From: Fermentibacter sp963718745 [NCBI: Candidatus Fermentibacterota bacterium]
Lineage (GTDB): Bacteria; Fermentibacterota; Fermentibacteria; Fermentibacterales
NCBI GenBank assembly: GCA_963718745.1
Contig: OY970370.1
Location: 2,170,001-2,234,000 of the forward strand
Length of the DNA: 64,000 nucleotides
Direction of reading: 5' to 3'
The translations under genes were made by a program, and so were the position numbers. The notes beneath the pieces are model-generated. The model was not told the origin of the DNA, did no database searches, and saw only the letters and a list, made by a program, of their open reading frames with translations. Each line of letters begins with the position of its first letter. The stretch's first letter is position 1. Positions 1 to 64,000 of this stretch are shown in pieces.

Positions 1-153
1 TCGTTGTGGTGTTCCAGGAAGCAACGCCGATTCCTACCCCCAGGTTCGCCTTCGAGGCTTTCTGCAGCCATCGAACCTCACCGGGTCAGGCTCTTCGCGT
101 AGTTCCAAGTCGGGTCATGCTGTTAGAGACGGCAAGCTACCGGGCGGGCCTGT

Positions 154-925
154 TCTACCTGATTATCGCGAACTTTCCGATGGCCTGTTCACTCTCGGTC
201 TGCACACAGAAGAAGTAGAGGCCGGAAGTCACGAGCCTGCCCTCGGCGTTCTCGAGGTCCCAGTACTCCTCACCGGAATCGCCGCCGAAGCTCCTGTGCT
301 GCAGAGTCGCGACATGGTCGCCTCCCAGCGTGTAGATACGGATGTCACATATCGGCGGCAGATGGGTGAAGGCGATCTTGTCGGCATGGCTCTGCTCCCA
401 CTCGGCAGAACCCCTGTATGGATTGGGGACGACGCTGATGGTCCCGGTCCAGTCTGGATCGGAAGCCCAGCCGGGGACAACCGGGATGGGTGTGCCGTCC
501 AGGGTCTGCTTGTAGTTCGTCCTCTGGCTCTCCACTCCCGTCTCGGCATCATAGGCGCACAGGACGTAGTAGTATGGAAAGCCTCTCGTCACGCTCCCGT
601 CCGACCAGGAGTACGTGCCTGCGTCGATGTCGGCGATCAGCTGCCAGTCCGTCGCGTTGAAGACCGATCGGTAGAGGTGGTACCCGCCGAAGGGATCATA
701 GCCTTCTGCATCGTCGCTCCAGATGATGTCCACCGTTCCGTCGCCGGCCTCGTAAAAGAAGGTCGGAACCGGCGGTATATCAGGAACACCCCAGCCGCCG
801 TCCCGGTAGTAGGCGTCGAGGAGGTTGTCCGCCTGCTGCCTCAGGTCGGCAAGGCCCCTGCCGATGACGAAGCCTCCAACGATGTGCAGGCTGTCGCCGT
901 CGGCAAGATCGACAGGCCCCATCGT
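154..925. repeat. 772-bp identical direct repeat, copy 1
   Basis: Bases 154-925 match 5659-6430 with no difference that I could find. The identity starts at the shared stop codon (TCTA on the plus strand) and ends inside the coding region at CCCCATCGT, where the copies begin to differ. Flanking coding sequence is related but diverged, and sequence beyond the stop codons is unrelated. This pattern fits a recent gene-conversion tract. Confidence 0.9.
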
Positions 926-2371
926 CAGGAGGATGGAGTAGTCGTATGGCTGGTAACCCAGGCCCAACGGATTGTCCTGAACGATCGGAAATGGCCCCGG
1001 ATTTGCCGGTTGAAAAGCGTCCGGGGCACTCGGGTCGCCTATCCAATCGGAAAGGTAGGCCGGACCACTATGCCTTCCGCTGTACTCCTGGTTGTCTCCC
1101 CACTGGACCTGATAGGCAGCCTCGTCGTCTGTGGGTGGGGACATCTCGTAGCACCACCAGGAGTGGCTGAAAGGTATTGGATAGCCTAATACATCGATAG
1201 GCCGCTCGATGGTGCCGTCGGCCTTCTTGATCCAGAAGTCGAGCAGGCGCCACCCCGCAAACCCGTTACATGGAGGGGAGTAGGTCGGCTCGCCGGAATC
1301 ATCTGTTGACGAGTTGGGGTAATTTCCATCCCACATATAGCTGAGGTTCCGCGGGACCACCGCGTAGGTCGTATCGCCGATGGTGTGCATCCAGTAAGAG
1401 GGTGGCATGCCGTCGGCGAAAAGCTGAAGCCCGGTGTGGGGCTCGGTGGCGTAGATTGTGTCGCCGTCCACGACCTTGAACAGGATCGTGAAATGGTCCG
1501 AGACCCCGTCGGAGTTGGCGTCCGCATCTACGATGCCGTCCGAGCCGGGATAGTTGTAGAAGTAGAAAATGTCGTCCTCGGGGTTAATCCACGAAGCATC
1601 GGGATTGCTCTGGTAGATGTAATTGTCAGCTTCGCTCGCCTTCGTCCCGTCATCGAACTCGTAGTCGAAGGTGGCGTCCGGATCGTTGCACCAGATCTCA
1701 TGGCCATCGTAGAAAACGAGATCATCGAAGAATAGCTTCTGGATCTCAGGATCGGCTGTTGCAATATCGAGCTCGGCAAATATGGAGAAGCAGAGCGCAT
1801 TCAGAGGCACGCCGGGATTCCCGTGCTCGCTCAGATGAGTCACTGTGATATCGTTGACAAGGAACTGGTTATACCCCGACGTCGCCCAGCTATAGGCTTT
1901 CTGAAAGGTCCTAATGCCCAAGGGATCGTCGTTGCTGCTGCTCCAGTCATCCTCACCCCAGCTCGATTCCTCGAGCGCGGTAGGACCTGGTGTCAGCATT
2001 GTCAGCGGATAGCCCTCTGTAGGCATGAACTCGAAGTTAGGTACATATGCTGATGAAGCGCTTACATATGCTCCTGGTTGTCCCGAAGGCGTTACCTCGC
2101 CGAAGGCGGACACCCAGATCGAGCCAAAGTACAGGTAGCAGGAGCCTTCTCCTCCCGGCCACTGCATGCCTAGGTCATTCAGGTCACCCCATGGATTTCC
2201 ATAGATGCCCACGTTGGAGAGGACCATCCACATGTTCGACAAGTTGTGATGAGACATTGCTGCCGTTGGTCTTGCATCAAAGATGCCCCCAAAGGGGAAG
2301 CTCGGGATCGCTCCTGGTCTTGCATGAGATGTCGCCGAAACCAAGAGCAATAACATGGCGCTAATTGGCAT
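155..2371 (-). CDS. Secreted surface protein with C-terminal sorting tail, paralogue A
   Basis: A 738-residue exported protein of unknown function. Residues 1-17 form a signal peptide (MPISAMLLLLVSATSHA). The body is rich in Asp, Trp and Tyr and includes a DADANSDG calcium-binding-like stretch. About the last 200 residues hold a fibronectin-like segment and a FlgD/Ig-like sorting tail (VVPNPYRGS, a GG-D-x-V turn, final KFAIIR). The start lies one base after the stop of the lipoprotein fragment at 2373-2579, the same arrangement as the intact pair at 8908-10627. From residue ~481 to the stop the DNA appears identical to paralogue B at 5660-7918, while the front part is clearly diverged. Probably exported and anchored by a type IX-like system; substrate or partner unknown. 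Confidence 0.85.
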   Translation of the reverse strand: MPISAMLLLLVSATSHARPGAIPSFPFGGIFDARPTAAMSHHNLSNMWMVLSNVGIYGNPWGDLNDLGMQWPGGEGSCYLYFGSIWVSAFGEVTPSGQPGAYVSASSAYVPNFEFMPTEGYPLTMLTPGPTALEESSWGEDDWSSSNDDPLGIRTFQKAYSWATSGYNQFLVNDITVTHLSEHGNPGVPLNALCFSIFAELDIATADPEIQKLFFDDLVFYDGHEIWCNDPDATFDYEFDDGTKASEADNYIYQSNPDASWINPEDDIFYFYNYPGSDGIVDADANSDGVSDHFTILFKVVDGDTIYATEPHTGLQLFADGMPPSYWMHTIGDTTYAVVPRNLSYMWDGNYPNSSTDDSGEPTYSPPCNGFAGWRLLDFWIKKADGTIERPIDVLGYPIPFSHSWWCYEMSPPTDDEAAYQVQWGDNQEYSGRHSGPAYLSDWIGDPSAPDAFQPANPGPFPIVQDNPLGLGYQPYDYSILLTMGPVDLADGDSLHIVGGFVIGRGLADLRQQADNLLDAYYRDGGWGVPDIPPVPTFFYEAGDGTVDIIWSDDAEGYDPFGGYHLYRSVFNATDWQLIADIDAGTYSWSDGSVTRGFPYYYVLCAYDAETGVESQRTNYKQTLDGTPIPVVPGWASDPDWTGTISVVPNPYRGSAEWEQSHADKIAFTHLPPICDIRIYTLGGDHVATLQHRSFGGDSGEEYWDLENAEGRLVTSGLYFFCVQTESEQAIGKFAIIR

Positions 2372-2372
2372 C

Positions 2373-2579
2373 TCACTCCTGCATCTGTGAGATAAGCTGG
2401 ACCAGTTGGAGAAGGAAGTTCGGGGATTCTGGATCCAGGTCTAGTCCATATCCTGCCTGCCTGCACATGAACCAGGAATAGATGAACTTTTCGCTCAGGT
2501 ACGCGTACGAGGCTCCGCATGTGATGACCTGCGCGGCATCGAGGTCGAACACTCCCGTGCGCAGGTTGCTGTAAGACAT
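2373..2579 (-). pseudogene. C-terminal fragment of TPR lipoprotein
   Basis: This 68-residue reading frame matches the last ~63 residues of the intact lipoprotein at 9563-10627. Shared motifs include GVFDLDAAQV, GASYAYLSEKFIYSWFMCRQ and GLDLDP. The lipobox and TPR part are missing and a stop codon lies just upstream, so it is a decayed copy. It still ends one base before the start of paralogue A, so the duplication included both genes of the pair. The short product may still be translated and couple translation to the downstream gene, but no function is shown. Confidence 0.8.
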
Positions 2580-2638
2580 TCCTCAGGACGAACCTGTTCG
2601 CTCACCTCTGCCTGGAGGTAAGAATACTTTGATTCATC

Positions 2639-2812
2639 CTACAGCGTTCTTCCCTGAGCCTGGCTCCTCTCAGCCGACTCGCCCGAGAAGAGGCGATACC
2701 TGACGACCAGCCCTCTTAGCTCGTGTATCGGGTCAACCTTCCCGCAATATGAGATGCAGTAGATGAAGTCGGAGCATCTATCTTCCTCGAGAAACACAAG
2801 GTAGTCACTGAA
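2639..2812 (-). pseudogene. Unidentified open frame without start codon
   Basis: A 57-codon open frame on the minus strand is bounded by a TGA upstream and a TAG. It contains DYLVFLEEDRCSDF and a Cys-rich CISYCG stretch but has no ATG, GTG or TTG near its front. The residue composition looks protein-like, so it may be the tail of a lost gene between the peptide cassette and the lipoprotein fragment. I do not recognise the family. The rest of 2580-2877 holds nothing I can support. Confidence 0.25.
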
Positions 2813-2877
2813 TCAAACGAAATTGGGGGCGGACAGGACAATGAGCATGTTCCTCAGTTGGCTAGGCTCTCGAGCGC

Positions 2878-2994
2878 CTAGCCAAACACCTCCGGAATGC
2901 ACCCTGTGTTGTAGGGTGGGCAGTGCGGAAAGTAGCAGTCGCACTCAGTGCTGGCGCTATCTTCAACATCCTGCGGCCTGCGTATGATCTCCAT
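2878..2994 (-). CDS. Putative RiPP precursor peptide 1
   Basis: A 38-residue peptide begins 22 nt after the radical SAM maturase stop, with AAGGAG about 10 nt before the ATG. The first ~15 residues (MEIIRRPQDVEDSAS) look like a charged leader. The rest is a Cys-rich core with TECDC, C25 and TGCIPEVFG (Cys 18, 20, 25, 32). A second version at 8252-8365 keeps MEI, TECDC, the third Cys and TGCIPEVF while the rest has changed, which supports real coding. A longer in-frame start at 3075 would overlap the maturase by 59 bases and has no counterpart in the second copy. Predicted substrate of the adjacent radical SAM enzyme; the modification is unknown. Confidence 0.72.
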   Translation of the reverse strand: MEIIRRPQDVEDSASTECDCYFPHCPPYNTGCIPEVFG

Positions 2995-3016
2995 TTGCAC
3001 CACTCCTTCACACTTT

Positions 3017-4342
3017 TCAACTTCGCTTGCCCTTGTCCTGTCCGCCTCGCTCCCTATCACGTATATAGTTATCAATAATTCGCTTGTGAAAAACCTCTTC
3101 CGTCACAAGACATCGTGGCTCCCCATCGCGGAAATAGTCAGCGGGGCACCCCCCACCGCAATTCGGCAGCATCTTGCATTGGTAGCATTTCATCGTTGAT
3201 GCGAAGGGATCCCACGACATCCATTTATAGATTGCCCGCAAGGGTGTTCTACCTATCGAGAGGATGCTGGATGCATCCGAAGGTAAACTTGCTGCACCGA
3301 TTTCGCTCCAGCAGCGAATGAGACTTCCATCAGGCATGACAACCATGGAGCCAAGTGACACGGCAGCGCATCCAACGAATTTCACCTCTAGAGTGCCCAA
3401 GCGCTTTGCTTCAAGCCCATCCGCAAGCCGGTCGATATACTCGAGGTTTCTGATGCTTCTTTCGGGCTGACCGCAGTGGTCATACCTGGTCGCTGCAGAA
3501 TACACAGCTATCCTTGGATTCCCTGCCAACCTATCCCTAAGCTCTGCCAGATGCGGATCGATGCCCTCTTCGACATTCACACGTAACGCGATATCTATAA
3601 CGGCAGACGCTTGTAGGACGTTGTCCAGAATCCTTTCATACGTTGCACTTCCACCTTTCAGTGGTCTTCGTGCATCATGCGTGGATTGGCTACCGTCCAG
3701 CGTAACCTGGGCTGTTTCGACACCAACATCGGCCAGCTGTTTAGCCAGTTCTCCAGAGAGGAAGAAACCATTGGTAATGATGGATATACCAAGCTTGCCC
3801 GTGCGCGAGGAACGCGCCGTTCTTACATTCCTACAGAGGCTAATACAGCACTCGGGATAAAGAAGTGGCTCGCCGCCATACAGGCAAAGCGTGAAATCCT
3901 GTGATAATGACTCCCCGGCCTTCTTCGCGATTCCATCGATGACTTCCTCAGACATACATCCCTCGCCCCTGCTCACCGGCTGACCCTGATAGCAGTAGCT
4001 GCAGGCGAAATTGCAGGATGTTGTTATAACTGCGGTCACTGATCGCAGATGAGGGGAGAACCTCATGGCTTGATTGACTACATGCAGATAGTCCAACTCA
4101 TCGAAGTCAACAGGGATGAGAAAACCACACTCAACCAAGGGGCCTTGCAGTTCGGAGCTGATAGAATCGAGATGGATCAAATCCGAAGTATTCCTGGAAA
4201 AGAGCTCCTTGACTTCCAGTATGTGCTCCACAGAAACTCTGGCAATGGCACACGTTAGCCCATTGAAGGCGACAATCGCGTCTTCAAATTCGATCAACCA
4301 GTTGTAAGAAGAGAGCTTCAGGCGCCCGTCAGCAGTTCCCAT
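3017..4342 (-). CDS. Radical SAM/SPASM peptide maturase
   Basis: A 441-residue enzyme. Residues ~10-95 resemble the N-terminal region found in many peptide maturases. The radical SAM iron-sulfur motif is C110-NFA-C114-SY-C117 (CxxxCxxC). A C-terminal SPASM domain carries auxiliary cluster cysteines, including CYQCKMLPNCGGGC and a later Cys. In this family S-adenosylmethionine is cleaved to modify ribosomal peptides, often by thioether or C-C crosslinks, or to modify sulfatases. No sulfatase with a Cys nucleophile is adjacent, whereas a Cys-rich peptide follows after 22 nt, so peptide maturation is the better reading. The gene is visibly more A+T-rich than the window average, suggesting acquisition. 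Confidence 0.85.
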   Translation of the reverse strand: MGTADGRLKLSSYNWLIEFEDAIVAFNGLTCAIARVSVEHILEVKELFSRNTSDLIHLDSISSELQGPLVECGFLIPVDFDELDYLHVVNQAMRFSPHLRSVTAVITTSCNFACSYCYQGQPVSRGEGCMSEEVIDGIAKKAGESLSQDFTLCLYGGEPLLYPECCISLCRNVRTARSSRTGKLGISIITNGFFLSGELAKQLADVGVETAQVTLDGSQSTHDARRPLKGGSATYERILDNVLQASAVIDIALRVNVEEGIDPHLAELRDRLAGNPRIAVYSAATRYDHCGQPERSIRNLEYIDRLADGLEAKRLGTLEVKFVGCAAVSLGSMVVMPDGSLIRCWSEIGAASLPSDASSILSIGRTPLRAIYKWMSWDPFASTMKCYQCKMLPNCGGGCPADYFRDGEPRCLVTEEVFHKRIIDNYIRDRERGGQDKGKRS

Positions 4343-4506
4343 CCACCGCTTCCTTCCAAATTAAAGATTCCTACAGTAGGTCGGCTCGTCAATATCCAAA
4401 GACGCAAGAGGGGGGGACTGTGTAACGAATCAGAATTGAAAGACACAAAATGGCATCTACTGCAGTCGAAATACACACTGATACAGCTATTTGGAAAGCG
4501 TAGATA

Positions 4507-5619
4507 CTATTTCCAAATGAGCAGTAGACCGTCATATTTGGGGCCAAATTGCGGCGAAAACAGCTGGGGGTTACTGACTGACCATGCAGTACCGTCCAGT
4601 TTGTGCAGATCCAAGTAGGCTCTCTCGTGACTGAAGGGCATCTGGCGGCACTGAGCTTCGATTTCGCCTTGCTGCCTACCCACAAGCTCTTTGTCGTTCA
4701 TGCCCAGAGCGAGGATCCTGATTACGAAAGTCTTGCTCTTTGTGGAGAGATTCTGGTTGGCAAAGAAATATCCTTCAGGTAGCAAGCCCTCCAGGGCTGT
4801 TCCGTTGCGCTCATCTGGATTCAGACACGCATGAGTTGCACCCATACAGCACAGAAGATTTCCGTCTCTGTTTGCAGCACTCCTCAAGGCCCTTTGAACT
4901 GTTTCACGAAAGAAATGTGTTCTGATCTTCTCACTGTCGGCCGACCTTGCCCCGCAGTGCGAGTGGTATGTGATCGACGTCCGAAGTATCTCGAGCGCGA
5001 AGCGCATCTCCTCATCAATGTCGGGCGAATAGGTGCCTCTTAACTCCCCCCAACACTCCTCAATGGAATCCAGGCATAATCTCAGCTTCTCAGGACTGTT
5101 ACAACCGCGCAATATCGTGCTGGCTTCAAGCAATCTGTCTCTTCCATTCCGAGTATTCGAGAAGCTGGCGATCCTCTTAAAGTATTCCTTCAGCGAGCTG
5201 GTATCTCGCCACAGCGAATGCTCTATATCAATTGAGGTGACCTGAAGCCTGTCATTCCCGCAACGCTGGCTATTGTGTCGGATTACTTCTCCTATGAACT
5301 CCGGTGTGTCTCTCGGTAATTGGTTCATGTAACCAAGGGTCATCGCCTCGAATCTAAGATGATGGCTGAACTCGGTTTCTAAAGCAAGAACCTTTGTATT
5401 ACAGTGGCTGTTCAGATACATCGCAAGCTCAAACTCTGTCTTGACTGTATCAACGCAATGATGAGTCTCCCCCAGAATTATCATCGTCGAATCTGCTGTG
5501 TATTTTCCGACAACCTCGAAATCTGCGCCATCAATTGGCACAAGGAGCTTCTCTAGAGCTTCTTTCATGAACTTCAGACTACCTTGCCTGCCGTTTGAGT
5601 GGCACAAGATTCTGACCAA
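4507..5619 (-). CDS. Tiki/erythromycin-esterase/ChaN-like hydrolase
   Basis: A 370-residue soluble protein with an ILGETHH motif (G50, E51, H53, H54), a second acidic motif LALE81 and a late GATHA motif (H263). The order and spacing of these Glu/His residues resemble the erythromycin esterase, ChaN and TraB/Tiki group, which includes hydrolases and metal-dependent peptidases. Overall similarity appears distant. It is A+T-rich like the maturase, which follows after a 164-nt gap without a gene. From its position it could cleave the leader of the peptide at 2878-2994 or give self-protection; both are inferences. Confidence 0.55.
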   Translation of the reverse strand: MVRILCHSNGRQGSLKFMKEALEKLLVPIDGADFEVVGKYTADSTMIILGETHHCVDTVKTEFELAMYLNSHCNTKVLALETEFSHHLRFEAMTLGYMNQLPRDTPEFIGEVIRHNSQRCGNDRLQVTSIDIEHSLWRDTSSLKEYFKRIASFSNTRNGRDRLLEASTILRGCNSPEKLRLCLDSIEECWGELRGTYSPDIDEEMRFALEILRTSITYHSHCGARSADSEKIRTHFFRETVQRALRSAANRDGNLLCCMGATHACLNPDERNGTALEGLLPEGYFFANQNLSTKSKTFVIRILALGMNDKELVGRQQGEIEAQCRQMPFSHERAYLDLHKLDGTAWSVSNPQLFSPQFGPKYDGLLLIWK

Positions 5620-5658
5620 ACACGACTAGATCCAAGCGCCCAAGAGGTCACACTAGGG

Positions 5659-6430
5659 TCTACCTGATTATCGCGAACTTTCCGATGGCCTGTTCACTCT
5701 CGGTCTGCACACAGAAGAAGTAGAGGCCGGAAGTCACGAGCCTGCCCTCGGCGTTCTCGAGGTCCCAGTACTCCTCACCGGAATCGCCGCCGAAGCTCCT
5801 GTGCTGCAGAGTCGCGACATGGTCGCCTCCCAGCGTGTAGATACGGATGTCACATATCGGCGGCAGATGGGTGAAGGCGATCTTGTCGGCATGGCTCTGC
5901 TCCCACTCGGCAGAACCCCTGTATGGATTGGGGACGACGCTGATGGTCCCGGTCCAGTCTGGATCGGAAGCCCAGCCGGGGACAACCGGGATGGGTGTGC
6001 CGTCCAGGGTCTGCTTGTAGTTCGTCCTCTGGCTCTCCACTCCCGTCTCGGCATCATAGGCGCACAGGACGTAGTAGTATGGAAAGCCTCTCGTCACGCT
6101 CCCGTCCGACCAGGAGTACGTGCCTGCGTCGATGTCGGCGATCAGCTGCCAGTCCGTCGCGTTGAAGACCGATCGGTAGAGGTGGTACCCGCCGAAGGGA
6201 TCATAGCCTTCTGCATCGTCGCTCCAGATGATGTCCACCGTTCCGTCGCCGGCCTCGTAAAAGAAGGTCGGAACCGGCGGTATATCAGGAACACCCCAGC
6301 CGCCGTCCCGGTAGTAGGCGTCGAGGAGGTTGTCCGCCTGCTGCCTCAGGTCGGCAAGGCCCCTGCCGATGACGAAGCCTCCAACGATGTGCAGGCTGTC
6401 GCCGTCGGCAAGATCGACAGGCCCCATCGT
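5659..6430. repeat. 772-bp identical direct repeat, copy 2
   Basis: Partner of 154-925. It covers the 3' third of paralogue B, encoding the fibronectin-like region and sorting tail. The two copies lie 5,505 bp apart in the same orientation. Recombination between them would delete the RiPP cassette. Confidence 0.9.
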
Positions 6431-7918
6431 GAGAAGAAAGTCGTAGCGCCACGGTTGGTAGTCCATACCCAGCGGGTTGTCCTGCACGATCGGGAACGGG
6501 CCGGGGTTGTCAGGCTGGAAGGCATCGGGCGCGTTTGGATCGCCTATCCAGTCTGCGAGGTAGGCCGGCCCGCTGCGCCTTCCGCTGTACTCCTGGTTCT
6601 GACCCCATTGGTAGTCATAGCACAGCCCGTCTGAATCAGGTGTTTGATTCCAACCCCACCAAGAATGAGATAATGGAATAGGGCAACCGAAGACGTCTAT
6701 GGGCCGCTCGATGGTGCCGTCGGCCTTCCTTATCCAGAAGTCGAGCAGGCGCCACCCCGCAAACCCGTTGCATGGAGGGGAGTAGGTTGGCTCGCCAGAG
6801 TCGTCTGTGGATGAGGCCGGATTATCCGAGTCCCAAGAGTAGCTGAGGTTCCGTGGGACCACCGCGTAGGTCGTATCGCCGACGGAGTGCATCCAGTAAG
6901 AGGGCGGCATGCCGTCGGCGAATAGTTGAAGCCCGGTGTTGGGTTCGGTGGCGAAAATGGTATCTCCGTCCGCAACCTTGAACAGGATCGTGAAATGGTC
7001 CGAGACCCCGTCGGAGTTGGCGTCCGCATCTACTATGCCGTCCGATCCCCGGTAGTTGTAGAAGTAGTAGATCTCGTCCAGGGGATCGGCCCAGGAGGCG
7101 TCCGGGTTCTGCTGGTAGATGTAGGTGTCAGCCTCGCTCGCCCTCGTCCCATCATCGAACTCGTAGTCGAAGGTGGCGTCCGGATCGTTGCACCAGATCT
7201 CGTGGCCATCATAGAAAGTTAGATCATCGAGATAGAAGGTTGGAGAAGGATCGGCTGAGGCTATGACGGGTTCGGTCATAATGGAGAAGCTGAAGGCATC
7301 CAGCGGAACTCCCGGGTTGCCGTGCTCGCTCAGGTGTGTCACCGTTACATCGTTGACCAGGAACTGGTCATAGCCCGGCGTACTCCAGCTGTACGCCCTC
7401 TGGAAGGTCTTCACGCCGATGGGATTCTCGTTATCGGTGTACCAGTCGTCTTCGCCCCAACTCGACTCCTCGAGCGCGGTCGGACCGGGGATAAGCTTCA
7501 TCATTGGGAAGCCTTCCGTAGGTCCGAACTCCAATTCATTCGCACTGACCCAGGAAGCGCTGACATATGCGCCATCTTCGCCGCCGGAGGCAACTTGGCC
7601 AAATGCAGATGCCCAGATATACCCAAGATGAAGGTACTTTGACCCTTCGCCCCCCGGCCACTCCATGGTCCAGTCTTCCCAAGGATTGCCAAAAAGGCCA
7701 ATGTTCGTGAGGGTCATCCAGACGGCGGAGAGAGTTTGCTGGACCTCTGAGATCGGCGGACGCCCATTGATAAGTGAATCAGCTAGGATAGGCAGAGGCT
7801 GGTGCAGATATTCTGTAGTTGAGCCATCCGCCGCAATGAAAAGAAGGGCAGTAAACACAAAGGCTATTGAATCTGGTCCTCGCGGAATGAAGGCTCTCAC
7901 TTCTTGGTCCTGCACCAC
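5660..7918 (-). CDS. Secreted surface protein with C-terminal sorting tail, paralogue B
   Basis: 752 residues, co-linear with paralogue A. It has a hydrophobic export segment at residues ~17-31 (SIAFVFTALLFIAAD), the same TALEESSWGEDDW and DADANSDGVSDHF blocks and an identical last ~257 residues. The front two thirds differ from A at many positions, so the identical tail reflects later exchange. No lipoprotein partner lies upstream, unlike copies A and C. The stop lies 40 nt before the hydrolase gene at 5619, so this gene could be the first of the peptide operon. Function unknown; probably surface-exposed. Confidence 0.85.
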   Translation of the reverse strand: MVQDQEVRAFIPRGPDSIAFVFTALLFIAADGSTTEYLHQPLPILADSLINGRPPISEVQQTLSAVWMTLTNIGLFGNPWEDWTMEWPGGEGSKYLHLGYIWASAFGQVASGGEDGAYVSASWVSANELEFGPTEGFPMMKLIPGPTALEESSWGEDDWYTDNENPIGVKTFQRAYSWSTPGYDQFLVNDVTVTHLSEHGNPGVPLDAFSFSIMTEPVIASADPSPTFYLDDLTFYDGHEIWCNDPDATFDYEFDDGTRASEADTYIYQQNPDASWADPLDEIYYFYNYRGSDGIVDADANSDGVSDHFTILFKVADGDTIFATEPNTGLQLFADGMPPSYWMHSVGDTTYAVVPRNLSYSWDSDNPASSTDDSGEPTYSPPCNGFAGWRLLDFWIRKADGTIERPIDVFGCPIPLSHSWWGWNQTPDSDGLCYDYQWGQNQEYSGRRSGPAYLADWIGDPNAPDAFQPDNPGPFPIVQDNPLGMDYQPWRYDFLLTMGPVDLADGDSLHIVGGFVIGRGLADLRQQADNLLDAYYRDGGWGVPDIPPVPTFFYEAGDGTVDIIWSDDAEGYDPFGGYHLYRSVFNATDWQLIADIDAGTYSWSDGSVTRGFPYYYVLCAYDAETGVESQRTNYKQTLDGTPIPVVPGWASDPDWTGTISVVPNPYRGSAEWEQSHADKIAFTHLPPICDIRIYTLGGDHVATLQHRSFGGDSGEEYWDLENAEGRLVTSGLYFFCVQTESEQAIGKFAIIR

Positions 7919-8251
7919 CTGAGTAGATCTAGAAACTCAGAACGATACTTATGCGATTCATAAAAGAGGTATCGCTGCCTCATTGTGCCGATACGCTAAC
8001 CATGAAAGCATCCTCGATCTGTTCAGGAGACTATGTAATTTGCATTAAGAGAAGCACTTCCACAGCAAGTTGAGCTTGGTTTCTAGAAGAAGAAAGATTC
8101 TATGCCAAGTATGCATGACTGGCCTGTAAAGAAACTTCAAGTGGACTGTTTCTAGTGCCAGATATGGGCGACGTAATCAGACCTGATTGCAGGGCATGTA
8201 AAAGGCAGAACGCGTCTATGGCTTTGCCTTACATCGAGAAGCCGTACTTGC
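7919..8251. other. Gene-poor stretch upstream of paralogue B
   Basis: About 330 A+T-rich bases between paralogue B and precursor peptide 2. Short frames exist on both strands, but none has a convincing ribosome binding site or a recognisable product. A promoter for the minus-strand genes is likely here, but I could not assign one. Confidence 0.4.
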
Positions 8252-8365
8252 CTAGTGGAAGACCTCCGGAATGCATCCTGTCTGCCAGGGTTGGCACCTA
8301 TCGCAATCACATTCAGTTCCGCCATCAGATTCCTTGACTTGCCGTGGCTCGCGTACGATCTCCAT
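8252..8365 (-). CDS. Putative RiPP precursor peptide 2 (orphan)
   Basis: A 37-residue peptide starting at ATG 8365, with AAGGAG six bases upstream; an ATG two codons earlier (8371) touches that site and is less likely. It aligns with precursor 1: MEIVREPRQV against MEIIRRPQDV, then TECDC, a third Cys and TGCIPEVFH. Cys positions are 19, 21, 24 and 31; the spacer between the second and third Cys is two residues shorter than in precursor 1. No complete maturase lies next to it, so modification would have to come from the enzyme at 3017-4342. Conserved leader and core ends with a variable middle are typical of precursor families. Confidence 0.65.
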   Translation of the reverse strand: MEIVREPRQVKESDGGTECDCDRCQPWQTGCIPEVFH

Positions 8366-8794
8366 TGACATCTCCTTCTTCGACAAGGAGTCAACAGCTT
8401 TCCTCCTGCATGCCCTTGTCTAGTTTGGCTAGGTGGACCTCAAGTGTCAAGCTCTGATCCTTGATACAAACGCTCATCTAAGAGTTTTCAGCAGTTGCAG
8501 ACATTACGCATGGGCGGTAAATCTGGCTTGTCTACGGATGCCGTCTCTAGCAAGCCTCCGAAATCTCCCCGATGAACACAGCCAGTCTGTTCCACCGGTG
8601 CGAAGTATATCCATGGCCGAAATAGGCTTCGGGCGCCGTCAAAGCAGTCATATCATCATCAACCTATGGATTGTTCCAATGCAGCAAAATCCCGTATTTG
8701 AGCATGCTAGTCGGAGGCGATGAGATGACTCTGGCTGCAAAGAAGGGCTTCTTCCAGTAGATAGTTAAATCCCCAAAGTAGAGTGAGGAGCCTC
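8366..8794. other. Degenerate stretch, no intact gene
   Basis: No intact gene is visible. Just upstream of precursor 2 on the minus strand, a frame ending LDKGMQEESC and a TGA shares GACAAGGGCA with the 3' end of the maturase gene, which may be a remnant of a second maturase copy. A 34-codon minus frame near 8560-8665 has no clear ribosome binding site. Confidence 0.3.
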
Positions 8795-8946
8795 CTAGTG
8801 CCTTCTCATCTCCCTCTCCTTCACCAGCCGCAGTTCCCAGTGATCCCCCAAGTCTGCGATCTCGTCGAGCTGCTTCCCCGGCTGCTTGAACAGGAACAGC
8901 AACTGGATCACCCGGTCGAAGTCGATTCCGTGTCGGTCTGCGAGCT
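8795..8946 (-). pseudogene. C-terminal remnant of an unrelated gene fused behind truncated paralogue C
   Basis: In the frame +1 to paralogue C, about 45 codons read as a plausible protein end (DRHGIDFDRVIQLL, KQPGKQLDEIADLGDHW, LRLVKEREMRRH) before a TAG at 8795-8797. It has no start of its own and begins where paralogue C loses homology. I read it as the tail of another gene joined by a deletion. Family not recognised; the upstream border is approximate. Confidence 0.45.
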
Positions 8947-9561
8947 GGGATCCGTAGACGCCACATCCAGATCCGCCATCACTGAGAAGCAGAAGGCGTC
9001 GAGAGGGATTCCCGGGTTGCCGTGCTCACTCTGGTGGGTCACCGTGATGTCGTTGACGAGGAATTGGTCGTAACCCGGCGTGCTCCAGCTGTACGCTCTC
9101 TGGAATGTCCTTATCCCGATCGGATTGTAGTTCCCGGCATACCAGTCGTCCTCGCCCCAGCTCGACTCCTCCAGTGCGGTCGGACCGGGAGTCAGCTTCA
9201 TCATGGGATAGCCCTCCGTGGGCCAGAACTCGAAGTCCGTCAGACTGGTGTAGGATGAGCTGACATAGGCGCCGATGACTCCACCTGGTGAGACCGCCCC
9301 GAAGGCGGATGCCCAGATGGAGGACAGGTAGAGGTAGGTGGAGCCCTCGCCTCCCGGCCACTGCATGGTGAAACCACCCCATGGATCGCCGTACAAGCCC
9401 ACATTCGAGACCGTCATCCACATCTCCGACAGGTTGTGCAGAGAAGTGGCTGCGGTGGGTCTGGCATCGGTTCCGGCCTCAGGAAGAGGTGGCAGCACTC
9501 CAGGCTTCGCTGCCACGATCGTCGCAGCGGCCAGCAGCACGGGCAGGATGAGATCTGTCAT
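8908..9561 (-). pseudogene. Truncated secreted surface protein, paralogue C
   Basis: 217 residues matching the N-terminal ~30% of paralogues A and B: a signal peptide (LILPVLLAAATIVAA), PTAATSLHNLSEMW and TALEESSWGEDDW. After DPSSQ homology stops and ten unrelated residues follow before the stop codon, so the sorting tail is lost. If secreted it could not be anchored. The upstream lipoprotein gene ends at 9563, one base before this start, preserving the ancestral two-gene unit. Probably a recombination-truncated copy. Confidence 0.8.
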
Positions 9562-9562
9562 A

Positions 9563-10627
9563 TCAGTTCTGCATCTCTGAGAAGAGTTCGAGCAGGTCGA
9601 GAAGGAATGTTTCTGACCCGGGATCGAGGTCGAGCCCGAATCCTGCCTGCCTGCACATGAACCAGGAATAGATGAACTTCTCGCTCAGGTACGCGTACGA
9701 GGCTCCGCCTGCGACGACCTGTGCGGCATCGAGGTCGAACACTCCCTCGCGCAGGGAGTCGCCTTCTCCGAACTGGTAGTCCGGGGATATCTGCAACAGG
9801 CCCTGGGCACAGGCAGAAGCCTGAAGAAGATCGCCTCCTTCCCCCCTGACCTGCTGAAGCATCGTCCAGCCCGCCAGGGCATCCCTGGTGATCTGTCCGG
9901 CTGTTCCGTCAGCCTGCAGGACGGCGTAGTCGTATCCCATGTTCTGGCCGACCATGATCCACGAGTGGTAGGCGATGCCGCCTACCTGGATCATCTCCAT
10001 CGGGACGTCCACGTTGACGTATCCATCGCAGATGCTGTCGCAGTAACTGAAGGCACCGGTCTGGGCGTTGTAAAGGTCGAGGCAGGAGACGAGATCGCCC
10101 GGGCCGGGCAGGAATCTGTACTCGAGGCTAGTATCGAAGCCGCCCCTGTCCAGGTAGTCCCAGATCTGCTGGCCGACCCAGACCTCCCCGGAATCGGCGG
10201 TGAGAGGCAGCCAGACATCCAGGGATTCCTGGGGGAGGTCGGGATCGACACACTCGAACACTGTCCAGAGAGTGTCCTGGACCTGCACCTCGTTCAGGTG
10301 CTGCACTATCGCGGAATGGCCGAGATCCTGCTGGATCGCGGCCTGGAAGTAGCCGTCGGCGGTCTCCCAGTGGTTCTCCAGGTACAGGCATGCCGTTGCG
10401 GCGCCAAGGTAGGCGTCAGGTCTCGACACGTCCACGTCGATGGCCTGCTCGAACCGGTCGAAAGCCTCCTGGTACTGCCCCTGCTGGATCGCCTGCCAGC
10501 CGAGCGCCAGGAAACCGTCGTAACCTTCCGGTTCCGGCAGGCCGGAGGGAAGCTCGCCGCAACCCGAGCCGAACGCCAGAATCGCAAGCACTGCCAGGAG
10601 GGATGACAGGCGCAGGTTCGTCCCCAT
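9563..10627 (-). CDS. TPR-containing lipoprotein
   Basis: A 354-residue lipoprotein. An N-terminal hydrophobic segment ends in LAFGSGC, a lipobox. Residues ~40-115 contain TPR-like helices (ALGWQAIQQGQYQEAFDRF, AYLGAATACLYLENHWETA). The C-terminal half has a FIYSWFMCRQ block also found in the fragment at 2373-2579. I chose ATG 10627, which overlaps the upstream stop as TGATG; a GTG one codon earlier is possible. It probably works with the adjacent sorted protein family, since the pair was duplicated together, but the intact gene now sits beside a truncated partner. Confidence 0.85.
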   Translation of the reverse strand: MGTNLRLSSLLAVLAILAFGSGCGELPSGLPEPEGYDGFLALGWQAIQQGQYQEAFDRFEQAIDVDVSRPDAYLGAATACLYLENHWETADGYFQAAIQQDLGHSAIVQHLNEVQVQDTLWTVFECVDPDLPQESLDVWLPLTADSGEVWVGQQIWDYLDRGGFDTSLEYRFLPGPGDLVSCLDLYNAQTGAFSYCDSICDGYVNVDVPMEMIQVGGIAYHSWIMVGQNMGYDYAVLQADGTAGQITRDALAGWTMLQQVRGEGGDLLQASACAQGLLQISPDYQFGEGDSLREGVFDLDAAQVVAGGASYAYLSEKFIYSWFMCRQAGFGLDLDPGSETFLLDLLELFSEMQN

Positions 10628-13101
10628 CACTCCCCGCCGATCCTGAGGAGCTTGACCGCTTCGGCCCGTCCGGAGGCTTCCAGCCGGCAGAAGTAGACGC
10701 CCGCAGCGACCGGGATGCCCGATCCATCGCAGCCGTCCCAGACGAGTGAGTTTACTCCTGCGGTCAGACCTTCGGCATCCAGACTACGAATCAGTCTGCC
10801 CGCCATGTCGAATACCGATATCGAGGCCGGACCTGCTTCGGGCATGGAGAAGGCGATCGCAGCCTGGGTAGAGAACGGATTCGGGAAGCTGCCCAGCAGT
10901 ATGAGTTCTGGAGGAACACTCGGCGAGGCTACTCCGGGTCCCGTTCCGAGGAAGTACACTCCACCTTCGTCCACTTGAGCATACATCCTGCCGGCCTGGA
11001 AGTAGCTGTCGAGCTCCTGCCGGTTTCCATCATCCAACCTGAAGATGGAAGAGGCAGGGTCAGAAGCGGCGAAGGAGATCAACCCGGTAATCGGAGGAAT
11101 GGCGACGGGATCGGAGAGAACGCTGCCCAACCCGGCTGAGCCATGTGCAGGGAGTCCGCCTTCACCGGCGATCAATCCTGGCCGGCCTGCCTCGGAGAGG
11201 CTGACCATGGCTCCTGGCGGCACGGCTTCTGCCGGGACCTCCAGCCTCGCGCTGCCTACCTCGAGGATCAAGGGTTCCGCCCCCCCGTATCCGACGGCAA
11301 ACTCGAGCGAATCTGCGAGTGTGATTCCGAGGCTGTCCCAGCCCGAGCAGGAGAGTCTGTAGTTCCCGATATCCCAGGCAAACACCTGGCCGGTCCAGAT
11401 GGTCCCGGCCAGGGGTTCCATCTCGACGATCGCCGTGCTGTCAGGCACACCGGTCTCGTCGAGGTGGGATATCTCGAGGCGGGGACCGACCCAGTCGAAT
11501 CCGTAGGGGATCTGGAGGTCTTCACGGAAGAGGGTTGTGAATGCCTGGAGGTACTGCTGGTTCATCTCGTTCTGCAATGCCACCAGGTACAGGCTCTTCG
11601 GACCCGAGTCCTGACTGAATGTGTACCTGAGCTGGGCTGTGCCGCCAGGATTGTTGTTTGTGAGGACTACGAGCGTCCTGTATCCATCGAGCTGGACGGT
11701 TCCGTTGAACAGCTCGTCGAACTGCAGCGAATCGAGCGACTGCAGGGTGGAGTCGTCGGAGAGGACGACCCGCCAGGCTATCCAGTTGCCGTCTAGGTTC
11801 GGGCCCGATCCATTGTTCTGGTTGTACATCCCATCGAACCAGACTGTGTCGTTCCCGCCCGCCTGGTAATCCCCGCCGAAGCTGGCATACTGGGCAGCGA
11901 AGACCTGGGCGCTCATCCCATAGCCCACAGGAGCTATCCAGGTGGGGAATGGATAGGAGTTGAACTCGGCGAGGAAGGACGCCGGGCTGTTCATGATCGT
12001 GAAGGTGTAGCCGGTGCCGTCGAGGAATTCGTACCTGTAGATGCCGCCGGAGAACTCCCCGGAGATGTGGGCGATCAGGTTGGTGACCAGCCAGTCCTCG
12101 TAAAGCGGATAGACGGTCGCAGCTATCGCTGAACTGTCCGGGATCGAAGGGTCGATCGCATGGGCTATCCCCAGCATCCCCGATTCGTCGGACTGGGCTA
12201 TCGACGTGATGATCCCGGCTCCGGTCCTCTGCTCCAGGTACTCGAACCAAAGGAGTTCCCCTCCCAGGTTCTCCCCGAAGTCCGAGGCCCTCTGCCCGGA
12301 GCACCAGGAGACCAGCTCGATGCCTCCGGCCGTCGCGAAGTCGTCCAGCCATGCTTCGATACCGACCAGACCGTTGAAGGCAGAGGTGAGGCCGTAACAG
12401 AGGAACTGCGCATAGACGCCGAGTCCCCGGACCACCCATGGCTCCTCGACCGGGTTGTTGGCTACACGGAGGATCTGTCCCAGTCCGGTTGCCACGGACC
12501 ATCTGTACACCTGTCCACGAATGCCGGCCCAGGTCGGTCCCGGCAGATTCTTGTAGGCTCCGAGGTTGACATAGAACAGGTCGTGGTTGTTCCCGGTCTG
12601 GTCCTCGCCGTCGTAGTCGTCAGGCCATGTGTAGACCCAGTTCCCGATCCTGCTGGGCGGACCCCCGGGATTCGGATAGACGTCCGGGATGTCCGCGAAG
12701 GCTATCCAGAGCCGGTCATCGGGATTGCCGGTGACCGGCATCTCCCCGAAGGCGGAGGTCACAGTCGCGTAGATGCCGACTCCGTCGCCCTCGAACTGGG
12801 CTGCGATGCTGTCGATCCGGGTCTGGGTCATCAGACCGCCCCAGATGACCTGGAAGTCCATCGTGGTGTCGGCCAGATCGATGAATGTGGTGTCCTGGAC
12901 GAGCCAGTATGCATGTCCGGTAATCGCGCGGCATGTGAACTGGCGGGTCTGGAGAGGCTCTGGGAAGTAGGAGATGTCCGGCACGAGAAAATCTACAGTG
13001 TCGCCTACATCCATCGCAGAGACGGCCGGAGTCAGGACGATCAGCGGGAGAAGAAAGCGCCTGCAGGAACCGATCCAATCATCCAGGCGAAGGTGCTTCA
13101 T
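10627..13101 (-). CDS. Secreted protein with degenerate metalloprotease-like segment and sorting tail
   Basis: An 824-residue exported protein. Residues ~14-29 are hydrophobic (RRFLLPLIVLTPAVSA). The N-terminal ~300 residues resemble bacterial M30-type secreted peptidases in layout (GNPDDRLWIAFADIPDVYPN, later EEPWVVRGLGVYAQFL). Where an HExxH zinc motif would be expected the sequence reads ATGLGQILRV, so catalysis is probably lost. The C-terminus is a FlgD/Ig-like sorting tail (LGSFPNPFSTQ, SVFDMAGRLIRSL, GVYFCRLEASG). Its stop overlaps the next start (TGATG), so it is co-translated with the TPR lipoprotein. Confidence 0.75.
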   Translation of the reverse strand: MKHLRLDDWIGSCRRFLLPLIVLTPAVSAMDVGDTVDFLVPDISYFPEPLQTRQFTCRAITGHAYWLVQDTTFIDLADTTMDFQVIWGGLMTQTRIDSIAAQFEGDGVGIYATVTSAFGEMPVTGNPDDRLWIAFADIPDVYPNPGGPPSRIGNWVYTWPDDYDGEDQTGNNHDLFYVNLGAYKNLPGPTWAGIRGQVYRWSVATGLGQILRVANNPVEEPWVVRGLGVYAQFLCYGLTSAFNGLVGIEAWLDDFATAGGIELVSWCSGQRASDFGENLGGELLWFEYLEQRTGAGIITSIAQSDESGMLGIAHAIDPSIPDSSAIAATVYPLYEDWLVTNLIAHISGEFSGGIYRYEFLDGTGYTFTIMNSPASFLAEFNSYPFPTWIAPVGYGMSAQVFAAQYASFGGDYQAGGNDTVWFDGMYNQNNGSGPNLDGNWIAWRVVLSDDSTLQSLDSLQFDELFNGTVQLDGYRTLVVLTNNNPGGTAQLRYTFSQDSGPKSLYLVALQNEMNQQYLQAFTTLFREDLQIPYGFDWVGPRLEISHLDETGVPDSTAIVEMEPLAGTIWTGQVFAWDIGNYRLSCSGWDSLGITLADSLEFAVGYGGAEPLILEVGSARLEVPAEAVPPGAMVSLSEAGRPGLIAGEGGLPAHGSAGLGSVLSDPVAIPPITGLISFAASDPASSIFRLDDGNRQELDSYFQAGRMYAQVDEGGVYFLGTGPGVASPSVPPELILLGSFPNPFSTQAAIAFSMPEAGPASISVFDMAGRLIRSLDAEGLTAGVNSLVWDGCDGSGIPVAAGVYFCRLEASGRAEAVKLLRIGGE

Positions 13102-13219
13102 CCTCTGGACACCTCGATAGCTCCCCTCTTCTATTGTGTTTCTCCATCACACGATATTCAGGGGTAGAATACTCGTCAACTTGCCATTTCATTGTCCGTA
13201 TACTGTCGAGCAACGGTCT

Positions 13220-13248
13220 TTGACGGGGCATCCCTCATCCGAGATACT
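13220..13248 (+). promoter_or_regulatory. Sigma-70-like promoter of the S41-like gene
   Basis: TTGACG at 13220-13225, a 17-base spacer and GATACT at 13243-13248. The start codon follows 24 bases later, with GGGGAGG as ribosome binding site around 13260. Spacing and sequence fit a housekeeping promoter, assuming the host uses standard sigma-70 elements. Confidence 0.55.
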
Positions 13249-13271
13249 CCACTCCACGAGGGGAGGTTCGG

Positions 13272-14324
13272 ATGCAGAATCGCATGATCCATGACCGGGC
13301 ACTGGCGGCTGTAGTTTCTGCTCTTGTCCTGACGCAGTCAGGATGCATCGACAGCCCCGCGACCACCCCCGCACCAGGAGAGTTCGTCTCGGAGTTCGAG
13401 CTGGTATGGACCCTCTTCGACGAGGAGTATGTCGGCTTCGAGGTCAAGGGAATCGACTGGGAAGCGGTCCATGACCAGTACGGACCGCTTGCCGACACGG
13501 TCACATGCCGCGAGGGGATGACCTCGCTCACCCTCTCCCTGCTGGGAACGCTGAATGACTACCATGTCAGGCTGATTGATCCCTCCTTCTCGCAGATACT
13601 CACAAGCAGCCCGGACATCCTGCACAACTACGACATGGAAGTGCTGATGACCTATCTGGAGCCATGGGGCTTCGAGTGGATGCAGGACAGCACCTGGGGA
13701 TACTGCCTGGCTGGACCGGACTCAATCCCGTATTTCGTGATAACCGCATGGAGCCCGGAGTTCAACATCAGCCTCTTCGACGATCTCCTGCAACCTGCGC
13801 TCGACAGGCCGGGGCTGATCATCGACGTCAGGATGAATCCCGGAGGATCCGAAGCGCCTGTCGACAACCTGGTCCGGAGATTCGTGGACGAGCTCCGCGT
13901 GGGCTACCTGTGGCAGGAGAGGGTCGGTCCCTCGACACATGATCTGACTACTCCGGAACCACACGAGCTCCACCCGAGGGCCTGGTTCTTCGGCAATCCC
14001 GTCATCGTGCTGGGGGGGCAGCTGAACGGCGATGCCTGCGAGGTATTCATCTGCGAAATGGCCGAGCTGCCGCAGGTCACGATCATGGGCGACACGACTC
14101 TCGGAGCCACGGACTGGCCGGTTGGCTACCGGGAGCTCCCGGACAACTGGTATGTGACCTGCCCGTCGCGCACCATCCTGCGGCCTGACCTGACTTACAT
14201 CGAGGACACAGGCATCTCCCCGGATGTCTATGTGGAAGCCACTGAGGCCGACTTCGTAGAAGGCATCGACCCCGTGCTGGAACACGCATTCGAGGAACTG
14301 GGAAAACAGCCACCGACGCCCTAG
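13272..14324 (+). CDS. S41-family peptidase-like lipoprotein, atypical active site
   Basis: A 350-residue lipoprotein with lipobox LTQSGC. The C-terminal half matches the S41 (C-terminal processing peptidase) core: GLIIDVRMNPGGS, then NPVIVLGGQLNGDACEVF, then TLGATDWP. In active S41 enzymes the middle motif reads roughly T-A-S-A-S-E, with Ser as nucleophile. Here the corresponding residues are GDACE, so the usual Ser positions are Asp and Cys. There is no PDZ domain. It may be an inactive binder or a Cys-dependent variant. Monocistronic, with its own promoter; it overlaps the convergent DUF4143 gene by 4 bp. Confidence 0.75.
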   Translation: MQNRMIHDRALAAVVSALVLTQSGCIDSPATTPAPGEFVSEFELVWTLFDEEYVGFEVKGIDWEAVHDQYGPLADTVTCREGMTSLTLSLLGTLNDYHVRLIDPSFSQILTSSPDILHNYDMEVLMTYLEPWGFEWMQDSTWGYCLAGPDSIPYFVITAWSPEFNISLFDDLLQPALDRPGLIIDVRMNPGGSEAPVDNLVRRFVDELRVGYLWQERVGPSTHDLTTPEPHELHPRAWFFGNPVIVLGGQLNGDACEVFICEMAELPQVTIMGDTTLGATDWPVGYRELPDNWYVTCPSRTILRPDLTYIEDTGISPDVYVEATEADFVEGIDPVLEHAFEELGKQPPTP

Positions 14325-15463
14325 ACTTCTTTTGTGGAGAGCATCTCCCGCAGCGGAACAACCCGCACGCCGTCTTCGAGCGGATATGATCTCGATCCCG
14401 GGTAGACGACCGTCAGGGAGTGCAATTTCAGGTCATTCATCGCTATACGCATGGAAGGCGTCATCCTGGGTGCGTCTGAACGCTTGAACTCGAAGCCCAG
14501 CCTGCGCCCCTGCTTGAAGGCGAGCAGGTCCAGCTCGGCTCCGTTGTGCGTCGCCCAGAAGTAGACTTCGTCCGGTTCCAGGCGGGCGACCACCTCCTCG
14601 AGGGCGTAACCCTCCCATGACGCCCCGCATCGGGGATGCCTGAGGAGATCGTCCCGGGTCCTTATCCCGAGCATCTCGTGGAGCAGGCCGGAATCCGTGA
14701 AGTAGGTCTTCGGCGACTTCACCTGTCGCTTCCCGAGATTTTCGTGCCAGGGCTGGAGCTGCCGGATCATGAACGACTCCGTGAGGATATCGAGATACTT
14801 CCTGACCGTTGGTTCACTTACGCCGAGAGCCCTTGCCGGATCGGAAGCCCGCCAGATCTGGCCGTGGTAGTGGGCCAGCATGCTCCAGAACCGGAACATG
14901 GCAGGGAATGGAGTCCGTACTCCGAGCTGCGGCAGGTCCCGTTCCAGGAAGGCCCGTATGAAGTCCCTCCTCCAGATCGAGGAGGATTCATCGTCCAGAG
15001 CCAGGAAGGATCGTGGGAATCCTCCCCGGAGCCAGTGCCTGTTCTCCCTCCTGGAGCCGATCTCAGGAAGACGGAAGGGAGAGATGCCTATGAACTCGGC
15101 TCTCCCCGCGAGGGACTCCGAGGACTGGCGAAGCAGAGAACCCGAGGCGCTGCCGAGAATGAGAAACCTGACCGCGGAATCGTCCCTGTCAGCGAGGACC
15201 CTCAGCAGCGGGAACAGGTCGGGGCGGCGCTGAATCTCGTCGATGACGACTATCCCGGTGAGGTCGGACAATGCAGTCATGGGTTGATCGAGCCTGGCCA
15301 GCGAGACAGGATCCTCGAGGTCGAAATAGTTGGCGGAGCCGGCCTCTACGAAAAGCCTGGCAAGAGTCGTCTTCCCGCTCTGTCTCGGCCCTGTCATGAC
15401 GACGACCCGGCTCCTGCCGAGAGCCAGCCGGATTCTGGCCGATAGTGCAGTCCTGCTTATCAT
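14321..15463 (-). CDS. AAA ATPase of the DUF4143 family
   Basis: 380 residues. Walker A is GPRQSGKTT (residues ~25-33) and Walker B is VVIDEIQ (~71-77). The second half is a DUF4143 domain with a PD-(D/E)XK-like stretch (ELDLLAFKQGRRLGFEFK). These ATPases are common, often in accessory regions, and their biological role is unsettled. The start is ATG 15463; no Shine-Dalgarno is present and a -10-like box lies immediately before it, so the message may be leaderless. Confidence 0.9.
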   Translation of the reverse strand: MISRTALSARIRLALGRSRVVVMTGPRQSGKTTLARLFVEAGSANYFDLEDPVSLARLDQPMTALSDLTGIVVIDEIQRRPDLFPLLRVLADRDDSAVRFLILGSASGSLLRQSSESLAGRAEFIGISPFRLPEIGSRRENRHWLRGGFPRSFLALDDESSSIWRRDFIRAFLERDLPQLGVRTPFPAMFRFWSMLAHYHGQIWRASDPARALGVSEPTVRKYLDILTESFMIRQLQPWHENLGKRQVKSPKTYFTDSGLLHEMLGIRTRDDLLRHPRCGASWEGYALEEVVARLEPDEVYFWATHNGAELDLLAFKQGRRLGFEFKRSDAPRMTPSMRIAMNDLKLHSLTVVYPGSRSYPLEDGVRVVPLREMLSTKEV

Positions 15464-15469
15464 GCCAGT

Positions 15470-15497
15470 ACAATACCACGAAAAAGAAAACTGTCAA
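15470..15497 (-). promoter_or_regulatory. Promoter for a possibly leaderless DUF4143 mRNA
   Basis: On the minus strand TTGACA (15497-15492), a 16-base spacer and TATTGT (15475-15470) precede the ATG at 15463 by only six bases. Transcription from this promoter would begin at or next to the start codon. Confidence 0.5.
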
Positions 15498-15594
15498 CTT
15501 CTAATTTCATGGCACACTGCCGAGCGAGCATTTCGCATGCACTTTTGCTACATGGATTTATAACATGAGATCATGCGCCTGAACCAGCGCAATG

Positions 15595-16599
15595 TCAGAT
15601 GTCCGAGGTGAGGGCGAGCACGAATTCGCCGTTCGCGTGGGAGGTGATGTCCCACGGGAAGCCGGGGATGTCTGTCTCGCCGACAATCCCGCCGGTGACG
15701 TAGTTGACCGCCGTCACCCTGCTCATCCCTTCGCCGAGGTAGCTCAGTACATAGACGAGCGCTGTCCCGGGCACGCTGCAGATGTCCGTCGGGTGCCCCG
15801 CTATCTGCACCGTCGTCACCTCCGGCATCATGAAGCTGCTGCAGATCGAGACGGAACCGTTCTCCCCCTCCCAGTAGGGATGAGTGACCGCCCAGGTCGA
15901 TTCTGCCGGGAACGACGTGATCGCGGAGCAAGCAGATCCCAGGTAGATCGGACCGGAACCGAAGGTGCTCAGTGTGATCCTGCCGACGGTTCCTTCCTCA
16001 TCCGAACAGCAGGCGAGGAGGTATGAGTCGAGGAATGATTCCGTCGCCAGAGCAACGGGAGTGTCCTCCAGCGGTTGAGTCTGCCTGAGCACGAAGTTGC
16101 CTTCGGAGTCCACCTCGCGGATCCTCCTGTCGCTGCCGTCGGCCACATAGAACCTCTGGTCCGTCGCGGAGGCACAGAGCGCATTCGGGAGAGGTCCCGC
16201 ATCGAACTGGTCGACTACGGAGTTCGACTGAAGGCTGACTTCGAGGATTTTCCCCGCTGCGCCTATCAGATACACGGAGCCGGGCTTCGGGCGGACCATG
16301 TCCCCGTATCCCGCTCCACTCCCCGCTCCGACCGCGAAGGATGTATCGAGAAGCATCTGACCGGAGTCGAACCTGTAGAGTATCCCGCTCCCGCTTGTCA
16401 CGAGGAACTCGGTGTTGCCGAGGGAGCAGAGGGACCTGCCGTCCTCGATCCCGCCCACGCTCCCGGCGATGGTGTTGTCCGCCACCCTGATCTTCACCAC
16501 GCCGCTTTCGGCGGTTGTCTCGTACTCGACCGGATGATGGCATCCGGCTGAGGCCAGCGTGATCAGAGCCGCAGTCGACAGTGAGAGTGGAACCTTCAT
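15595..16599 (-). CDS. Beta-propeller lipoprotein
   Basis: 334 residues with a lipobox (LITLASAGC). The mature part is a YVTN/WD-like beta-propeller with repeated short blades such as GVVKIRVADNTIAGSV, GKILEVSLQSNSVVDQF and AVNYVTGGIVGETDIPG. It begins 4 bp after the stop of the TonB-dependent receptor, so the two are one operon. Receptor-associated propeller lipoproteins usually sit on the cell surface and capture ligand for the receptor. Ligand not predictable from sequence. No gene is seen at 15498-15594. Confidence 0.8.
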   Translation of the reverse strand: MKVPLSLSTAALITLASAGCHHPVEYETTAESGVVKIRVADNTIAGSVGGIEDGRSLCSLGNTEFLVTSGSGILYRFDSGQMLLDTSFAVGAGSGAGYGDMVRPKPGSVYLIGAAGKILEVSLQSNSVVDQFDAGPLPNALCASATDQRFYVADGSDRRIREVDSEGNFVLRQTQPLEDTPVALATESFLDSYLLACCSDEEGTVGRITLSTFGSGPIYLGSACSAITSFPAESTWAVTHPYWEGENGSVSICSSFMMPEVTTVQIAGHPTDICSVPGTALVYVLSYLGEGMSRVTAVNYVTGGIVGETDIPGFPWDITSHANGEFVLALTSDI

Positions 16600-16603
16600 G
16601 ATG

Positions 16604-19249
16604 CTACCACCTGATGCCGAGTCTGAAGGACATGTGGCGGGCAGGGGAGTAGGCGGCGGGATTGGACATCAGCCCGCCGGGTTCACCAGTCGTCGAATAG
16701 AGAGCAGAATCGAAGATGCGCACTATGTCCCTGTTGTCGAACAGATTGACAACTATCATCCTCGCCTCGATCTCGAGTCCTGCCATCTGGAACCTCCTGG
16801 CAACACTGAGATCTGTCTGAGTCATCCATGGCAGGCGCTCGGTATTGATCGCAGGCAGGGAGTCATTCGTCTCCGGGCTGAAGGGGAATCCGCTCCCCAC
16901 GGAACAATCTACCGAAACGGCAGAGGCTTCGAACGGGTGGTATCCGTTGATGTCCGGCCCGTCTCCACGGTCGGTCTCGAGCGCGAGATGTGCGTTGGCT
17001 GTATGCCTCTGGTCCCAGTCGAGGTAGTTCTCCTCCGCCGAGATGACGGAATAGCCCTGCGAAGAGTAGCCGTACTGCTCGGTGGCTGACGAGTATCTTC
17101 CGGTTGCTACGGAGTAGGTGTAGGAGAGGCTGCCGGACCAGAACCTTCCGGGCAGCCTCATGATGCTCATCTCTGCGCCCTGTACCGTTGCGTAGCTGTC
17201 GTCGTTCTCGTACACGAAGAAGAAGTCGGATCCTCCCTGTGATCCCGGAGTCGTCTGGACGAGGCCGGTGATCAGCTTCGAAAAGGCTGCGAACGACAAG
17301 GTCGAGATGTCGCTGAGGCGATGTCTCACACCCACTTCGTAGGCCGTCGTTCGAACCGCTTCCAGGTCGGGGTTGCCGACTATCGAGTAATCGCCCGACA
17401 GATTCAGGTTCGTGCCGGAGAACATCTGGTTCAGGGTAGGCATCTGGAAGTAGTGCCCGTACGTCGCGAAGAACACGTCTCTATCCGAGATCGGGTGCGT
17501 GATGCCAAACCTCGGGCCTATCTGCATCTTCACAGGGACGTCGCTCGACCCACCGGTTTCCGGATCGGTCATCCTCGTGTTCGGATCGAAGGCGTCCAGC
17601 CTGAGCCCGGTGTTGAGGACCATCCCTCCGGAGAAGTCCATCGAAGACTGCAGGTAGACCGCTCCGGAACGCGGTCTCGCCGTCCAGTTGCTGACGAAGG
17701 TCTGCCCGGGTCCGCTCGCGGAGACGCTGAACTCATAGATGTCATAACTGCAGCCTTCGATTCCCGCCTTGAGCTCGAGCATGCTCCCGAACTGCCTTGT
17801 GAGGTCGGTCTTTCCGGTGAGGACGCTGCTGCGCGACTCGAGCCAGGCATCGGGATGCATCCCGTAATGGTAGAATCCAAGAGAATCGGCGACCCTGCCT
17901 GGGAAGTACTCCGCAAACCATGCTGCAGGTGTCAGGTCGTCACCGACATATCCGCCTCCTGCGTCTCTGATCCGGCGCCACTGCAGGAACTCGCTGCGGT
18001 CGACCAGAACCTCGATGAATGTGTTGTCGCCCAGCATCCTCGAAGCCCTCGTGGTGATCCCCCAGTTTTCGTCGAAGCGGATGGGGAGGGCATAGTCGAT
18101 GCTCCCCCCCAGATATGGATCGCCTTCCACATAGGCGGGTTGATCGTAGCGGGACCAGGCCCACTCGTCCCAGCCGCTCTGCCGGTAGGAGTACCTGCCG
18201 AGACTGGACAGGCTGGTTCTCGGGTCAGGCCGGTACGAGAGATTCAGACAGCCGTTGAGGAGGTTCTGCCAGTTGTTCTCCCAGTTCCCTCTGCTGTCCT
18301 CGAGGTCGAAGCCGCTCCGTACCCATTCGCATGCTCCGAAGAATCTCATATCGCCAGGAATCTCGATGCCCAGAGAAGGAAGCAGATGGGAGGTGATGGG
18401 TTCGGGTCCGCCCAGCGAAGCCTCGCCTTCGAGACAGTCGCTGCGATAGTTGTCATTCTCGGCGGAGGAGGAGTAGTTGCGCTCCTCGGACTCCGAACCG
18501 AAGGCAGTCATGGATCCTGACCCGAGGCTCACATCACCCTCGTAGCTGGATCCTCCCTCACGGACTACCATGCTCACGACCCCGGACATGGCGTTGCCGT
18601 ACTCGGCACCGAATCCACCGGTCGTGGTCGAAGCTTCAGCGATTGCCGAAAGAGGGATGCTCGATACGAAGGAACTCGTCACGGGAGAGCGTACCGAGAC
18701 ACCATCCAGTAGAAACGCCACTTCGCCGGACCTTCCGCCACGGATGTGCAGGCTGCCGCCCTGGATGCTGATCCCGGCCTGGCGCTGGATGACATCCAGC
18801 ACGCTCGAGACCGGCATCGTCGCTATCTCGTCACGATCGACGACATAGATGGTTGCCGGGATGTCCCCGAGGACCAGGTTCCTCTGGCCGGTGACCTCGA
18901 TGACCGTCTGACCTGCAGCTTCCGGATTCAGGACGAGATCGATCCGTGTAGTCTGGTCGGAGACGACTGTGACCCCCTGAATGGTCATCAAGGCCATCCC
19001 GACCATTCTGCCCGTGATCGAGTAGGTGCCCGGGGTGAGTCTGGCGATGTAGTACTCTCCGGAACCATCGGTCATGGCTCCGAACGGGGTTCCATCGACC
19101 ATGACGGATGCACCGACGAGGGCAGCCCCCTCGGAGTCCCGGACTACACCTGTGATGGCTCCGGTTGTCGACGCCTGGACAGCGCAGGGGATGAGACAGA
19201 GAACGATCAGGGTGCGAACTGCGGTGGGAGTCACCAGTGGGACTTTCAT
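16604..19249 (-). CDS. TonB-dependent outer-membrane receptor
   Basis: 881 residues. A signal peptide ends near CAVQAS, followed by a carboxypeptidase-regulatory-like beta-sandwich (ITGVVRDSEGAALVGASV, residues ~32-110), a plug domain (VLDVIQRQAGISIQGGSLHIRGGRSGEVAFLLDG is the key region, ~155-190) and a long beta-barrel ending in an aromatic residue (FRLGIRW). It imports a ligand using TonB energy; a TonB protein is encoded at 36554-37207. The downstream lipoprotein is its likely surface partner. Length and domain order are normal. Confidence 0.92.
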   Translation of the reverse strand: MKVPLVTPTAVRTLIVLCLIPCAVQASTTGAITGVVRDSEGAALVGASVMVDGTPFGAMTDGSGEYYIARLTPGTYSITGRMVGMALMTIQGVTVVSDQTTRIDLVLNPEAAGQTVIEVTGQRNLVLGDIPATIYVVDRDEIATMPVSSVLDVIQRQAGISIQGGSLHIRGGRSGEVAFLLDGVSVRSPVTSSFVSSIPLSAIAEASTTTGGFGAEYGNAMSGVVSMVVREGGSSYEGDVSLGSGSMTAFGSESEERNYSSSAENDNYRSDCLEGEASLGGPEPITSHLLPSLGIEIPGDMRFFGACEWVRSGFDLEDSRGNWENNWQNLLNGCLNLSYRPDPRTSLSSLGRYSYRQSGWDEWAWSRYDQPAYVEGDPYLGGSIDYALPIRFDENWGITTRASRMLGDNTFIEVLVDRSEFLQWRRIRDAGGGYVGDDLTPAAWFAEYFPGRVADSLGFYHYGMHPDAWLESRSSVLTGKTDLTRQFGSMLELKAGIEGCSYDIYEFSVSASGPGQTFVSNWTARPRSGAVYLQSSMDFSGGMVLNTGLRLDAFDPNTRMTDPETGGSSDVPVKMQIGPRFGITHPISDRDVFFATYGHYFQMPTLNQMFSGTNLNLSGDYSIVGNPDLEAVRTTAYEVGVRHRLSDISTLSFAAFSKLITGLVQTTPGSQGGSDFFFVYENDDSYATVQGAEMSIMRLPGRFWSGSLSYTYSVATGRYSSATEQYGYSSQGYSVISAEENYLDWDQRHTANAHLALETDRGDGPDINGYHPFEASAVSVDCSVGSGFPFSPETNDSLPAINTERLPWMTQTDLSVARRFQMAGLEIEARMIVVNLFDNRDIVRIFDSALYSTTGEPGGLMSNPAAYSPARHMSFRLGIRW

Positions 19250-19481
19250 GTCAGTATGATGTCATCCATCTGCAGGAAGGGGCAAGTTCATCAGGCTTCT
19301 GCAGGTCCCTCTCCCGTTCCACTCGCCCCAGGGATGTGCTTCACCGACCAGATCAGACTGTTTTGTGTATGAGGGTAGATTCTGCTCTCTCTGCTTACGC
19401 TCCGATAAGGTCGTACAGCTCAGCTAGCTTAGCTAAATAGGGCATCAGGGAGTTCCAAGTTTCCAGAACGAGGGGCACCAC

Positions 19482-19509
19482 GGTCGTTTCTGCGTTCGCA
19501 GAAACGACC
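19482..19509. repeat. Hairpin h1, start of dispersed repeat unit R1
   Basis: A perfect 12-bp inverted repeat (GGTCGTTTCTGC / GCAGAAACGACC, loop GTTC). It begins a ~110-bp unit (to about 19589) that recurs at 19741 and 19930 with shared blocks CAGTGATCCGC, CGGATCGCGA and CCTCAGA. The preceding bases GGGGCACCA resemble a tRNA 3' end. Confidence 0.75.
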
Positions 19510-19689
19510 TGGCCCGACAGTGATCCGCCACGCTGAGAATGGCCGGATCGGCGGATCGCGAAAGGGCCTTGGCGTACCTCCTCAGACGAAACGACTCCCG
19601 ATCTCGAACGTGCGAGAGCAAATAGAACGGAAACCGCCGCTCGCCTGTTCTCGTCGGTTTCGCTTCGCCGCCTTTGCGGCTAGCGGCCC

Positions 19690-19738
19690 CTGCGGGGTCC
19701 TAAACCGCAGGTCGCGCGTTCGAGTCGCGCCTGGGGCA
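19690..19738 (+). tRNA. 3' fragment of tRNA-Arg(CCT), non-functional
   Basis: The sequence reads as an anticodon arm with loop GTCCTAA (anticodon CCT), a variable loop, a perfect T-arm (GCGCG TTCGAGT CGCGC) and the 3' acceptor strand CTGGGGCA. No matching 5' acceptor or D-arm lies upstream at the right distance, so only the 3' half is present. Such halves are often left at integration sites. It directly precedes repeat unit R2. Confidence 0.55.
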
Positions 19739-19740
19739 CA

Positions 19741-19888
19741 CGGTCGTTTCTGCGTTCGCAGAAACGACCTGGCCCGTCAGTGATCCGCTATGTTGCGAAT
19801 ACCCGGAGAGGCGGATCGCGAGAGGACCCGGGGGTATATCCTCAGAAGAGCCCGAAGGGCTAAAAACACCTGCGGACCTGCGAAAGCG
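19741..19888. repeat. Dispersed repeat unit R2
   Basis: Begins with hairpin h2 (19742-19769, same stem as h1). It continues with CAGTGATCCGC, GCGGATCGCGAGAGGACCCG, ATCCTCAGA, GAGCCCGAAGGGCT and CTGCGGACCTGCGAAA. It aligns along its length with R3 and, in the first ~110 bp, with R1. No protein is supported here. Confidence 0.75.
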
Positions 19889-19929
19889 CTCCTTGAGCAC
19901 CGCACAGCGGTGCGCGCTGAGCGACAGCA

Positions 19930-20079
19930 CGGTCATTCCTGCAGACGCAGGAATGACCTGGTCCGACAGTGATCCGCCATGTTGCGAATACTCGGATAGG
20001 CTGATCGCGAGAGGACCCGGGTGTACATCCTCAGACGAGCCCGAAGGGCTATAGAACAACTGCGGACCTGCGAAAACGC
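19930..20079. repeat. Dispersed repeat unit R3 with covarying hairpin
   Basis: Begins with hairpin h3 (19931-19958; GGTCATTCCTGC / GCAGGAATGACC). Compared with h1 and h2, two stem positions changed on both sides so that pairing is kept. The stem resembles the GTCATTCC...GGAATGAC palindromes found between genes in many bacteria. The rest follows R2. Confidence 0.75.
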
Positions 20080-20114
20080 CCAAGCCTTTTCTCCGAAATG
20101 CACGCCCTCTCGCA

Positions 20115-20211
20115 GGTTCCCTTCGGGAACCATGCTGACGGGCTACCCATCAATTTCGCGTTGCGAAATTGAAGTGTTGTGCTACGTACCAGTTCCGCTT
20201 CGCGGAACTGG
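20115..20211. repeat. Cluster of three short hairpins h4-h6
   Basis: Three perfect inverted repeats with 3-nt loops: 20115-20131 (GGTTCCC), 20151-20171 (CAATTTCGC) and 20189-20211 (CCAGTTCCGC). h5 and h6 are each preceded by a similar GCTAC block although their stems differ. The stretch 19250-20250 has no other gene that I can support. Confidence 0.7.
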
Positions 20212-20253
20212 AGTGGCAAGCCACGAAAGGGCTTGAACATCCTTGTTCTGCTT

Positions 20254-20478
20254 ATGAGTACCGACGTCTGGCTGCAGCTCGGGGAGAAGCATCATCGTTT
20301 ACATTCTCACGAGATGCTGTTCCGCCAGCACTCACACGGATGCGACGAACACCATTCGCACGGACACAGTGGTGCGGGATCAGGGGGACTGAAATACAGC
20401 CACGTCCCTGCAAATGCTTCTCTGACGCATACGCACCCGCGCTTCCCCGACATCCGCCACATGCACGGACACGAGTGA
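20254..20478 (+). CDS. Small histidine-rich protein
   Basis: A 74-residue frame from ATG 20254 with many His in H-x-H pairs: RLHSHE, RQHSHG, HHSHGHSG, LTHTHPRFPD, RHMHGHE. The His pairs run the full length, which fits a metal-binding peptide (for example zinc, nickel or copper), and the count is unlikely by chance. No strong Shine-Dalgarno precedes it. It lies next to the repeat cluster, so it may be accessory. Small His-rich proteins of this style occur in mobile DNA, but I cannot name a family. Confidence 0.5.
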   Translation: MSTDVWLQLGEKHHRLHSHEMLFRQHSHGCDEHHSHGHSGAGSGGLKYSHVPANASLTHTHPRFPDIRHMHGHE

Positions 20479-20600
20479 TCCAGGCGGGTCTCCCTGCGGT
20501 TTCTATCACGGAAAGAGGCGCTTTTCTTGAAGAACGAACCGATAATTCGACTATGCCTGTAACCTGATAGATTACATGTGGTTGCATCGGTACTACTGTT

Positions 20601-20615
20601 GGTAGTCTGACCCCG
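20601..20615. repeat. 15-bp direct repeat GGTAGTCTGACCCCG, copy 1
   Basis: The same 15 bases occur at 22650-22664. The two copies bracket the sorted-protein gene at 20774-22492. They may be the edges of a mobile cassette or a repeated regulatory word. Nothing else is recognised at 20479-20773. Confidence 0.4.
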
Positions 20616-20773
20616 CCACCCCCGCAGTCGGACACGGGCGGAAGGCCCTGCCGGCATTGGTGTTGCTCCGGCGGCAAACAGCTAGATTACGTTTGGTGGT
20701 CGCTCGGTGAGAGCGGGGTTTGCCGGGGTGTCGGGGAGACGGTCCTGCCCCGGAGGTGAGGAGAGGGACGGAA

Positions 20774-22492
20774 ATGTTGACCAATGGATCATCGGTGGCG
20801 ATGGCTGCCGTTCTGACGCTTTCGATGGCCGGATCCGCAGCGGGCCAGTGGAGCGCCGACTCACTTCAGAACCTCGAAGTGTGCGACCTGTCAGGTGAAC
20901 AGTCCTTGCCGAAAGTCGCGACCACCTCCGACGGAGGGTGCTTCGTCTCCTGGTTCGACTCCAGGAGCGGGAGCTACTGCCTCTATCTCCAGCGCATCGA
21001 CGCCGGCGGGAACGAGCTGTTCGACCCAGACGGCCTGCTGATCAGCGACCACTCGCAGCAGTCCTGGCTGGTCGACTACGACATGGCCGTCGATGGCGGT
21101 GACAATGCGGTGATCGTGTTCTCTGACACCCGCAACACGCCGGACGAGCTCGACGTGTCGGCCTACATGATATCGAGCGAAGGAACGTTCCTCTGGGGCG
21201 CCGACGGGGTGTGCCTCTCCGATCCTTCCGAAACGAGCTTCGAGGCCGCCCCGACCGTTGCGGTGACCCCCGACGGCAACAGCATCTTCGCCTGGGGTGT
21301 ATCGGGCTCCGACGACACTATTACCTTCCAGAAGCTGTCGCCGGACGGCGACAGACTCTGGGGCGACTGGGGCATCTCCGTCGTGGATCCCTCCGGTGAC
21401 CTCTCGATGCCGAATGTCGTCCCGTCAGGGCAGGACGACGCCATCGTGCTCTACAAGAGATCGACGGGCAGCTATCCCTACCAGACGACCGTGCTGTACG
21501 CTGGCCTGCTCGATGCCTCGGGCCCATGGGGATGGAGCGAAGGGTCGGTCCTGGTGTACGATTCGGGACACATGTCACCCTGGACCGTCCCCGGGATCGT
21601 ATCGGACGGCGAGGGCGGAGCGGTCATGAGCTGGTACGACAGCGTCGACCTCTCCACTTTCGAGGTATGGGTGCAGCATATAGACTCGGCCGGCAACCTG
21701 TTCTTCCCGCCCAACGGGGCGCAGGCTTCGACGAATTCGAACAACAGGCTGCATATGTATCCGTCAGCCATCTACAACCCGGGAGATGGTTTTACGTACG
21801 TGTTCTGGGTCGAGACGAACGACAACCAGAACATGTTCGGCGTGTACGGGCAGAAGTTCTCTTCAACCGGAAACAGACTCTGGATAGAGAGCGGTGCTCA
21901 GCTGGTCTCTCTCGGATCGAGCCAGATCTCTTTCGTGAGTCTGCTGGGTGATCCGGACGGGATGTACGTTGCATACCTCCGGGGCTCCGGGATTACTTCG
22001 GTAAGAACTCACCGGATCCTCTACAACGGATGGCAGGAATGGGGTCCGGTCACGCTCTCCGCTGCATCGATGGGCGGCAAGGACGACCTCGTGCTGTCTC
22101 CCGGATGCTGGGGCAGCGGCATACTGGCCTGGTGCGACTACAGGGAAGACTACGGCATCTACGCTCAGAACATCAACCCCGACGGGACGATGGGTCTGCC
22201 CACGGGCATACCGTCCGGGTCCGGCGGGCAGGTCCCCGTGCTGTCGATCCTCGACAATCCGGCCGTGCGAGGGAGCGTGGCCGTCCTGTTCTCGACGCCT
22301 GCTCCCGGAGAGGTGTCCCTGAGGATCTACGACCTGTCGGGACGGATCGTTGCCACCCTTGCGGACGAGGTTCTGCCCGCGGGTGAGCACGAGGCCACCT
22401 GGGCGTCCGGGCTCGGCGTACCCGCCGGTGTCTACATGGCGGTCCTCAGGGCGGGTGGACGGCCTGTACAGGCTAGGATGGTGCTGCTCTAG
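20774..22492 (+). CDS. Secreted beta-propeller-like protein with sorting tail
   Basis: 572 residues from ATG 20774, which has GGAGGTGAGGAGAGG upstream; an upstream in-frame ATG (20720) lacks such a site. The signal peptide covers residues ~1-24 (ending SAAGQ). The middle has repeated units of the form G-x-x-L-W/F-x-x-x-G (GGNELFDPDG, GTFLWGADG, GDRLWGDWG, GNRLWIESG), which suggest a beta-propeller. The end is a FlgD/Ig-like sorting tail (LRIYDLSGRIVATL, GVYMAVLRAGG). Probably exported and surface-anchored; function unknown. Confidence 0.8.
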   Translation: MLTNGSSVAMAAVLTLSMAGSAAGQWSADSLQNLEVCDLSGEQSLPKVATTSDGGCFVSWFDSRSGSYCLYLQRIDAGGNELFDPDGLLISDHSQQSWLVDYDMAVDGGDNAVIVFSDTRNTPDELDVSAYMISSEGTFLWGADGVCLSDPSETSFEAAPTVAVTPDGNSIFAWGVSGSDDTITFQKLSPDGDRLWGDWGISVVDPSGDLSMPNVVPSGQDDAIVLYKRSTGSYPYQTTVLYAGLLDASGPWGWSEGSVLVYDSGHMSPWTVPGIVSDGEGGAVMSWYDSVDLSTFEVWVQHIDSAGNLFFPPNGAQASTNSNNRLHMYPSAIYNPGDGFTYVFWVETNDNQNMFGVYGQKFSSTGNRLWIESGAQLVSLGSSQISFVSLLGDPDGMYVAYLRGSGITSVRTHRILYNGWQEWGPVTLSAASMGGKDDLVLSPGCWGSGILAWCDYREDYGIYAQNINPDGTMGLPTGIPSGSGGQVPVLSILDNPAVRGSVAVLFSTPAPGEVSLRIYDLSGRIVATLADEVLPAGEHEATWASGLGVPAGVYMAVLRAGGRPVQARMVLL

Positions 22493-22666
22493 ACCAGGGC
22501 ATCCGCCGGCCAGAAGTCAAGCTCGAACCCCTCTGTTGGAAACTCCTAGCGCGGGTTTCGTCTAGGTCAATTATTCCGGCGGATAACCTGTAAATCTACC
22601 GTGCTCTGATCTAAATGCGGTGTAGGCTTTTATGAGGGCGTTTCGGAGGGTAGTCTGACCCCGAAA

Positions 22667-22694
22667 GGGGGGGCCGCCGGGTGGCGGCCCCCCC
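22667..22694. terminator. Hairpin terminator between convergent genes
   Basis: A perfect 12-bp stem (GGGGGGGCCGCC / GGCGGCCCCCCC) with loop GGGT lies between the convergent genes ending at 22492 and 22704. There is no T tract, but position and stability fit a shared terminator. The second copy of GGTAGTCTGACCCCG lies just before it. Confidence 0.65.
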
Positions 22695-22703
22695 GGGGCG
22701 TCG

Positions 22704-23135
22704 CTACTCGGGGATGCGCAGGACCTGTCCTGGATAGATCTTGTCCGGGTCGGAGAGCATCGGCTTGTTCGCTTCGAAGACCTTCATGTACTTGTTCGCG
22801 TCGCCGTACATCTTCTTCGAGATGCCGGAGAGGGTGTCTCCGCTGACGACCGCATAGAAGCGGGTCTTCCCGGTATCGCCCTTGATCACGAAGTCGTCGT
22901 TGACCTTCGAGATCCCCCGGACGTTCCCGGCTATGAGCAGAGCCTTCTCGCGGTCCTCGATCGTGCCGGGCGTACCCTTGAGGTAGACCTGCTCGCCCTT
23001 CACGGCGACCTGGAGGTCCTTCACCTTCACGCCATGTGTCGCTATCCTCTCGGAGATCTTCTTGGAGAGGGTAACGTCGTCCCCCAGCTCGGCAAGCTTC
23101 TCTCCTGCGTCCTTGATGAAGTCGAACATACCCAT
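22704..23135 (-). CDS. kbp: BON and LysM domain protein (Kbp/YgaU-like)
   Basis: 143 residues from ATG 23135 (preceded by GGAAGGCAAGAAG). Residues ~20-80 form a BON domain (VKVKDLQVAVKGEQVYLKG) and ~92-143 a LysM domain (YAVVSGDTLSGISKKMYGDA, ending YPGQVLRIPE). No signal peptide is present. The layout and ~145-residue length match E. coli Kbp (YgaU), a cytoplasmic potassium-binding protein. A potassium role is likely by homology but not shown here. Confidence 0.88.
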   Translation of the reverse strand: MGMFDFIKDAGEKLAELGDDVTLSKKISERIATHGVKVKDLQVAVKGEQVYLKGTPGTIEDREKALLIAGNVRGISKVNDDFVIKGDTGKTRFYAVVSGDTLSGISKKMYGDANKYMKVFEANKPMLSDPDKIYPGQVLRIPE

Positions 23136-23314
23136 CTTCTTGCCTTCCTTCCGCTGTTTCCACCGGGTCGACCCCAGCAGGAGACAATAGCCTGATAATG
23201 TGCTGGAGTAAACGTATCCGGATTCCGCCTGTCGATAGGAAGTGGTTGCCGGGCGCGGATCCTGCAAGGCGTTCGGTGATCTCCGATGATGTCCCTGCGA
23301 AGGTTTCCGGGAGT

Positions 23315-23344
23315 TTGACCCGGACCTCGACAGGGGAGTATCTT
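23315..23344 (+). promoter_or_regulatory. Possible promoter of selenoprotein gene 1
   Basis: TTGACC at 23315-23320, an 18-base spacer and TATCTT at 23339-23344. GGGGAGG follows shortly before the ATG at 23375. Confidence 0.4.
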
Positions 23345-23374
23345 TATCCGGTCAACAACCCGGGGAGGTGTTCC

Positions 23375-24382
23375 ATGCGGAGCCTGGCTTTGCTCTGTCT
23401 CATCGTCGCTTCAGGTGTTTCCTTCGCCGCGGAGCGCGTAGTGCTGTTCGAGGAATACACGTCGATCACTTGAGGATACTGCGGAAGCAGCTGGTCAGCT
23501 GTTAAAACGATGGTGAACGGATACCTTTCCTCGGGCGACCTCGCCCCCCAGATCCTCTTCTACAACGGTCCCGGCGCAACTGCGTACACCACGGCGCGCG
23601 ACGCCCTCTACGGCTGGAGCGCCACGCCCACTTTCCAGATCGACGGCGTTTCCCAGCAGCTGGGATGGAGCCAGGCGAACGTGCAGAACTACATCAACGC
23701 CCGTCTCGCCGTCCCGAGTTACGTCGACATCGACGTGACAGTCGTGGGCAACGCGTCGGGCGGCACCGCCTACTACACCGTCACGGTCGAGCAGGCTCCC
23801 GGTGTGACCGGCCCGTTCAAGCTGTGGTCGGCGATCGTCGAGAGCAACGAGATAGCCAGCTCCGCCTACGGTGTCTACTCCGGACAGGAGCTGATGTGGG
23901 AGCCCAGGGCGATGCCGATGGGCGCGACGGGCGCAGTCATCGACATAACCGGACCCTATCCCCAGACGATCAACATGTCCGGACCGTACACGCTGGATCC
24001 AGCGGCCCACACATTCTCGAATCTCGACGTGGTGACGTACGTGCAGGCCAGCACAGGCACGCACGAAGTCCTCAACGCCTCTTTCGTCGACCTCCCGGAC
24101 ACGGCGGCCGGCATAGAGGGCCCCGACGGGGACGTGATCGGGGAATCCTCCGTTCTCTCGACCTGGCCGAACCCTTCGAGCGGGCAGCTGAGCATCGGGG
24201 CGCTTCTCCCGGCAGGTGTCACGGGGACGATCACCGTATTCGATCTCGCCGGCCGTTCGGTGACCAGCTTCGATGCAGCCGGAGCCACAAGCCTTCAGAT
24301 CGATGCTCCGGGAGTGTACATCGCACGCCTCGAGACCTCCTCCGGTGAGCTGCTGACGAGCCGCTTCACCGTTATCCGCTAG
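23375..24382 (+). CDS. Predicted selenoprotein 1: exported UxxC thioredoxin-like/Omp28-like protein with sorting tail
   Basis: Read through one in-frame TGA (23471-23473, codon 33) this is a 335-residue protein. The signal peptide is MRSLALLCLIVASGVSFA. Next comes ERVVLFEEYTSIT-U-GYC-GSSWSAV, where U-x-x-C takes the place of a thioredoxin CxxC; the N-terminal pattern recalls Omp28-type proteins. The C-terminal ~80 residues are a sorting tail (STWPNPSSGQLSIGALLP, VFDLAGRSVTSF, GVYIARLET). Two tandem paralogues carry TGA at the same codon, and a SECIS-like hairpin follows. Sequence on both sides of the TGA is conserved and no start site follows it. Probably a surface redox protein. Confidence 0.85.
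23486..23503 (+). promoter_or_regulatory. SECIS-like hairpin, gene 1
   Basis: AGCAGCT - GGTC - AGCTGTT forms a 7-bp stem with apical loop GGUC. The loop begins 20 nt after the TGA (19 intervening bases). The E. coli fdhF SECIS has a GGUC loop at nearly the same distance. Confidence 0.75.
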
Positions 24383-24402
24383 CCTTCAAGTTTCTCGAGA
24401 GA

Positions 24403-24425
24403 GGGGCCGGAGCATCTCCGGCCCC
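24403..24425 (+). terminator. Terminator after selenoprotein gene 1
   Basis: A 10-bp perfect stem (GGGGCCGGAG / CTCCGGCCCC) with a CAT loop, 20 bp after the stop codon. It suggests separate transcription of the three paralogues. Confidence 0.65.
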
Positions 24426-24461
24426 TGTCCATTCCGGGCTGGTCCGAAACCCTGCTGGCAT

Positions 24462-24490
24462 TTGCAAAGTCGGAACACCATTCCATATTA
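24462..24490 (+). promoter_or_regulatory. Possible promoter of selenoprotein gene 2
   Basis: TTGCAA at 24462-24467, a 17-base spacer and ATATTA at 24485-24490. The word CCATATTAC is repeated at the same place before gene 3. Confidence 0.5.
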
Positions 24491-24521
24491 CGACTGTAGT
24501 TTTTACACGGGAGGTGACACA

Positions 24522-25538
24522 GTGCGCAAGTTCCTTCTGCTGAGCCTTCTCCTCGCGGTCGGCGTAGCCGGCGCCGCCGAGAGGACGGTCCTGTTCGAGT
24601 ACTTCACGCAGACTGGTTGAGGCACATGCTATAGCAGCTGGTCAGCTGTTAAAACCGCCATCCAGCCCTTTGTCGACTCCGGTGACGTCGCCCCGCTGTA
24701 CATCTTCTACTCGGGCACGCCCGGAAGTCCCTATGCGCAGCCCTTCAACACCGCACGCTTCAACCTGTACGGCGTGGGAGCCACTCCCACGGTCAAGATC
24801 GACGGGCTCGCGGCCTCCTACACGCCGTCCACCTACGCGACCACGATCAACAACAGGCTCGCGGTACCCAGCTATGTGTCGATCGAGGCCAACGTCGTCG
24901 GAGACGCCTCCGGCGGAACCGTCTACTACTCCATAACGGCCGAACAGGAGCTCACCTACACCGGACAGCTCAAGGTCTGGTCCGCGATCGTCGAGAACAA
25001 CTTCACTGGCTCCCTCGACCGGTTGGGGGCTATACAGCGGCAGGAGATGAGATGGATACCCCGCGCCATCCCGGCAGGCGCGCAGGGTACCGTCATCAGC
25101 TTCACGGGCCCCTATCCGCAGACCGTGAACATCGAGGGCTCGTACGTCCTCAACTCCGCCTCGTGGAACTTCGACAACCTCGCCATCGTCACCCTTGTGC
25201 AGCCCACGACCGGCACGCATGAGGTCTTCAACGCCGCCTACTCGGATCTCGCCGATACCGCAACCGGCATCGAGGGACCCGATGGAGGCGTGATCGATGA
25301 AGCCTCCGGCCTCTCGGTCTGGCCCAATCCCTCCAGCGGACAGCTCAGCATAGGCGCGCTGCTCCCCGGCGGGATCTCCGGAACAGTCACGGTCTTCGAC
25401 CTCGCGGGCCGCACCGTGACCAGTTTCGAAGCCTCGGGCGCCACCAGCCTCGAGATCGATGTCCCCGGAGTCTACATCGCCCGCCTCGAGACCTCCACGG
25501 GCGAGGCCATCTCCGAGAGGTTCACGGTAGTCAGGTAA
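24522..25538 (+). CDS. Predicted selenoprotein 2: exported UxxC thioredoxin-like/Omp28-like protein with sorting tail
   Basis: Starts at GTG 24522 after GGGAGGTGACACA and encodes 338 residues with TGA (24618-24620) read at codon 33. The signal peptide is MRKFLLLSLLLAVGVAGA. The active-site region is VLFEYFTQTG-U-GTC-YSSWSAV. The middle has IVENNFTGSL and FTGPYPQTV blocks, and the end is a sorting tail (SVWPNPSSGQLS, VFDLAGRTVTSF, GVYIARLET). It is closely related to its neighbours, with a conserved promoter region and ribosome binding site. Conventional annotation would give two broken pieces. TGA is used as a normal stop elsewhere in the window, so general recoding is excluded. Confidence 0.87.
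24633..24650 (+). promoter_or_regulatory. SECIS-like hairpin, gene 2
   Basis: AGCAGCT - GGTC - AGCTGTT, identical to gene 1, with 19 bases between TGA and the GGUC loop. The bases between TGA and the hairpin differ from gene 1, while the hairpin itself is unchanged. Confidence 0.77.
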
Positions 25539-25555
25539 TCTGCTTCGTTTCTGAC

Positions 25556-25581
25556 AAGGGCCGGGGGTCACCCCGGCCCTT
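25556..25581 (+). terminator. Terminator after selenoprotein gene 2
   Basis: An 11-bp stem (AAGGGCCGGGG / CCCCGGCCCTT) with loop GTCA, followed by CCTCTTTA. A typical rho-independent form. Confidence 0.7.
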
Positions 25582-25620
25582 CCTCTTTACTCCGGGTGTC
25601 GTTTTCTCGCATCGATTCTT

Positions 25621-25649
25621 TTACTTGGGCGGTCTGCCAGCCCATATTA
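25621..25649 (+). promoter_or_regulatory. Possible promoter of selenoprotein gene 3
   Basis: A weak TTACTT at 25621-25626, a 17-base spacer and ATATTA at 25644-25649 inside CCATATTAC, which is also found before gene 2. Confidence 0.45.
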
Positions 25650-25679
25650 CCGTTCAAACGAACCCCGGGAGGTGACACT

Positions 25680-26687
25680 GTGCGCAAGTTCCTTCTGCTC
25701 TGCCTTCTCATCGCGGTCGGCGTAGCCGGCGCCGCCGAGAGGACGGTCCTGTTCGAGTACTTCACGCAGACTGGTTGAAGCACCTGCTATAGCAGCTGGT
25801 CGGCTGTAAATTCCACGATAGGTACATACGTCGCCTCCGGTGACGTTGCTCCGCTGTACATGTTCTTCAACGGCCCCGCAGCCAATGCCTTCAACAACGC
25901 CCGGATAGGCGTATACGGCGTCGGAGCCACTCCAACGGTCAAGATGGACGGGCTCGCAGCGGCCTATGGTCCGGCGACGTATTCGAACACGATCAACAAC
26001 AGGCTCGCCGATCCATGCTACGTGGACATAGACGTCAGCATGGCGGGGGACTCCACCGGCGGCACTGCGTACATCAGCGTAACCGCCGAGCAGGAGCTCG
26101 GGGTGACGGGTCTGACGAAGGTATGGTGCGCCATAGTCGAGGACAACCAGCTCGCCTCCGGTTCGAGCTGGGGCGGCTACAACGGCAAGACGCTCGACTG
26201 GCTGCCCGTAGCATGGCCGATGGGCGCCACGGGCACGACCATAACCTTCACCGGACCTTACCCGCAGACGATAAGCATCTCCCACACCTACACGCTGAAC
26301 CCTGCGGTGCACACCTTCGAGAACCTGAGGGTCGTGACCTTCGTGCAGCCCACGGGCGGCACGAAGGAGGTCCTCAACGCCCACTACATGGATCTTCCCG
26401 ACGCCACCGGAATCGAGGAGCCCGAGGATCCGGCAACGGGAGAAGAATCCGGTTTCGACCTGTCGGTCTGGCCCAATCCGTGCGTCGGACAGCTCGGAGT
26501 CGGAGTCCTCATGCCTGAGAGCGTCACTGGAACCCTGTCCGTTTACGACATCACGGGGCGCGAGGTGGCCTCGTTCGAAGCTCAGGCCGTGAACACAATC
26601 GAGATAACCGATACCGGCGTCTACTTCGCGAGGCTTTCCGCTTCGACCGGAGTAACGCTCTCCGAGAGGTTCACGGTCATCCGCTGA
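25680..26687 (+). CDS. Predicted selenoprotein 3: exported UxxC thioredoxin-like/Omp28-like protein with sorting tail
   Basis: GTG start at 25680 after GGGAGGTGACACT; 335 residues with TGA (25776-25778) read at codon 33. The signal peptide is almost the same as in gene 2. The redox motif is VLFEYFTQTG-U-STC-YSSWSAV. The middle and tail have diverged more (SVWPNPCVGQLGVGVLMP, VYDITGREVASF, GVYFARLSAS), yet the TGA, the downstream Cys and the hairpin are kept. Conservation of the TGA through this divergence argues against sequencing error or decay. Confidence 0.87.
25791..25808 (+). promoter_or_regulatory. SECIS-like hairpin, gene 3
   Basis: AGCAGCT - GGTC - GGCTGTA. The closing U-A pair of genes 1 and 2 is U-G here, so pairing is kept (six of seven pairs). 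The loop GGUC and the 19-base distance from TGA are unchanged. Confidence 0.73.
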
Positions 26688-26704
26688 GGCGGGATCGACC
26701 TGGC

Positions 26705-26731
26705 GGGGCCGGCTTGTCATCAGCCGGCCCC
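26705..26731 (+). terminator. Terminator after selenoprotein gene 3
   Basis: A 10-bp perfect stem (GGGGCCGGCT / AGCCGGCCCC) with a 7-nt loop, 17 bp after the stop codon. Confidence 0.65.
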
Positions 26732-26820
26732 CGCCGCACCCATCTTGGCCCGCCTCCCTTTGTGATGTAGGTTTCTCCATCCGGCTCCACGGTTCAAAAC
26801 GATGACGCAGGAGGTCTGCG

Positions 26821-27993
26821 GTGTTGAGGAAGTGTCCCAAGTGCGCTCTGCCCGTGCAGGGGCAGCCTAGAAACTGCCCCCACTGCGGATACGAGTTCCG
26901 CGCGCACGATCCGGGCAGATGCGAGTTCTGCGGCACCAAGATCAAGGCTTCGATGGACAACTGCCCCAACTGCGGAGCACCTGCGGAGCACGCACCACAG
27001 CCTCTCGACGACACCCCCGAAGTGACCGTCTTCAGTTCCAGCTCTTCGACGACATCCTCGCCTCCGACCATGTCTACGAGCCGGGGGCCCGATCCCGCCA
27101 CGAAGGCCATCAAGATAGTCGGATGCGTGGTCGGTCTGATGATCCTCCTGCCGATCCTCTTCGGAGTCGTCTTCCCCGTCCTGCTCTGCAGCGACTCCGA
27201 CCGGGGATCGACAGTGGTGAAGGATTCAGTCCTGGACGAACGCTTGGTGACGATCACCATGGCAGAGGTCGAGGACTCCATATACAGGGCTTCGATCATC
27301 GAGGGCGAGAACACGGTCGAGGAGATCTGGCCCAGGGTCATTACCGACCTGCCGGACAGCTGCTACTATCCAGATGCATACGACCCCTGCGCCGCCTTCC
27401 AGATCCATGTCGAAGGCGGTCATTCGCTTATCCGTCTCGATGCCTCGGCTCCGATCGACCTCGTGATGACCCTGCTCCGGCGCAACGAGAACGACACACT
27501 CACTTACGCAGGATGGAACGAGGATGGCGATCTCGGACAGGATCCCTCCATCACCTCGGTCCTCACCGGGGGCGATTACATTGCCCTCGTAACCAACCTC
27601 GGCGGATGGGAGTTCGGAGAGGTGCGATTCCTCTGGACAGTCCTCCTGGAGGAGATACCCACGATCGCCCCCGACACCGCGCTGGAACTTGCCTTCACGG
27701 ATCGCATCCAGGAGTTCTATTTCTTCGTCGATATCGAACAGGGCAGGGAGTACACGATCTCATCCTCGAGCGAGGACATCGATACATTCGTGGAGCTGCG
27801 CACCGAGGGAGGCTCCGTCCTGTCCGACGACGACAGCGGACCGAACTGGAGCGACGCCCTCCTCACATTCACTGCCTCCGCGCTGAATGCAGGCGAGGCG
27901 GTGCTCGTGGTCAGGCCCTACAGCACGTACTCGACCTACACCGGCGACGTGACCCTCGAGCTTTCGTCCCGCAGCGGAGAGATCGAATACTAG
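26821..27993 (+). CDS. Zinc-ribbon membrane protein with extracytoplasmic pre-peptidase-like domains
   Basis: 390 residues from a GTG at 26821 (GGAGGTCTGCG upstream). Residues 4-55 hold two zinc ribbons (CPKC...CPHC, CEFC...CPNC). A transmembrane helix follows at ~99-125 (VGCVVGLMILLPILFGVVFP). The outer part has two beta-rich stretches with GGDYIALVTNLGG and DTFVELRTEGGSVLSDDDSG, like the pre-peptidase C-terminal fold. This topology would link cytoplasmic zinc-ribbon binding to an outside sensor, but the function is unknown. It overlaps the DUF202 gene by one base. Confidence 0.75.
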   Translation: MLRKCPKCALPVQGQPRNCPHCGYEFRAHDPGRCEFCGTKIKASMDNCPNCGAPAEHAPQPLDDTPEVTVFSSSSSTTSSPPTMSTSRGPDPATKAIKIVGCVVGLMILLPILFGVVFPVLLCSDSDRGSTVVKDSVLDERLVTITMAEVEDSIYRASIIEGENTVEEIWPRVITDLPDSCYYPDAYDPCAAFQIHVEGGHSLIRLDASAPIDLVMTLLRRNENDTLTYAGWNEDGDLGQDPSITSVLTGGDYIALVTNLGGWEFGEVRFLWTVLLEEIPTIAPDTALELAFTDRIQEFYFFVDIEQGREYTISSSSEDIDTFVELRTEGGSVLSDDDSGPNWSDALLTFTASALNAGEAVLVVRPYSTYSTYTGDVTLELSSRSGEIEY

Positions 27994-28271
27994 TGGACAG
28001 GACCGCAGAGAGCTGCCTGTTCAGGGACGACCTCGCCTGGAGGCGCACGGTCCTCGCCAACGAGCGCACGCTGCTGGCCTACGTCCGGACCTCCCTTGCG
28101 ATGATAGCCGCCGGGGTCACGCTCATTCAGTTCTTCGGGAAGTTCTCCTGGTCCGCTCTCGGCACCCTGATCGGCCTGGCCGGCATCCTCGTAGGAGCCA
28201 TAGGGGTCAGGCGCTATGTCAGCGTGAGGCGGGACCTCCTCCGGGAGGCTCGCGGGACCGGCGGGGGCTGA
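27993..28271 (+). CDS. DUF202 (YidH-like) membrane protein
   Basis: 92 residues from a GTG that shares its G with the preceding TAG stop. The family core FRDDLAWRRTVLANERTLLAYVRTSLA is present, of which RT-x-LANERTLLAYVR is the hallmark. Two transmembrane helices follow (SLAMIAAGVTLIQFFG; ALGTLIGLAGILVGAIGV). Function of the family is unknown. It is translationally coupled to the zinc-ribbon protein, and its stop overlaps the front of the methyltransferase reading frame. Confidence 0.88.
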   Translation: MDRTAESCLFRDDLAWRRTVLANERTLLAYVRTSLAMIAAGVTLIQFFGKFSWSALGTLIGLAGILVGAIGVRRYVSVRRDLLREARGTGGG

Positions 28272-28275
28272 GACC

Positions 28276-29442
28276 ATCCAGCCGGGCTGGACATACGAGA
28301 AGACGGGGCGCTATTTCGCCCAGTGCGCGGACGGCCTCGAGGAGCTGGCCCGTGCCGAACTCGCGGGTCTGGGCGCCGTCAAGCCGGCTGCGTCCTTTCG
28401 TGGAGTCTGGTTCTGCGCGGATACGGCCTCACTCTACAGGATCAACTACTGCACGCGCCTCTGCACCAGGATACTGGCACCTCTCCTGACTTTCGACTGC
28501 CACAGTACGAAGTACCTGTACAAGACGGCCAGGGGCATGGACTGGGCATCCCTGTTCAGCGTGGAGAAGACATTCGCCATCACATCCAACGTCTCCGACA
28601 GCGCGATAAGGCACTCCCAGTACGCATCCCTCTGCCTCAAGGACGCCATCGTCGACGAGTTCAGGGAGAGATCGGGGAGACGTCCCGATGTCGAGAGGAT
28701 CTCCCCCGACGTCTGGCTCGACCTGCACCTGCTCAGGAACAAGGCGACGATCAGCCTGGACACATCCGGAGGGTCGCTCCACAGACGGGGCTACAGGGTC
28801 GAGACGGTCAGGGCTCCCGTCCAGGAGACCGTGGCCGCGGCAATGCTCTCGATCGCCGGATGGGACGGAGGATCTCCACTCCGCGATCCCATGTGCGGTT
28901 CGGGTACCATACTCGCCGAGGCCCTCATGCGTTGCACGCACACACCTGCAGGATACCTGCGCGAGAGGTTCGGCTTCGAGAACATGACCGGGTACGACCC
29001 CGACCTGTGGCACCGGGTGAGAGGTGCTTGCGACTCCCTCATGATCTGCCCCGGTGAAGGGCAGATCGCCGGGAGCGACCGCGATCCCGCCGCGGCGGGT
29101 GCAGCCAGGACCAATCTGTCCGCCCTTCCCTGGGGCGGGCTCGTCCGCGTCGACAGGAGCCCTTTCGAGAGCCTTCCCGGCTTCCAGGACATGACTATAG
29201 TCACCAACCCCCCCTACGGGCTCCGCCTCGGGGATGCCGGCGGGGCCGAGGCGACGCTGAAGGCTTTCGGCGATTTCCTGAAGCAGAGATGTTCAGGCTC
29301 GAGGGCGTTCGTATATTTCGGCGATCGCGGCATGATCGGCAGCATCGGGCTCAGACCGGCATGGCGCAGACCGTTGAAGAACGGTCAGCTGGACGGCCGC
29401 CTGGTCCTCTTCGAAATGTACAGCGGAGTGGGCGGGAACTAA
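28276..29442 (+). CDS. THUMP-type rRNA/tRNA methyltransferase (RlmL/TrmN-like)
   Basis: About 388 residues. The N-terminal RYFAQCADGLEELARAEL block and THUMP-like region lead into a Rossmann methyltransferase with DPMCGSGTILAEAL (SAM binding) and TNPPYGLRL (catalytic NPPY), the signature of RlmL-type N2-guanine methyltransferases. The reading frame opens at 28228, but no ATG, GTG or TTG occurs before the conserved N-terminus. The start given is an ATC at 28276 and is uncertain; an internal ATG at 28537 would delete the THUMP region. It uses SAM to methylate RNA in the cytoplasm. Confidence 0.8.
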   Translation: MQPGWTYEKTGRYFAQCADGLEELARAELAGLGAVKPAASFRGVWFCADTASLYRINYCTRLCTRILAPLLTFDCHSTKYLYKTARGMDWASLFSVEKTFAITSNVSDSAIRHSQYASLCLKDAIVDEFRERSGRRPDVERISPDVWLDLHLLRNKATISLDTSGGSLHRRGYRVETVRAPVQETVAAAMLSIAGWDGGSPLRDPMCGSGTILAEALMRCTHTPAGYLRERFGFENMTGYDPDLWHRVRGACDSLMICPGEGQIAGSDRDPAAAGAARTNLSALPWGGLVRVDRSPFESLPGFQDMTIVTNPPYGLRLGDAGGAEATLKAFGDFLKQRCSGSRAFVYFGDRGMIGSIGLRPAWRRPLKNGQLDGRLVLFEMYSGVGGN

Positions 29443-29509
29443 TCCTTACCAAAAGAGTATTTTATTCCAGACCCGGTCGAAGGGCCGACATTCCAGGGAG
29501 GAGATACAG

Positions 29510-29911
29510 ATGAAGAAGCTGCTGACCGCGGGAATGGTCATAGCGGCACTCGGTTTCGCAGTTCCGGCCGCAGCAGGCATCAACCCGTTCTCCGAGGGCG
29601 GGGAGCCAGAGCCGTGCGACTGCTCCTCGAGCTGCACCTGCGGTGAGGACTGCACCTGCGCCGAGGGCGCGACCTGCTCCGGCGACTGCACCTGCGCCGG
29701 GGATTCCTGCGCATGCTCCGACGCCTGCACCTGCGGCGAGGACTGCACCTGCACCGAGGGCGCGACCTGCTCCGGTTCCTGCACATGCGGATCCGACAGT
29801 GCCGCCTGCGGCTGCGGATCCGGCTGCGCTCCTGCGGGAGCAAGCTGCTCAGCTCCTGTCGAGGGACAGCCCGTGTCCGGCCGTTGCGGAATGGGCGGCT
29901 GCGGCCGCTGA
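29510..29911 (+). CDS. Secreted cysteine-rich repeat protein
   Basis: 133 residues with a signal peptide (MKKLLTAGMVIAALGFAVPAAAG). The mature part has 24 Cys, mostly as CxC pairs, in two near-copies of a unit CTCGEDCTC-x-EGATCSG-x-CTC. Acidic residues and small side chains fill the rest. This resembles metallothionein-like metal-binding proteins or disulfide-rich extracellular proteins. A ribosome binding site (GGGAGGAG) precedes the ATG. Monocistronic, followed by a terminator. No family recognised. Confidence 0.75.
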   Translation: MKKLLTAGMVIAALGFAVPAAAGINPFSEGGEPEPCDCSSSCTCGEDCTCAEGATCSGDCTCAGDSCACSDACTCGEDCTCTEGATCSGSCTCGSDSAACGCGSGCAPAGASCSAPVEGQPVSGRCGMGGCGR

Positions 29912-29929
29912 CGCCTGAACATCAGGAGG

Positions 29930-29957
29930 AGGCCGGCCTCCGGGCCGGCCTTTCTCT
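29930..29957 (+). terminator. Terminator after the Cys-rich gene
   Basis: A 9-bp stem (AGGCCGGCC / GGCCGGCCT) with a TCCG loop, followed by TTCTCTT. Confidence 0.75.
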
Positions 29958-30028
29958 TGCCCCCGGGGCCATACTTGATCACATTCCGTCATCTGCAGTG
30001 AAACCAATCCCACCGAGGGGGGCTCCCG

Positions 30029-31564
30029 ATGACGCTGTCAGTCCGCGGTTCGGGTCTCAGGATCGAAGATGTCGTAGAAGTTGCGAGGAACGGCCGGAAG
30101 GTGTCCATCGATCCCGGGGCCCTGGAGCGCATGAGCGTCTGCCGCGGAATGGTCGAACGGAAGATAGAGGCCGGAGAGGTCATGTACGGCATCAACACCG
30201 GCATAGGCGAGTTCTCCGAGACGAAGCTCTCCCCGGACGAGGTGCGGCAGTTCCAGAAATACCTCGTCTACAACCATTCCGCCGGGATCGGGGAGCCAGC
30301 TCCCCCCGAGCACGTCCGCGCCGCCATGCTCGGTCGCATAAATGTTCACTGCAAGGGGCACTCCGCGGTCCGGCCGGCGGTCACCCAGCTGATCTCCGAG
30401 ATGCTCAACCGCGGGGTCACACCGTGGGTCTGCAGCAAGGGCTCCGTGGGCGCCTGTGGAGATCTGGCCCCGATGTCGATGATCGCCCTTGTGGCCATGG
30501 GCGAGGGGCAGGCCTGGTTCGGGGGAGATCTCCTTTCCGGGGCGGATGCGCTCAGGCGTGCCGGGCTGGAGCCACTGGTCCTCCACGCGCGGGACGGCCT
30601 GGCCCTCATCAACGGATCCAACTTCCTCAACGCGATGAACGCGATCCACCTCTTCGACATCGACCGCTGGCTCAGGCAGGCGGAGATTGCCGCGGCGATG
30701 AGCCTCGAAGCGCTGCAGGCCAACCTCAGACCGTATGACAGGAGGGTGCACGAGCTCCGGGGATTCGCAGGCGCGGTCCGGAGCGCCTCTGCCATCCGCA
30801 GATGCATCGAGGGGAGCGACCTGATGGAGGGGCGCGTCAGGCAGAAGGTCCAGGACGCCTATTCGATGAGGAGCACTCCCCAGGTGATAGGTGCGGCACA
30901 CGATGCGGTCGCATATGCCCGTAAGCAGGTGGAGATCGAACTGAACGGAGTGGGTGACAATCCCATCTTCCTTCCCGAGAGCGACACTGTCCTCACCGGA
31001 GCCAACTTCCAGGGGACTCCCGTCTCCCTTCCGATGGAGATGGTCGGGACAGCCGTCACGATGGTCTCCGTGCTGTCCGAGCGCCGCCTCAACAGGCTGC
31101 TCAACCCGGCTCTCTCGGCAGGGCTCCCGGCCTTCCTCGCCGAGAAGCCCGGCCTCTTCAGCGGGCTCATGCTCAGCCAGTACACGGCGGGCATGCTCGC
31201 AGTGGAACAGCGCATCCTTTCGACCCCCGCCGCCTGCGCCTCGATTCCGGCCGCCGCCGACCAGGAGGACTTCGTCAGCATGGGCATGAACACCGCCCTC
31301 AAGAATGGGCAGATCCTGCGTAACGCGTTCGGTATCCTGGGGATCGAGATGATCGCGGCAGCCCAGGCCCTGGACTTCCGGGGGCACACGCTCGGCAGAG
31401 GCGTCGAGGAGGCCCGCCGGACACTCAGGAAGCATGTCGAGCACCTCGGAGAGGACAGGCCTCTCTACCCCGACCACAACCGGATGGTCGAGGTGGTCGA
31501 GAGCTGCGAGATACTGGATGCGGTCGAGGCGGTCACCGGGCCCCTCGACAGGGAGCGGTCGTGA
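30029..31564 (+). CDS. hutH: Histidine ammonia-lyase-like MIO enzyme with Ala-Cys-Gly triad
   Basis: 511 residues, normal for the family. Conserved features are YGINTGIGEF (catalytic Tyr53), NHSAGIGEP, the MIO-forming loop GSVGACGDLAP, NGVGDNPIF and QEDFVSMGMN. The MIO cofactor is normally built from Ala-Ser-Gly; here residues 142-144 are Ala-Cys-Gly. Mutant studies on Pseudomonas histidine ammonia-lyase showed that Cys in place of Ser143 can still give active enzyme, so activity is plausible. It deaminates histidine to urocanate, though a different amino acid or an aminomutase reaction cannot be excluded. The stop overlaps the next start by 4 bp. No hutU or hutI is nearby; an FTCD lies at 54309. 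Confidence 0.88.
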   Translation: MTLSVRGSGLRIEDVVEVARNGRKVSIDPGALERMSVCRGMVERKIEAGEVMYGINTGIGEFSETKLSPDEVRQFQKYLVYNHSAGIGEPAPPEHVRAAMLGRINVHCKGHSAVRPAVTQLISEMLNRGVTPWVCSKGSVGACGDLAPMSMIALVAMGEGQAWFGGDLLSGADALRRAGLEPLVLHARDGLALINGSNFLNAMNAIHLFDIDRWLRQAEIAAAMSLEALQANLRPYDRRVHELRGFAGAVRSASAIRRCIEGSDLMEGRVRQKVQDAYSMRSTPQVIGAAHDAVAYARKQVEIELNGVGDNPIFLPESDTVLTGANFQGTPVSLPMEMVGTAVTMVSVLSERRLNRLLNPALSAGLPAFLAEKPGLFSGLMLSQYTAGMLAVEQRILSTPAACASIPAAADQEDFVSMGMNTALKNGQILRNAFGILGIEMIAAAQALDFRGHTLGRGVEEARRTLRKHVEHLGEDRPLYPDHNRMVEVVESCEILDAVEAVTGPLDRERS

Positions 31565-34074
31565 GCGCGTCTGCGTCGCTGCTGATCGCTGCCGCAGTCC
31601 TCGGTCTCGCCGGCAGGGAGGGAGTGCCGCTGCAGTATCTGGACTCCAGAGGCAGGGAGCCGTCGCAGCCGCGCAGCGCACAGATCCCTGACGGATCGGG
31701 ATATACGCGTTCCGTAGCCGTCGAGCGTGATTCGTCGAGAGGCGACCGGGTGGTCCTGATCGTGGACGAGTCCGTGAGCGGAGGGATCGCAGCCTCACTC
31801 GCCACCTTCGAGGCGGACCTGGAGTCGGAAGGCTGGACGGTGGAGGTCTGGACGGTGACTGATCCTTCAGCTTCCGCGCTCAGGACCGATCTCCAGAGCG
31901 AGTACGCGCAGGGCGAGCTCAGGGGCGCCCTGTTGATAGGCAACATCCCCGCAGGCTGGGTCGAGGCTTCCGGAGGCGAGTACCCCGTCGACCTGTTCCT
32001 GATGGACATGAACGGCACATGGACGGACTCCGACATGGACGGCCTCTATGAGAGCTGGGCCAACCAGGCTCCGGAGATCTGGGTCGGGAGGCTGACCCCC
32101 ACGTGGCTGTCGTTCGGATCGTCGGTCGAGCTCCTCGAGAACTATTTCGCCAAGAACCACGCATACAGGTCCGGTACGCTGTCCCTGCCGGACAGGGCTC
32201 TCGCGTACGAGGAGGCGTTCACCGGCCTGACAGGGTACATCGACATGGTCTACGATGACGTGACCACGAAGTCCGACCCCGCGGGCACGACCGCGGACGA
32301 CTTCAGAGCGGAGCTCCTGAACGGTTACGAATGGGTCCATCTGATAGCCCATTCCAGTCCCTGGGGCAGCAGCTTCCACACGGGTGCCCCGCCGGCCGGT
32401 GCCGGAACCTTCAACAGCTACGAGGCGGTTCCTCTCGACCCGCACGCCTTCTTCTACATACTGAACTGCTGCACCAACGGCCGCTGGACCGAGATCGACA
32501 ACCTGGCCAACCTCTACATCTGGGCCGATACATACGGCATCGCGGTGGTGGCCCAGGCCAAGACAGACTACACGAACGACTTCTACGAACTGTACCAGAC
32601 CCTTGGGAACGGGCAGTGCCTGGGAGAAGCGTTCAGGGTCTGGCTCTCGGCCAACCTCGCACTCGAGCATGCAGCCGTCCTGCTGGGAGACCCCACGCTG
32701 AGGCCTCACGGCAACGGACAGGCGTCAGCAGTGCCGCAGGGCTCCCATCCTGCTCTCCTCGACGGCTGGCGGCTCAGGCAGATAACGGACGGGCTCCATT
32801 CGGAAGGGGACCTGTCGGTCTGCCGCGAGCCCGTATCGGGCGAGCTGATCGCGACCTTCGGCTCCTCGGATCCGGTCAGGGCCAACATCATGGCTACCGT
32901 GTCCGAGGGGGACACCTGGATGAGCCCTGTTCAGATATGCGAGCACGAATACTGGGACTGGCATCCTGCGATAGGCGCGGACGGCTCGGGAAATGCCTTC
33001 CTGGCCTGGCACAGCATGCACGACGACATCGAGACCTACGACATCTACGTCTCGACCTGGAACGGGTCCTCGTGGTCCGCCGAGACGCGGCTCACCGAGA
33101 CGCCCGCGTTCGAGACGGGCACGGCGGTCGCCGGCCGTCCGGGGCGTTGCTGGGTGGTCTGGCAGCAGTGGGACGCGGGGGATACGGACATCAGCGGGAG
33201 GATGTGGACGGGCTCGGCGTGGACTACAACCACCGACCTCGCCGCGACAGACTATTTCGAGAGGTCCCCCTCCATCGCCTCATCATCCTCGGGGTTCGGA
33301 CTGGCATATCAGGCCTGGCGTTCCGGAGCGCTCGCCATCTGCTTCCGTGACGCTCCCGACTCCGGGCCGTTCGGGCCGGAGACGGTCATCTCGCTTCCCG
33401 GCCCCGACTGCAGGGAGCCTTCGATCGCGGGCGATCCCGGCGCCCAGGGATATCTGGCGGCATGGGAATGCGACGGGGAGATCCTCGCGAGCCGACGGGA
33501 CGGAGGCGCATGGTCTGCTCCCGTGACGCTGTCCTCGAGCGGTTCCGCGTCCAGACCCTGCACGGCCGTGCTCGCAGGGGCCAGGCCCGCAGTATGCTGG
33601 ATCGAACAGGGTGGACAGGTCTGGGTTTCCTTCTACGACGGATCGGCCTGGACGGCACCCGGTCCCGTCGCCGCCCCGGGCGCCGTGGAATCGGTAGCCG
33701 CGTCCTACAAGACACCCGACCTCCTGGAGATATTGTTCGGTGCCAGGGGCGGGGACCTGCACTGGGACATCTGGGTTGCCGACGGCGATCCGCTGGGATT
33801 CGCCGAGGATCCGTCGGGACAGCCGCAGACGGAGTTGAGACTCCTGGCCAACCCGTCGGCCCGACCCGTCGCCTTCCTGGTCTCGGGAGGCTCCGCCTCG
33901 ATAGATGTCTTCGATCTTTCGGGACGCAGGGTCGCTGCCGTCCAGGCTGCTCAGGGAACGGTCTCCTGGGACGGATGTTCGTCGGAAGGCGAACCCCTGC
34001 CGGCGGGCGCCTATTTGGTTAGAGCGTGCTTCAGTGGTTCGGAGTCGGTCTGCCGGCTCGTACTGCTCCCCTAG
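31561..34074 (+). CDS. C25/gingipain-like secreted protease with propeller region and sorting tail
   Basis: 837 residues from a GTG overlapping hutH. After an N-terminal export segment, residues ~60-380 form a caspase/gingipain-like fold: VVLIVDESV, GALLIGNIPAG, WVHLIAHSSPWG (catalytic His) and FFYILNCCTNGRW (catalytic Cys). Residues ~400-740 are a repeated beta-rich region (WNGSSWSAETRL, WTGSAWTTTTDL). The end is a sorting tail (LLANPSARP, VFDLSGRRVAAV). Probably a surface Cys protease for host or peptide substrates. Its coupling to a histidine lyase may link extracellular proteolysis to amino-acid use. Confidence 0.8.
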   Translation: MSASASLLIAAAVLGLAGREGVPLQYLDSRGREPSQPRSAQIPDGSGYTRSVAVERDSSRGDRVVLIVDESVSGGIAASLATFEADLESEGWTVEVWTVTDPSASALRTDLQSEYAQGELRGALLIGNIPAGWVEASGGEYPVDLFLMDMNGTWTDSDMDGLYESWANQAPEIWVGRLTPTWLSFGSSVELLENYFAKNHAYRSGTLSLPDRALAYEEAFTGLTGYIDMVYDDVTTKSDPAGTTADDFRAELLNGYEWVHLIAHSSPWGSSFHTGAPPAGAGTFNSYEAVPLDPHAFFYILNCCTNGRWTEIDNLANLYIWADTYGIAVVAQAKTDYTNDFYELYQTLGNGQCLGEAFRVWLSANLALEHAAVLLGDPTLRPHGNGQASAVPQGSHPALLDGWRLRQITDGLHSEGDLSVCREPVSGELIATFGSSDPVRANIMATVSEGDTWMSPVQICEHEYWDWHPAIGADGSGNAFLAWHSMHDDIETYDIYVSTWNGSSWSAETRLTETPAFETGTAVAGRPGRCWVVWQQWDAGDTDISGRMWTGSAWTTTTDLAATDYFERSPSIASSSSGFGLAYQAWRSGALAICFRDAPDSGPFGPETVISLPGPDCREPSIAGDPGAQGYLAAWECDGEILASRRDGGAWSAPVTLSSSGSASRPCTAVLAGARPAVCWIEQGGQVWVSFYDGSAWTAPGPVAAPGAVESVAASYKTPDLLEILFGARGGDLHWDIWVADGDPLGFAEDPSGQPQTELRLLANPSARPVAFLVSGGSASIDVFDLSGRRVAAVQAAQGTVSWDGCSSEGEPLPAGAYLVRACFSGSESVCRLVLLP

Positions 34075-34826
34075 AGCCCTATCAGGGCGGGGAGCTCGGA
34101 CAGGCACGAGATGACTCGCACCGCGGACGGATCGGCGATCTCCTCCCGTTCCGCGGCCCAGAGCCTGTCCCTGGCGAGCAGGATAGCTCCGGCTCCCGCC
34201 GCCAGCGCGGGGTTGATGTCGGAGCGCGGGCTGTTGCCGATGCACAGGGCGCATGATGGCTCGACGCCGTACGTTCCGAGAAGACCCGCAAGGGCTGCCG
34301 GGGTCTTCCTCTCGACCACCTCGCAGGCTTCCACGAGCGGTGAGAGCCCGGAGCGGTCGAACTTGCTCATCTGGTGGTCGGAGCGTCCCATGGTGTACAC
34401 CACGGCCCTGATGCCTGCTGCACGGATCCTGTCGAGCGCAGGCCGGGTACCCGGGAAAAGGATCACAGGATGGTTGAGGAGGCAGAGAGAGATCTCCTCG
34501 AATCCTCTCCGGAGGCTGGATGACGACCCGGGAAGAAGCTCCGACATCACGGAGGCGAGCGTGTCCAGATACGGCCTCACCCCGAAGCCGGTGACATCCA
34601 GGCGTTCGATGTCGCGCCTGTGGACCAGGGCGCGAGTTGACTCCCCGTCGAGGCCGGCTGACTCCATGAGCCTGACGAAGTCCTCCTCCGCGCGTTCGAA
34701 GAAGAGCGAACTCTCCCACAGGGTGTCGTCGGCATCGATCACCAGGAACGGCAGGCGGCCGACCGCTGGAACAGGTCCGTGTTCTCCCAGGACTCCTCCT
34801 TTGAACATGGCGGAATATGGGTGCAT
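34071..34826 (-). CDS. HAD-superfamily hydrolase
   Basis: 251 residues. Motif I is FLVIDADDTLWES (DxDDT), with a helical cap, motif II near VVYTMGRSD, a Lys in the ERKTP segment and motif IV CIGNSPRSDINPAL. This is the phosphoglycolate-phosphatase-like HAD class. Two in-frame ATGs (34826 and 34808) are possible starts. It acts on a small phosphorylated substrate that cannot be named. It converges on the C25-like protease gene with a 4-bp overlap and is divergent from the glycosyltransferase gene. Confidence 0.85.
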   Translation of the reverse strand: MHPYSAMFKGGVLGEHGPVPAVGRLPFLVIDADDTLWESSLFFERAEEDFVRLMESAGLDGESTRALVHRRDIERLDVTGFGVRPYLDTLASVMSELLPGSSSSLRRGFEEISLCLLNHPVILFPGTRPALDRIRAAGIRAVVYTMGRSDHQMSKFDRSGLSPLVEACEVVERKTPAALAGLLGTYGVEPSCALCIGNSPRSDINPALAAGAGAILLARDRLWAAEREEIADPSAVRVISCLSELPALIGL

Positions 34827-34907
34827 TCATCCGATGAGGCACAGGAGCAGGCTGGCTTCCTCGTCGATTCAGCGACTCGATTGCGCGTTAACACAAGGGG
34901 GCGTTCA

Positions 34908-36488
34908 GTGAAACTCCGGACTCCGGGCTGGAAGGCGGCACTGCTCGCGGCAGCCTTCGCTGGTTTCACGACCAGGCTCGTCCACTTCGTCCTCTACCTG
35001 TCCGGTCCGCTGTCGAACATCTACTACCAGCCAGTGCTGGGCGCATACAGGTTCGAGACGAGCGCCCTGGAACTGCTTTCCGGGGTTGCTCAGGACGCAC
35101 CCTATCTCTATGCCAGTCCGATATATACGTATCTCATACTACCGTTCTATGCGCTCGGTGCCGGGAGGCTGCCCCTGCTCGTCGTGCAGGCCCTGGCTGG
35201 AGCATCCATACCCGTACTGATAGTCCTTCTCGCCCGCCGACTGGGCTCGGGACCGCTCCAGTCGATTCTGGCAGCCCTTCTCTGGGCCGTCTACGCACCG
35301 CCCATCTTCCTCGAACTGACGGTGCTCCCGGCCACGATCGCCGCGTTAACAACAATCCTTGTGCTCCTGCTGACGGTATCGGGAAGAACGAGCTCTGTAC
35401 TACTGATACTCGCGGGCGCCGGCTGCGGAGTCCTTGCAGGGATAAGGGCGCCGCTGGCGGCTGTCGTGATACCGCTCGTCACAACCCATCTCCTGCGATC
35501 CCGGTCGGGGATCGTCATCCGGATCGCGACGGCGGCCGGAGCCATCGCCGCCATGCTGCTGGTCCTGCTTCCGATGGCACTGTATCAGAAGGAACACTTC
35601 GCCGGGTTCACCCCCTTCCCGAGCTGCGGAGGCTTCAATCTGGTCCTCGGCCACAGCGACGACGCGTCCGGGTACGGCCCGCCCGCCCCCTCGGTCGGGC
35701 TCGTGGAGAGCGCTACCGAGGACATAGGCCAGGTAGCGATGAGGCTCGCGTTCGACAGGGGGGGAGTTCGGGACTTCGCCGGAGCCGACTCATACTGGAC
35801 CGAAATGGGGTTCAGGCTGATCCTCGACCACCCGGAGCAGGAGGTCGAGCTCACGCTGCGTAAACTCGGCGGTTTCTTCGGGCTGGTCCCGTTCGACGTC
35901 TACTACGACCTCTCGAGACTGGACAGGTTCAATCCAGCCCTCAAGCTCTTCGCCCTGCCCAGGTGGGTCCTGATCGGTTTCTTCGCGGCATGCCTGATCC
36001 CATTCCTCAGATACGGGAGGAACCGGACCGCGGCTGTCGTCCCTGTGGCGGCCGCGATCGGAACCAGCGTCCTCTTCTTCCACTGCGAGAGATTCGTCAT
36101 GCCGGCGCTCCCGGTGATGGCCGCCATAGCCGCCTCGGGCCTGACCGCCGTGACGGCGGAGAGGGGGCATGCGGCCGGGCGCCTGCTGATGATTCTGGCC
36201 GGCCTCACCCTTCTTGCACCGGGATTCATCCGTCCTGCACCCGTGATCCCGGAGGGCATCTATCTCCAGTCACTGGCGGTGAGGGCGTACAACTCCGGAG
36301 ACCCGATGCTCGCGTTAACGTTTTACGAGAGGGCTGCGATAGTCGCTCCGGAGGGGAGCGTCACATGGAGGGACTCCCACCTGGCAGCCGCATCACTTGC
36401 CGAGAGTATCGGCGACTACGAGAGAGCCCGTGTGCACAGGGCATGCCTGGAGGAGCAGGGTCCGGGGCAGGCGGGCGGCCTGCGTTAA
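34908..36488 (+). CDS. Multi-spanning membrane protein, GT-C glycosyltransferase-like, with C-terminal TPR
   Basis: 526 residues from GTG 34908 (AAGGGGG upstream). About ten hydrophobic helices are visible, for example LLLVVQALAGASIPVLIVLL and SVLLILAGAGCGVLAGI. The first outer loop (GPLSNIYYQPVLGAYRFE) and overall layout resemble GT-C enzymes that use lipid-linked sugars, but the usual acidic DD/DE motif is not clear. The last ~70 residues form a TPR-like pair (AVRAYNSGDPMLALTFYERA, LAESIGDYERARVHRA). Transferred sugar or role unknown. Confidence 0.6.
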   Translation: MKLRTPGWKAALLAAAFAGFTTRLVHFVLYLSGPLSNIYYQPVLGAYRFETSALELLSGVAQDAPYLYASPIYTYLILPFYALGAGRLPLLVVQALAGASIPVLIVLLARRLGSGPLQSILAALLWAVYAPPIFLELTVLPATIAALTTILVLLLTVSGRTSSVLLILAGAGCGVLAGIRAPLAAVVIPLVTTHLLRSRSGIVIRIATAAGAIAAMLLVLLPMALYQKEHFAGFTPFPSCGGFNLVLGHSDDASGYGPPAPSVGLVESATEDIGQVAMRLAFDRGGVRDFAGADSYWTEMGFRLILDHPEQEVELTLRKLGGFFGLVPFDVYYDLSRLDRFNPALKLFALPRWVLIGFFAACLIPFLRYGRNRTAAVVPVAAAIGTSVLFFHCERFVMPALPVMAAIAASGLTAVTAERGHAAGRLLMILAGLTLLAPGFIRPAPVIPEGIYLQSLAVRAYNSGDPMLALTFYERAAIVAPEGSVTWRDSHLAAASLAESIGDYERARVHRACLEEQGPGQAGGLR

Positions 36489-36504
36489 CGAACCTGATCT
36501 GAAC

Positions 36505-36540
36505 GGGAGGAGCCGGGGGACGCATCCCCCGGCTCCTCCC
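36505..36540. terminator. Bidirectional hairpin terminator
   Basis: A perfect 16-bp stem (GGGAGGAGCCGGGGGA and its complement) with loop CGCA lies between the convergent genes ending at 36488 and 36554. Confidence 0.8.
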
Positions 36541-36553
36541 TGTCCTTTCCCGG

Positions 36554-37207
36554 CTACTCGAGCTCGAACTCGTAGATCAGCGCCGTCCAGACTCCGACCC
36601 GGACCCCGTCATCCCGCTCGGCGGGAGCCCAGCGAGTCATCCTTGCGGAGGCGACCGCCGAGGAGTCCATGCTCTCGAGCCCGGACGACTGCATGATCAC
36701 GACCTCGGCGGGGATGCCGCTGACGGGTACGAAGACCTGCAGGGTGACCCTTCCCTCGACGCCGGCCTGACGCGCCATCTCGGGATACTCGGCACTGGGC
36801 CTGAAAGTGCACCGCGGCGGCAGCGAGTGGGGCACGAAGGTGCCGGGTGCCGGTATGAAGTCGGGATCGGGATGCTCCGTCGCATCGATGAAGTTCGTCT
36901 CGATCGTCTCGACTACGTCCAACCCGGTCGTGTCGTCCGACAGCACCATGACCTGGTCGAAGACGTCGGGTACCTCGGCATCGAGTACGGAGTTGATGTC
37001 GATCTCGACATCCTCGGGCGGTTCCACATCAGGGATGGCGTATTCGACCACCGCGTCGATACCTTCCATCTCTGCAGTCCCCGTGGGCACGGCCAGCGAG
37101 TCCCAGCTCGCCCCGGGCATCAGTTCGAAAGCAGCGACAAGGATCGCCAGGGCGACCAGCACTCCCAGGTCCGCCCGGCTGTCATCATGGTGGGCTATTG
37201 CTCTCAT
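36554..37207 (-). CDS. tonB: TonB energy-transducing protein
   Basis: 217 residues from ATG 37207 (GAGGAGGTGCAGAG upstream). A single N-terminal transmembrane helix (LGVLVALAILVAAFELMPG) is followed by an acidic periplasmic linker (DVEPPEDVEIDINSV) and a TonB C-terminal domain (AEYPEMARQAGVEGRVTLQVFV, SARMTRWAPA). It passes the proton-motive force from ExbB/ExbD to outer-membrane receptors such as that at 16604-19249. The linker is Glu/Asp-rich rather than the usual Pro-Lys-rich. exbB and exbD are not in this window. Confidence 0.85.
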   Translation of the reverse strand: MRAIAHHDDSRADLGVLVALAILVAAFELMPGASWDSLAVPTGTAEMEGIDAVVEYAIPDVEPPEDVEIDINSVLDAEVPDVFDQVMVLSDDTTGLDVVETIETNFIDATEHPDPDFIPAPGTFVPHSLPPRCTFRPSAEYPEMARQAGVEGRVTLQVFVPVSGIPAEVVIMQSSGLESMDSSAVASARMTRWAPAERDDGVRVGVWTALIYEFELE

Positions 37208-37262
37208 CTCTGCACCTCCTCGGCCGTTATACGCCTCTGGAGGCACAGCTATTCCAGGAACG

Positions 37263-37400
37263 TCAGCTCTTGCGGCCCAGCTTCAGCAGGAGAGTGATCG
37301 CGATCGAGTCGAGCGAGACCAGGAGCGCAAGCACCTGGGCGTCTCCATAGGTGTTGTAGCCGAGAGCGAGTCTGAGTACCAGGAAAACGATCGTTCCCAT
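37263..37400 (-). CDS. Small membrane protein (45 residues)
   Basis: ATG 37400 is preceded by GGAGGTTAGTT. The product reads MGTIVFLVLRLALGYNTYGD, then QVLALLVSLDSIAITLLL, then KLGRKS: two hydrophobic stretches and a basic end. It lies just upstream of tonB on the same strand (55 bp), so it may be in the same transcript. No family recognised. The strong ribosome binding site and clear hydrophobic pattern support coding. Confidence 0.5.
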   Translation of the reverse strand: MGTIVFLVLRLALGYNTYGDAQVLALLVSLDSIAITLLLKLGRKS

Positions 37401-37541
37401 AACTAACCTCCTTCCCACGAGGTATCACAAGATATCCACGCAGCCTTGCATCCGCAACTGTCTCATGGCGAGAAAACACCGTTTGGAGTATGATTTTGCT
37501 CTGAACCCTTCCGGCGGACAGCCTGTCCGCCAGAGGACGAG

Positions 37542-38636
37542 ATGACAACGTTTCGCGTAGACGGCCTGCTGGACACTGAAAGCGCGGTTGCGGCCTGCTC
37601 GGTTGTCGATTCGGCCGAGCCGGGTTCCGGACCTGTTGTTCTCGATTTGTCAGCCTGCAGGGGCCTCGAAACCGTAGCTCTCGCCAGCCTGCTCCAGTCC
37701 GTTGCCAGGGCGGGCAGGCGCGGCGTCGATGTATCCTTCTCCGGTGCGAACGAAACTGTTGCGGAGCGCATCGCAGGCATGCAGGCCACCTCGGCGGGCT
37801 ACAGGAGGAGACGAGCCCCGGGCGGCTTCAGGTACCGGGTGATCGAAATCGGCGAGAAGGTCGCCGCGATGCTGGACACGGTGCGCGGCCTCTCGGTCTT
37901 CGCAGGAGCCACGTTCAAGGCGTTCGGACAGGTCAGGTCGAATCCGAAGCTCCTCAGATGGAAGCAGACCCTCTACTACATGGAGCAGTCAGGGGTCGAG
38001 GCGGTCCCCATAATCGCAGCCCTCTGCTGGCTCCTCGGCGTCGTCCTCGGCTTCCAGGCGGGCTACCAGCTCAAGACCTTCGCGGCTGAAGCATTCATGC
38101 CCGATGCCGTCGCGTACAGCATCACATGGGAGATCGGCCCACTCCTGGCCGCGGTCATGGTTGCGGGACGCTCGGGTTCGGCATTCGCGGCCGAACTGGG
38201 GACGATGAAGGTCCGGCAGGAGATCGACGCACTGACCGTGATGGGCATGGACGTCTGGAGCTACCTGGTGACTCCGAAGATGCTCGCCCTCATGGTCGTG
38301 ATGCCGTTCCTCGTACTCCTCGCGGATTTCTTCGGGCTGCTCGGCGGGCTCCTGATAGGAGGCTGGTACCTGGATATGCCGGCGCATGTCTACATGTCGC
38401 GGCTCGATGCGGTCATGATACCCATGGACATCTACTGGGGGATGCTCAAGAGCGTGATCTATGCAGTGATAATCGCGAACGTCGGATGCTACATGGGCAT
38501 GAGGGTCAGGGGCGGAGCCGCCGAGGTGGGCCGCGCCACGACCTCGGCCGTGGTTGCGAGCATCTTCCTCGTGATCGTGGCGGACGCGTTCATCTCCCTG
38601 GTCTTCATATTCATCAGGCCGTCGGTGTCGGTATGA
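37542..38636 (+). CDS. mlaE: MlaE-family ABC permease with N-terminal STAS domain
   Basis: 364 residues. Residues ~1-95 form a STAS-like domain (VVLDLSACRGLETVALASLL). The permease core includes VEAVPIIAALCWLLGVVLGFQ, GPLLAAVMVAGRSGSAFAAELG and EIDALTVMGMDVWSYLVTPK, hallmarks of MlaE. It is the membrane part of a phospholipid (Mla-type) transporter that keeps outer-membrane lipid asymmetry. The start at 37542 agrees with the conserved N-terminus. The stop overlaps mlaF (ATGA), starting an operon that runs to htpG. Confidence 0.9.
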   Translation: MTTFRVDGLLDTESAVAACSVVDSAEPGSGPVVLDLSACRGLETVALASLLQSVARAGRRGVDVSFSGANETVAERIAGMQATSAGYRRRRAPGGFRYRVIEIGEKVAAMLDTVRGLSVFAGATFKAFGQVRSNPKLLRWKQTLYYMEQSGVEAVPIIAALCWLLGVVLGFQAGYQLKTFAAEAFMPDAVAYSITWEIGPLLAAVMVAGRSGSAFAAELGTMKVRQEIDALTVMGMDVWSYLVTPKMLALMVVMPFLVLLADFFGLLGGLLIGGWYLDMPAHVYMSRLDAVMIPMDIYWGMLKSVIYAVIIANVGCYMGMRVRGGAAEVGRATTSAVVASIFLVIVADAFISLVFIFIRPSVSV

Positions 38637-39415
38637 GCCGCGGGGACGTACTTCTCGAGACCGTCGGGCTCTCGGGCGGGTATGACGAGTACAAGGTGCT
38701 GGATGACGTGTCGATGCGCGTCCTCCGAGGCGAGATACTGGTGATAGTCGGACGGAGCGGATGCGGTAAGAGCACGCTCATGAACCACCTCCTGGGGCTG
38801 GTGAAGCCCTGGTCAGGCGAGGTGCGCTTCGAAGGCGAAGACATCTGGAGCGGGAGGAGCATCCTCGAAAGGGCCCGGATGAGATGGGGAGTGCTCTTCC
38901 AGTCGGGCGCCCTGCTGGGCAGCCTTTCGCTCCTGGAGAACGTCATGCTCCCGCTCGACGAGTTCACCGGTCTCGAGCCGGCCTTCAGGGAGTCGGTGGC
39001 CCGGGAGAACCTGAGGATGGTGGGGCTGGAGAAGTTCGCGGACGCTCACCCGCTGGAGGTTTCCGGAGGGATGCAGAAAAGGGCCGGGCTCGCGCGGGCC
39101 ATGTCCCTGGACCCCGAAGTGCTCTTCTTCGACGAACCGTCTGCCGGTCTCGACCCTGTGACTTCCGCCGGCCTGGACGAACTCATACTGAGGATAAACA
39201 GGATATCGGGAACCACCATGGTGATCGTCACGCATGAACTCCCGAGCATATTTGCCATCTCGGACCGGGTTGTTATGCTAGATTCCTCCGTGCTGGGGAT
39301 AATCGCCGAGGGAACCGCAGCCGAGCTGCGGGATTCCAGGGGAGACCCCAGGGTGGAGGCCTTTTTCGGACGACGCCCCCTGGGCGCCGACGGGGAGCAG
39401 GAAGATGTCTCTTGA
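38633..39415 (+). CDS. mlaF: MlaF-family ABC ATPase
   Basis: 260 residues from ATG 38633 (ATGA overlap with mlaE). Walker A is GRSGCGKST, the signature is EVSGGMQKRAGLARAM, Walker B is VLFFDEPSAGLDP and the switch His is in VTHEL. GMQKR is typical of the Mla subfamily. It powers lipid transport through the MlaE permease in the inner membrane. The last codons overlap mlaD by 11 bp. Confidence 0.93.
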   Translation: MSRGDVLLETVGLSGGYDEYKVLDDVSMRVLRGEILVIVGRSGCGKSTLMNHLLGLVKPWSGEVRFEGEDIWSGRSILERARMRWGVLFQSGALLGSLSLLENVMLPLDEFTGLEPAFRESVARENLRMVGLEKFADAHPLEVSGGMQKRAGLARAMSLDPEVLFFDEPSAGLDPVTSAGLDELILRINRISGTTMVIVTHELPSIFAISDRVVMLDSSVLGIIAEGTAAELRDSRGDPRVEAFFGRRPLGADGEQEDVS

Positions 39416-40277
39416 GGCCAGCAAGTTCAGGCTGGGGCTGTTCTTCTCACTAGGGAGCATCCTTTTCGTCGTTGCGATGATCTGGCTTGCGGGCTGGTTC
39501 CGGAGCGAGAAGAGCCTGACATATGCCTGCTACTTCTCGGAGTCCGTCCAGGGCCTCGAGGACGGGAGCACGGTCCGCTACAACGGAGTGCCGGTCGGAG
39601 AGGTGACCAGCATCAACGTCGCACCCGACGGGCGCCTCATCGAGGTAGTGATGGAGATAGACGAGAGTTTCGGCATCAGGGGCGACCTCGCCGCCCGTCT
39701 GGACCTGATAGGCATCACCGGGCTCAGGGTCGTCAACCTCAGGCGGGTGCTGCCCGAGGACGAGGTGGTGACGATCCTCCCGTTCGAGCCCAGATACAGG
39801 ACGATCCCGGTGGTCAAATCCTCGATGGAGACTCTGGAACTCGCCCTGGAGAGGCTCGTCGAGATCATGTCCGAGATAGACGCCAAGCAGATGTCCGACC
39901 AGGCCATAGAACTCATGGCGAACCTCAACTCCCTGCTCGACAGCGACAGCCTGGACATACTCGTCGCAACCCTGAACAGAGCCGCTGCCCGGATCGACAC
40001 CCTCGCGGTGGTCTACACCCAACTCGGCAGGGATCTGGACGATGTCGTGGTCGACACGGGCGCGGACCTGCCCGCCCTGACTGCCGACGTACATCTGATG
40101 GCGGCCGAGCTGACCGCCCTCATGGCGGCAGTCACGCCGCTCATCGACGGACTGGACGAGGTTGTTTCCGAGAGCAACCTGATGACATCCCAGCTCAGGC
40201 TGCTCCTCGAACGGCTGAGGGACAACCCAGCAGACCTCCTTCTCTCCGACCCTGGAGGAGACACGTGGCCTCGATGA
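39405..40277 (+). CDS. mlaD: MlaD-like MCE-domain lipid-binding protein
   Basis: 290 residues. An N-terminal transmembrane anchor (LGLFFSLGSILFVVAMIWLAG) is followed by an MCE domain (CYFSESVQGLEDGSTVRYNG, VPVGEVTSI) at residues ~40-115. A long helical tail (~130-280) contains repeated LxxLxxxL spacing. It forms the periplasmic lipid ring of the Mla complex. It overlaps both neighbours, so it is translationally coupled. Confidence 0.9.
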   Translation: MSLEASKFRLGLFFSLGSILFVVAMIWLAGWFRSEKSLTYACYFSESVQGLEDGSTVRYNGVPVGEVTSINVAPDGRLIEVVMEIDESFGIRGDLAARLDLIGITGLRVVNLRRVLPEDEVVTILPFEPRYRTIPVVKSSMETLELALERLVEIMSEIDAKQMSDQAIELMANLNSLLDSDSLDILVATLNRAAARIDTLAVVYTQLGRDLDDVVVDTGADLPALTADVHLMAAELTALMAAVTPLIDGLDEVVSESNLMTSQLRLLLERLRDNPADLLLSDPGGDTWPR

Positions 40278-40879
40278 CAAGGTTCCTTGCAGTCGCGGCG
40301 ATTCTCCCAGCCTGCTCCTGCATCACGATAAGGCTTGCGGGGGGATCCTCCGAACAGACCGTGTACCAGCTCGACTGCCCGGCTCCGGAGCGTTCCCCGG
40401 CACTGGACTGCGCGATCCGGGTGAGGGATTTCTCCTGTTCGTCCGAATACGACAGGACCGGCATGGTTCTCGTCGACAGCTCCGGCATCGTCACCCGCGC
40501 CTCCACCCACAGGTGGGCCTCCTCGCCTTCAGTGGCCCTCTCCGACCTGATCACCAGGGATCTCATGAGCGAGGGCTCCTACCTGGTGGTCCTCCGGCGG
40601 AGCGTGATGGAAGGCGACGGAGTCATCCTCGAGGGGAGCGTCAGGGAGTTCGGGGCGAGACAGTCGGGGGGCTCGTGGCACGCGGTCATAGACACGGATC
40701 TGGTCCTCTTCGACGCCGGGACCGGAGAGGTGCTGGCACAGCGCCGGATCGAGCTCGATATCCCCATGCAGGCCATCGGTTTTGCTGAGCTCTCCCGCTC
40801 GATGTCCGAGCTCGCCACGGCCTGGTCGGCTGAAGCGAGAGCCTTCATACGGGTTTCGCTCGAGGCCGGGACATCATGA
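40265..40879 (+). CDS. ABC-type transport auxiliary lipoprotein (PqiC-like)
   Basis: 204 residues with an N-terminal lipobox-like stretch (AAILPACSC). The mature domain has VYQLDCPAP near the front and a later VILEGSVREFGARQSGGSW strand pair typical of the ABC transport auxiliary lipoprotein (PF03886) fold. It would sit in the outer membrane and receive lipids from the MCE protein. A GTG (40265, GGAGGAGACAC upstream) and an ATG (40274) are alternative starts; the ATG overlaps the previous stop. Confidence 0.78.
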   Translation: MASMTRFLAVAAILPACSCITIRLAGGSSEQTVYQLDCPAPERSPALDCAIRVRDFSCSSEYDRTGMVLVDSSGIVTRASTHRWASSPSVALSDLITRDLMSEGSYLVVLRRSVMEGDGVILEGSVREFGARQSGGSWHAVIDTDLVLFDAGTGEVLAQRRIELDIPMQAIGFAELSRSMSELATAWSAEARAFIRVSLEAGTS

Positions 40880-41757
40880 CGGCAGGAGTCTCCCCGGGCG
40901 GGTCCGGAGCCTCCGAACCGCACAGCAGCTTCGTCCTGATAGTCCTGGACAGCTGCAGGTGGGACACCTTCGCAGAAGCGCAGCCTGCCGCGATGATGAG
41001 CCTCGGAACGCTCGAGAAGAGATACAGCTACGCCTCCTGGACTGCCCCCTCCCATTACAATCTCCTGATGGGGCTGATGCCGCACACGAATCCCAGGGGC
41101 ATGTTCGCGTCGGACTACTACAGGAGGGATTTCTTCGCCTACAGGGACAGGCTCGGGGGAGACGGGCTCTCCTTCGGGAACCTCGTGCCCGGCCTCTACC
41201 TGCCGCCGTTCCTGCACGACACGCTCGGGTACTCCACCTCGGCCCTCGTCTCGCTTCCCGTCCTGAACAGCTTCACCCCCATCAACAGGGGTTTCGACAG
41301 GTTCATCCTCATGAAGAAGCACAACGACATGGCCGCGATGCTGGACCTTATACACTTCCCTCCCGGCAGACCCTCCTTCTACATGCTGAACGTGGGCGAG
41401 ACGCACTATCCCTATGCGCTCCCCGGCGAGCCGGAGGACCTGTGGCCGAGGATCAGCGGGGTCCACGGAATCTTCAAGCACCTGGACGACCATGTCGTCG
41501 ACGGCCGCCTTGTGGAGCCCGATCCGGACGGTTTCTTCGATTCGGAGACCATGGAGAGGCTCCGGGTCAGACAGGTGGATGCCGTAAGGCATGTCGACGG
41601 GGTGTTCCGGAAACTGCGGGAGATGATGCCGCGGGGAACCTGGGTCACGATAACATCCGACCACGGAGAGCTCTTCGGTGAGGACGGATTCTTCGGACAC
41701 GGACCGGTCTGCCATGAGAAGGTGTTCGAAGTACCGTTCATCGAGGGAAGGATCTGA
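40876..41757 (+). CDS. Alkaline phosphatase-superfamily hydrolase with Thr nucleophile site
   Basis: 293 residues, no signal peptide or membrane segment. FVLIVLDSCRWDTF holds the first metal ligand Asp; SWTAPSHYNLLMG is where sulfatases have C-x-P-S-R; TSDHGELFGEDGFFGHG holds the second metal site. The residue at the formylglycine position is Thr (TAPS), as in phosphoethanolamine/phosphoglycerol transferases and phosphodiesterases, so a true sulfatase is unlikely. The ATGA overlap with the lipoprotein gene places it in the Mla operon, which suggests work on a phospholipid head group. Confidence 0.72.
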   Translation: MTAGVSPGGSGASEPHSSFVLIVLDSCRWDTFAEAQPAAMMSLGTLEKRYSYASWTAPSHYNLLMGLMPHTNPRGMFASDYYRRDFFAYRDRLGGDGLSFGNLVPGLYLPPFLHDTLGYSTSALVSLPVLNSFTPINRGFDRFILMKKHNDMAAMLDLIHFPPGRPSFYMLNVGETHYPYALPGEPEDLWPRISGVHGIFKHLDDHVVDGRLVEPDPDGFFDSETMERLRVRQVDAVRHVDGVFRKLREMMPRGTWVTITSDHGELFGEDGFFGHGPVCHEKVFEVPFIEGRI

Positions 41758-41770
41758 CGGAGGAAGCAAA

Positions 41771-43633
41771 GTGTCCACAGCAGGAAGCCAGAAGTTCAGG
41801 ACGGAGACCCGCCGCCTTCTCGATATCGTCGTAAACAGCCTCTATTCCCATCCGGACGTTTTCCTCAGGGAGCTCATCTCGAACGCCTCCGACGCCCTGG
41901 ACCGACTGCGGTTCGAATCCCTGACCGATCCCGGGATCCTGGAAGGCGACGCCGCACTCACGATCACGCTGATCCCCGATTCGGCGGGGCGCACCCTGAC
42001 GGTGCGCGACAACGGCGTCGGGATGACACTGGACGAGCTCTCGCGAAACCTCGGGACGATAGCGGGATCCGGGACGAGCCGCTTCATAGAATCCCTCGAG
42101 AAGGAGAACGCCCCGGAACTGATAGGACGGTTCGGGGTGGGGTTCTACTCCGCCTTCATGGTCGCAGACAGGGTCGAAGTCCTTTCCTGCAGGGCCGGAT
42201 CAGGCGGTTCCGGAGCCAGATGGGAGTCCGACGGGAGGGATTCCTATACGGCCGAGCCGGCCGACTACGCCCGGAGGGGTACGGAGGTCGTCCTGCACCT
42301 CCGCGCCGGCATGGAGGAATACCTCGACCGCGATCGCCTGGCGACCATGGTCGAGGCCTATTCGGACTACATCCCCTATCCCGTCGTGCTCCAGCCTTCG
42401 GAGGGATCCGGAGAGGTCGCTGCGCTGAACTCCATGACCCCTCTCTGGCTGACTCCTGAGAAGGACGTCAGGGAAGGCGGCTACGAGCACTTCTACAGAC
42501 ACCTGAGCGGAGACACCGAGCCCCCGTTCTCCCGCCTGGTCTATCACGGGGAAGGCGCCGTCGAGTTCCATGCCCTGCTCTTCCTCCCTTCGAGAAGACC
42601 CTTCGAGGCGCTCATGCCCGAATGGCGTCCGGGCATCGATCTCTATTCGAGAAGGGTTCGAATAGTGGAGGGCTGCCACGACCTGCTGCCGAACTGGCTC
42701 AGGTTCGTGCGCGGTGTCGTGGAATCGCCCGACCTCCCCCTGAACATCTCGAGGGAGACGCTCCAGCAGAGCCCGGTCCTTCGAACGATGGGGAAGGCCC
42801 TGCTCAGGCGGATAATCGACTGGCTCTCGGGGCTCGCATCCTCGGACGCGGAGGGGTATGCACGCTTCTTCGGCGAATTCGGAGACATGCTGAAGGAAGG
42901 GCTGCTATCCGAGAGGGACAGCCGCGACGAGATCGCCCGGCTTGTACTCGCCTGGACGACGGCTGATGCAGAGAAGCCGGTCCTTCTTTCGGAGTTCGCA
43001 TCCGGCAGGCCGGAGGACGCGCCTCTCTTCTATGTCACGGGTTCGGACAGGAAGACCATGGCCGCCTCCCCGCATCTCGAGACCGTGAGGAGATCGGGTT
43101 CCGAGGTCATCCTCTTCGACAGCCCCGTCGACGAGCTCATCGTGCCGGCCCTCAGCGGCGCGATAGGGAGGAAGCTGATCCCCCTCGACCGCGAGGAGCT
43201 AGAGAGCGAACTGACGGAGTCCGGCAGGAAGAGACGCGACGAGGCGTCTGCCGAACTCTCCGGACTGCTCGAGTACATGCGTGGGATACTGGGTGCGAAG
43301 GTGCGGGATGTCCGTATCTCGACCAGGCTCGCGGAGAGCCCCTGCATAGTCGTCCCCGACAGGAACGACCCTGGCGGGGCCTACAGGAGCTTCATGAAGG
43401 CCATGAGGCACGAGGTCGCCGATCTTCCGGGGGTTCTCGAGATCAACCCCGATCACAGGATCACCGGGTACATGCGGAACCTGTTCGAGACTGCCCGATC
43501 CGACGGTCGGCTCTCGCGGTGCGTCAGGCTGGTCCATCAGATGGGGCTCGTGCTGGCCGGATCGGCGCCTACGGAACCATCAGCATTCACTGCCGACATC
43601 ATGGAGGCGGTCCTGCCGCCGGAAGGGGACTGA
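41771..43633 (+). CDS. htpG: Molecular chaperone HtpG (Hsp90)
   Basis: 620 residues from GTG 41771 (GGAGGAAGCAAA upstream). The ATP-binding domain has FLRELISNASDALDRLR, DNGVGMT and GVGFYSAFMV. The middle domain has LPLNISRETLQQ, and the C-terminal dimer domain ends with HQMGLVLAG. Cytoplasmic ATP-dependent protein folding. Its position behind the lipid transport genes with a 13-bp gap suggests read-through transcription. Length is standard. Confidence 0.95.
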   Translation: MSTAGSQKFRTETRRLLDIVVNSLYSHPDVFLRELISNASDALDRLRFESLTDPGILEGDAALTITLIPDSAGRTLTVRDNGVGMTLDELSRNLGTIAGSGTSRFIESLEKENAPELIGRFGVGFYSAFMVADRVEVLSCRAGSGGSGARWESDGRDSYTAEPADYARRGTEVVLHLRAGMEEYLDRDRLATMVEAYSDYIPYPVVLQPSEGSGEVAALNSMTPLWLTPEKDVREGGYEHFYRHLSGDTEPPFSRLVYHGEGAVEFHALLFLPSRRPFEALMPEWRPGIDLYSRRVRIVEGCHDLLPNWLRFVRGVVESPDLPLNISRETLQQSPVLRTMGKALLRRIIDWLSGLASSDAEGYARFFGEFGDMLKEGLLSERDSRDEIARLVLAWTTADAEKPVLLSEFASGRPEDAPLFYVTGSDRKTMAASPHLETVRRSGSEVILFDSPVDELIVPALSGAIGRKLIPLDREELESELTESGRKRRDEASAELSGLLEYMRGILGAKVRDVRISTRLAESPCIVVPDRNDPGGAYRSFMKAMRHEVADLPGVLEINPDHRITGYMRNLFETARSDGRLSRCVRLVHQMGLVLAGSAPTEPSAFTADIMEAVLPPEGD

Positions 43634-43738
43634 AGACCTCCCGAAAGAATACTTGCAGCAATGGTCGGCTGACCGGGCGCCCGCAGACCCCCCTCGGGTC
43701 TCCGGGGTTCCGGAAGGGTTATCAGGAAGGGAGCGGCT

Positions 43739-45223
43739 ATGGAGCTGCTTGAGAGGATGAAGGCCGGCCTGGCCGGCAACATCGCCAGGATGAGAACGGA
43801 AGGCGCCGAATACTCGGATGCCCGCTTCTTCGAGGACGACAGGTCGGAGAACCTGGTTCTCTACGACGGCAATCTCGAGGGAAACGACACGACCTTCCAG
43901 AGCGGAACGGGCGTGCGGGTCCTCTGGGGAGGCGCATGGGGCTTCTCGGCCTCCAGCGATCCCGCGATGCTCGATGCCTGCTTCGATCAGGCCCTCGCGA
44001 ACGCCAGGACCGCCTCCCGGCTGGTGAACGTGCCCCTCAGGATGGGGAAGGCCGACGCGGTCAGGGGGACCTATGTCTCTCCGGTCGAGACCGATCCTTT
44101 CGGAATGCCCCTCGAGGACAAGCTCGACTTCCTCGTGCGGATCGACTCCGAGCTGAAGGAGGACTGGATAGCTCGCAGGATCATCTCCGCGGGCTTCACG
44201 CGCAGGCATGTGCTGTTCATGAACAGCGACGGATCCGAGATCACGAAACGCACCTCGAACGTGTTCGCGGAAATGACCGTGATGGCTCTGGATGTGGACG
44301 GGCAGATGCAGAGGCGCTCCATGACCCTGTTCACGTCAGGACGGGGGTCGAGAGGCTGGGAGATGCTGTGCTGTCCGGAGCTGTTCGGGGCGCACACGGA
44401 CCGGATCAAGTCGGAGCTGTCCTCCCTGCTTTCGGCGGACTGTCTCGAGTACGGGAGACGCTCCGTCATCCTCCTGCCCGGCCAGGGACACCTCCAGGTC
44501 CACGAGACCATCGGGCATCCCCTGGAGCTGGACAGGATCCTGGGGTACGAGCTCTCCTTCGCCGGAGGCTCCTTCGTCACGCTCGACTCGATAGGGAAGC
44601 TCAGGTACGGAAGCGAGAAGCTGTCCGTCAGCTCGTTCGGAGGCATCGTGAACTCCCCGGGCTCGTTCGGCTACGACGACGACGGCACCCCTGAGAAGGA
44701 CTACCTGCTCATCGACAAGGGGCTCCTCGTCAGTGTCCTCTCTTCGCGCGCGATGGTGAACGAGGCCAACGACAGGGCCGGACGGCAGGTCTTCCCCGAG
44801 AGCGGTGGAGCTGCGAGGGCGACGGCGTTCTACAGGGCCCCCATCGACAGGATGACCAACGTGAACATCCTGCCGGGCACCGACGGGTCCCTCGAGGATA
44901 TCGTCGCATCGACCGCCGACGGGATCGTCCTCGACAACCCGACTTCCTGGTCGATCGGGTCCAACCGCGAGCATTTCCACTTCGGATGCGAGATCGCATG
45001 GGAGGTCAAGGACGGCAGGAGGACGAGAATCCTACGGAATCCCACGTACCAGGGGCACACGCTCGAGTTCTACAACTCGCTGAGCGCTGTGGGGGACGAG
45101 ACCACATGGGTCGTCTGCCAGGTCGACAACTGCGGCAAGGGCGAGCCCAACCAGGTGATGCAGATCGGACACGGCGTCCCGGTCGTACGGTTCGACGACG
45201 TCATCACCGGAGAGAGGAGCTAG
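43739..45223 (+). CDS. tldD: TldD-type metalloprotease subunit
   Basis: 494 residues with the HExxxH zinc motif HETIGHPLELDRILG and later NPGSFGYDDDG-type and LVSVLSSRAMVNEAN blocks of the TldD family. TldD and TldE form a heterodimeric protease that trims small peptides, including modified natural products such as microcin B17. TldE follows after two bases. No ribosome-site anomaly is seen. A connection to the distant RiPP peptides (2878, 8252) is possible but unsupported by location. Confidence 0.9.
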   Translation: MELLERMKAGLAGNIARMRTEGAEYSDARFFEDDRSENLVLYDGNLEGNDTTFQSGTGVRVLWGGAWGFSASSDPAMLDACFDQALANARTASRLVNVPLRMGKADAVRGTYVSPVETDPFGMPLEDKLDFLVRIDSELKEDWIARRIISAGFTRRHVLFMNSDGSEITKRTSNVFAEMTVMALDVDGQMQRRSMTLFTSGRGSRGWEMLCCPELFGAHTDRIKSELSSLLSADCLEYGRRSVILLPGQGHLQVHETIGHPLELDRILGYELSFAGGSFVTLDSIGKLRYGSEKLSVSSFGGIVNSPGSFGYDDDGTPEKDYLLIDKGLLVSVLSSRAMVNEANDRAGRQVFPESGGAARATAFYRAPIDRMTNVNILPGTDGSLEDIVASTADGIVLDNPTSWSIGSNREHFHFGCEIAWEVKDGRRTRILRNPTYQGHTLEFYNSLSAVGDETTWVVCQVDNCGKGEPNQVMQIGHGVPVVRFDDVITGERS

Positions 45224-45225
45224 AG

Positions 45226-46599
45226 ATGCTGGAGAGCAAAACCAGGGAACTCCTCCTCGAGGCGCGCGATCGCGCTGCGGCCGCCGGACTGGGCGCGACG
45301 CTGGTCCTCCATCGCGAGAAGAGCCACCTGATGAGGATCGGCAACAACAGCGTCTCTCTGAACACAAGCGAGTCGCTCACCAGGCTGGATGTGAGAGTGC
45401 TGGTCGGTAGACGCGAGGGAACCCACACCAGCCTCGGGCATGTCACCGGTGCCGACTTCGTGGGCGAGGCCGTCTCGATTGCAGCGCAGAAGGCCCGGGT
45501 TGCCGTACCCAAGGACTACGATCCGATCCTCGAGTGCGTCGAGGAGAACGTCGACGAGAGCGCCCAGCACGATCCGTCCCTGACCGCGATGGACCCATCC
45601 GTGAAGGCAGGAGTCTACGCCGAGATAATCGGAACGCTCGGGAAGGGCTACAACTTCTCCGGCTCCTGGTCCAGCGGCGAGACGGAGATCTATCTCATCT
45701 CGACCGCCGGCTCCAGGGAGGCTTACCACATAGGGACGGACCAGGCATTCACGGTCGTCCTCAAGCACCCTGCGAAGAAATGGGAGCTCCAGCACGAACA
45801 GACCGGCTGGAGGGCGGGCGGCGTAACCGCCGGGGCCACCATCTCGGCTTTCGGTTCACTGCTCCCCGTCTACGAGAGCAGGGGCGGAGTGAAGAACGAG
45901 CCTGGCGACTACACCCTTCTCCTCGGGCCGGCCGCCGTGGCCGAACTGATGCTTTACGCCCTCTGGACCGGAGCTTCGGGCAGGCTGTACGAGGAGGAGA
46001 TGGGCTGGACAACAGGCATGAAGCCTGGTGACATGCTCTTCTCCGAGAAGATCTCCGTCGTCGACGATCCGACGAATGATCTTACCTACAGGTTCGGTTT
46101 CGACATGGCCGGAATGCGGCGCAGACCCTACCCGGTCATCGACCGCGGAAGGCTTGCCGGGCTGATGTACGATCTCGGGACGGCCGCCAGGTACGGACGT
46201 GCGCAGACCGGTCACTCGCTGGATTCGACAAGCCTCTCGATCGCCACCGGAGACGGGCCTCGGGATCCGATGGCCGCTGTTTCCGGGCTGGGGAGGGTCC
46301 TCGTCATCCCCGCCCTCCACTACATGAATCTGCCGAACATGAGCAAGGGGATAGTCACGGGCAGTTCCAGGTTCTGTGCAACGACGGCCTCGGGCGGTGT
46401 CGTCACGGCACCGATCTTCTCGACGAGGCTCACGGACTCCTTCCGGAACATCTTCGCGAATGTCGCCACGATCTCTCCGGAGGCAGTATCGGTAAACCTC
46501 TCGAACACTTATGGGCGGCGCGCTCCCGTCGCGGTGAGCGCCCCCTCCTACATGGTGGTCGAGAAGGTGAAGATGACCGACTGCGCCGACAGCTTCTAG
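45226..46599 (+). CDS. pmbA: TldE/PmbA-type protease subunit
   Basis: 457 residues from ATG 45226, two bases after tldD. It shows the PmbA/TldE fold: VSLNTSESLTRLDVRVLVG, DPSLTAMDPSVKAGVYAE and a C-terminal GSSRFCATTASGGVVTAPIF. It lacks HExxxH, as expected for the non-catalytic partner. It works with TldD in the cytoplasm. Confidence 0.9.
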   Translation: MLESKTRELLLEARDRAAAAGLGATLVLHREKSHLMRIGNNSVSLNTSESLTRLDVRVLVGRREGTHTSLGHVTGADFVGEAVSIAAQKARVAVPKDYDPILECVEENVDESAQHDPSLTAMDPSVKAGVYAEIIGTLGKGYNFSGSWSSGETEIYLISTAGSREAYHIGTDQAFTVVLKHPAKKWELQHEQTGWRAGGVTAGATISAFGSLLPVYESRGGVKNEPGDYTLLLGPAAVAELMLYALWTGASGRLYEEEMGWTTGMKPGDMLFSEKISVVDDPTNDLTYRFGFDMAGMRRRPYPVIDRGRLAGLMYDLGTAARYGRAQTGHSLDSTSLSIATGDGPRDPMAAVSGLGRVLVIPALHYMNLPNMSKGIVTGSSRFCATTASGGVVTAPIFSTRLTDSFRNIFANVATISPEAVSVNLSNTYGRRAPVAVSAPSYMVVEKVKMTDCADSF

Positions 46600-46654
46600 C
46601 GAACTCCCACGCGCAGAGACGGGGCGACGGGCTTGTTCCGCCGCCCCCGTCAAA

Positions 46655-46747
46655 CCTGAGGATCGGTTTTAACATTTGGTCCTAGTTATCACTATCACCA
46701 GAACGGATGCCCAGAGTTAGGACCAAATGTTAAAACCGATCCTAAGG
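46655..46747. repeat. Long inverted repeat element (30-bp arms)
   Basis: The left arm 46655-46684 and right arm 46718-46747 are inverted copies with one mismatch, separated by 33 bases. The arms contain GGTTTTAACATTTGGTCC and are A+T-richer than the surroundings. There is no coding capacity and no clear target duplication. It may be a MITE-like insertion, or act as a terminator for pmbA. The rest of 46600-46861 shows nothing else. Confidence 0.8.
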
Positions 46748-46861
46748 CTCTGGTCCGGTCCGGTGTCCGGATGGCTGTTACGGATGGAAGCGCAGCTGCG
46801 TCTGTAGACTGTATGATACCGTGGATGTCTGGCGCGACTCTATCCGTGACGGGAGCGGACC

Positions 46862-49036
46862 ATGATCACGGCAGTTCTTTTCCTGACCCTTGCCGGGGCA
46901 GTTCCGGCTCTCTCGATACCCGCCTCCAGGACCGCCGAACCGCCTGTGATAGACGGCATCCTGGGTGCCGAATGGGACGCGGCATCCGTCATGGACACGG
47001 TCATGACCCAGTATGCTCCGGTCAGGGGCGAACCCATGACCGACCGGACCGTGATCCTCTTCCTATACGACGACGACAATCTCTATGTGGGCTTCCGCCT
47101 TTTCGACTCCGACCCCGTCGGCATGAACGACGCGCTCTGCCCGCGTGACGACTACAACCCGGGGGAGTGGATCGCTCTCCTGCTTGACACATGGGGTGAC
47201 GGCAGGCAGGCCTTCAGCTTCGAGGTCAACCTGGCGAACAGCCGGATGGACTCAAGGATCAACTCCCAGGGGGGCTGGGACTACAGCTGGGATGCCGTCT
47301 GGTCCAGCGCCACCTCGAGGAACGATTCCGGATGGGCGTGCGAACTCGCCATCCCGATGTCCCAGCTCCGCTTCCCGACGGTGGAGTCGCAGGACTGGAC
47401 CTTCAACGTACAGAGGATAATCACAAGGGGCACCCAGAATGGGTGGCTCGTCCTTTCAGAAACCACCGACCAGATGGATGTCGACAACTTCGCTTCGTTG
47501 ACCGGACTGGAGGGGCTCCATGCATCGGTGGGCGTGGAGGCCCGCCCCTACATCGCAGGGAGGGCCGTCAGGCGCAGCGATCTGGATGGAAGCTGGGAGG
47601 ACGACTTCGACGCCGGCGCCGACCTGAAGATCGGGATCACCAGCAACATCGTGGCCGACCTCACGGTCAACCCCGACTTCGGGCAGGTTGAGGCCGACGA
47701 GGACCGGATGAACCTGTCCCACTTCGAGCTGTTCCTGGACGAGAGGCGCCCCTTCTTCCTCGAGGCGGGGGATGTCTTCGACATGCCGTTCAACCTCTTC
47801 TACTCCAGGCGGATAGGCACCGTCACCCCGTACGGGGGGGTCATCCCGATCCTAGGGGGCGCCAAGGTCTCCGGCATTCTCGCGCAGGGGCTGTCGTTCG
47901 GGTTCCTGGATGCTCTGACTGACCAGGTCACCGAGGAGGGCACGATCACCTCCCCGATGACGAACTTCAGCATTCTCAGGGTGAAGCAGGGATTCGGTCC
48001 GCTGAGCTATATCGGCTTCTCGGCAACATCCGTGGACGTGCCCTCGCAGGACAGCCTGGAGTCTTCCACGGCGAGATCCGGGGCGGTCGACGGGTGGCTC
48101 AGAGTGGGCGACAACGCCGTTCTCACCGGAGCCGTCGCGAGGACGTGGAATCCCGGGAATGTCTGCGGATCCGCCTATACAGCGGGAGCCGCGATCCAGG
48201 GCGAGGACACATTCTGGGAGTTCGATGCGGAGTACGTCGAGGACGACTTCGATGCCAACGCCGCCGGATTCTCGACATCGACGGGAATGTGGGACGCCTA
48301 CAGCCACCTGATGCAGAACATCGACTTCGGAGGGCCTTTCCGTTCCGGGATGGCCGGGATCTTCGCGAACTACTCGGCCGACCTCGACGGGACGGTGAGC
48401 GGCAGGGGCGTGAACGCCTGGGTCGAGATGCCCTTCCGCGACGGAGGCTCGATCAACCCCGGGATCTCCTGGAGCGGGTCGGGTTTCGACCGCTGGGAGG
48501 GGCCGGAGGGCACATGGTATCCGCAGGCCTGGAGCGGGAGCTTCGGGGCCGGTACGAGCTGGTACGCCCCGGTGCGCATCGGCGCGGAAGTCGAGGGTGG
48601 TGAGCACTTCCAGGAGGGCACGTTCGAGTCCTACGAGGTGGATCTCACCCTGAGACCCGGAACCTCCGCATCGATAGACCTCGAGGCAGGCACTTTCCGG
48701 ACTTTCAACTCACGCTGCTACAACTGGGAGGCCGAGGCCTGGGATTCCCGGAACACGGAATGGCGGGATCTCGTGGCGAGGCTGAACTGGATGTTCGGTC
48801 CGGACGCCAGCATGCGGGTGTTCTCGCAGTATTCCCGCTTCGAGACCGACTTCGACATGACCGGCTCACAGCCCGGCGAGGAAGTCACCTTCAACGCCCT
48901 GTACAGCCTCGAGTACAGACCGGGCAGCATGCTCTACCTGCTGGGCGAGCTGCTCTCGGAGCGCGGCGGCGAGGGCGCGTGGAGCAAGGCCTTGCCGGGG
49001 TTCTTCGTGAAGATGACCTGGTTCGAGGCGTTCTGA
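46862..49036 (+). CDS. DUF5916 outer-membrane protein with CBM9-like domain
   Basis: 724 residues. The signal peptide is MITAVLFLTLAGAVPALS. Residues ~25-190 form a carbohydrate-binding family 9-like domain (PPVIDGILGAEWDAA, LYVGFRLFDSDP, WACELAIPMSQLRFP). The rest is the DUF5916 barrel-like region with the hallmark VNPDFGQVEADEDRMNLS, DERRPFFLEAGDVF and YSRRIG. Such proteins are common in FCB bacteria, probably in the outer membrane; their substrate is not known. Confidence 0.88.
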   Translation: MITAVLFLTLAGAVPALSIPASRTAEPPVIDGILGAEWDAASVMDTVMTQYAPVRGEPMTDRTVILFLYDDDNLYVGFRLFDSDPVGMNDALCPRDDYNPGEWIALLLDTWGDGRQAFSFEVNLANSRMDSRINSQGGWDYSWDAVWSSATSRNDSGWACELAIPMSQLRFPTVESQDWTFNVQRIITRGTQNGWLVLSETTDQMDVDNFASLTGLEGLHASVGVEARPYIAGRAVRRSDLDGSWEDDFDAGADLKIGITSNIVADLTVNPDFGQVEADEDRMNLSHFELFLDERRPFFLEAGDVFDMPFNLFYSRRIGTVTPYGGVIPILGGAKVSGILAQGLSFGFLDALTDQVTEEGTITSPMTNFSILRVKQGFGPLSYIGFSATSVDVPSQDSLESSTARSGAVDGWLRVGDNAVLTGAVARTWNPGNVCGSAYTAGAAIQGEDTFWEFDAEYVEDDFDANAAGFSTSTGMWDAYSHLMQNIDFGGPFRSGMAGIFANYSADLDGTVSGRGVNAWVEMPFRDGGSINPGISWSGSGFDRWEGPEGTWYPQAWSGSFGAGTSWYAPVRIGAEVEGGEHFQEGTFESYEVDLTLRPGTSASIDLEAGTFRTFNSRCYNWEAEAWDSRNTEWRDLVARLNWMFGPDASMRVFSQYSRFETDFDMTGSQPGEEVTFNALYSLEYRPGSMLYLLGELLSERGGEGAWSKALPGFFVKMTWFEAF

Positions 49037-49088
49037 TAACTGATCCGGAAGGATCCGGAGCCGGTCCGGGAGGGTCCGCGGGCAGACC

Positions 49089-49700
49089 TCACCCGATCGA
49101 CGAGATCTGCTTCTCGACCATCGACTTGAGCTCGATGAAAGTGAAGGATTCGGCATCGACCCTGCAATGCTGCCTCAACACCCTGTTGATGAAGTAGACC
49201 AGTTCCTGGTGCCAGGCGGATTCGTCCACGACGCCATAGGCATTCGATGACATGAGTTCGATACGCTTCTGAGCAAGAGTTCCGACATGGAGCGAGATGA
49301 ATCCGCGGATCTCGGCCGTTTTCTCCTCCTTCCACTCGGAAGCCATGCGGCTCAGAACCTCGGTCTTCCTGCTCCTGTCGCGGGCGGCCATGATCATCAG
49401 CACGATCGCTGCGGCAAGGAAGAAACCGCCCGATGCGGCGGCCACCCCGGCGAAGCCGCGTGAACGGCCGATCTCCCCGTCTGCGGCGACGGCGTTCTCG
49501 ATCGCGTTCTCGTTCCTCCACCCTGCAACTGTGAATGATGTCTCTATTGCTGTCTCGGCCCTGTCCGCCCTGTCTGAGAAGAGTAACGCGAGGATCAGGG
49601 ACGTCGCGGCGACCGCCAGCGATGCAGCAGTGGACACCCTCAGCCAGAGAGGCATCCCCGGAGTCAGCCTCCCGTTCCTGGAAGGGATTCCCTCCTGCAT
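49089..49700 (-). CDS. Two-helix membrane protein of unknown function
   Basis: 203 residues from ATG 49700 (CGGGAGGTGAA upstream). Two transmembrane segments are visible (TAASLAVAATSLILALLF; AGVAAASGGFFLAAAIVLMIMAA) with a ~40-residue loop between them. The C-terminal ~95 residues are soluble and helical (SRMASEWKEEKTAEIRGF, YFINRVLRQHCRV). No known domain is recognised. The gene stands alone between convergent DUF5916 and the B12 radical SAM gene upstream on the same strand. Confidence 0.65.
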   Translation of the reverse strand: MQEGIPSRNGRLTPGMPLWLRVSTAASLAVAATSLILALLFSDRADRAETAIETSFTVAGWRNENAIENAVAADGEIGRSRGFAGVAAASGGFFLAAAIVLMIMAARDRSRKTEVLSRMASEWKEEKTAEIRGFISLHVGTLAQKRIELMSSNAYGVVDESAWHQELVYFINRVLRQHCRVDAESFTFIELKSMVEKQISSIG

Positions 49701-49745
49701 TTCACCTCCCGTACCAGGCCCCGGTGTTCCCGGGAGCCCTATCCG

Positions 49746-51173
49746 TCAGTCCTGGGTTGCCCGTCCGCTTGCGAGCCCTCTCACGACCATGGCTGCCTTG
49801 TGCACGGCCAGGCCGGGGTTCGACACCAGGTCCTGCGCCCAGTTCTGGATGTTCCGGAAGCTCGTGATCTTCCGCCAGTTCCGGTAACGCTCGATCTTGT
49901 GCTTCCAGCCGACCACCCCGTCGATGGTCATGTAGGGAAGCCTCATGTTCATTATCTCGTTCGCCCTGTTGCGCGCAGGATCCAGCAGCTCGGGATTGGT
50001 GTCGTTCGCGAGGTACCCGTTCTCCATCGCCCAGGTGTGGATGTACCGGCCGGGTATTGCCGTCGAGAAGTAGACTATCACGTCGTCGGGCTTCAGCCTC
50101 TTCAGGAGCCTGTAGGTGAGCTCGATGTCCTCGTCGGTCTCCATGGGGAAGCCGATCATGAGGTTCGCGGTCGCCTCCACGCGGAACTCGTGGCACCACC
50201 GGAAGGCCAGGACCGCCTGCTCGGGGGTCGTTCCCTTGTCATAGAAGGCCAGGATCTTCGGGCTTCCGCTCTCGATCCCGAAACTGATGCAGTGGCATCC
50301 GCTCTCCGACATCACGCGGACCTTGTCCCTCGTGACCGTGTCCACGCGGCTGTTGCAGTGCCACTTGAGGGTGATCCCCGCCTCCCTGAGCCCGTCCCTG
50401 AACTGCTCGAACCACGACGTCGGATGCATCGTGATCGTGTCATCCTTGAAGAAGATGCGGAGATGCTTCTGGTTCCTCAGTCGCGAGAGTTCGATTATCT
50501 CGTCCACCACGTTCCGCGCGCCCCGGAGCCTGATGCCGCCGCCGAAGATCAGGTCCGTGCTCGGCTTGCAGTAGGTGCAGCGGAAGGGGCAGCCCCTCGT
50601 CGTGACCATCCCGTACTCGGCGAGGCCGTGCGCGAAATAGGCATCGTAGTCTACGAGGTCCCTCGCAGGGAAGGGTATGGAGTCCAGGTCGTGGATCACC
50701 GGCCTGCGGGGGTTCTGCACGAAAGCGCCTTCGGGCGAGAGGTAGGAGACGTTGCGGAGGGATTTCGGATCGCCCCCCGAGGAGAAGGTGTCGACAACCT
50801 CGAGCAGGGCCTCCTCGGCCTCACCCTCCACGACGATGTCCGCTCCCGTCTCCCTCAGTGTGTTCTCCGGGAAGATGCTCGGGTAGGCGCCTCCTTCGAT
50901 CAGCAGCGCTCCGGGGTTCACGGAGCGGATGTGCCTGGAGACCATCGCAGCCCTGCCGAGCTTCGCCGCGGCGGAGACCGCCACCCCGACCACGTCCGCG
51001 TCACGGATCATGTGGTCGAGCTCGGATATCTCCCCGCAGAAGGAGTAGTCGACGTACCGGACTTCGTGCCCCGCGCCGCGCAGGACAGAAGCGAGGATGA
51101 GCTGGCCGACGGGCTCGGCAAGGCCGTTGTACTCGATCCACTGGAAGCGCGGGTACACCAGGGCGACTTTCAT
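49746..51173 (-). CDS. Cobalamin-binding radical SAM enzyme
   Basis: 475 residues from ATG 51173. The N-terminal B12-binding domain includes KVALVYPRFQW, GHEVRYVDYS and DADVVGVAVSA. The radical SAM core is TTRGCPFRCTYCKPS (CxxxCxxC), followed by FGIESGSPKILAFYDKG and TANLMIGFPMETDED. Members methylate or otherwise modify lipids, antibiotics or cofactors. Substrate not predictable. A GTG two codons upstream is an alternative start. Confidence 0.88.
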   Translation of the reverse strand: MKVALVYPRFQWIEYNGLAEPVGQLILASVLRGAGHEVRYVDYSFCGEISELDHMIRDADVVGVAVSAAAKLGRAAMVSRHIRSVNPGALLIEGGAYPSIFPENTLRETGADIVVEGEAEEALLEVVDTFSSGGDPKSLRNVSYLSPEGAFVQNPRRPVIHDLDSIPFPARDLVDYDAYFAHGLAEYGMVTTRGCPFRCTYCKPSTDLIFGGGIRLRGARNVVDEIIELSRLRNQKHLRIFFKDDTITMHPTSWFEQFRDGLREAGITLKWHCNSRVDTVTRDKVRVMSESGCHCISFGIESGSPKILAFYDKGTTPEQAVLAFRWCHEFRVEATANLMIGFPMETDEDIELTYRLLKRLKPDDVIVYFSTAIPGRYIHTWAMENGYLANDTNPELLDPARNRANEIMNMRLPYMTIDGVVGWKHKIERYRNWRKITSFRNIQNWAQDLVSNPGLAVHKAAMVVRGLASGRATQD

Positions 51174-51269
51174 ACGCACCTTTCCTCGTGGGCTCGTGTA
51201 TGCCTAATATAGCGTCCGGAGGATCACGACGGAGACCGGTCCTGTCCTTTCAGGACGGGGAGGGGGCCT

Positions 51270-52388
51270 GTGGATAGATTCGATGCCCTGATCTGCGGTG
51301 GAGGCCCTGCAGGCGCCTGCGCCGCCTGGAAGCTCGCCGCCGGGGGTGCGAGATGCCTGGTCCTGGAAGGGCATCCCTCCCGGAGGAAGGTCTGCGGGGG
51401 TGCCCTGAGCGCCCGTGCGAAAGAGATGCTGACGGGATCCGGGATGCTCTCGACGGACGATATTCTGTCCCTCTCCCTCCGGGAGCAGGATTCGATGGCC
51501 TGCTGCCACGGGTTCGAGCAGCTGCGCCTCTACAGGTCGCCGTCCGGAACGGTGACGATGATCGACCGGGGGGACCTGGACGGCCTGCTCCTCCAGAAGG
51601 CCGTCTCGGCGGGCGCCGAGCTCCTGGCCGGGGATCCGGTCGAGAGTGCGTGCCGCTCCGGTGCTGGAGTGAGAACTCGCAGCGGGAGGGTCTTCGAAGC
51701 CCGGATGACAATCGCAGCGGACGGAGCCGCGGGGCCGGTCGGGATGTCCTTCCGGACCCGGCGGCGGAGGCATCCCCGGGGGATGGGCATGGAGTACTTC
51801 ATCCCGATGACACGGGGATTCCCGGGCCACATCCAGATACATTTCGGTCTCGTGCCCTACGGATATGCCTGGGTCTTTCCGAGGAGGAGCGATGCATGCG
51901 TCGGGATCGGCTGCCTCGGCGGCGGCCGGTCCGCCCCGGAGCTGCTGGCATGCCTGGACGGCCTCGTCGACCGCCTCGGTCTGGAGCATCCGGTTCCCCG
52001 CATCCCCGAGGCCGCACCGATACCCGTGGGACCTCCCGACGGCAATCTCGGCTCGGGGCGCGTGATACTCGCCGGCGACGCCGCCGGGCTGGTCGACCAG
52101 CTCACGGGCGAGGGGCTGAGCCATGCCGTCGAGAGCGGACTGCTCGCAGCAGGAGCCATGCTCGGGGGATGGGACAGGAGGCGGCTGGTGGACGTTGCCG
52201 GTCGGGGATGCCTACGCGTGGTCCGGCAGTCCCGTCTGGCCAGGCACCTGGTCTTCCATCCCGCGCTCAGGGACCGCGCGATGCGCGGGCTGAGGGAGAA
52301 GGACAAGTTCTTCGCAGGGTACTGGAAGCTGATCTCGGGCACGTCCGACTACAGGAGCATGCTCGTGGAGTTCGTCAGGAATTCCTGA
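51270..52388 (+). CDS. Geranylgeranyl reductase-family FAD oxidoreductase
   Basis: 372 residues from GTG 51270. The FAD-binding motif is ALICGGGPAGACAAWKLA, with KVCGGALS typical of geranylgeranyl reductase/digeranylgeranylglycerophospholipid reductase, and GRVILAGDAAGLVDQLTGEG late. It probably reduces isoprenoid or other polyunsaturated chains. It is divergent from the B12 radical SAM gene and overlaps the convergent transketolase by 14 bp. Confidence 0.85.
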   Translation: MDRFDALICGGGPAGACAAWKLAAGGARCLVLEGHPSRRKVCGGALSARAKEMLTGSGMLSTDDILSLSLREQDSMACCHGFEQLRLYRSPSGTVTMIDRGDLDGLLLQKAVSAGAELLAGDPVESACRSGAGVRTRSGRVFEARMTIAADGAAGPVGMSFRTRRRRHPRGMGMEYFIPMTRGFPGHIQIHFGLVPYGYAWVFPRRSDACVGIGCLGGGRSAPELLACLDGLVDRLGLEHPVPRIPEAAPIPVGPPDGNLGSGRVILAGDAAGLVDQLTGEGLSHAVESGLLAAGAMLGGWDRRRLVDVAGRGCLRVVRQSRLARHLVFHPALRDRAMRGLREKDKFFAGYWKLISGTSDYRSMLVEFVRNS

Positions 52389-54312
52389 GGGATCCCATCG
52401 CAGCCTGTATCCTGTCGGCTATCTGCTCCGGAAGCAGCCTCTGGTGCATGTAGAGGTCCCCGGGATCGCCTGACAGGCCGTATCCGTCCACACCGAGCCT
52501 GAGAAGGGGAGGGGCTCCTCCGCTCCGGGACATCGCCGTTGCGAGACGGCTCCCGAGCCCCGTCTCGGCGTCGTGGTCCTCGTACGAGGCGATCAGGCGG
52601 AAGGCAGCCAGACTCTTCAGGAGTGACGGGGACAGGCACATCGGGCAGCTCACGCCGAAGACCGCCGTCGAGATGCCGCGTCCATCGAGGATCTCCGCGG
52701 CCTCCAGAGCGCGGGGGCACATCGCTCCCATCGCCGCGACCGCCACGTCCGTCCCGTCCCTCAGCGTATCGTGCCTCCCGTAGACGAATCTGTAGCCCTC
52801 TCCGTAGAAGGGCCGTCCGTCCGCAGCCGTGACGACGGGGGTTTTGGACCTCCCCATCGCGATGAAGAAATTCCCGGGGTGCGTTGCCGCGTAGCGGACC
52901 GCCCTGTCGGTCTGGTTCGGATCGGCCGGGACGATGACGGAGCAGTTGCGGAGGTTCCCCATCAGGGCGAGGTACTTGATGCAGTGATGAGTCTTGCCGT
53001 CGGGTCCCACGTCCAGTCCGCAGTGGGTCGCGACGACCTTGAGGTTCGTCATGTTGATGTCGTTGAGCCTGTGCTGGTTGAAGGTCTCGTCCACAGCGAA
53101 GACCCCGAAGTCCGCCCAGAACACGACCTTGTCGGCCAGCGAGGCGGCTCCTGCAGCAGTGGCCGTATGGTGCTCCATAATTCCCGACTGGACGAAGTGA
53201 TCAGGGTAGGCTTTTGCGAAGGAGTCGGTCTTGACCGATCCGGCCAGGTCGCAGTCGAAAACAAGGGGCAGCCTGTCCCCGTTGATCGACGCCAGGTCCA
53301 GCAGGGCGCGGCCGAAGGCGCTGCGATTGTCGCCGGAGTGGTCCGGGGGGTAGTTCTGAGGGTTCCCGGCGTGGTCGAGGATGGCGCCCGAGCACGGGAC
53401 GGGGAAGGAGAAGCACTTTGCGCCGCGGCTGCGCCTGGATTCCGCGATCTCCGCCAGGTCGTCCTCGATGCCGAGTTCCGCAAGAGCACGGGAGGCCTCG
53501 GCGGTCGAGAGCGCCCTGCCGTGGAACTGCGCGTCGTTCTCCATGAAGGAGACACCCCTGCCCATGACGGTCCGTGCCAGGACGACCCTGGGTCCGTTCG
53601 AGCCGGCCGAAGGCCGGAGGACGCGGTACAGCGCTGCGAGGTCATGCCCGTCCGCATGCACGACCTCCCACCCGTCCGAGGCGTACTCGGCGGCGAGATC
53701 AACCGGCATGACATCGGACGTCCTGCCAGATATCTGCAGGCCGTTCAGGTCCACGACCACCGTTATCGACGACAGCCCCTCCGCCCGGGCGAAACGGCGG
53801 GCCTCCACGATCTGACCCTTCTGCTGCTCACCGTCGCCCATCACGACATAGACCCTGTTCCTGCGGCCGGCCAGCCTGTCGGCCAGCGCAAGGCCGCATG
53901 CCCCGGAGAGCCCCTGCCCGAGGTTGCCGGTCGTCAGTTCGACACCCGGGACGGAGCGCTCGATGTGCCCTTCGAACGGGCTGCCGGCCAGGCGGAAGGT
54001 CCTCACCGCGTCTTCGACCTCGAAGAAGCCGAGCCTTCCGAGCACAGAGTAGACGCCGGGAGAGGTGTGCCCGTGGCTGACTATTATCCTGTCCCGGCCC
54101 TTCCTCCAGGGGTCTTCCGGATCGACCGCGGCCTGGCTCCAGAGCAGGGCGAATATCTCGGTGGAGGACATGGAACCGCCGGGATGGCCGCTGCCGGCGA
54201 CCGTGGTCATCCGGATGATGTCGCCCCTGACCAGCCTGCAGAGGCGGGTCAGCTCATCCAGCACTCCGGAGGGGAGTTCTTCCGGCTGGAAGAGCGTGCG
54301 GCCCACACTCAC
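52375..54312 (-). CDS. tkt: Transketolase
   Basis: 645 residues from GTG 54312, overlapping the FTCD stop (GTGA); a GTG two codons later is possible. Thiamine-diphosphate motifs are AGSGHPGGSMS, TTGNLGQGLSGACGLALA and VMGDGEQQKGQ. The pyrimidine-domain block is SGIMEHHTATAAGAAS, and a C-terminal transketolase domain follows. It transfers two-carbon units in the pentose phosphate pathway. Single-chain length is normal. Translationally coupled to FTCD. Confidence 0.9.
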   Translation of the reverse strand: MSVGRTLFQPEELPSGVLDELTRLCRLVRGDIIRMTTVAGSGHPGGSMSSTEIFALLWSQAAVDPEDPWRKGRDRIIVSHGHTSPGVYSVLGRLGFFEVEDAVRTFRLAGSPFEGHIERSVPGVELTTGNLGQGLSGACGLALADRLAGRRNRVYVVMGDGEQQKGQIVEARRFARAEGLSSITVVVDLNGLQISGRTSDVMPVDLAAEYASDGWEVVHADGHDLAALYRVLRPSAGSNGPRVVLARTVMGRGVSFMENDAQFHGRALSTAEASRALAELGIEDDLAEIAESRRSRGAKCFSFPVPCSGAILDHAGNPQNYPPDHSGDNRSAFGRALLDLASINGDRLPLVFDCDLAGSVKTDSFAKAYPDHFVQSGIMEHHTATAAGAASLADKVVFWADFGVFAVDETFNQHRLNDINMTNLKVVATHCGLDVGPDGKTHHCIKYLALMGNLRNCSVIVPADPNQTDRAVRYAATHPGNFFIAMGRSKTPVVTAADGRPFYGEGYRFVYGRHDTLRDGTDVAVAAMGAMCPRALEAAEILDGRGISTAVFGVSCPMCLSPSLLKSLAAFRLIASYEDHDAETGLGSRLATAMSRSGGAPPLLRLGVDGYGLSGDPGDLYMHQRLLPEQIADRIQAAMGSLRNS

Positions 54313-56018
54313 CTTCCCGGCTCCCTTCCCCGGCACTTCGACTCGAGGCTTCCGCGGACCGATTCGAAAACGCCCGAAGATATCGTGCAGGTCTCCTCCA
54401 GTATCGCCCGGGCCTCGTCGAAGATGGCTCCCGCCTTCACAGCGTCCTCGAGCCCCGAGATGTTGATGACTACGTTTAGATACGCCCCCTCGGACGCAGC
54501 CCTCGCGCAGGAGGCGGCGACCCCGGCATCGGATATCGAAGCAGAAAGGCCCTTTGCTGCGACCTCGGCCGCGAGCCGGGCGATTTCGGGGCACTTCCGG
54601 AGCACCGACAGGGGTACTGCGGCGGCGCCCAGGATCGCGTCCTGCACGCCCTCGCCCTTCCGCATCGCGTCCATCATCACGTTGAACGCCGCCGTATCCT
54701 CGTCTATGGCCGAGAGGAGTTCGTCCTTCAGCTCCTGGGCACGCGGCGCGAGCCTGTTCATGTCGTCCCAGGAACCGGCGAAATCGCGGCTCCTGACCGT
54801 GAGATTGGCCACCATGGCCGACAGGGCGGCGCCGAGGGAGGCTATCAGCGCGGCGACGGACCCTCCTCCGGGAGCAGGCGAATCCGACGAGAGCTCGTCG
54901 GCGAAGCTCCTGCATGTCATCCCGGACAGGACCGGCTCTTCCGCCACGAGGTACTCGATTATCTTCGAGGAGGGTTCGAAGGGGGCGACATCCCTCAGCC
55001 CCATCGACCTGATGGCGGTCTCGACGAGCCTGCGCTCCGGGAGCCCGGGTGAGACTGCCATCCTCCCGATGCCGCGCATGCCCTCGTTCTGCATCTCCAC
55101 ATAGTAGCGACCGGCCTCGAGCATCGACGAGAGTGGCACGAGCCCGACTATCTCGGAGCCGGTGACCCTGTAGCCGAGCTTCTCGACTTCACGCCGGGTC
55201 GTCTCGAACGCGACATGGAGAGGCGTGACTCCGATGTCGGTGAGGTTCATGGTGACCTGCGCGCAGTTGTACTCGGCGATGAACCAGCCCGTGGCCTTGC
55301 AGGCCTGCAGGAGGCCCGGAGCCTGTATCTTCTCGCCGTTCGAGTCCCTCACGAACTTCCAGTTCGAGTCCCTCAGCGTCCTCCCGGAGTCGCGGATGGT
55401 AAGGGCGACCTCCTTGGCCACGGCGTCGTCGGTCGTGTTCAGGTTCACGTTGTACGCTATCAGGAAGTTCCTGGCGCCGATGACGGTTACGCCCGTCCGG
55501 GCCGTTTCCGGAGTCCACTCTCCCGGTCCGGAGTCCGGCTCCCATTCGGGCTTCCCGAGCTTGTCCGGAAGAGCCTCGTACTCGCCCTCCCTGATGTCCG
55601 GCAGCTTCTCGCGCGATGGCCTGGAGGCAGCCTTCTCGTATAGATAGACGGGGATCCCGAGCTCCGTCCCCACCCTCTCTCCGAGGCGCCTTGCGAGATC
55701 CACGCACTCATCCATGGAGATGCCGGATACGGGCACGAAGGGGCAGACATCCGTGGCGCCCTGGCGCGGGTGGGCACCGGTGTGCACCCTCATGTCGATC
55801 AGGGCGGCGGCCTTCTCGATTATCCTGAAAGCAGATTCCAGGACAGCCTCCGGCTCTCCCGCAACGGTGATGACGGTGCGGTTCGTGGCCGCTCCCGGAT
55901 CGACGTCGAGAACCCTGGCGCCTGCAACGGACGATGCGGCCTTGACAACCGCGTCTATGACATCTCTGTTTCTTCCCTCTGAAATGTTGGGAACGCACTC
56001 CACAATCCTGCGGGACAT
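54309..56018 (-). CDS. ftcD: Bifunctional formiminotransferase-cyclodeaminase
   Basis: 569 residues from ATG 56018 (GGGAGGGTCAG upstream). Residues ~1-300 form the formiminotransferase domains (ECVPNISEGRNRDVIDA, MRVHTGAHPRQGATDVCPF, NVNLNTTDDAVAKEVA). Residues ~360-569 form the cyclodeaminase domain (SPAPGGGSVAALIASLGAAL). It moves the formimino group of formiminoglutamate to tetrahydrofolate and deaminates it to methenyl-THF. With histidine ammonia-lyase at 30029 it suggests histidine breakdown, and methenyl-THF can feed thymidylate synthesis by ThyX at 57257. Confidence 0.93.
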   Translation of the reverse strand: MSRRIVECVPNISEGRNRDVIDAVVKAASSVAGARVLDVDPGAATNRTVITVAGEPEAVLESAFRIIEKAAALIDMRVHTGAHPRQGATDVCPFVPVSGISMDECVDLARRLGERVGTELGIPVYLYEKAASRPSREKLPDIREGEYEALPDKLGKPEWEPDSGPGEWTPETARTGVTVIGARNFLIAYNVNLNTTDDAVAKEVALTIRDSGRTLRDSNWKFVRDSNGEKIQAPGLLQACKATGWFIAEYNCAQVTMNLTDIGVTPLHVAFETTRREVEKLGYRVTGSEIVGLVPLSSMLEAGRYYVEMQNEGMRGIGRMAVSPGLPERRLVETAIRSMGLRDVAPFEPSSKIIEYLVAEEPVLSGMTCRSFADELSSDSPAPGGGSVAALIASLGAALSAMVANLTVRSRDFAGSWDDMNRLAPRAQELKDELLSAIDEDTAAFNVMMDAMRKGEGVQDAILGAAAVPLSVLRKCPEIARLAAEVAAKGLSASISDAGVAASCARAASEGAYLNVVINISGLEDAVKAGAIFDEARAILEETCTISSGVFESVRGSLESKCRGREPGR

Positions 56019-56093
56019 CTGACCCTCCCATCGGGGCTCAGGGAAACGATTCGCGAAGCTAGTCAACACGGGCGGGGGCGTCAACGAAAAGTG

Positions 56094-57260
56094 ATGGAAT
56101 TCAAGTCGGTAAGAGGGGTGGTGGAAGGGTTTTACGGAGCCCCCTACGACCTTGCGGGCAGGCGTGCGATGCTGGAGGCCGTCTCGGGTCTGCCCGGGAC
56201 CTCCGCATGGCTCCATGCACCGAAGGACGACCCGTGGCACCGCATCAGCTGGCGCTCCAGAAGGCCGCCCGCCGTCCGCGGAGTGCTTCAGGAGTCCATC
56301 CGCTGCGCCGAGGAGTACGGTGTCTCTTGGATCTCGGGCGTCAGCCCCTGGAGGTTCGAGGACGGCGAGGCCGCGATACTCCGCGAGAGGGCGCTCGAAG
56401 CCAGGGGTGAAGGTGCCTCCGCTTTCGCAGTGCTTTTCGACGACATCCCCGAACCGCCCTCCTCGGCTCTCGCAGGGAGGCAGATCTCCTTCCTCTCCGC
56501 CGCCGTCGACGGGCTGGGGATCCCGGTCGTGACATGCCCCTCCGTCTACTGCGACGAACAGGAGCATCATGCCGGAGGCGCCGGGTACCTGGCCGAGTTC
56601 GACAGGCTCCTGCCGTCTGAATGGGCGATGCTCTGGACCGGTCCCGCGGTGATCCCGCGGAAGATGGAACTCGGTGGATCGGTGTCCGGACGCTCCGGCA
56701 AGGGCTCTCTCGTGATATGGGACAACCTGCTCGCAGACGACTACTCGCTGCGCAGGATATTCCTCGGCGATCCCTCCGGGAGGACCGTGGAAGGTTGCGG
56801 CTACCTGCTCAATCCGTCCTCCAGGATAATACCCGCGCTCCATTCCGCATGGAGGCTGTCGGTCGGGCTCGGAGGCCCCGCGGCGGCACCGGCATGGCTT
56901 TCGGGCCTGGAGGGGGGGCTGGCGATCCTGGGGGTTTTCCACGACACTCCATGGGGATGCGGCGAGGGGGTCCGGAACCTGCTGGAAAGCCTTTGCGACG
57001 CTCTGGAGAACGGATCCGGCTTCCCGGCGGAGGCCGCGAGGATGCTCGAACAGCTGGAGGATTTCCGCGAGAGACTCGTCTCGACTTGCGGCGGCTTCGA
57101 CATCCTGCCTCATCTGAACGATGTGACGAGGCTTCTCTGGATCTGGCGCAGGGCTCTCGGATCATCTTCGCCGGCGGAGGAGCTCGGCCGGCTGCTTTTC
57201 GACAGGCTTCCCTGGGACCATCCGTTCGCAATCGGAACGGCACGGAGGGCAAGGGCATGA
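56094..57260 (+). CDS. GH84-like beta-N-acetylglucosaminidase
   Basis: 388 residues from ATG 56094 (a GTG just before is possible). The front matches the GH84/hyaluronidase-2 catalytic domain: GVVEGFYGAPYDLAGRRAML, WLHAPKDDPWHRISWR and AVLFDDIPEP, with the paired Asp that act in substrate-assisted hydrolysis. There is no signal peptide, so it seems cytoplasmic, perhaps in aminosugar recycling. The stop overlaps thyX (ATGA). It is divergent from ftcD across ~75 bp that must carry both promoters. Confidence 0.82.
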   Translation: MEFKSVRGVVEGFYGAPYDLAGRRAMLEAVSGLPGTSAWLHAPKDDPWHRISWRSRRPPAVRGVLQESIRCAEEYGVSWISGVSPWRFEDGEAAILRERALEARGEGASAFAVLFDDIPEPPSSALAGRQISFLSAAVDGLGIPVVTCPSVYCDEQEHHAGGAGYLAEFDRLLPSEWAMLWTGPAVIPRKMELGGSVSGRSGKGSLVIWDNLLADDYSLRRIFLGDPSGRTVEGCGYLLNPSSRIIPALHSAWRLSVGLGGPAAAPAWLSGLEGGLAILGVFHDTPWGCGEGVRNLLESLCDALENGSGFPAEAARMLEQLEDFRERLVSTCGGFDILPHLNDVTRLLWIWRRALGSSSPAEELGRLLFDRLPWDHPFAIGTARRARA

Positions 57261-58567
57261 AAGTCATCCTGGCCGGTTTCAACACGGACAGGCAGTTCGG
57301 ATCCGATACGCCGGAGACCATTTCCGCGGCCTATGCCCGCATCAGCCGCGACCCGCGCCCTGTCTGGGAGCTCAGGGAGGAGGCGGCCAGGGAAGTCGCA
57401 GGAGCCCGCAGGTCGAACAGTAAGATCGTGTTCGGCTTCGGGCACTCTTCGGTCGCGGAGCATGCCGTATTCAACCTGGACATTGCGGGGATCTCGCGGT
57501 TTGCCGCCGAGGCCCTCCAGTCATTCAGGCTGGCCAGCTTCACGGAGAAATCCCAGCGCTACATCAGGCTGGACAGCGACTGGGTGACCCCGGGCGAGCT
57601 CTCCGCACTGGCGGGGAACGCTTTCGACGACTCCTGCCGCGAGCTGTTCGGCATCTACGGGGAGCTCATCGACGTTCTCCTCGCGGAAGGGGTTCCCGGG
57701 GAGTCCGCTAAGGAGGACGCCCGCTACGTTCTCCCCCTCTGCGCATCCTGCCAGATGGGCATGACGGCCAATGCCAGGGAGCTGGAGCACATGATGCGCC
57801 GTCTCGCAGCCTGGCCGGTCCTGGAGTTGAGGAAGCTGGCCGGGGAGATGGCCGGAGCCGTGGTCCCGGTCGCCCCGTCCCTCTTCAGGCACACCGACCC
57901 CGTTCCCGTTGATTCCTTCGCGGCCGGGTGCTCCCTGACTCCGAGGCTGGTCCCCGCCCGGGGTGTCACCTTGCTGGCGGGCGACTCGGACAGGAGGGTC
58001 GGGGTGTGCCTCCTCGCAGTGAGGGAGGGCCTTCCGCACACTAAGGCCGCGATCCTCTGGAGGGAGCTTGCTCCCGCGGAGAGGGAGAGTCTCTTCTCGG
58101 AAAGTTGCGCGGGTCTGGGTTCGCACGACGCCATGCCCAGGATCTGGGAGACCGCCCGGTTCATTTTCGAGCTGTCGGTCTCCTCCACGGCCTTCGCCCA
58201 GCTCAAGAGGCACCGGATGGCCACCATCTCAGCCTCCGCACCCTATGCCGGCTCGGGGCTCGAGATCCCTCCGACCTTCTCCGGAGCACGGGCGAGGAAA
58301 CTGCTGGCGAAGGCGGGATCGATTTCCGAGAGGTGCTCGGCGACGCTCCCTGATGCTCTCAGGCCGGCCATCCTCCTCAACGCGCACAGGCGTGCCGTGC
58401 TGGTCTCGATGAACGCGAGGGAGATGATCCACTTCTCGAGGCTGAGGGAGGACGCCCACGCCCAGTGGGATATCCGCGCAAAGGCCGGGGAGATGCTTGC
58501 ACTGGCCAGGCGGAGGGCCCCCCTGACACTCGCCATGGCCTGCGGAAAGTCGGACTTCCTGGACTAG
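57257..58567 (+). CDS. thyX: Double-domain FAD-dependent thymidylate synthase (ThyX-like)
   Basis: 436 residues, roughly twice a single ThyX. The first half has FGHSSVAEHAVFNLDI and FRLASFTEKSQRY, a ThyX motif without its RHR. The second half has FELSVSSTAFAQLKRHRMAT, which keeps RHR, and NAREMIHFSRLREDAHAQWD. The two halves look like fused ThyX folds that divide the motif residues. It would make dTMP using methylene-THF and FAD; catalytic competence should follow from a joint site. Overlaps the GH84 gene by 4 bp. Confidence 0.8.
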   Translation: MKVILAGFNTDRQFGSDTPETISAAYARISRDPRPVWELREEAAREVAGARRSNSKIVFGFGHSSVAEHAVFNLDIAGISRFAAEALQSFRLASFTEKSQRYIRLDSDWVTPGELSALAGNAFDDSCRELFGIYGELIDVLLAEGVPGESAKEDARYVLPLCASCQMGMTANARELEHMMRRLAAWPVLELRKLAGEMAGAVVPVAPSLFRHTDPVPVDSFAAGCSLTPRLVPARGVTLLAGDSDRRVGVCLLAVREGLPHTKAAILWRELAPAERESLFSESCAGLGSHDAMPRIWETARFIFELSVSSTAFAQLKRHRMATISASAPYAGSGLEIPPTFSGARARKLLAKAGSISERCSATLPDALRPAILLNAHRRAVLVSMNAREMIHFSRLREDAHAQWDIRAKAGEMLALARRRAPLTLAMACGKSDFLD

Positions 58568-61389
58568 CGGTCTATCTGCAGCTCGATGATCCAGGGCACA
58601 CCGGCCCTGCCGGAGGTGAACGGTGTCAGGCGGAGCATGACCCTGGCCGGAACCTCGTCCACGTCCACCCTGCTGAACCAGCCCAGGATTCCAGAGTAGC
58701 CCGAGGTCGCACCGACGGACATCGTGCCGTCGACCGTCGCCGGCCTCCAGGTCAGGCCTCCGTCCAGGCTCAGGGAGGTCTTCATGTCGATGGCGCCGTT
58801 CCCCGGGTGGGACAGCTCGTACTGGATCGTCACCCTGCCGTTCTCCGGATCCAGTGTCGCGGATGCCTGGATCACGGAGGGCAGCTCCGTGTTGATGAGG
58901 GCGACCGGCGAGACGATCCTGGAGAAGGTGGTGTCCTCGTCTGCCGCGAAGGCCCTGAACTCGATCTCGACCTCCTCCGCGCCGGGGAGGTCGGCTGAAG
59001 AGTTCCACTCCAGAGTCGTCTGATAGCTGTCCGGACCTGCCGGTCCGTTGTCCATCACACCGGTTGCAGCGAGCCACGGTTCGGTTCCGAGCGGTCTGTA
59101 CTGGACTCCCAGGATCAGCGGATCTCTCTCGGCGTCGGCGAGCCTCAGGACCACGGAGACCGTTCCCCTGTGGACGCTCCTGGGTCCGGGGGACTCGATC
59201 TCGACACCGGGCGCCTCGTTGTTGTCTACATGGAATGCCGAGGAAGGAACCGGCAGGGTCCCCTCGCCGTCCGGCAAGGCCCTGAACCTCGCAGCTCCGC
59301 TATCGACGAAGGGGGCGTCGATCAGGGACTCCCAGACTATCTCGCTGTCGTAGAAACGGGGATCGAACTCCCCTGGCGCAGCGACTGTCGCTCTTCGCCA
59401 GGTGACCCCGTCGTCGAGTGAGAACTCGTACGAGACCTGACCCAGGATGTCCTCGATCCCCGGAAGCCTTACGCCGAGCCTCACCCGGCCGGTCACCTCG
59501 AAGTCAGGGGCGAGGATCTGGCCTGAATGCGCGCTGGAGCTGTCGGTGCCGAAGCCCTCTATGACCGACCATTCTCCTTCGTCGACATCCCTGGCCCTGA
59601 GTCTGAAGGCGATTTCAACGGGATCCCCGTCCTCCGCCGAAGCCTCGGAAGAGTTCCACTCGACAGGCTCCCCATACAGCCACGGGTCGATCTCGAGGGT
59701 GCTGCCGGTGAGACGGGCCGGGAGCCAGGTCAGCCCGCCGTCCGTGGAGAACTGCCCCTGGATGCTTATGACGTCGCTCTCGTCGTCCTCTACCGCATAG
59801 TTTATCCTGTAGAGGCCTCCTCCGAGCCGTTCGGGGGGGGTGAGATAGAGCCTCGGGGGGGTGTTGTTGTCCACCCTGAATATGGACGAGACCCCGGCTA
59901 TACCGGGCCCGGAGGCGCACCTTGGCGTTATCCGCAGGCGGACATCAGGCTCGTCCGCGCTCCCCAGGTCGTCCCGGCTCCTCCAGACGAGCCCTCCGGA
60001 TGTTTCGGAGTAGTTCCGCGTGATCGTCCAGGAGAACCCTGCATCGGTGGAGTACGCGACCTCGAGACCCGTCAGGAGCCCGCCGCTCGAGCAGAACGAT
60101 ACGCTGACGTCGCCGGAGAGCTCGCCCGTCAGCTGGGATATGTTGAGCGTGGGCAGGGCTCCGAGCCCGTAGCTGCCCGAATTCGATTCGTCTGCGAAGA
60201 TCATCGGCCACGGGCCGGATCTCCCCGACCCGAGCGGGTACGCGGAGATGATGCCGCTCACGCCGACTACAACGAGGTCGGTTATCCCGTTCCCATCGAC
60301 ATCTCCTGCGGCGGGTGCGAAGAGGACGCCCTCCGGGTGGACGAAGCAGCGCTCCTGGAGCAGGCCTCCGTCGGAATCCCAGGAGAGGACCGAGCCGTTG
60401 TCGGTGCATGCGAGAACCGTGTTCTGATCCCAGGTGGAGAGCATCAGAGGGCACGTCGGCTTCCCGTCCGCGGGCACGGGCCACCGCCATGTCCCTGCCA
60501 GGGAGGCGTCGTAATCTATGAGGTAGACCAGGGAGTTCTCCGTGGCCAGGGAAACCTGCAGCCTCCCGGACGCACAATCGACGATCCCGACGGCAAGGGT
60601 TCCCCTTACGGGCCTCGAATCGAGGATGTAGGGCCATCCCTGGAGCCTCGAGCCCCTCAGATTGAGCGCGTGCACGCGCCTGTCACCCGTGGAGAGGATG
60701 ATGTCCGAGAATCCGTCGGCGTCCAGGTCGGCCGAGACGGGTGCCGATGTGACGGAAAATCCCGTGTTCACAGGCCAGCCCGTCATGAGGGTGCCTGTGA
60801 TGTCGAACACTGCGAGAGAGGCGCTCGAAAGGGCGCAGATCATCCCGGCACCCTCCCCGCTTCCCAGCGTGACCTGTGTGGGCTGCCACTCGAGCCTGCC
60901 TCCCGGCGAGACGGGCCAGCCCGGCAGTGGGAATCCGTCCTCATCGACCAGGTGTATGCCGCCGTCGGTGGTCCCCACAGCGATCTCACGCTCTCCGTCG
61001 GAGTCCAGATCGAGGGCGGAGACTCCCGTCACGGGGCTGGATCCCAGATCCACAGGCCAGCCCGCGATCTCGTTCCCCGTGAAGCCGACCATGTGGAGCG
61101 AACCACCGTCGTCCACGTAGCACAGCACCGAAGTCCCGTGGACGGAGGAGCGGAACGACGCCGGGCGGAAGCTGACCCCGGCCGAACGGGAGACCGGGAA
61201 GCCCGGAAGAGGAGTGCCGGAGCCGTCCCATCCGCCGAGACCCCTGTCGCCCAGGGGTATGAAGACGTTCATGGTCCCCCCGGCATCGGCCAGAAGAGGG
61301 GAATCCTTCGGGGGGGCACCTGCTGGAACCTGCCACAGGGGTGCGGGGTTCAATGCAGAGATGAACACCTGCATCGTCAACAGGAGCAA
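58564..61389 (-). CDS. Secreted FG-GAP/propeller protein
   Basis: 941 residues from a TTG at 61389, which has CTGGAGG six bases upstream and begins a signal peptide (LLLTMQVFISALNPA). The N-terminal ~430 residues carry FG-GAP-like calcium repeats (DLDSDGEREIAVG, DLDADGFSDIIL, DVDGNGITDLVVVG) alternating with G-x-P-L-P-G-W-P-V blades, indicating a beta-propeller. The C-terminal ~500 residues are Ig-like repeats, each with a VSYEFSLDDGVTWR-type strand. No sorting tail is seen. Probably extracellular adhesion or binding. An in-frame extension to 61533 lacks a ribosome site. Confidence 0.75.
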   Translation of the reverse strand: MLLLTMQVFISALNPAPLWQVPAGAPPKDSPLLADAGGTMNVFIPLGDRGLGGWDGSGTPLPGFPVSRSAGVSFRPASFRSSVHGTSVLCYVDDGGSLHMVGFTGNEIAGWPVDLGSSPVTGVSALDLDSDGEREIAVGTTDGGIHLVDEDGFPLPGWPVSPGGRLEWQPTQVTLGSGEGAGMICALSSASLAVFDITGTLMTGWPVNTGFSVTSAPVSADLDADGFSDIILSTGDRRVHALNLRGSRLQGWPYILDSRPVRGTLAVGIVDCASGRLQVSLATENSLVYLIDYDASLAGTWRWPVPADGKPTCPLMLSTWDQNTVLACTDNGSVLSWDSDGGLLQERCFVHPEGVLFAPAAGDVDGNGITDLVVVGVSGIISAYPLGSGRSGPWPMIFADESNSGSYGLGALPTLNISQLTGELSGDVSVSFCSSGGLLTGLEVAYSTDAGFSWTITRNYSETSGGLVWRSRDDLGSADEPDVRLRITPRCASGPGIAGVSSIFRVDNNTPPRLYLTPPERLGGGLYRINYAVEDDESDVISIQGQFSTDGGLTWLPARLTGSTLEIDPWLYGEPVEWNSSEASAEDGDPVEIAFRLRARDVDEGEWSVIEGFGTDSSSAHSGQILAPDFEVTGRVRLGVRLPGIEDILGQVSYEFSLDDGVTWRRATVAAPGEFDPRFYDSEIVWESLIDAPFVDSGAARFRALPDGEGTLPVPSSAFHVDNNEAPGVEIESPGPRSVHRGTVSVVLRLADAERDPLILGVQYRPLGTEPWLAATGVMDNGPAGPDSYQTTLEWNSSADLPGAEEVEIEFRAFAADEDTTFSRIVSPVALINTELPSVIQASATLDPENGRVTIQYELSHPGNGAIDMKTSLSLDGGLTWRPATVDGTMSVGATSGYSGILGWFSRVDVDEVPARVMLRLTPFTSGRAGVPWIIELQIDR

Positions 61390-61560
61390 ATGCGACCTCC
61401 AGGAGAAGGGGCTACACCCGGTGGAAGTTAGCGAATCCGTGATGATCGAGTCAACGACGCCCGGTCTTGCGGTGTCGTTGACCTCCGATGCGGAGAGGAC
61501 AATACTAATCGTGCCGAAGACGGACACAACCATTACCGGGAGTTACCGGAGGCCTCTGCA

Positions 61561-62493
61561 ATGATGAAGCTCGCAATAACAGCCGTCCTGACCGCAGCCG
61601 TGGCCTCGGGCGGATCCCTTCCGTTCAGCCGCTCGGGCGTGCTCGATTCTCCCGACGCCTACATCCTGAGCCATACCGAGATCGAGGCCGGGATCGCCGG
61701 ATCGGCCTATTCAGTCAGCGATTCGGTCGGCTCCTCCGACAGTGAATTCAAGATCACCGGACACGTCGACGTGGGTCTCTTCAGGTACGGCCAGGTCGGA
61801 GTCTCGTGGCTCGCGGACGGCGGGATATCGGGCAGTGTGAAGATAGGGGTGCTAAGCGAAGGCATAAGCGTCCCCGCATTTGCGATAGGGCTCGAGAACA
61901 TCTCCGGCGAGAAGGACATAGACTGCTTCGAGGGGCTGGACGGCGAACTCTACGGCTACAACCACTCGCAGAACATGTCCGCATACGGAGTCCTGTCCAA
62001 GGACCTCGACCCTCTCATCGGCCTGCCCGCCACCGTGAGCCTGGGCATAGGCACGGGGCGTTTCGTGGGAGTCATCGAAAACGGTGCCGCGGGCCTCGGG
62101 AGCGATCTGGCCAGCGGCTTCTTCGGTTCGGTCGTATTCAGGGCGTCCGACAACTTCTCGATCGCGGTCGAGGAGGACGGGCGGGATTTCAACATCGGAG
62201 CCGCCTATCGCGTCAGCAACCTGTTCACCCTGAACGTAACGTGGGCCGAGTTCGAGATGAGCATGCTGCCCCCGGAGAACGTGGACAGGATGGACGTGAT
62301 GCAGAACTCCAAGCTCAGCCTGTCCCTCGAAGCGAGGATAGGGCCCCTGCTGGGGGCCCAGCGGCTCGAGCTGGAGCGTGAGCAGATGCGCATCGACAGG
62401 GCCAGGCAGAGGCTCCAGGAACTCGAGGACAGGCGCAGGGCTGCCGAGTCCGAACTGCAGAGGCTTCGCGAACTCATCGAAGAAGGCGACTGA
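61561..62493 (+). CDS. Outer-membrane beta-barrel-like protein with C-terminal coiled coil
   Basis: 310 residues. The signal peptide is at ~1-18 (KLAITAVLTAAVASGG). Alternating polar/apolar strands follow (VDVGLFRYGQVGVSWLADGG, FFGSVVFRASDNFSIAVEEDG), consistent with a small barrel. The last ~55 residues are a charged coiled coil (LELEREQMRIDRARQRLQEL). It is immediately followed by the TPR protein, which also starts with a coiled coil, so the two may interact in the envelope. No named family. Confidence 0.65.
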   Translation: MMKLAITAVLTAAVASGGSLPFSRSGVLDSPDAYILSHTEIEAGIAGSAYSVSDSVGSSDSEFKITGHVDVGLFRYGQVGVSWLADGGISGSVKIGVLSEGISVPAFAIGLENISGEKDIDCFEGLDGELYGYNHSQNMSAYGVLSKDLDPLIGLPATVSLGIGTGRFVGVIENGAAGLGSDLASGFFGSVVFRASDNFSIAVEEDGRDFNIGAAYRVSNLFTLNVTWAEFEMSMLPPENVDRMDVMQNSKLSLSLEARIGPLLGAQRLELEREQMRIDRARQRLQELEDRRRAAESELQRLRELIEEGD

Positions 62494-62507
62494 AGCCGGG
62501 CGGCGGG

Positions 62508-64000
62508 ATGACTACAAGACTGCTGATCCCGATCATTATCCTGGCAACCGGCGCGGCTTTCGCACAGCCCACCGTCGAGGAGGACCTGGAAGTCCTGCTC
62601 CAGAGGGCAAGGGCCGAAATCGTGTCGCTCGAGGAGCAGATCGGCAGGGAGGAATCCCGGCTCGGGCGAATCGAATCCGAGCTCGTGGACCTCAGGCGCC
62701 AGGCCGCCATAATGAGCACCGCCGAGAGTGCTTTCAGACTCGGAGAGGAGCTCTACCTAGCTGGCTCGATAGTCTGGGCCCGCGACGCCTTCCTCTCGGT
62801 CGTCGAGAACTTCGCAGGCAGCGAATACCACACCGAGTCGCTCTTCAGGCTCGAGCTCATCAATTTCGAACTCCAGGAATTCGATGCGGCCCTCATGTAC
62901 TTCGACTCCCTTCGCGCCCGGTCGCCGGGTTTCCAGCACATGGATCTCGCGGTCATCGCCGCGGCTCTGTCCAACCACAACCAGGGCGGGTTCGACGAGT
63001 CCAGGGCACTGCTCTCGCAGATCAACCCGCAGAGCGAATACGCAGCCCTGGCCCAGTACCTTACCGCCGTCGCGTTCGTCGAGCAGGGCAGTCTCTCCGA
63101 GGCCAGGACCGAGCTCGAGGAAATCCTCAGCCACTCCAGATCGCGAAGGTCCGAAGCGGCACTTGCCGACAGGGCCGTAATCGCCCTTGCCCAGATCTAC
63201 GTCGAGGAGGGCAACCTGCAGGGCGCCCACGAGATGTACGACAGGGTGTCCCCCTACAGCCCCTACTACGACGTGGGCATGCTGGGCAAGGTCTGGGTCT
63301 TCATGCGGGAGCAGGAATACCAGGAGGCCTACAATCTCGCACAGCGCGTGCTGGGGGAGGTGCCCGCGAGCGAGCTCAGGTCCGAGTTCGAGCTGGCCAT
63401 GGCCAACTGCGCCCTGGGAGCGGAGGATCTGGACATCGCGATCGCCCGCTACGAGCAGCTTCTCAATACGCACAGGCAGGCCGACACCTCCGACATCCTC
63501 GGGGAGTCCGCTTCGTCGGGCGGCCAGTACCAGAGCGAGCGCGAGCGCCTCGAGCGGCTCCGGGCCGGGCTGGCGGAGCTCAAGGAGGAGGCCTATGCCA
63601 ACGGGGCCTTCGACGTGGTCGCAATGATCGAGGAGGAGGAGGCCGCCCTCCGCAGCATGTTCATAAACATCAGCACCATGGAGGCCTCCCAGGCGTTCCC
63701 CGCGGGCGAGATGGACCCGCGTGCGATGAGCAGGGAGCTCAACAGACTCATATCCGACAGCAGGGCTTCTACTGACGCCCTCGCCCTGTCGGTCGAAGAG
63801 ATTTCCCGTGTTGCCGAGACCTCCGGCACGGAGGCGGAGCGCCGGGAGCTGCAGGCGCTGGAGGGAGAGGTGCAGCGCATCAGGCTGTCCCTCCTCGACC
63901 TTGCATCGAAGTTCGACGAAGGGATGACCCAGGAGCATGACTGGGTCCAGGAAACTCAGTACGGGATTGCAATCGCCTATTACATGGAAAGGGAGTTGAA
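62508..64000 (+). CDS. Exported coiled-coil/TPR protein (cut by window end)
   Basis: At least 497 residues from ATG 62508; the window ends before the stop. The signal peptide is MTTRLLIPIIILATGAAFAQ. A coiled coil follows at ~25-70 (VLLQRARAEIVSLEEQIGRE), then TPR-like repeats (AFRLGEELYLAGSIVWARDAF, ALAQIYVEEGNLQGAHEMYD). A second helical region runs to the end. The layout resembles periplasmic assembly factors such as YbgF/BamD-type proteins, but the match is only architectural. Same operon as the barrel protein (14-bp gap). Confidence 0.75.
   Translation, partial: MTTRLLIPIIILATGAAFAQPTVEEDLEVLLQRARAEIVSLEEQIGREESRLGRIESELVDLRRQAAIMSTAESAFRLGEELYLAGSIVWARDAFLSVVENFAGSEYHTESLFRLELINFELQEFDAALMYFDSLRARSPGFQHMDLAVIAAALSNHNQGGFDESRALLSQINPQSEYAALAQYLTAVAFVEQGSLSEARTELEEILSHSRSRRSEAALADRAVIALAQIYVEEGNLQGAHEMYDRVSPYSPYYDVGMLGKVWVFMREQEYQEAYNLAQRVLGEVPASELRSEFELAMANCALGAEDLDIAIARYEQLLNTHRQADTSDILGESASSGGQYQSERERLERLRAGLAELKEEAYANGAFDVVAMIEEEEAALRSMFINISTMEASQAFPAGEMDPRAMSRELNRLISDSRASTDALALSVEEISRVAETSGTEAERRELQALEGEVQRIRLSLLDLASKFDEGMTQEHDWVQETQYGIAIAYYMEREL

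What the first reader, a model, noticed from the sequence alone, without database searches (positions are those of the whole stretch)
23375..26687. Three tandem exported selenoproteins with U-x-x-C centres and sorting tails
Three paralogous genes each carry an in-frame TGA at exactly codon 33, followed three codons later by Cys (TGA-G-Y-C, TGA-G-T-C, TGA-S-T-C), inside a thioredoxin/Omp28-like context after a signal peptide. Homology continues without break across the TGA, no start site follows it, and each product ends in a surface-sorting tail. TGA serves as an ordinary stop in many other genes of the window. Surface-sorted selenoproteins of this layout are not known to me; they may be extracellular peroxidases or disulfide enzymes. 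Standard annotation would split each into a peptide and an orphan.
Basis: partly seen in the sequence, partly recalled or inferred. Interest (0 to 1): 0.93.

Follow-up and report, generated by a model that had tools for sequence, protein, structure and literature searches.

The report
Three tandem cell-surface selenium thioredoxins
Three neighbouring genes of an uncultured bacterium very probably make thioredoxin-like selenium proteins that carry a tag for export to the cell surface; they belong to a new, much-duplicated branch of a selenoprotein kind that was known only distantly and as a protein of unknown function.

Summary
Three paralogues (window 23375-24382, 24522-25538, 25680-26687) have in-frame TGA at codon 33 and Cys at codon 36. 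In 90 sequences of the family, the window's three included, the site is TGA (55) or Cys (35), nothing else, with Cys at +3 in all 90. A SECIS-like hairpin follows the TGA: its inner six pairs are intact in 46 of 55 TGA genes, against 0.8 expected under synonymous-codon redraws, and in 0 of 35 Cys paralogues. A covariance model trained without the window finds the three window sites first. Of 28 relative genomes with a TGA member, selA passes in 24, selB in 24, strong tRNA-Sec in 24, selD in 27. A T9SS type A tail matches in 42 of 42 members scanned. The closest solved protein is surface thioredoxin HBP35. A distant selenoprotein relative, GOS_C / NF045500, is already known; these score 12-30 bits against its cut-off of 200. 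Verdict: genuine selenoproteins, probably surface thiol-disulfide oxidoreductases; a new variant of a known kind. No genome is held for the window itself.

The parts
23375..24382 (+). selenoprotein gene 1 (336 codons incl. stop, ATG start, U33-G-Y-C36)
   Evidence: alignment; counterpart in G004 at 74% identity
24522..25538 (+). selenoprotein gene 2 (339 codons incl. stop, GTG start, U33-G-T-C36)
   Evidence: counterpart in G004 at 75-76% identity
25680..26687 (+). selenoprotein gene 3 (336 codons incl. stop, GTG start, U33-S-T-C36; its own stop codon is TGA)
   Evidence: counterparts in G004 and L001 at 76-78% identity
23471..23473 (+). in-frame TGA (Sec) of gene 1
24618..24620 (+). in-frame TGA (Sec) of gene 2
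25776..25778 (+). in-frame TGA (Sec) of gene 3
23486..23503 (+). bacterial SECIS-like hairpin of gene 1 (7 pairs, loop GGUC)
24633..24650 (+). bacterial SECIS-like hairpin of gene 2 (7 pairs, loop GGUC; an eighth pair in the fold)
25792..25807 (+). bacterial SECIS-like hairpin of gene 3 (6 pairs, loop GGUC)
24164..24367 (+). T9SS type A sorting tail of gene 1
   Evidence: TIGR04183, 28.9 bits, cut-off 23
25317..25523 (+). T9SS type A sorting tail of gene 2
   Evidence: TIGR04183, 31.6 bits
26466..26672 (+). T9SS type A sorting tail of gene 3
   Evidence: TIGR04183, 32.1 bits
23375..23431 (+). N-terminal hydrophobic stretch of gene 1, signal-peptide-like (by eye); same place in genes 2 and 3
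   Evidence: sequence; no signal-peptide predictor was run
23362..23368 (+). purine-rich ribosome-binding-like site of gene 1 (by eye); like sites at 24509-24514 and 25667-25672
   Evidence: sequence
24402..24426 (+). strong G+C-rich hairpin after gene 1
   Evidence: z -3.06 for 24383-24440; not listed by the terminator scan
25556..25581 (+). terminator-like hairpin after gene 2
   Evidence: scan found 2 sites, shuffles mean 1.8

Best explanation
The three genes encode exported selenoproteins. Shown by comparison: UGA at codon 33 is a Sec/Cys site, is followed at once by a conserved hairpin of bacterial SECIS form, and occurs in a lineage whose genomes carry selA, selB, selC and selD. Inferred: ribosomes with SelB and Sec-tRNA read UGA as Sec; the protein crosses the inner membrane by its signal peptide and the outer membrane by the type IX system, and is then held at the cell surface. 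There its thioredoxin-fold domain (U-x-x-C plus the near-invariant Pro at the cis-Pro position) works as a thiol-disulfide oxidoreductase, in the manner of P. gingivalis HBP35 but with selenium in place of the attacking sulfur. Several Sec copies, and a Cys paralogue in many of the genomes, suggest division of labour by substrate or by selenium supply.
For: Sec/Cys site 55/35/0 with Cys at +3 in 90 of 90. Hairpin 6/6 in 46 of 55 TGA genes against a mean of 0.8 and at most 5 genes in any of 500 redraws; Cys paralogues 0 of 35; for window genes 3, 2 and 1 the chance is 0.008, 0.004 and 0.002. Double-sided changes in 34 cells against 9.6 shuffled. A model without window sequences finds the three sites at E 5.1e-12, 8.2e-11 and 8.4e-8; next 0.18. 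Machinery in the 28 genomes with a TGA member: selA 24, selB 24, tRNA-Sec over 65 bits 24, selD 27; anticodon tca in the two tested. G004, which has the same tandem, has all four. A TGA gene lies next to selD, selA and selB in G034 and next to selD and selA in G032. Purifying selection after the TGA, dN/dS 0.15-0.26. T9SS tail in 42 of 42 scanned; SprA over cut-off in 45 of 60 genomes. HBP35 is the only solved chain matched over most of the profile (E 9.1e-5) and the first Foldseek hit (E 1.1e-11); it has insulin-reducing activity and a surface form (PMC2907840, abstract and passages).
Against: No genome is held for the window itself, so its own sel genes are unseen; the window shows no tRNA and no Rfam match. 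Folding energy of a fixed 45-base stretch is barely special (mean z -0.54, 13% at p 0.05 against 9% in Cys genes; the three window genes not at all). Two of five covariation measures do not beat shuffles, and the sequences are related and coding. RNAalifold gives only -1.73 kcal/mol. The structure model is poor (mean pLDDT 55). Nine of the 28 genomes lack one or more sel genes at the thresholds (G001, G007, G022, G024, G031, G034, G035, G040, G042; G035 shows only selD); they are in many contigs and their completeness is not told. G002 has a TGA member but no SprA over the cut-off. Surface location, reductant and substrate are not shown.
Confidence: 0.85

Rival explanations
1. Selenoproteins as above, but the enzyme is a surface peroxidase or other selenol catalyst rather than a disulfide oxidoreductase.
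For: Sec often serves peroxide reduction (general knowledge); a Prx-like family with U-x-x-C is in the review table (PMC13188914, passages).
Against: Cys at +3 in 90 of 90 and a near-invariant Pro at the thioredoxin cis-Pro position. PDB profile hits on the N-terminal part are thioredoxins, a glutaredoxin and thiol:disulfide proteins, all weak (E 0.018 and up), besides HBP35; no peroxidase is among the 26 listed. Pfam lists neither thioredoxin nor peroxidase.
Confidence: 0.12
2. TGA is read as an ordinary amino acid by a changed code or a suppressor tRNA (Gly, Trp or Cys), without selenium.
For: The frame is open through TGA and under selection.
Against: TGA ends 18 of 38 frames kept in the window; homologues have Cys, none Gly or Trp; the hairpin is specific to TGA genes; selA, selB, selC and selD are present in relatives.
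Confidence: 0.02
3. Nonsense mutations or assembly errors: decayed genes whose TGA is a true stop.
For: Some family copies elsewhere look broken, for example G042:C12 with an added TAG.
Against: The same codon is TGA in 55 sequences, 52 of them from 28 other genomes, and selection continues after it.
Confidence: 0.01

Closest known systems
HBP35 of Porphyromonas gingivalis (PDB 5y1a)
   Same: Thioredoxin domain with CGYC on the U-x-x-C site, then a middle part, then a T9SS-type C-terminal domain; longest profile match and first fold match. Thioredoxin activity and a glycosylated outer-membrane form are reported for HBP35 (PMC2907840, abstract and passages).
   Different: HBP35 uses Cys and binds hemin; 16% identity in the Foldseek alignment, rmsd 12.9 with a poor model. 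Hemin binding was not tested here.
GOS_C / NCBIfam NF045500 Omp28-related selenoprotein
   Same: Thioredoxin-like fold and U-x-x-C; 74 Sec sequences in the 2008 ocean survey (PMC2398784, passages); in the table of the 2026 review (PMC13188914, passages).
   Different: Window proteins score 20.5, 30.3 and 12.3 bits against a cut-off of 200; no match over the cut-off in 60 relative genomes. Whether GOS_C has a T9SS tail was not tested.
Omp28 family (Pfam PF11551, NCBIfam NF033782)
   Same: Weak matches.
   Different: Under the curated cut-offs; NF033782 is named a lipoprotein family.

Membership tests
bacterial selenoprotein | in-frame UGA at a site that is Cys in homologues | tested here: met
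   55 TGA, 35 Cys, 0 other among 90
bacterial selenoprotein | SECIS hairpin immediately 3' of the UGA (PMC9312934, passages); G in the apical loop (recalled) | tested here: met
   loop GGUC in the three window genes
bacterial selenoprotein | selA, selB, selC and selD in the same genome | tested here: inconclusive
   window genome not held; present in relatives including G004 with the same tandem
bacterial selenoprotein | Sec in the protein | not testable with these tools
   needs mass spectrometry or 75Se
NF045500 Omp28_seleno (GOS_C) | score at or above the curated cut-off of 200 bits | tested here: not met
   20.5, 30.3, 12.3 bits; 0 of 60 genomes over the cut-off
NF045500 Omp28_seleno (GOS_C) | U-x-x-C in a thioredoxin-like fold | tested here: met
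   motif; fold rests on the profile match to HBP35 and thioredoxins, the model itself is poor
T9SS type A cargo | C-terminal type A sorting domain | tested here: met
   TIGR04183 over the cut-off in three of three window proteins, matched at E 0.001 in 42 of 42 scanned; the Pfam model passes in one of three
T9SS type A cargo | T9SS machinery in the genome | tested here: inconclusive
   SprA over cut-off in 45 of 60 relatives incl. G001 and G004, not in G002; other T9SS parts not searched; window genome not held
HBP35 orthologue | same domain order end to end | tested here: met
   profile 19-309 on chain 36-335; first Foldseek hit, poor model
HBP35 orthologue | hemin binding | not tested
   no test made

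The most novel reading that the evidence does not exclude
Fermentibacterota display a set of selenium-based thioredoxins on the outside of the cell through the type IX system, several Sec copies with Cys spares in many genomes: an extracellular selenium redox system, for example to open disulfides of proteins for surface peptidases or to pass electrons outward.
Probability: 0.4. Interest if true: 0.78.

Novelty: new variant of a known kind. Interest (0 to 1): 0.6.

Why it matters
Ordinary gene calling cuts these proteins at the TGA, so a family seen in 28 of 60 relative genomes, in 13 of them with two or more TGA matches, is likely to be split or missed. If they reach the surface with selenium in the active site, they place Sec chemistry outside the cell, out of reach of cytoplasmic reductants. 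That raises a testable question: what keeps a surface selenol working? They also give many paired Sec and Cys forms of one enzyme with a clear SECIS, good material for studying why Sec is kept.

Tried and rejected
Changed genetic code, suppressor tRNA and pseudogenes were considered and rejected (see rivals). Minimum free energy of a fixed 45-base stretch after the TGA was a poor test of the hairpin and was followed by a fixed-register, synonymous-codon test. RNAalifold gave only -1.73 kcal/mol for the 50-row alignment. The AlphaFold model from five sequences was poor, so the Foldseek result is used only as support; the hits ranked after HBP35 are unrelated proteins such as RbmA and transglutaminases. 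A scan of the window for read-through TGA codons gave five candidates, one of them gene 3; the other four (32933 -, 36768 +, 39048 -, 59524 +) coincide with no hit of the hairpin model and were not pursued. That scan did not flag genes 1 and 2, so it is not sensitive. Paper searches: 'Omp28' with 'selenoprotein' 0, 'Fermentibacteria' with 'selenocysteine' 0, 'selenoprotein' with 'type IX secretion' 1, unrelated by its listing, 'selenoprotein' with 'T9SS' 1, unrelated by its listing, 'selenocysteine' with 'Fermentibacterota' 0. The library is open-licence PubMed Central only. A deep-learning selenoprotein paper (PMC12013277) was searched for six terms with no hit.
Full report
What is there. Three genes in a row on the + strand, 23375-24382, 24522-25538 and 25680-26687, each have TGA as codon 33 and Cys as codon 36. 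They are paralogues (gene 3 against genes 2 and 1: 62 and 55%). Each begins after a purine-rich ribosome-binding-like site (by eye) and is followed by a G+C-rich hairpin (only the one after gene 2 meets the terminator scan, which finds 2 sites against 1.8 in shuffles). TGA is also a normal stop: 18 of 38 frames kept by a codon-usage script end in it, gene 3 among them.

Where it comes from. No genome is held for the window. The one scan of species genomes confirmed two loci. The nearer, L001, from a Candidatus Fermentibacteria bin, is 76% identical over gene 3, and the BON/LysM and zinc-ribbon genes flank it there as in the window (76 and 69%); but L001 has a single family gene between them, where the window has three. 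The tandem is therefore older than the split of the window's source and G004.

The site. I searched 60 relatives of G001 with gene 3; 44 had a match, some by the tail alone, and 28 had a match with TGA at the site. I fetched the printed matches that cover the site, merged duplicates by their first 150 bases and left out fragments without the site; matches beyond the printed list were not examined. Of the 90 sequences left (three are the window's own), 55 have TGA and 35 have TGC or TGT at the site, none has anything else, and all 90 have Cys three codons later. A tree of the 79 rows of 250 residues or more needs two changes between Sec and Cys: a Cys group of 33, and one single Cys gene (L082) inside the Sec group. 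A profile search of 385 genomes (54 with a match at 1e-10) gave 26 printed matches outside G001-G042, of which I fetched 20. Of these 12 carry TGA in a U-x-x-C and 8 have C-x-x-C; one of the 12 (L162) is a gene already among the 90, and in another (L173) the usual place is Cys and the TGA comes two codons later, C-G-U-A-A-C.

The hairpin. After each TGA the RNA can fold a short stem with loop GGUC about 20 bases downstream, which fits the bacterial SECIS as described in PMC9312934 (passages): a stem-loop immediately 3' of the UGA. I asked whether coding alone explains it by redrawing synonymous codons from each gene's own usage. In the 55 TGA genes the inner six pairs are all intact in 46, against a mean of 0.8 and a maximum of 5 in 500 redraws; in a set of 46 with distinct peptides, 39 against 0.8. 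In the 35 Cys genes it is 0. On 50 rows without the window, 34 cells have changes on both sides against 9.6 in shuffles, and sliding the partner strand lowers the pairing from 90.9% to between 20 and 63%; yet the number of pairs with such changes (4 against 3.0) and of further pair types (12 against 10.9) is ordinary. A covariance model of those 50 rows finds the three window sites first, at 5.1e-12, 8.2e-11 and 8.4e-8; the next hit is 0.18. That model holds sequence as well as structure, so it also reflects protein kinship. A plain folding-energy test was weak.

The machinery. Of the 28 genomes with a TGA member, the curated cut-off is passed for selA in 24, selB in 24 and selD in 27; a tRNA-Sec above 65 bits is found in 24. 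I used 65 bits because second matches, which I take for other tRNAs, reach 47-53 bits. By these marks 19 of 28 have all four; the nine exceptions are listed under evidence against. In G034 a TGA gene lies beside selD, selA and selB; in G032 beside selD and selA; in G018 family fragments lie beside selA and selB. Most printed selD matches over the cut-off carry an in-frame TGA themselves. Two tRNA-Sec genes tested have the anticodon tca.

What the protein is. The part after the TGA is under purifying selection (dN/dS 0.18, 0.26, 0.15 for genes 1, 2 and 3 against the G004 counterparts). The T9SS type A tail matches at E 0.001 in all 42 members scanned, 42 being my choice (30 Sec, 12 Cys) from 78 rows of 300 residues or more. 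SprA, the T9SS outer-membrane channel (recalled), is over its cut-off in 45 of 60 genomes. A profile of the 42 finds in the PDB gingipain tails, weakly thioredoxins, and, nearly end to end, HBP35 of P. gingivalis, whose CGYC falls on the U-x-x-C. Foldseek also ranks HBP35 first (E 1.1e-11), but the model is poor and the rmsd 12.9. HBP35 has higher insulin-reducing activity than E. coli thioredoxin, loses it when C48 and C51 are changed, and has a glycosylated outer-membrane form (PMC2907840, abstract and passages). Pro85, at the place of the thioredoxin cis-Pro (recalled), is near invariant. From these I infer a surface thiol-disulfide oxidoreductase with Sec as the attacking residue. Export and surface location are inferred from the tail and the signal-like N-terminus, not shown.

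Known or new. NCBIfam already has an 'Omp28-related selenoprotein', NF045500, which the 2026 review lists as GOS_C (PMC13188914, passages) and which the 2008 ocean survey found in 74 Sec sequences with a thioredoxin-like fold and no functional evidence (PMC2398784, passages). The window proteins lie far below its cut-off, and none of 60 relative genomes has a match over it. The new points are the T9SS-tailed, HBP35-like form, its expansion in this lineage, and the tandem. No paper on a T9SS-tailed selenoprotein was found in the searches.

Noticed in passing
L065 (G034:C253:150-1450) and L050 (G032:C99): TGA members of the family lie directly beside selD, selA and selB (G034) and beside selD and selA (G032).
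   Followed up: partly
L093 / L127 (G004:C20): A selD paralogue without TGA (5257-6180 -) lies directly beside a Cys-form paralogue of this family (6332-7297 -).
   Followed up: no
L001 1-3420: In this Fermentibacteria contig a single gene-3 counterpart stands between the BON/LysM and zinc-ribbon genes, where the window has the three-gene tandem.
   Followed up: no
L173 (G176): Distant relative with a shifted motif C-G-U-A-A-C: Cys at the usual site and TGA two codons later.
   Followed up: no
L156, L158, L160 (G354): Three distant TGA copies in one genome outside the main block of relatives.
   Followed up: partly
window 29510-29911 (+): Small protein with a signal-like start and many repeated Cys; unidentified.
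   Followed up: no
window 31561-34074 (+): Peptidase C25 (gingipain kind) by Pfam, 38 bits against a cut-off of 23; no NCBIfam match.
   Followed up: partly
window 20720-22492 (+): Another protein with a T9SS type A tail (27.1 bits, cut-off 23) upstream of the tandem.
   Followed up: partly
L069 (G042:C12:31500-35500): Tandem family copies in pieces, one with an added TAG, looking decayed or badly assembled.
   Followed up: no
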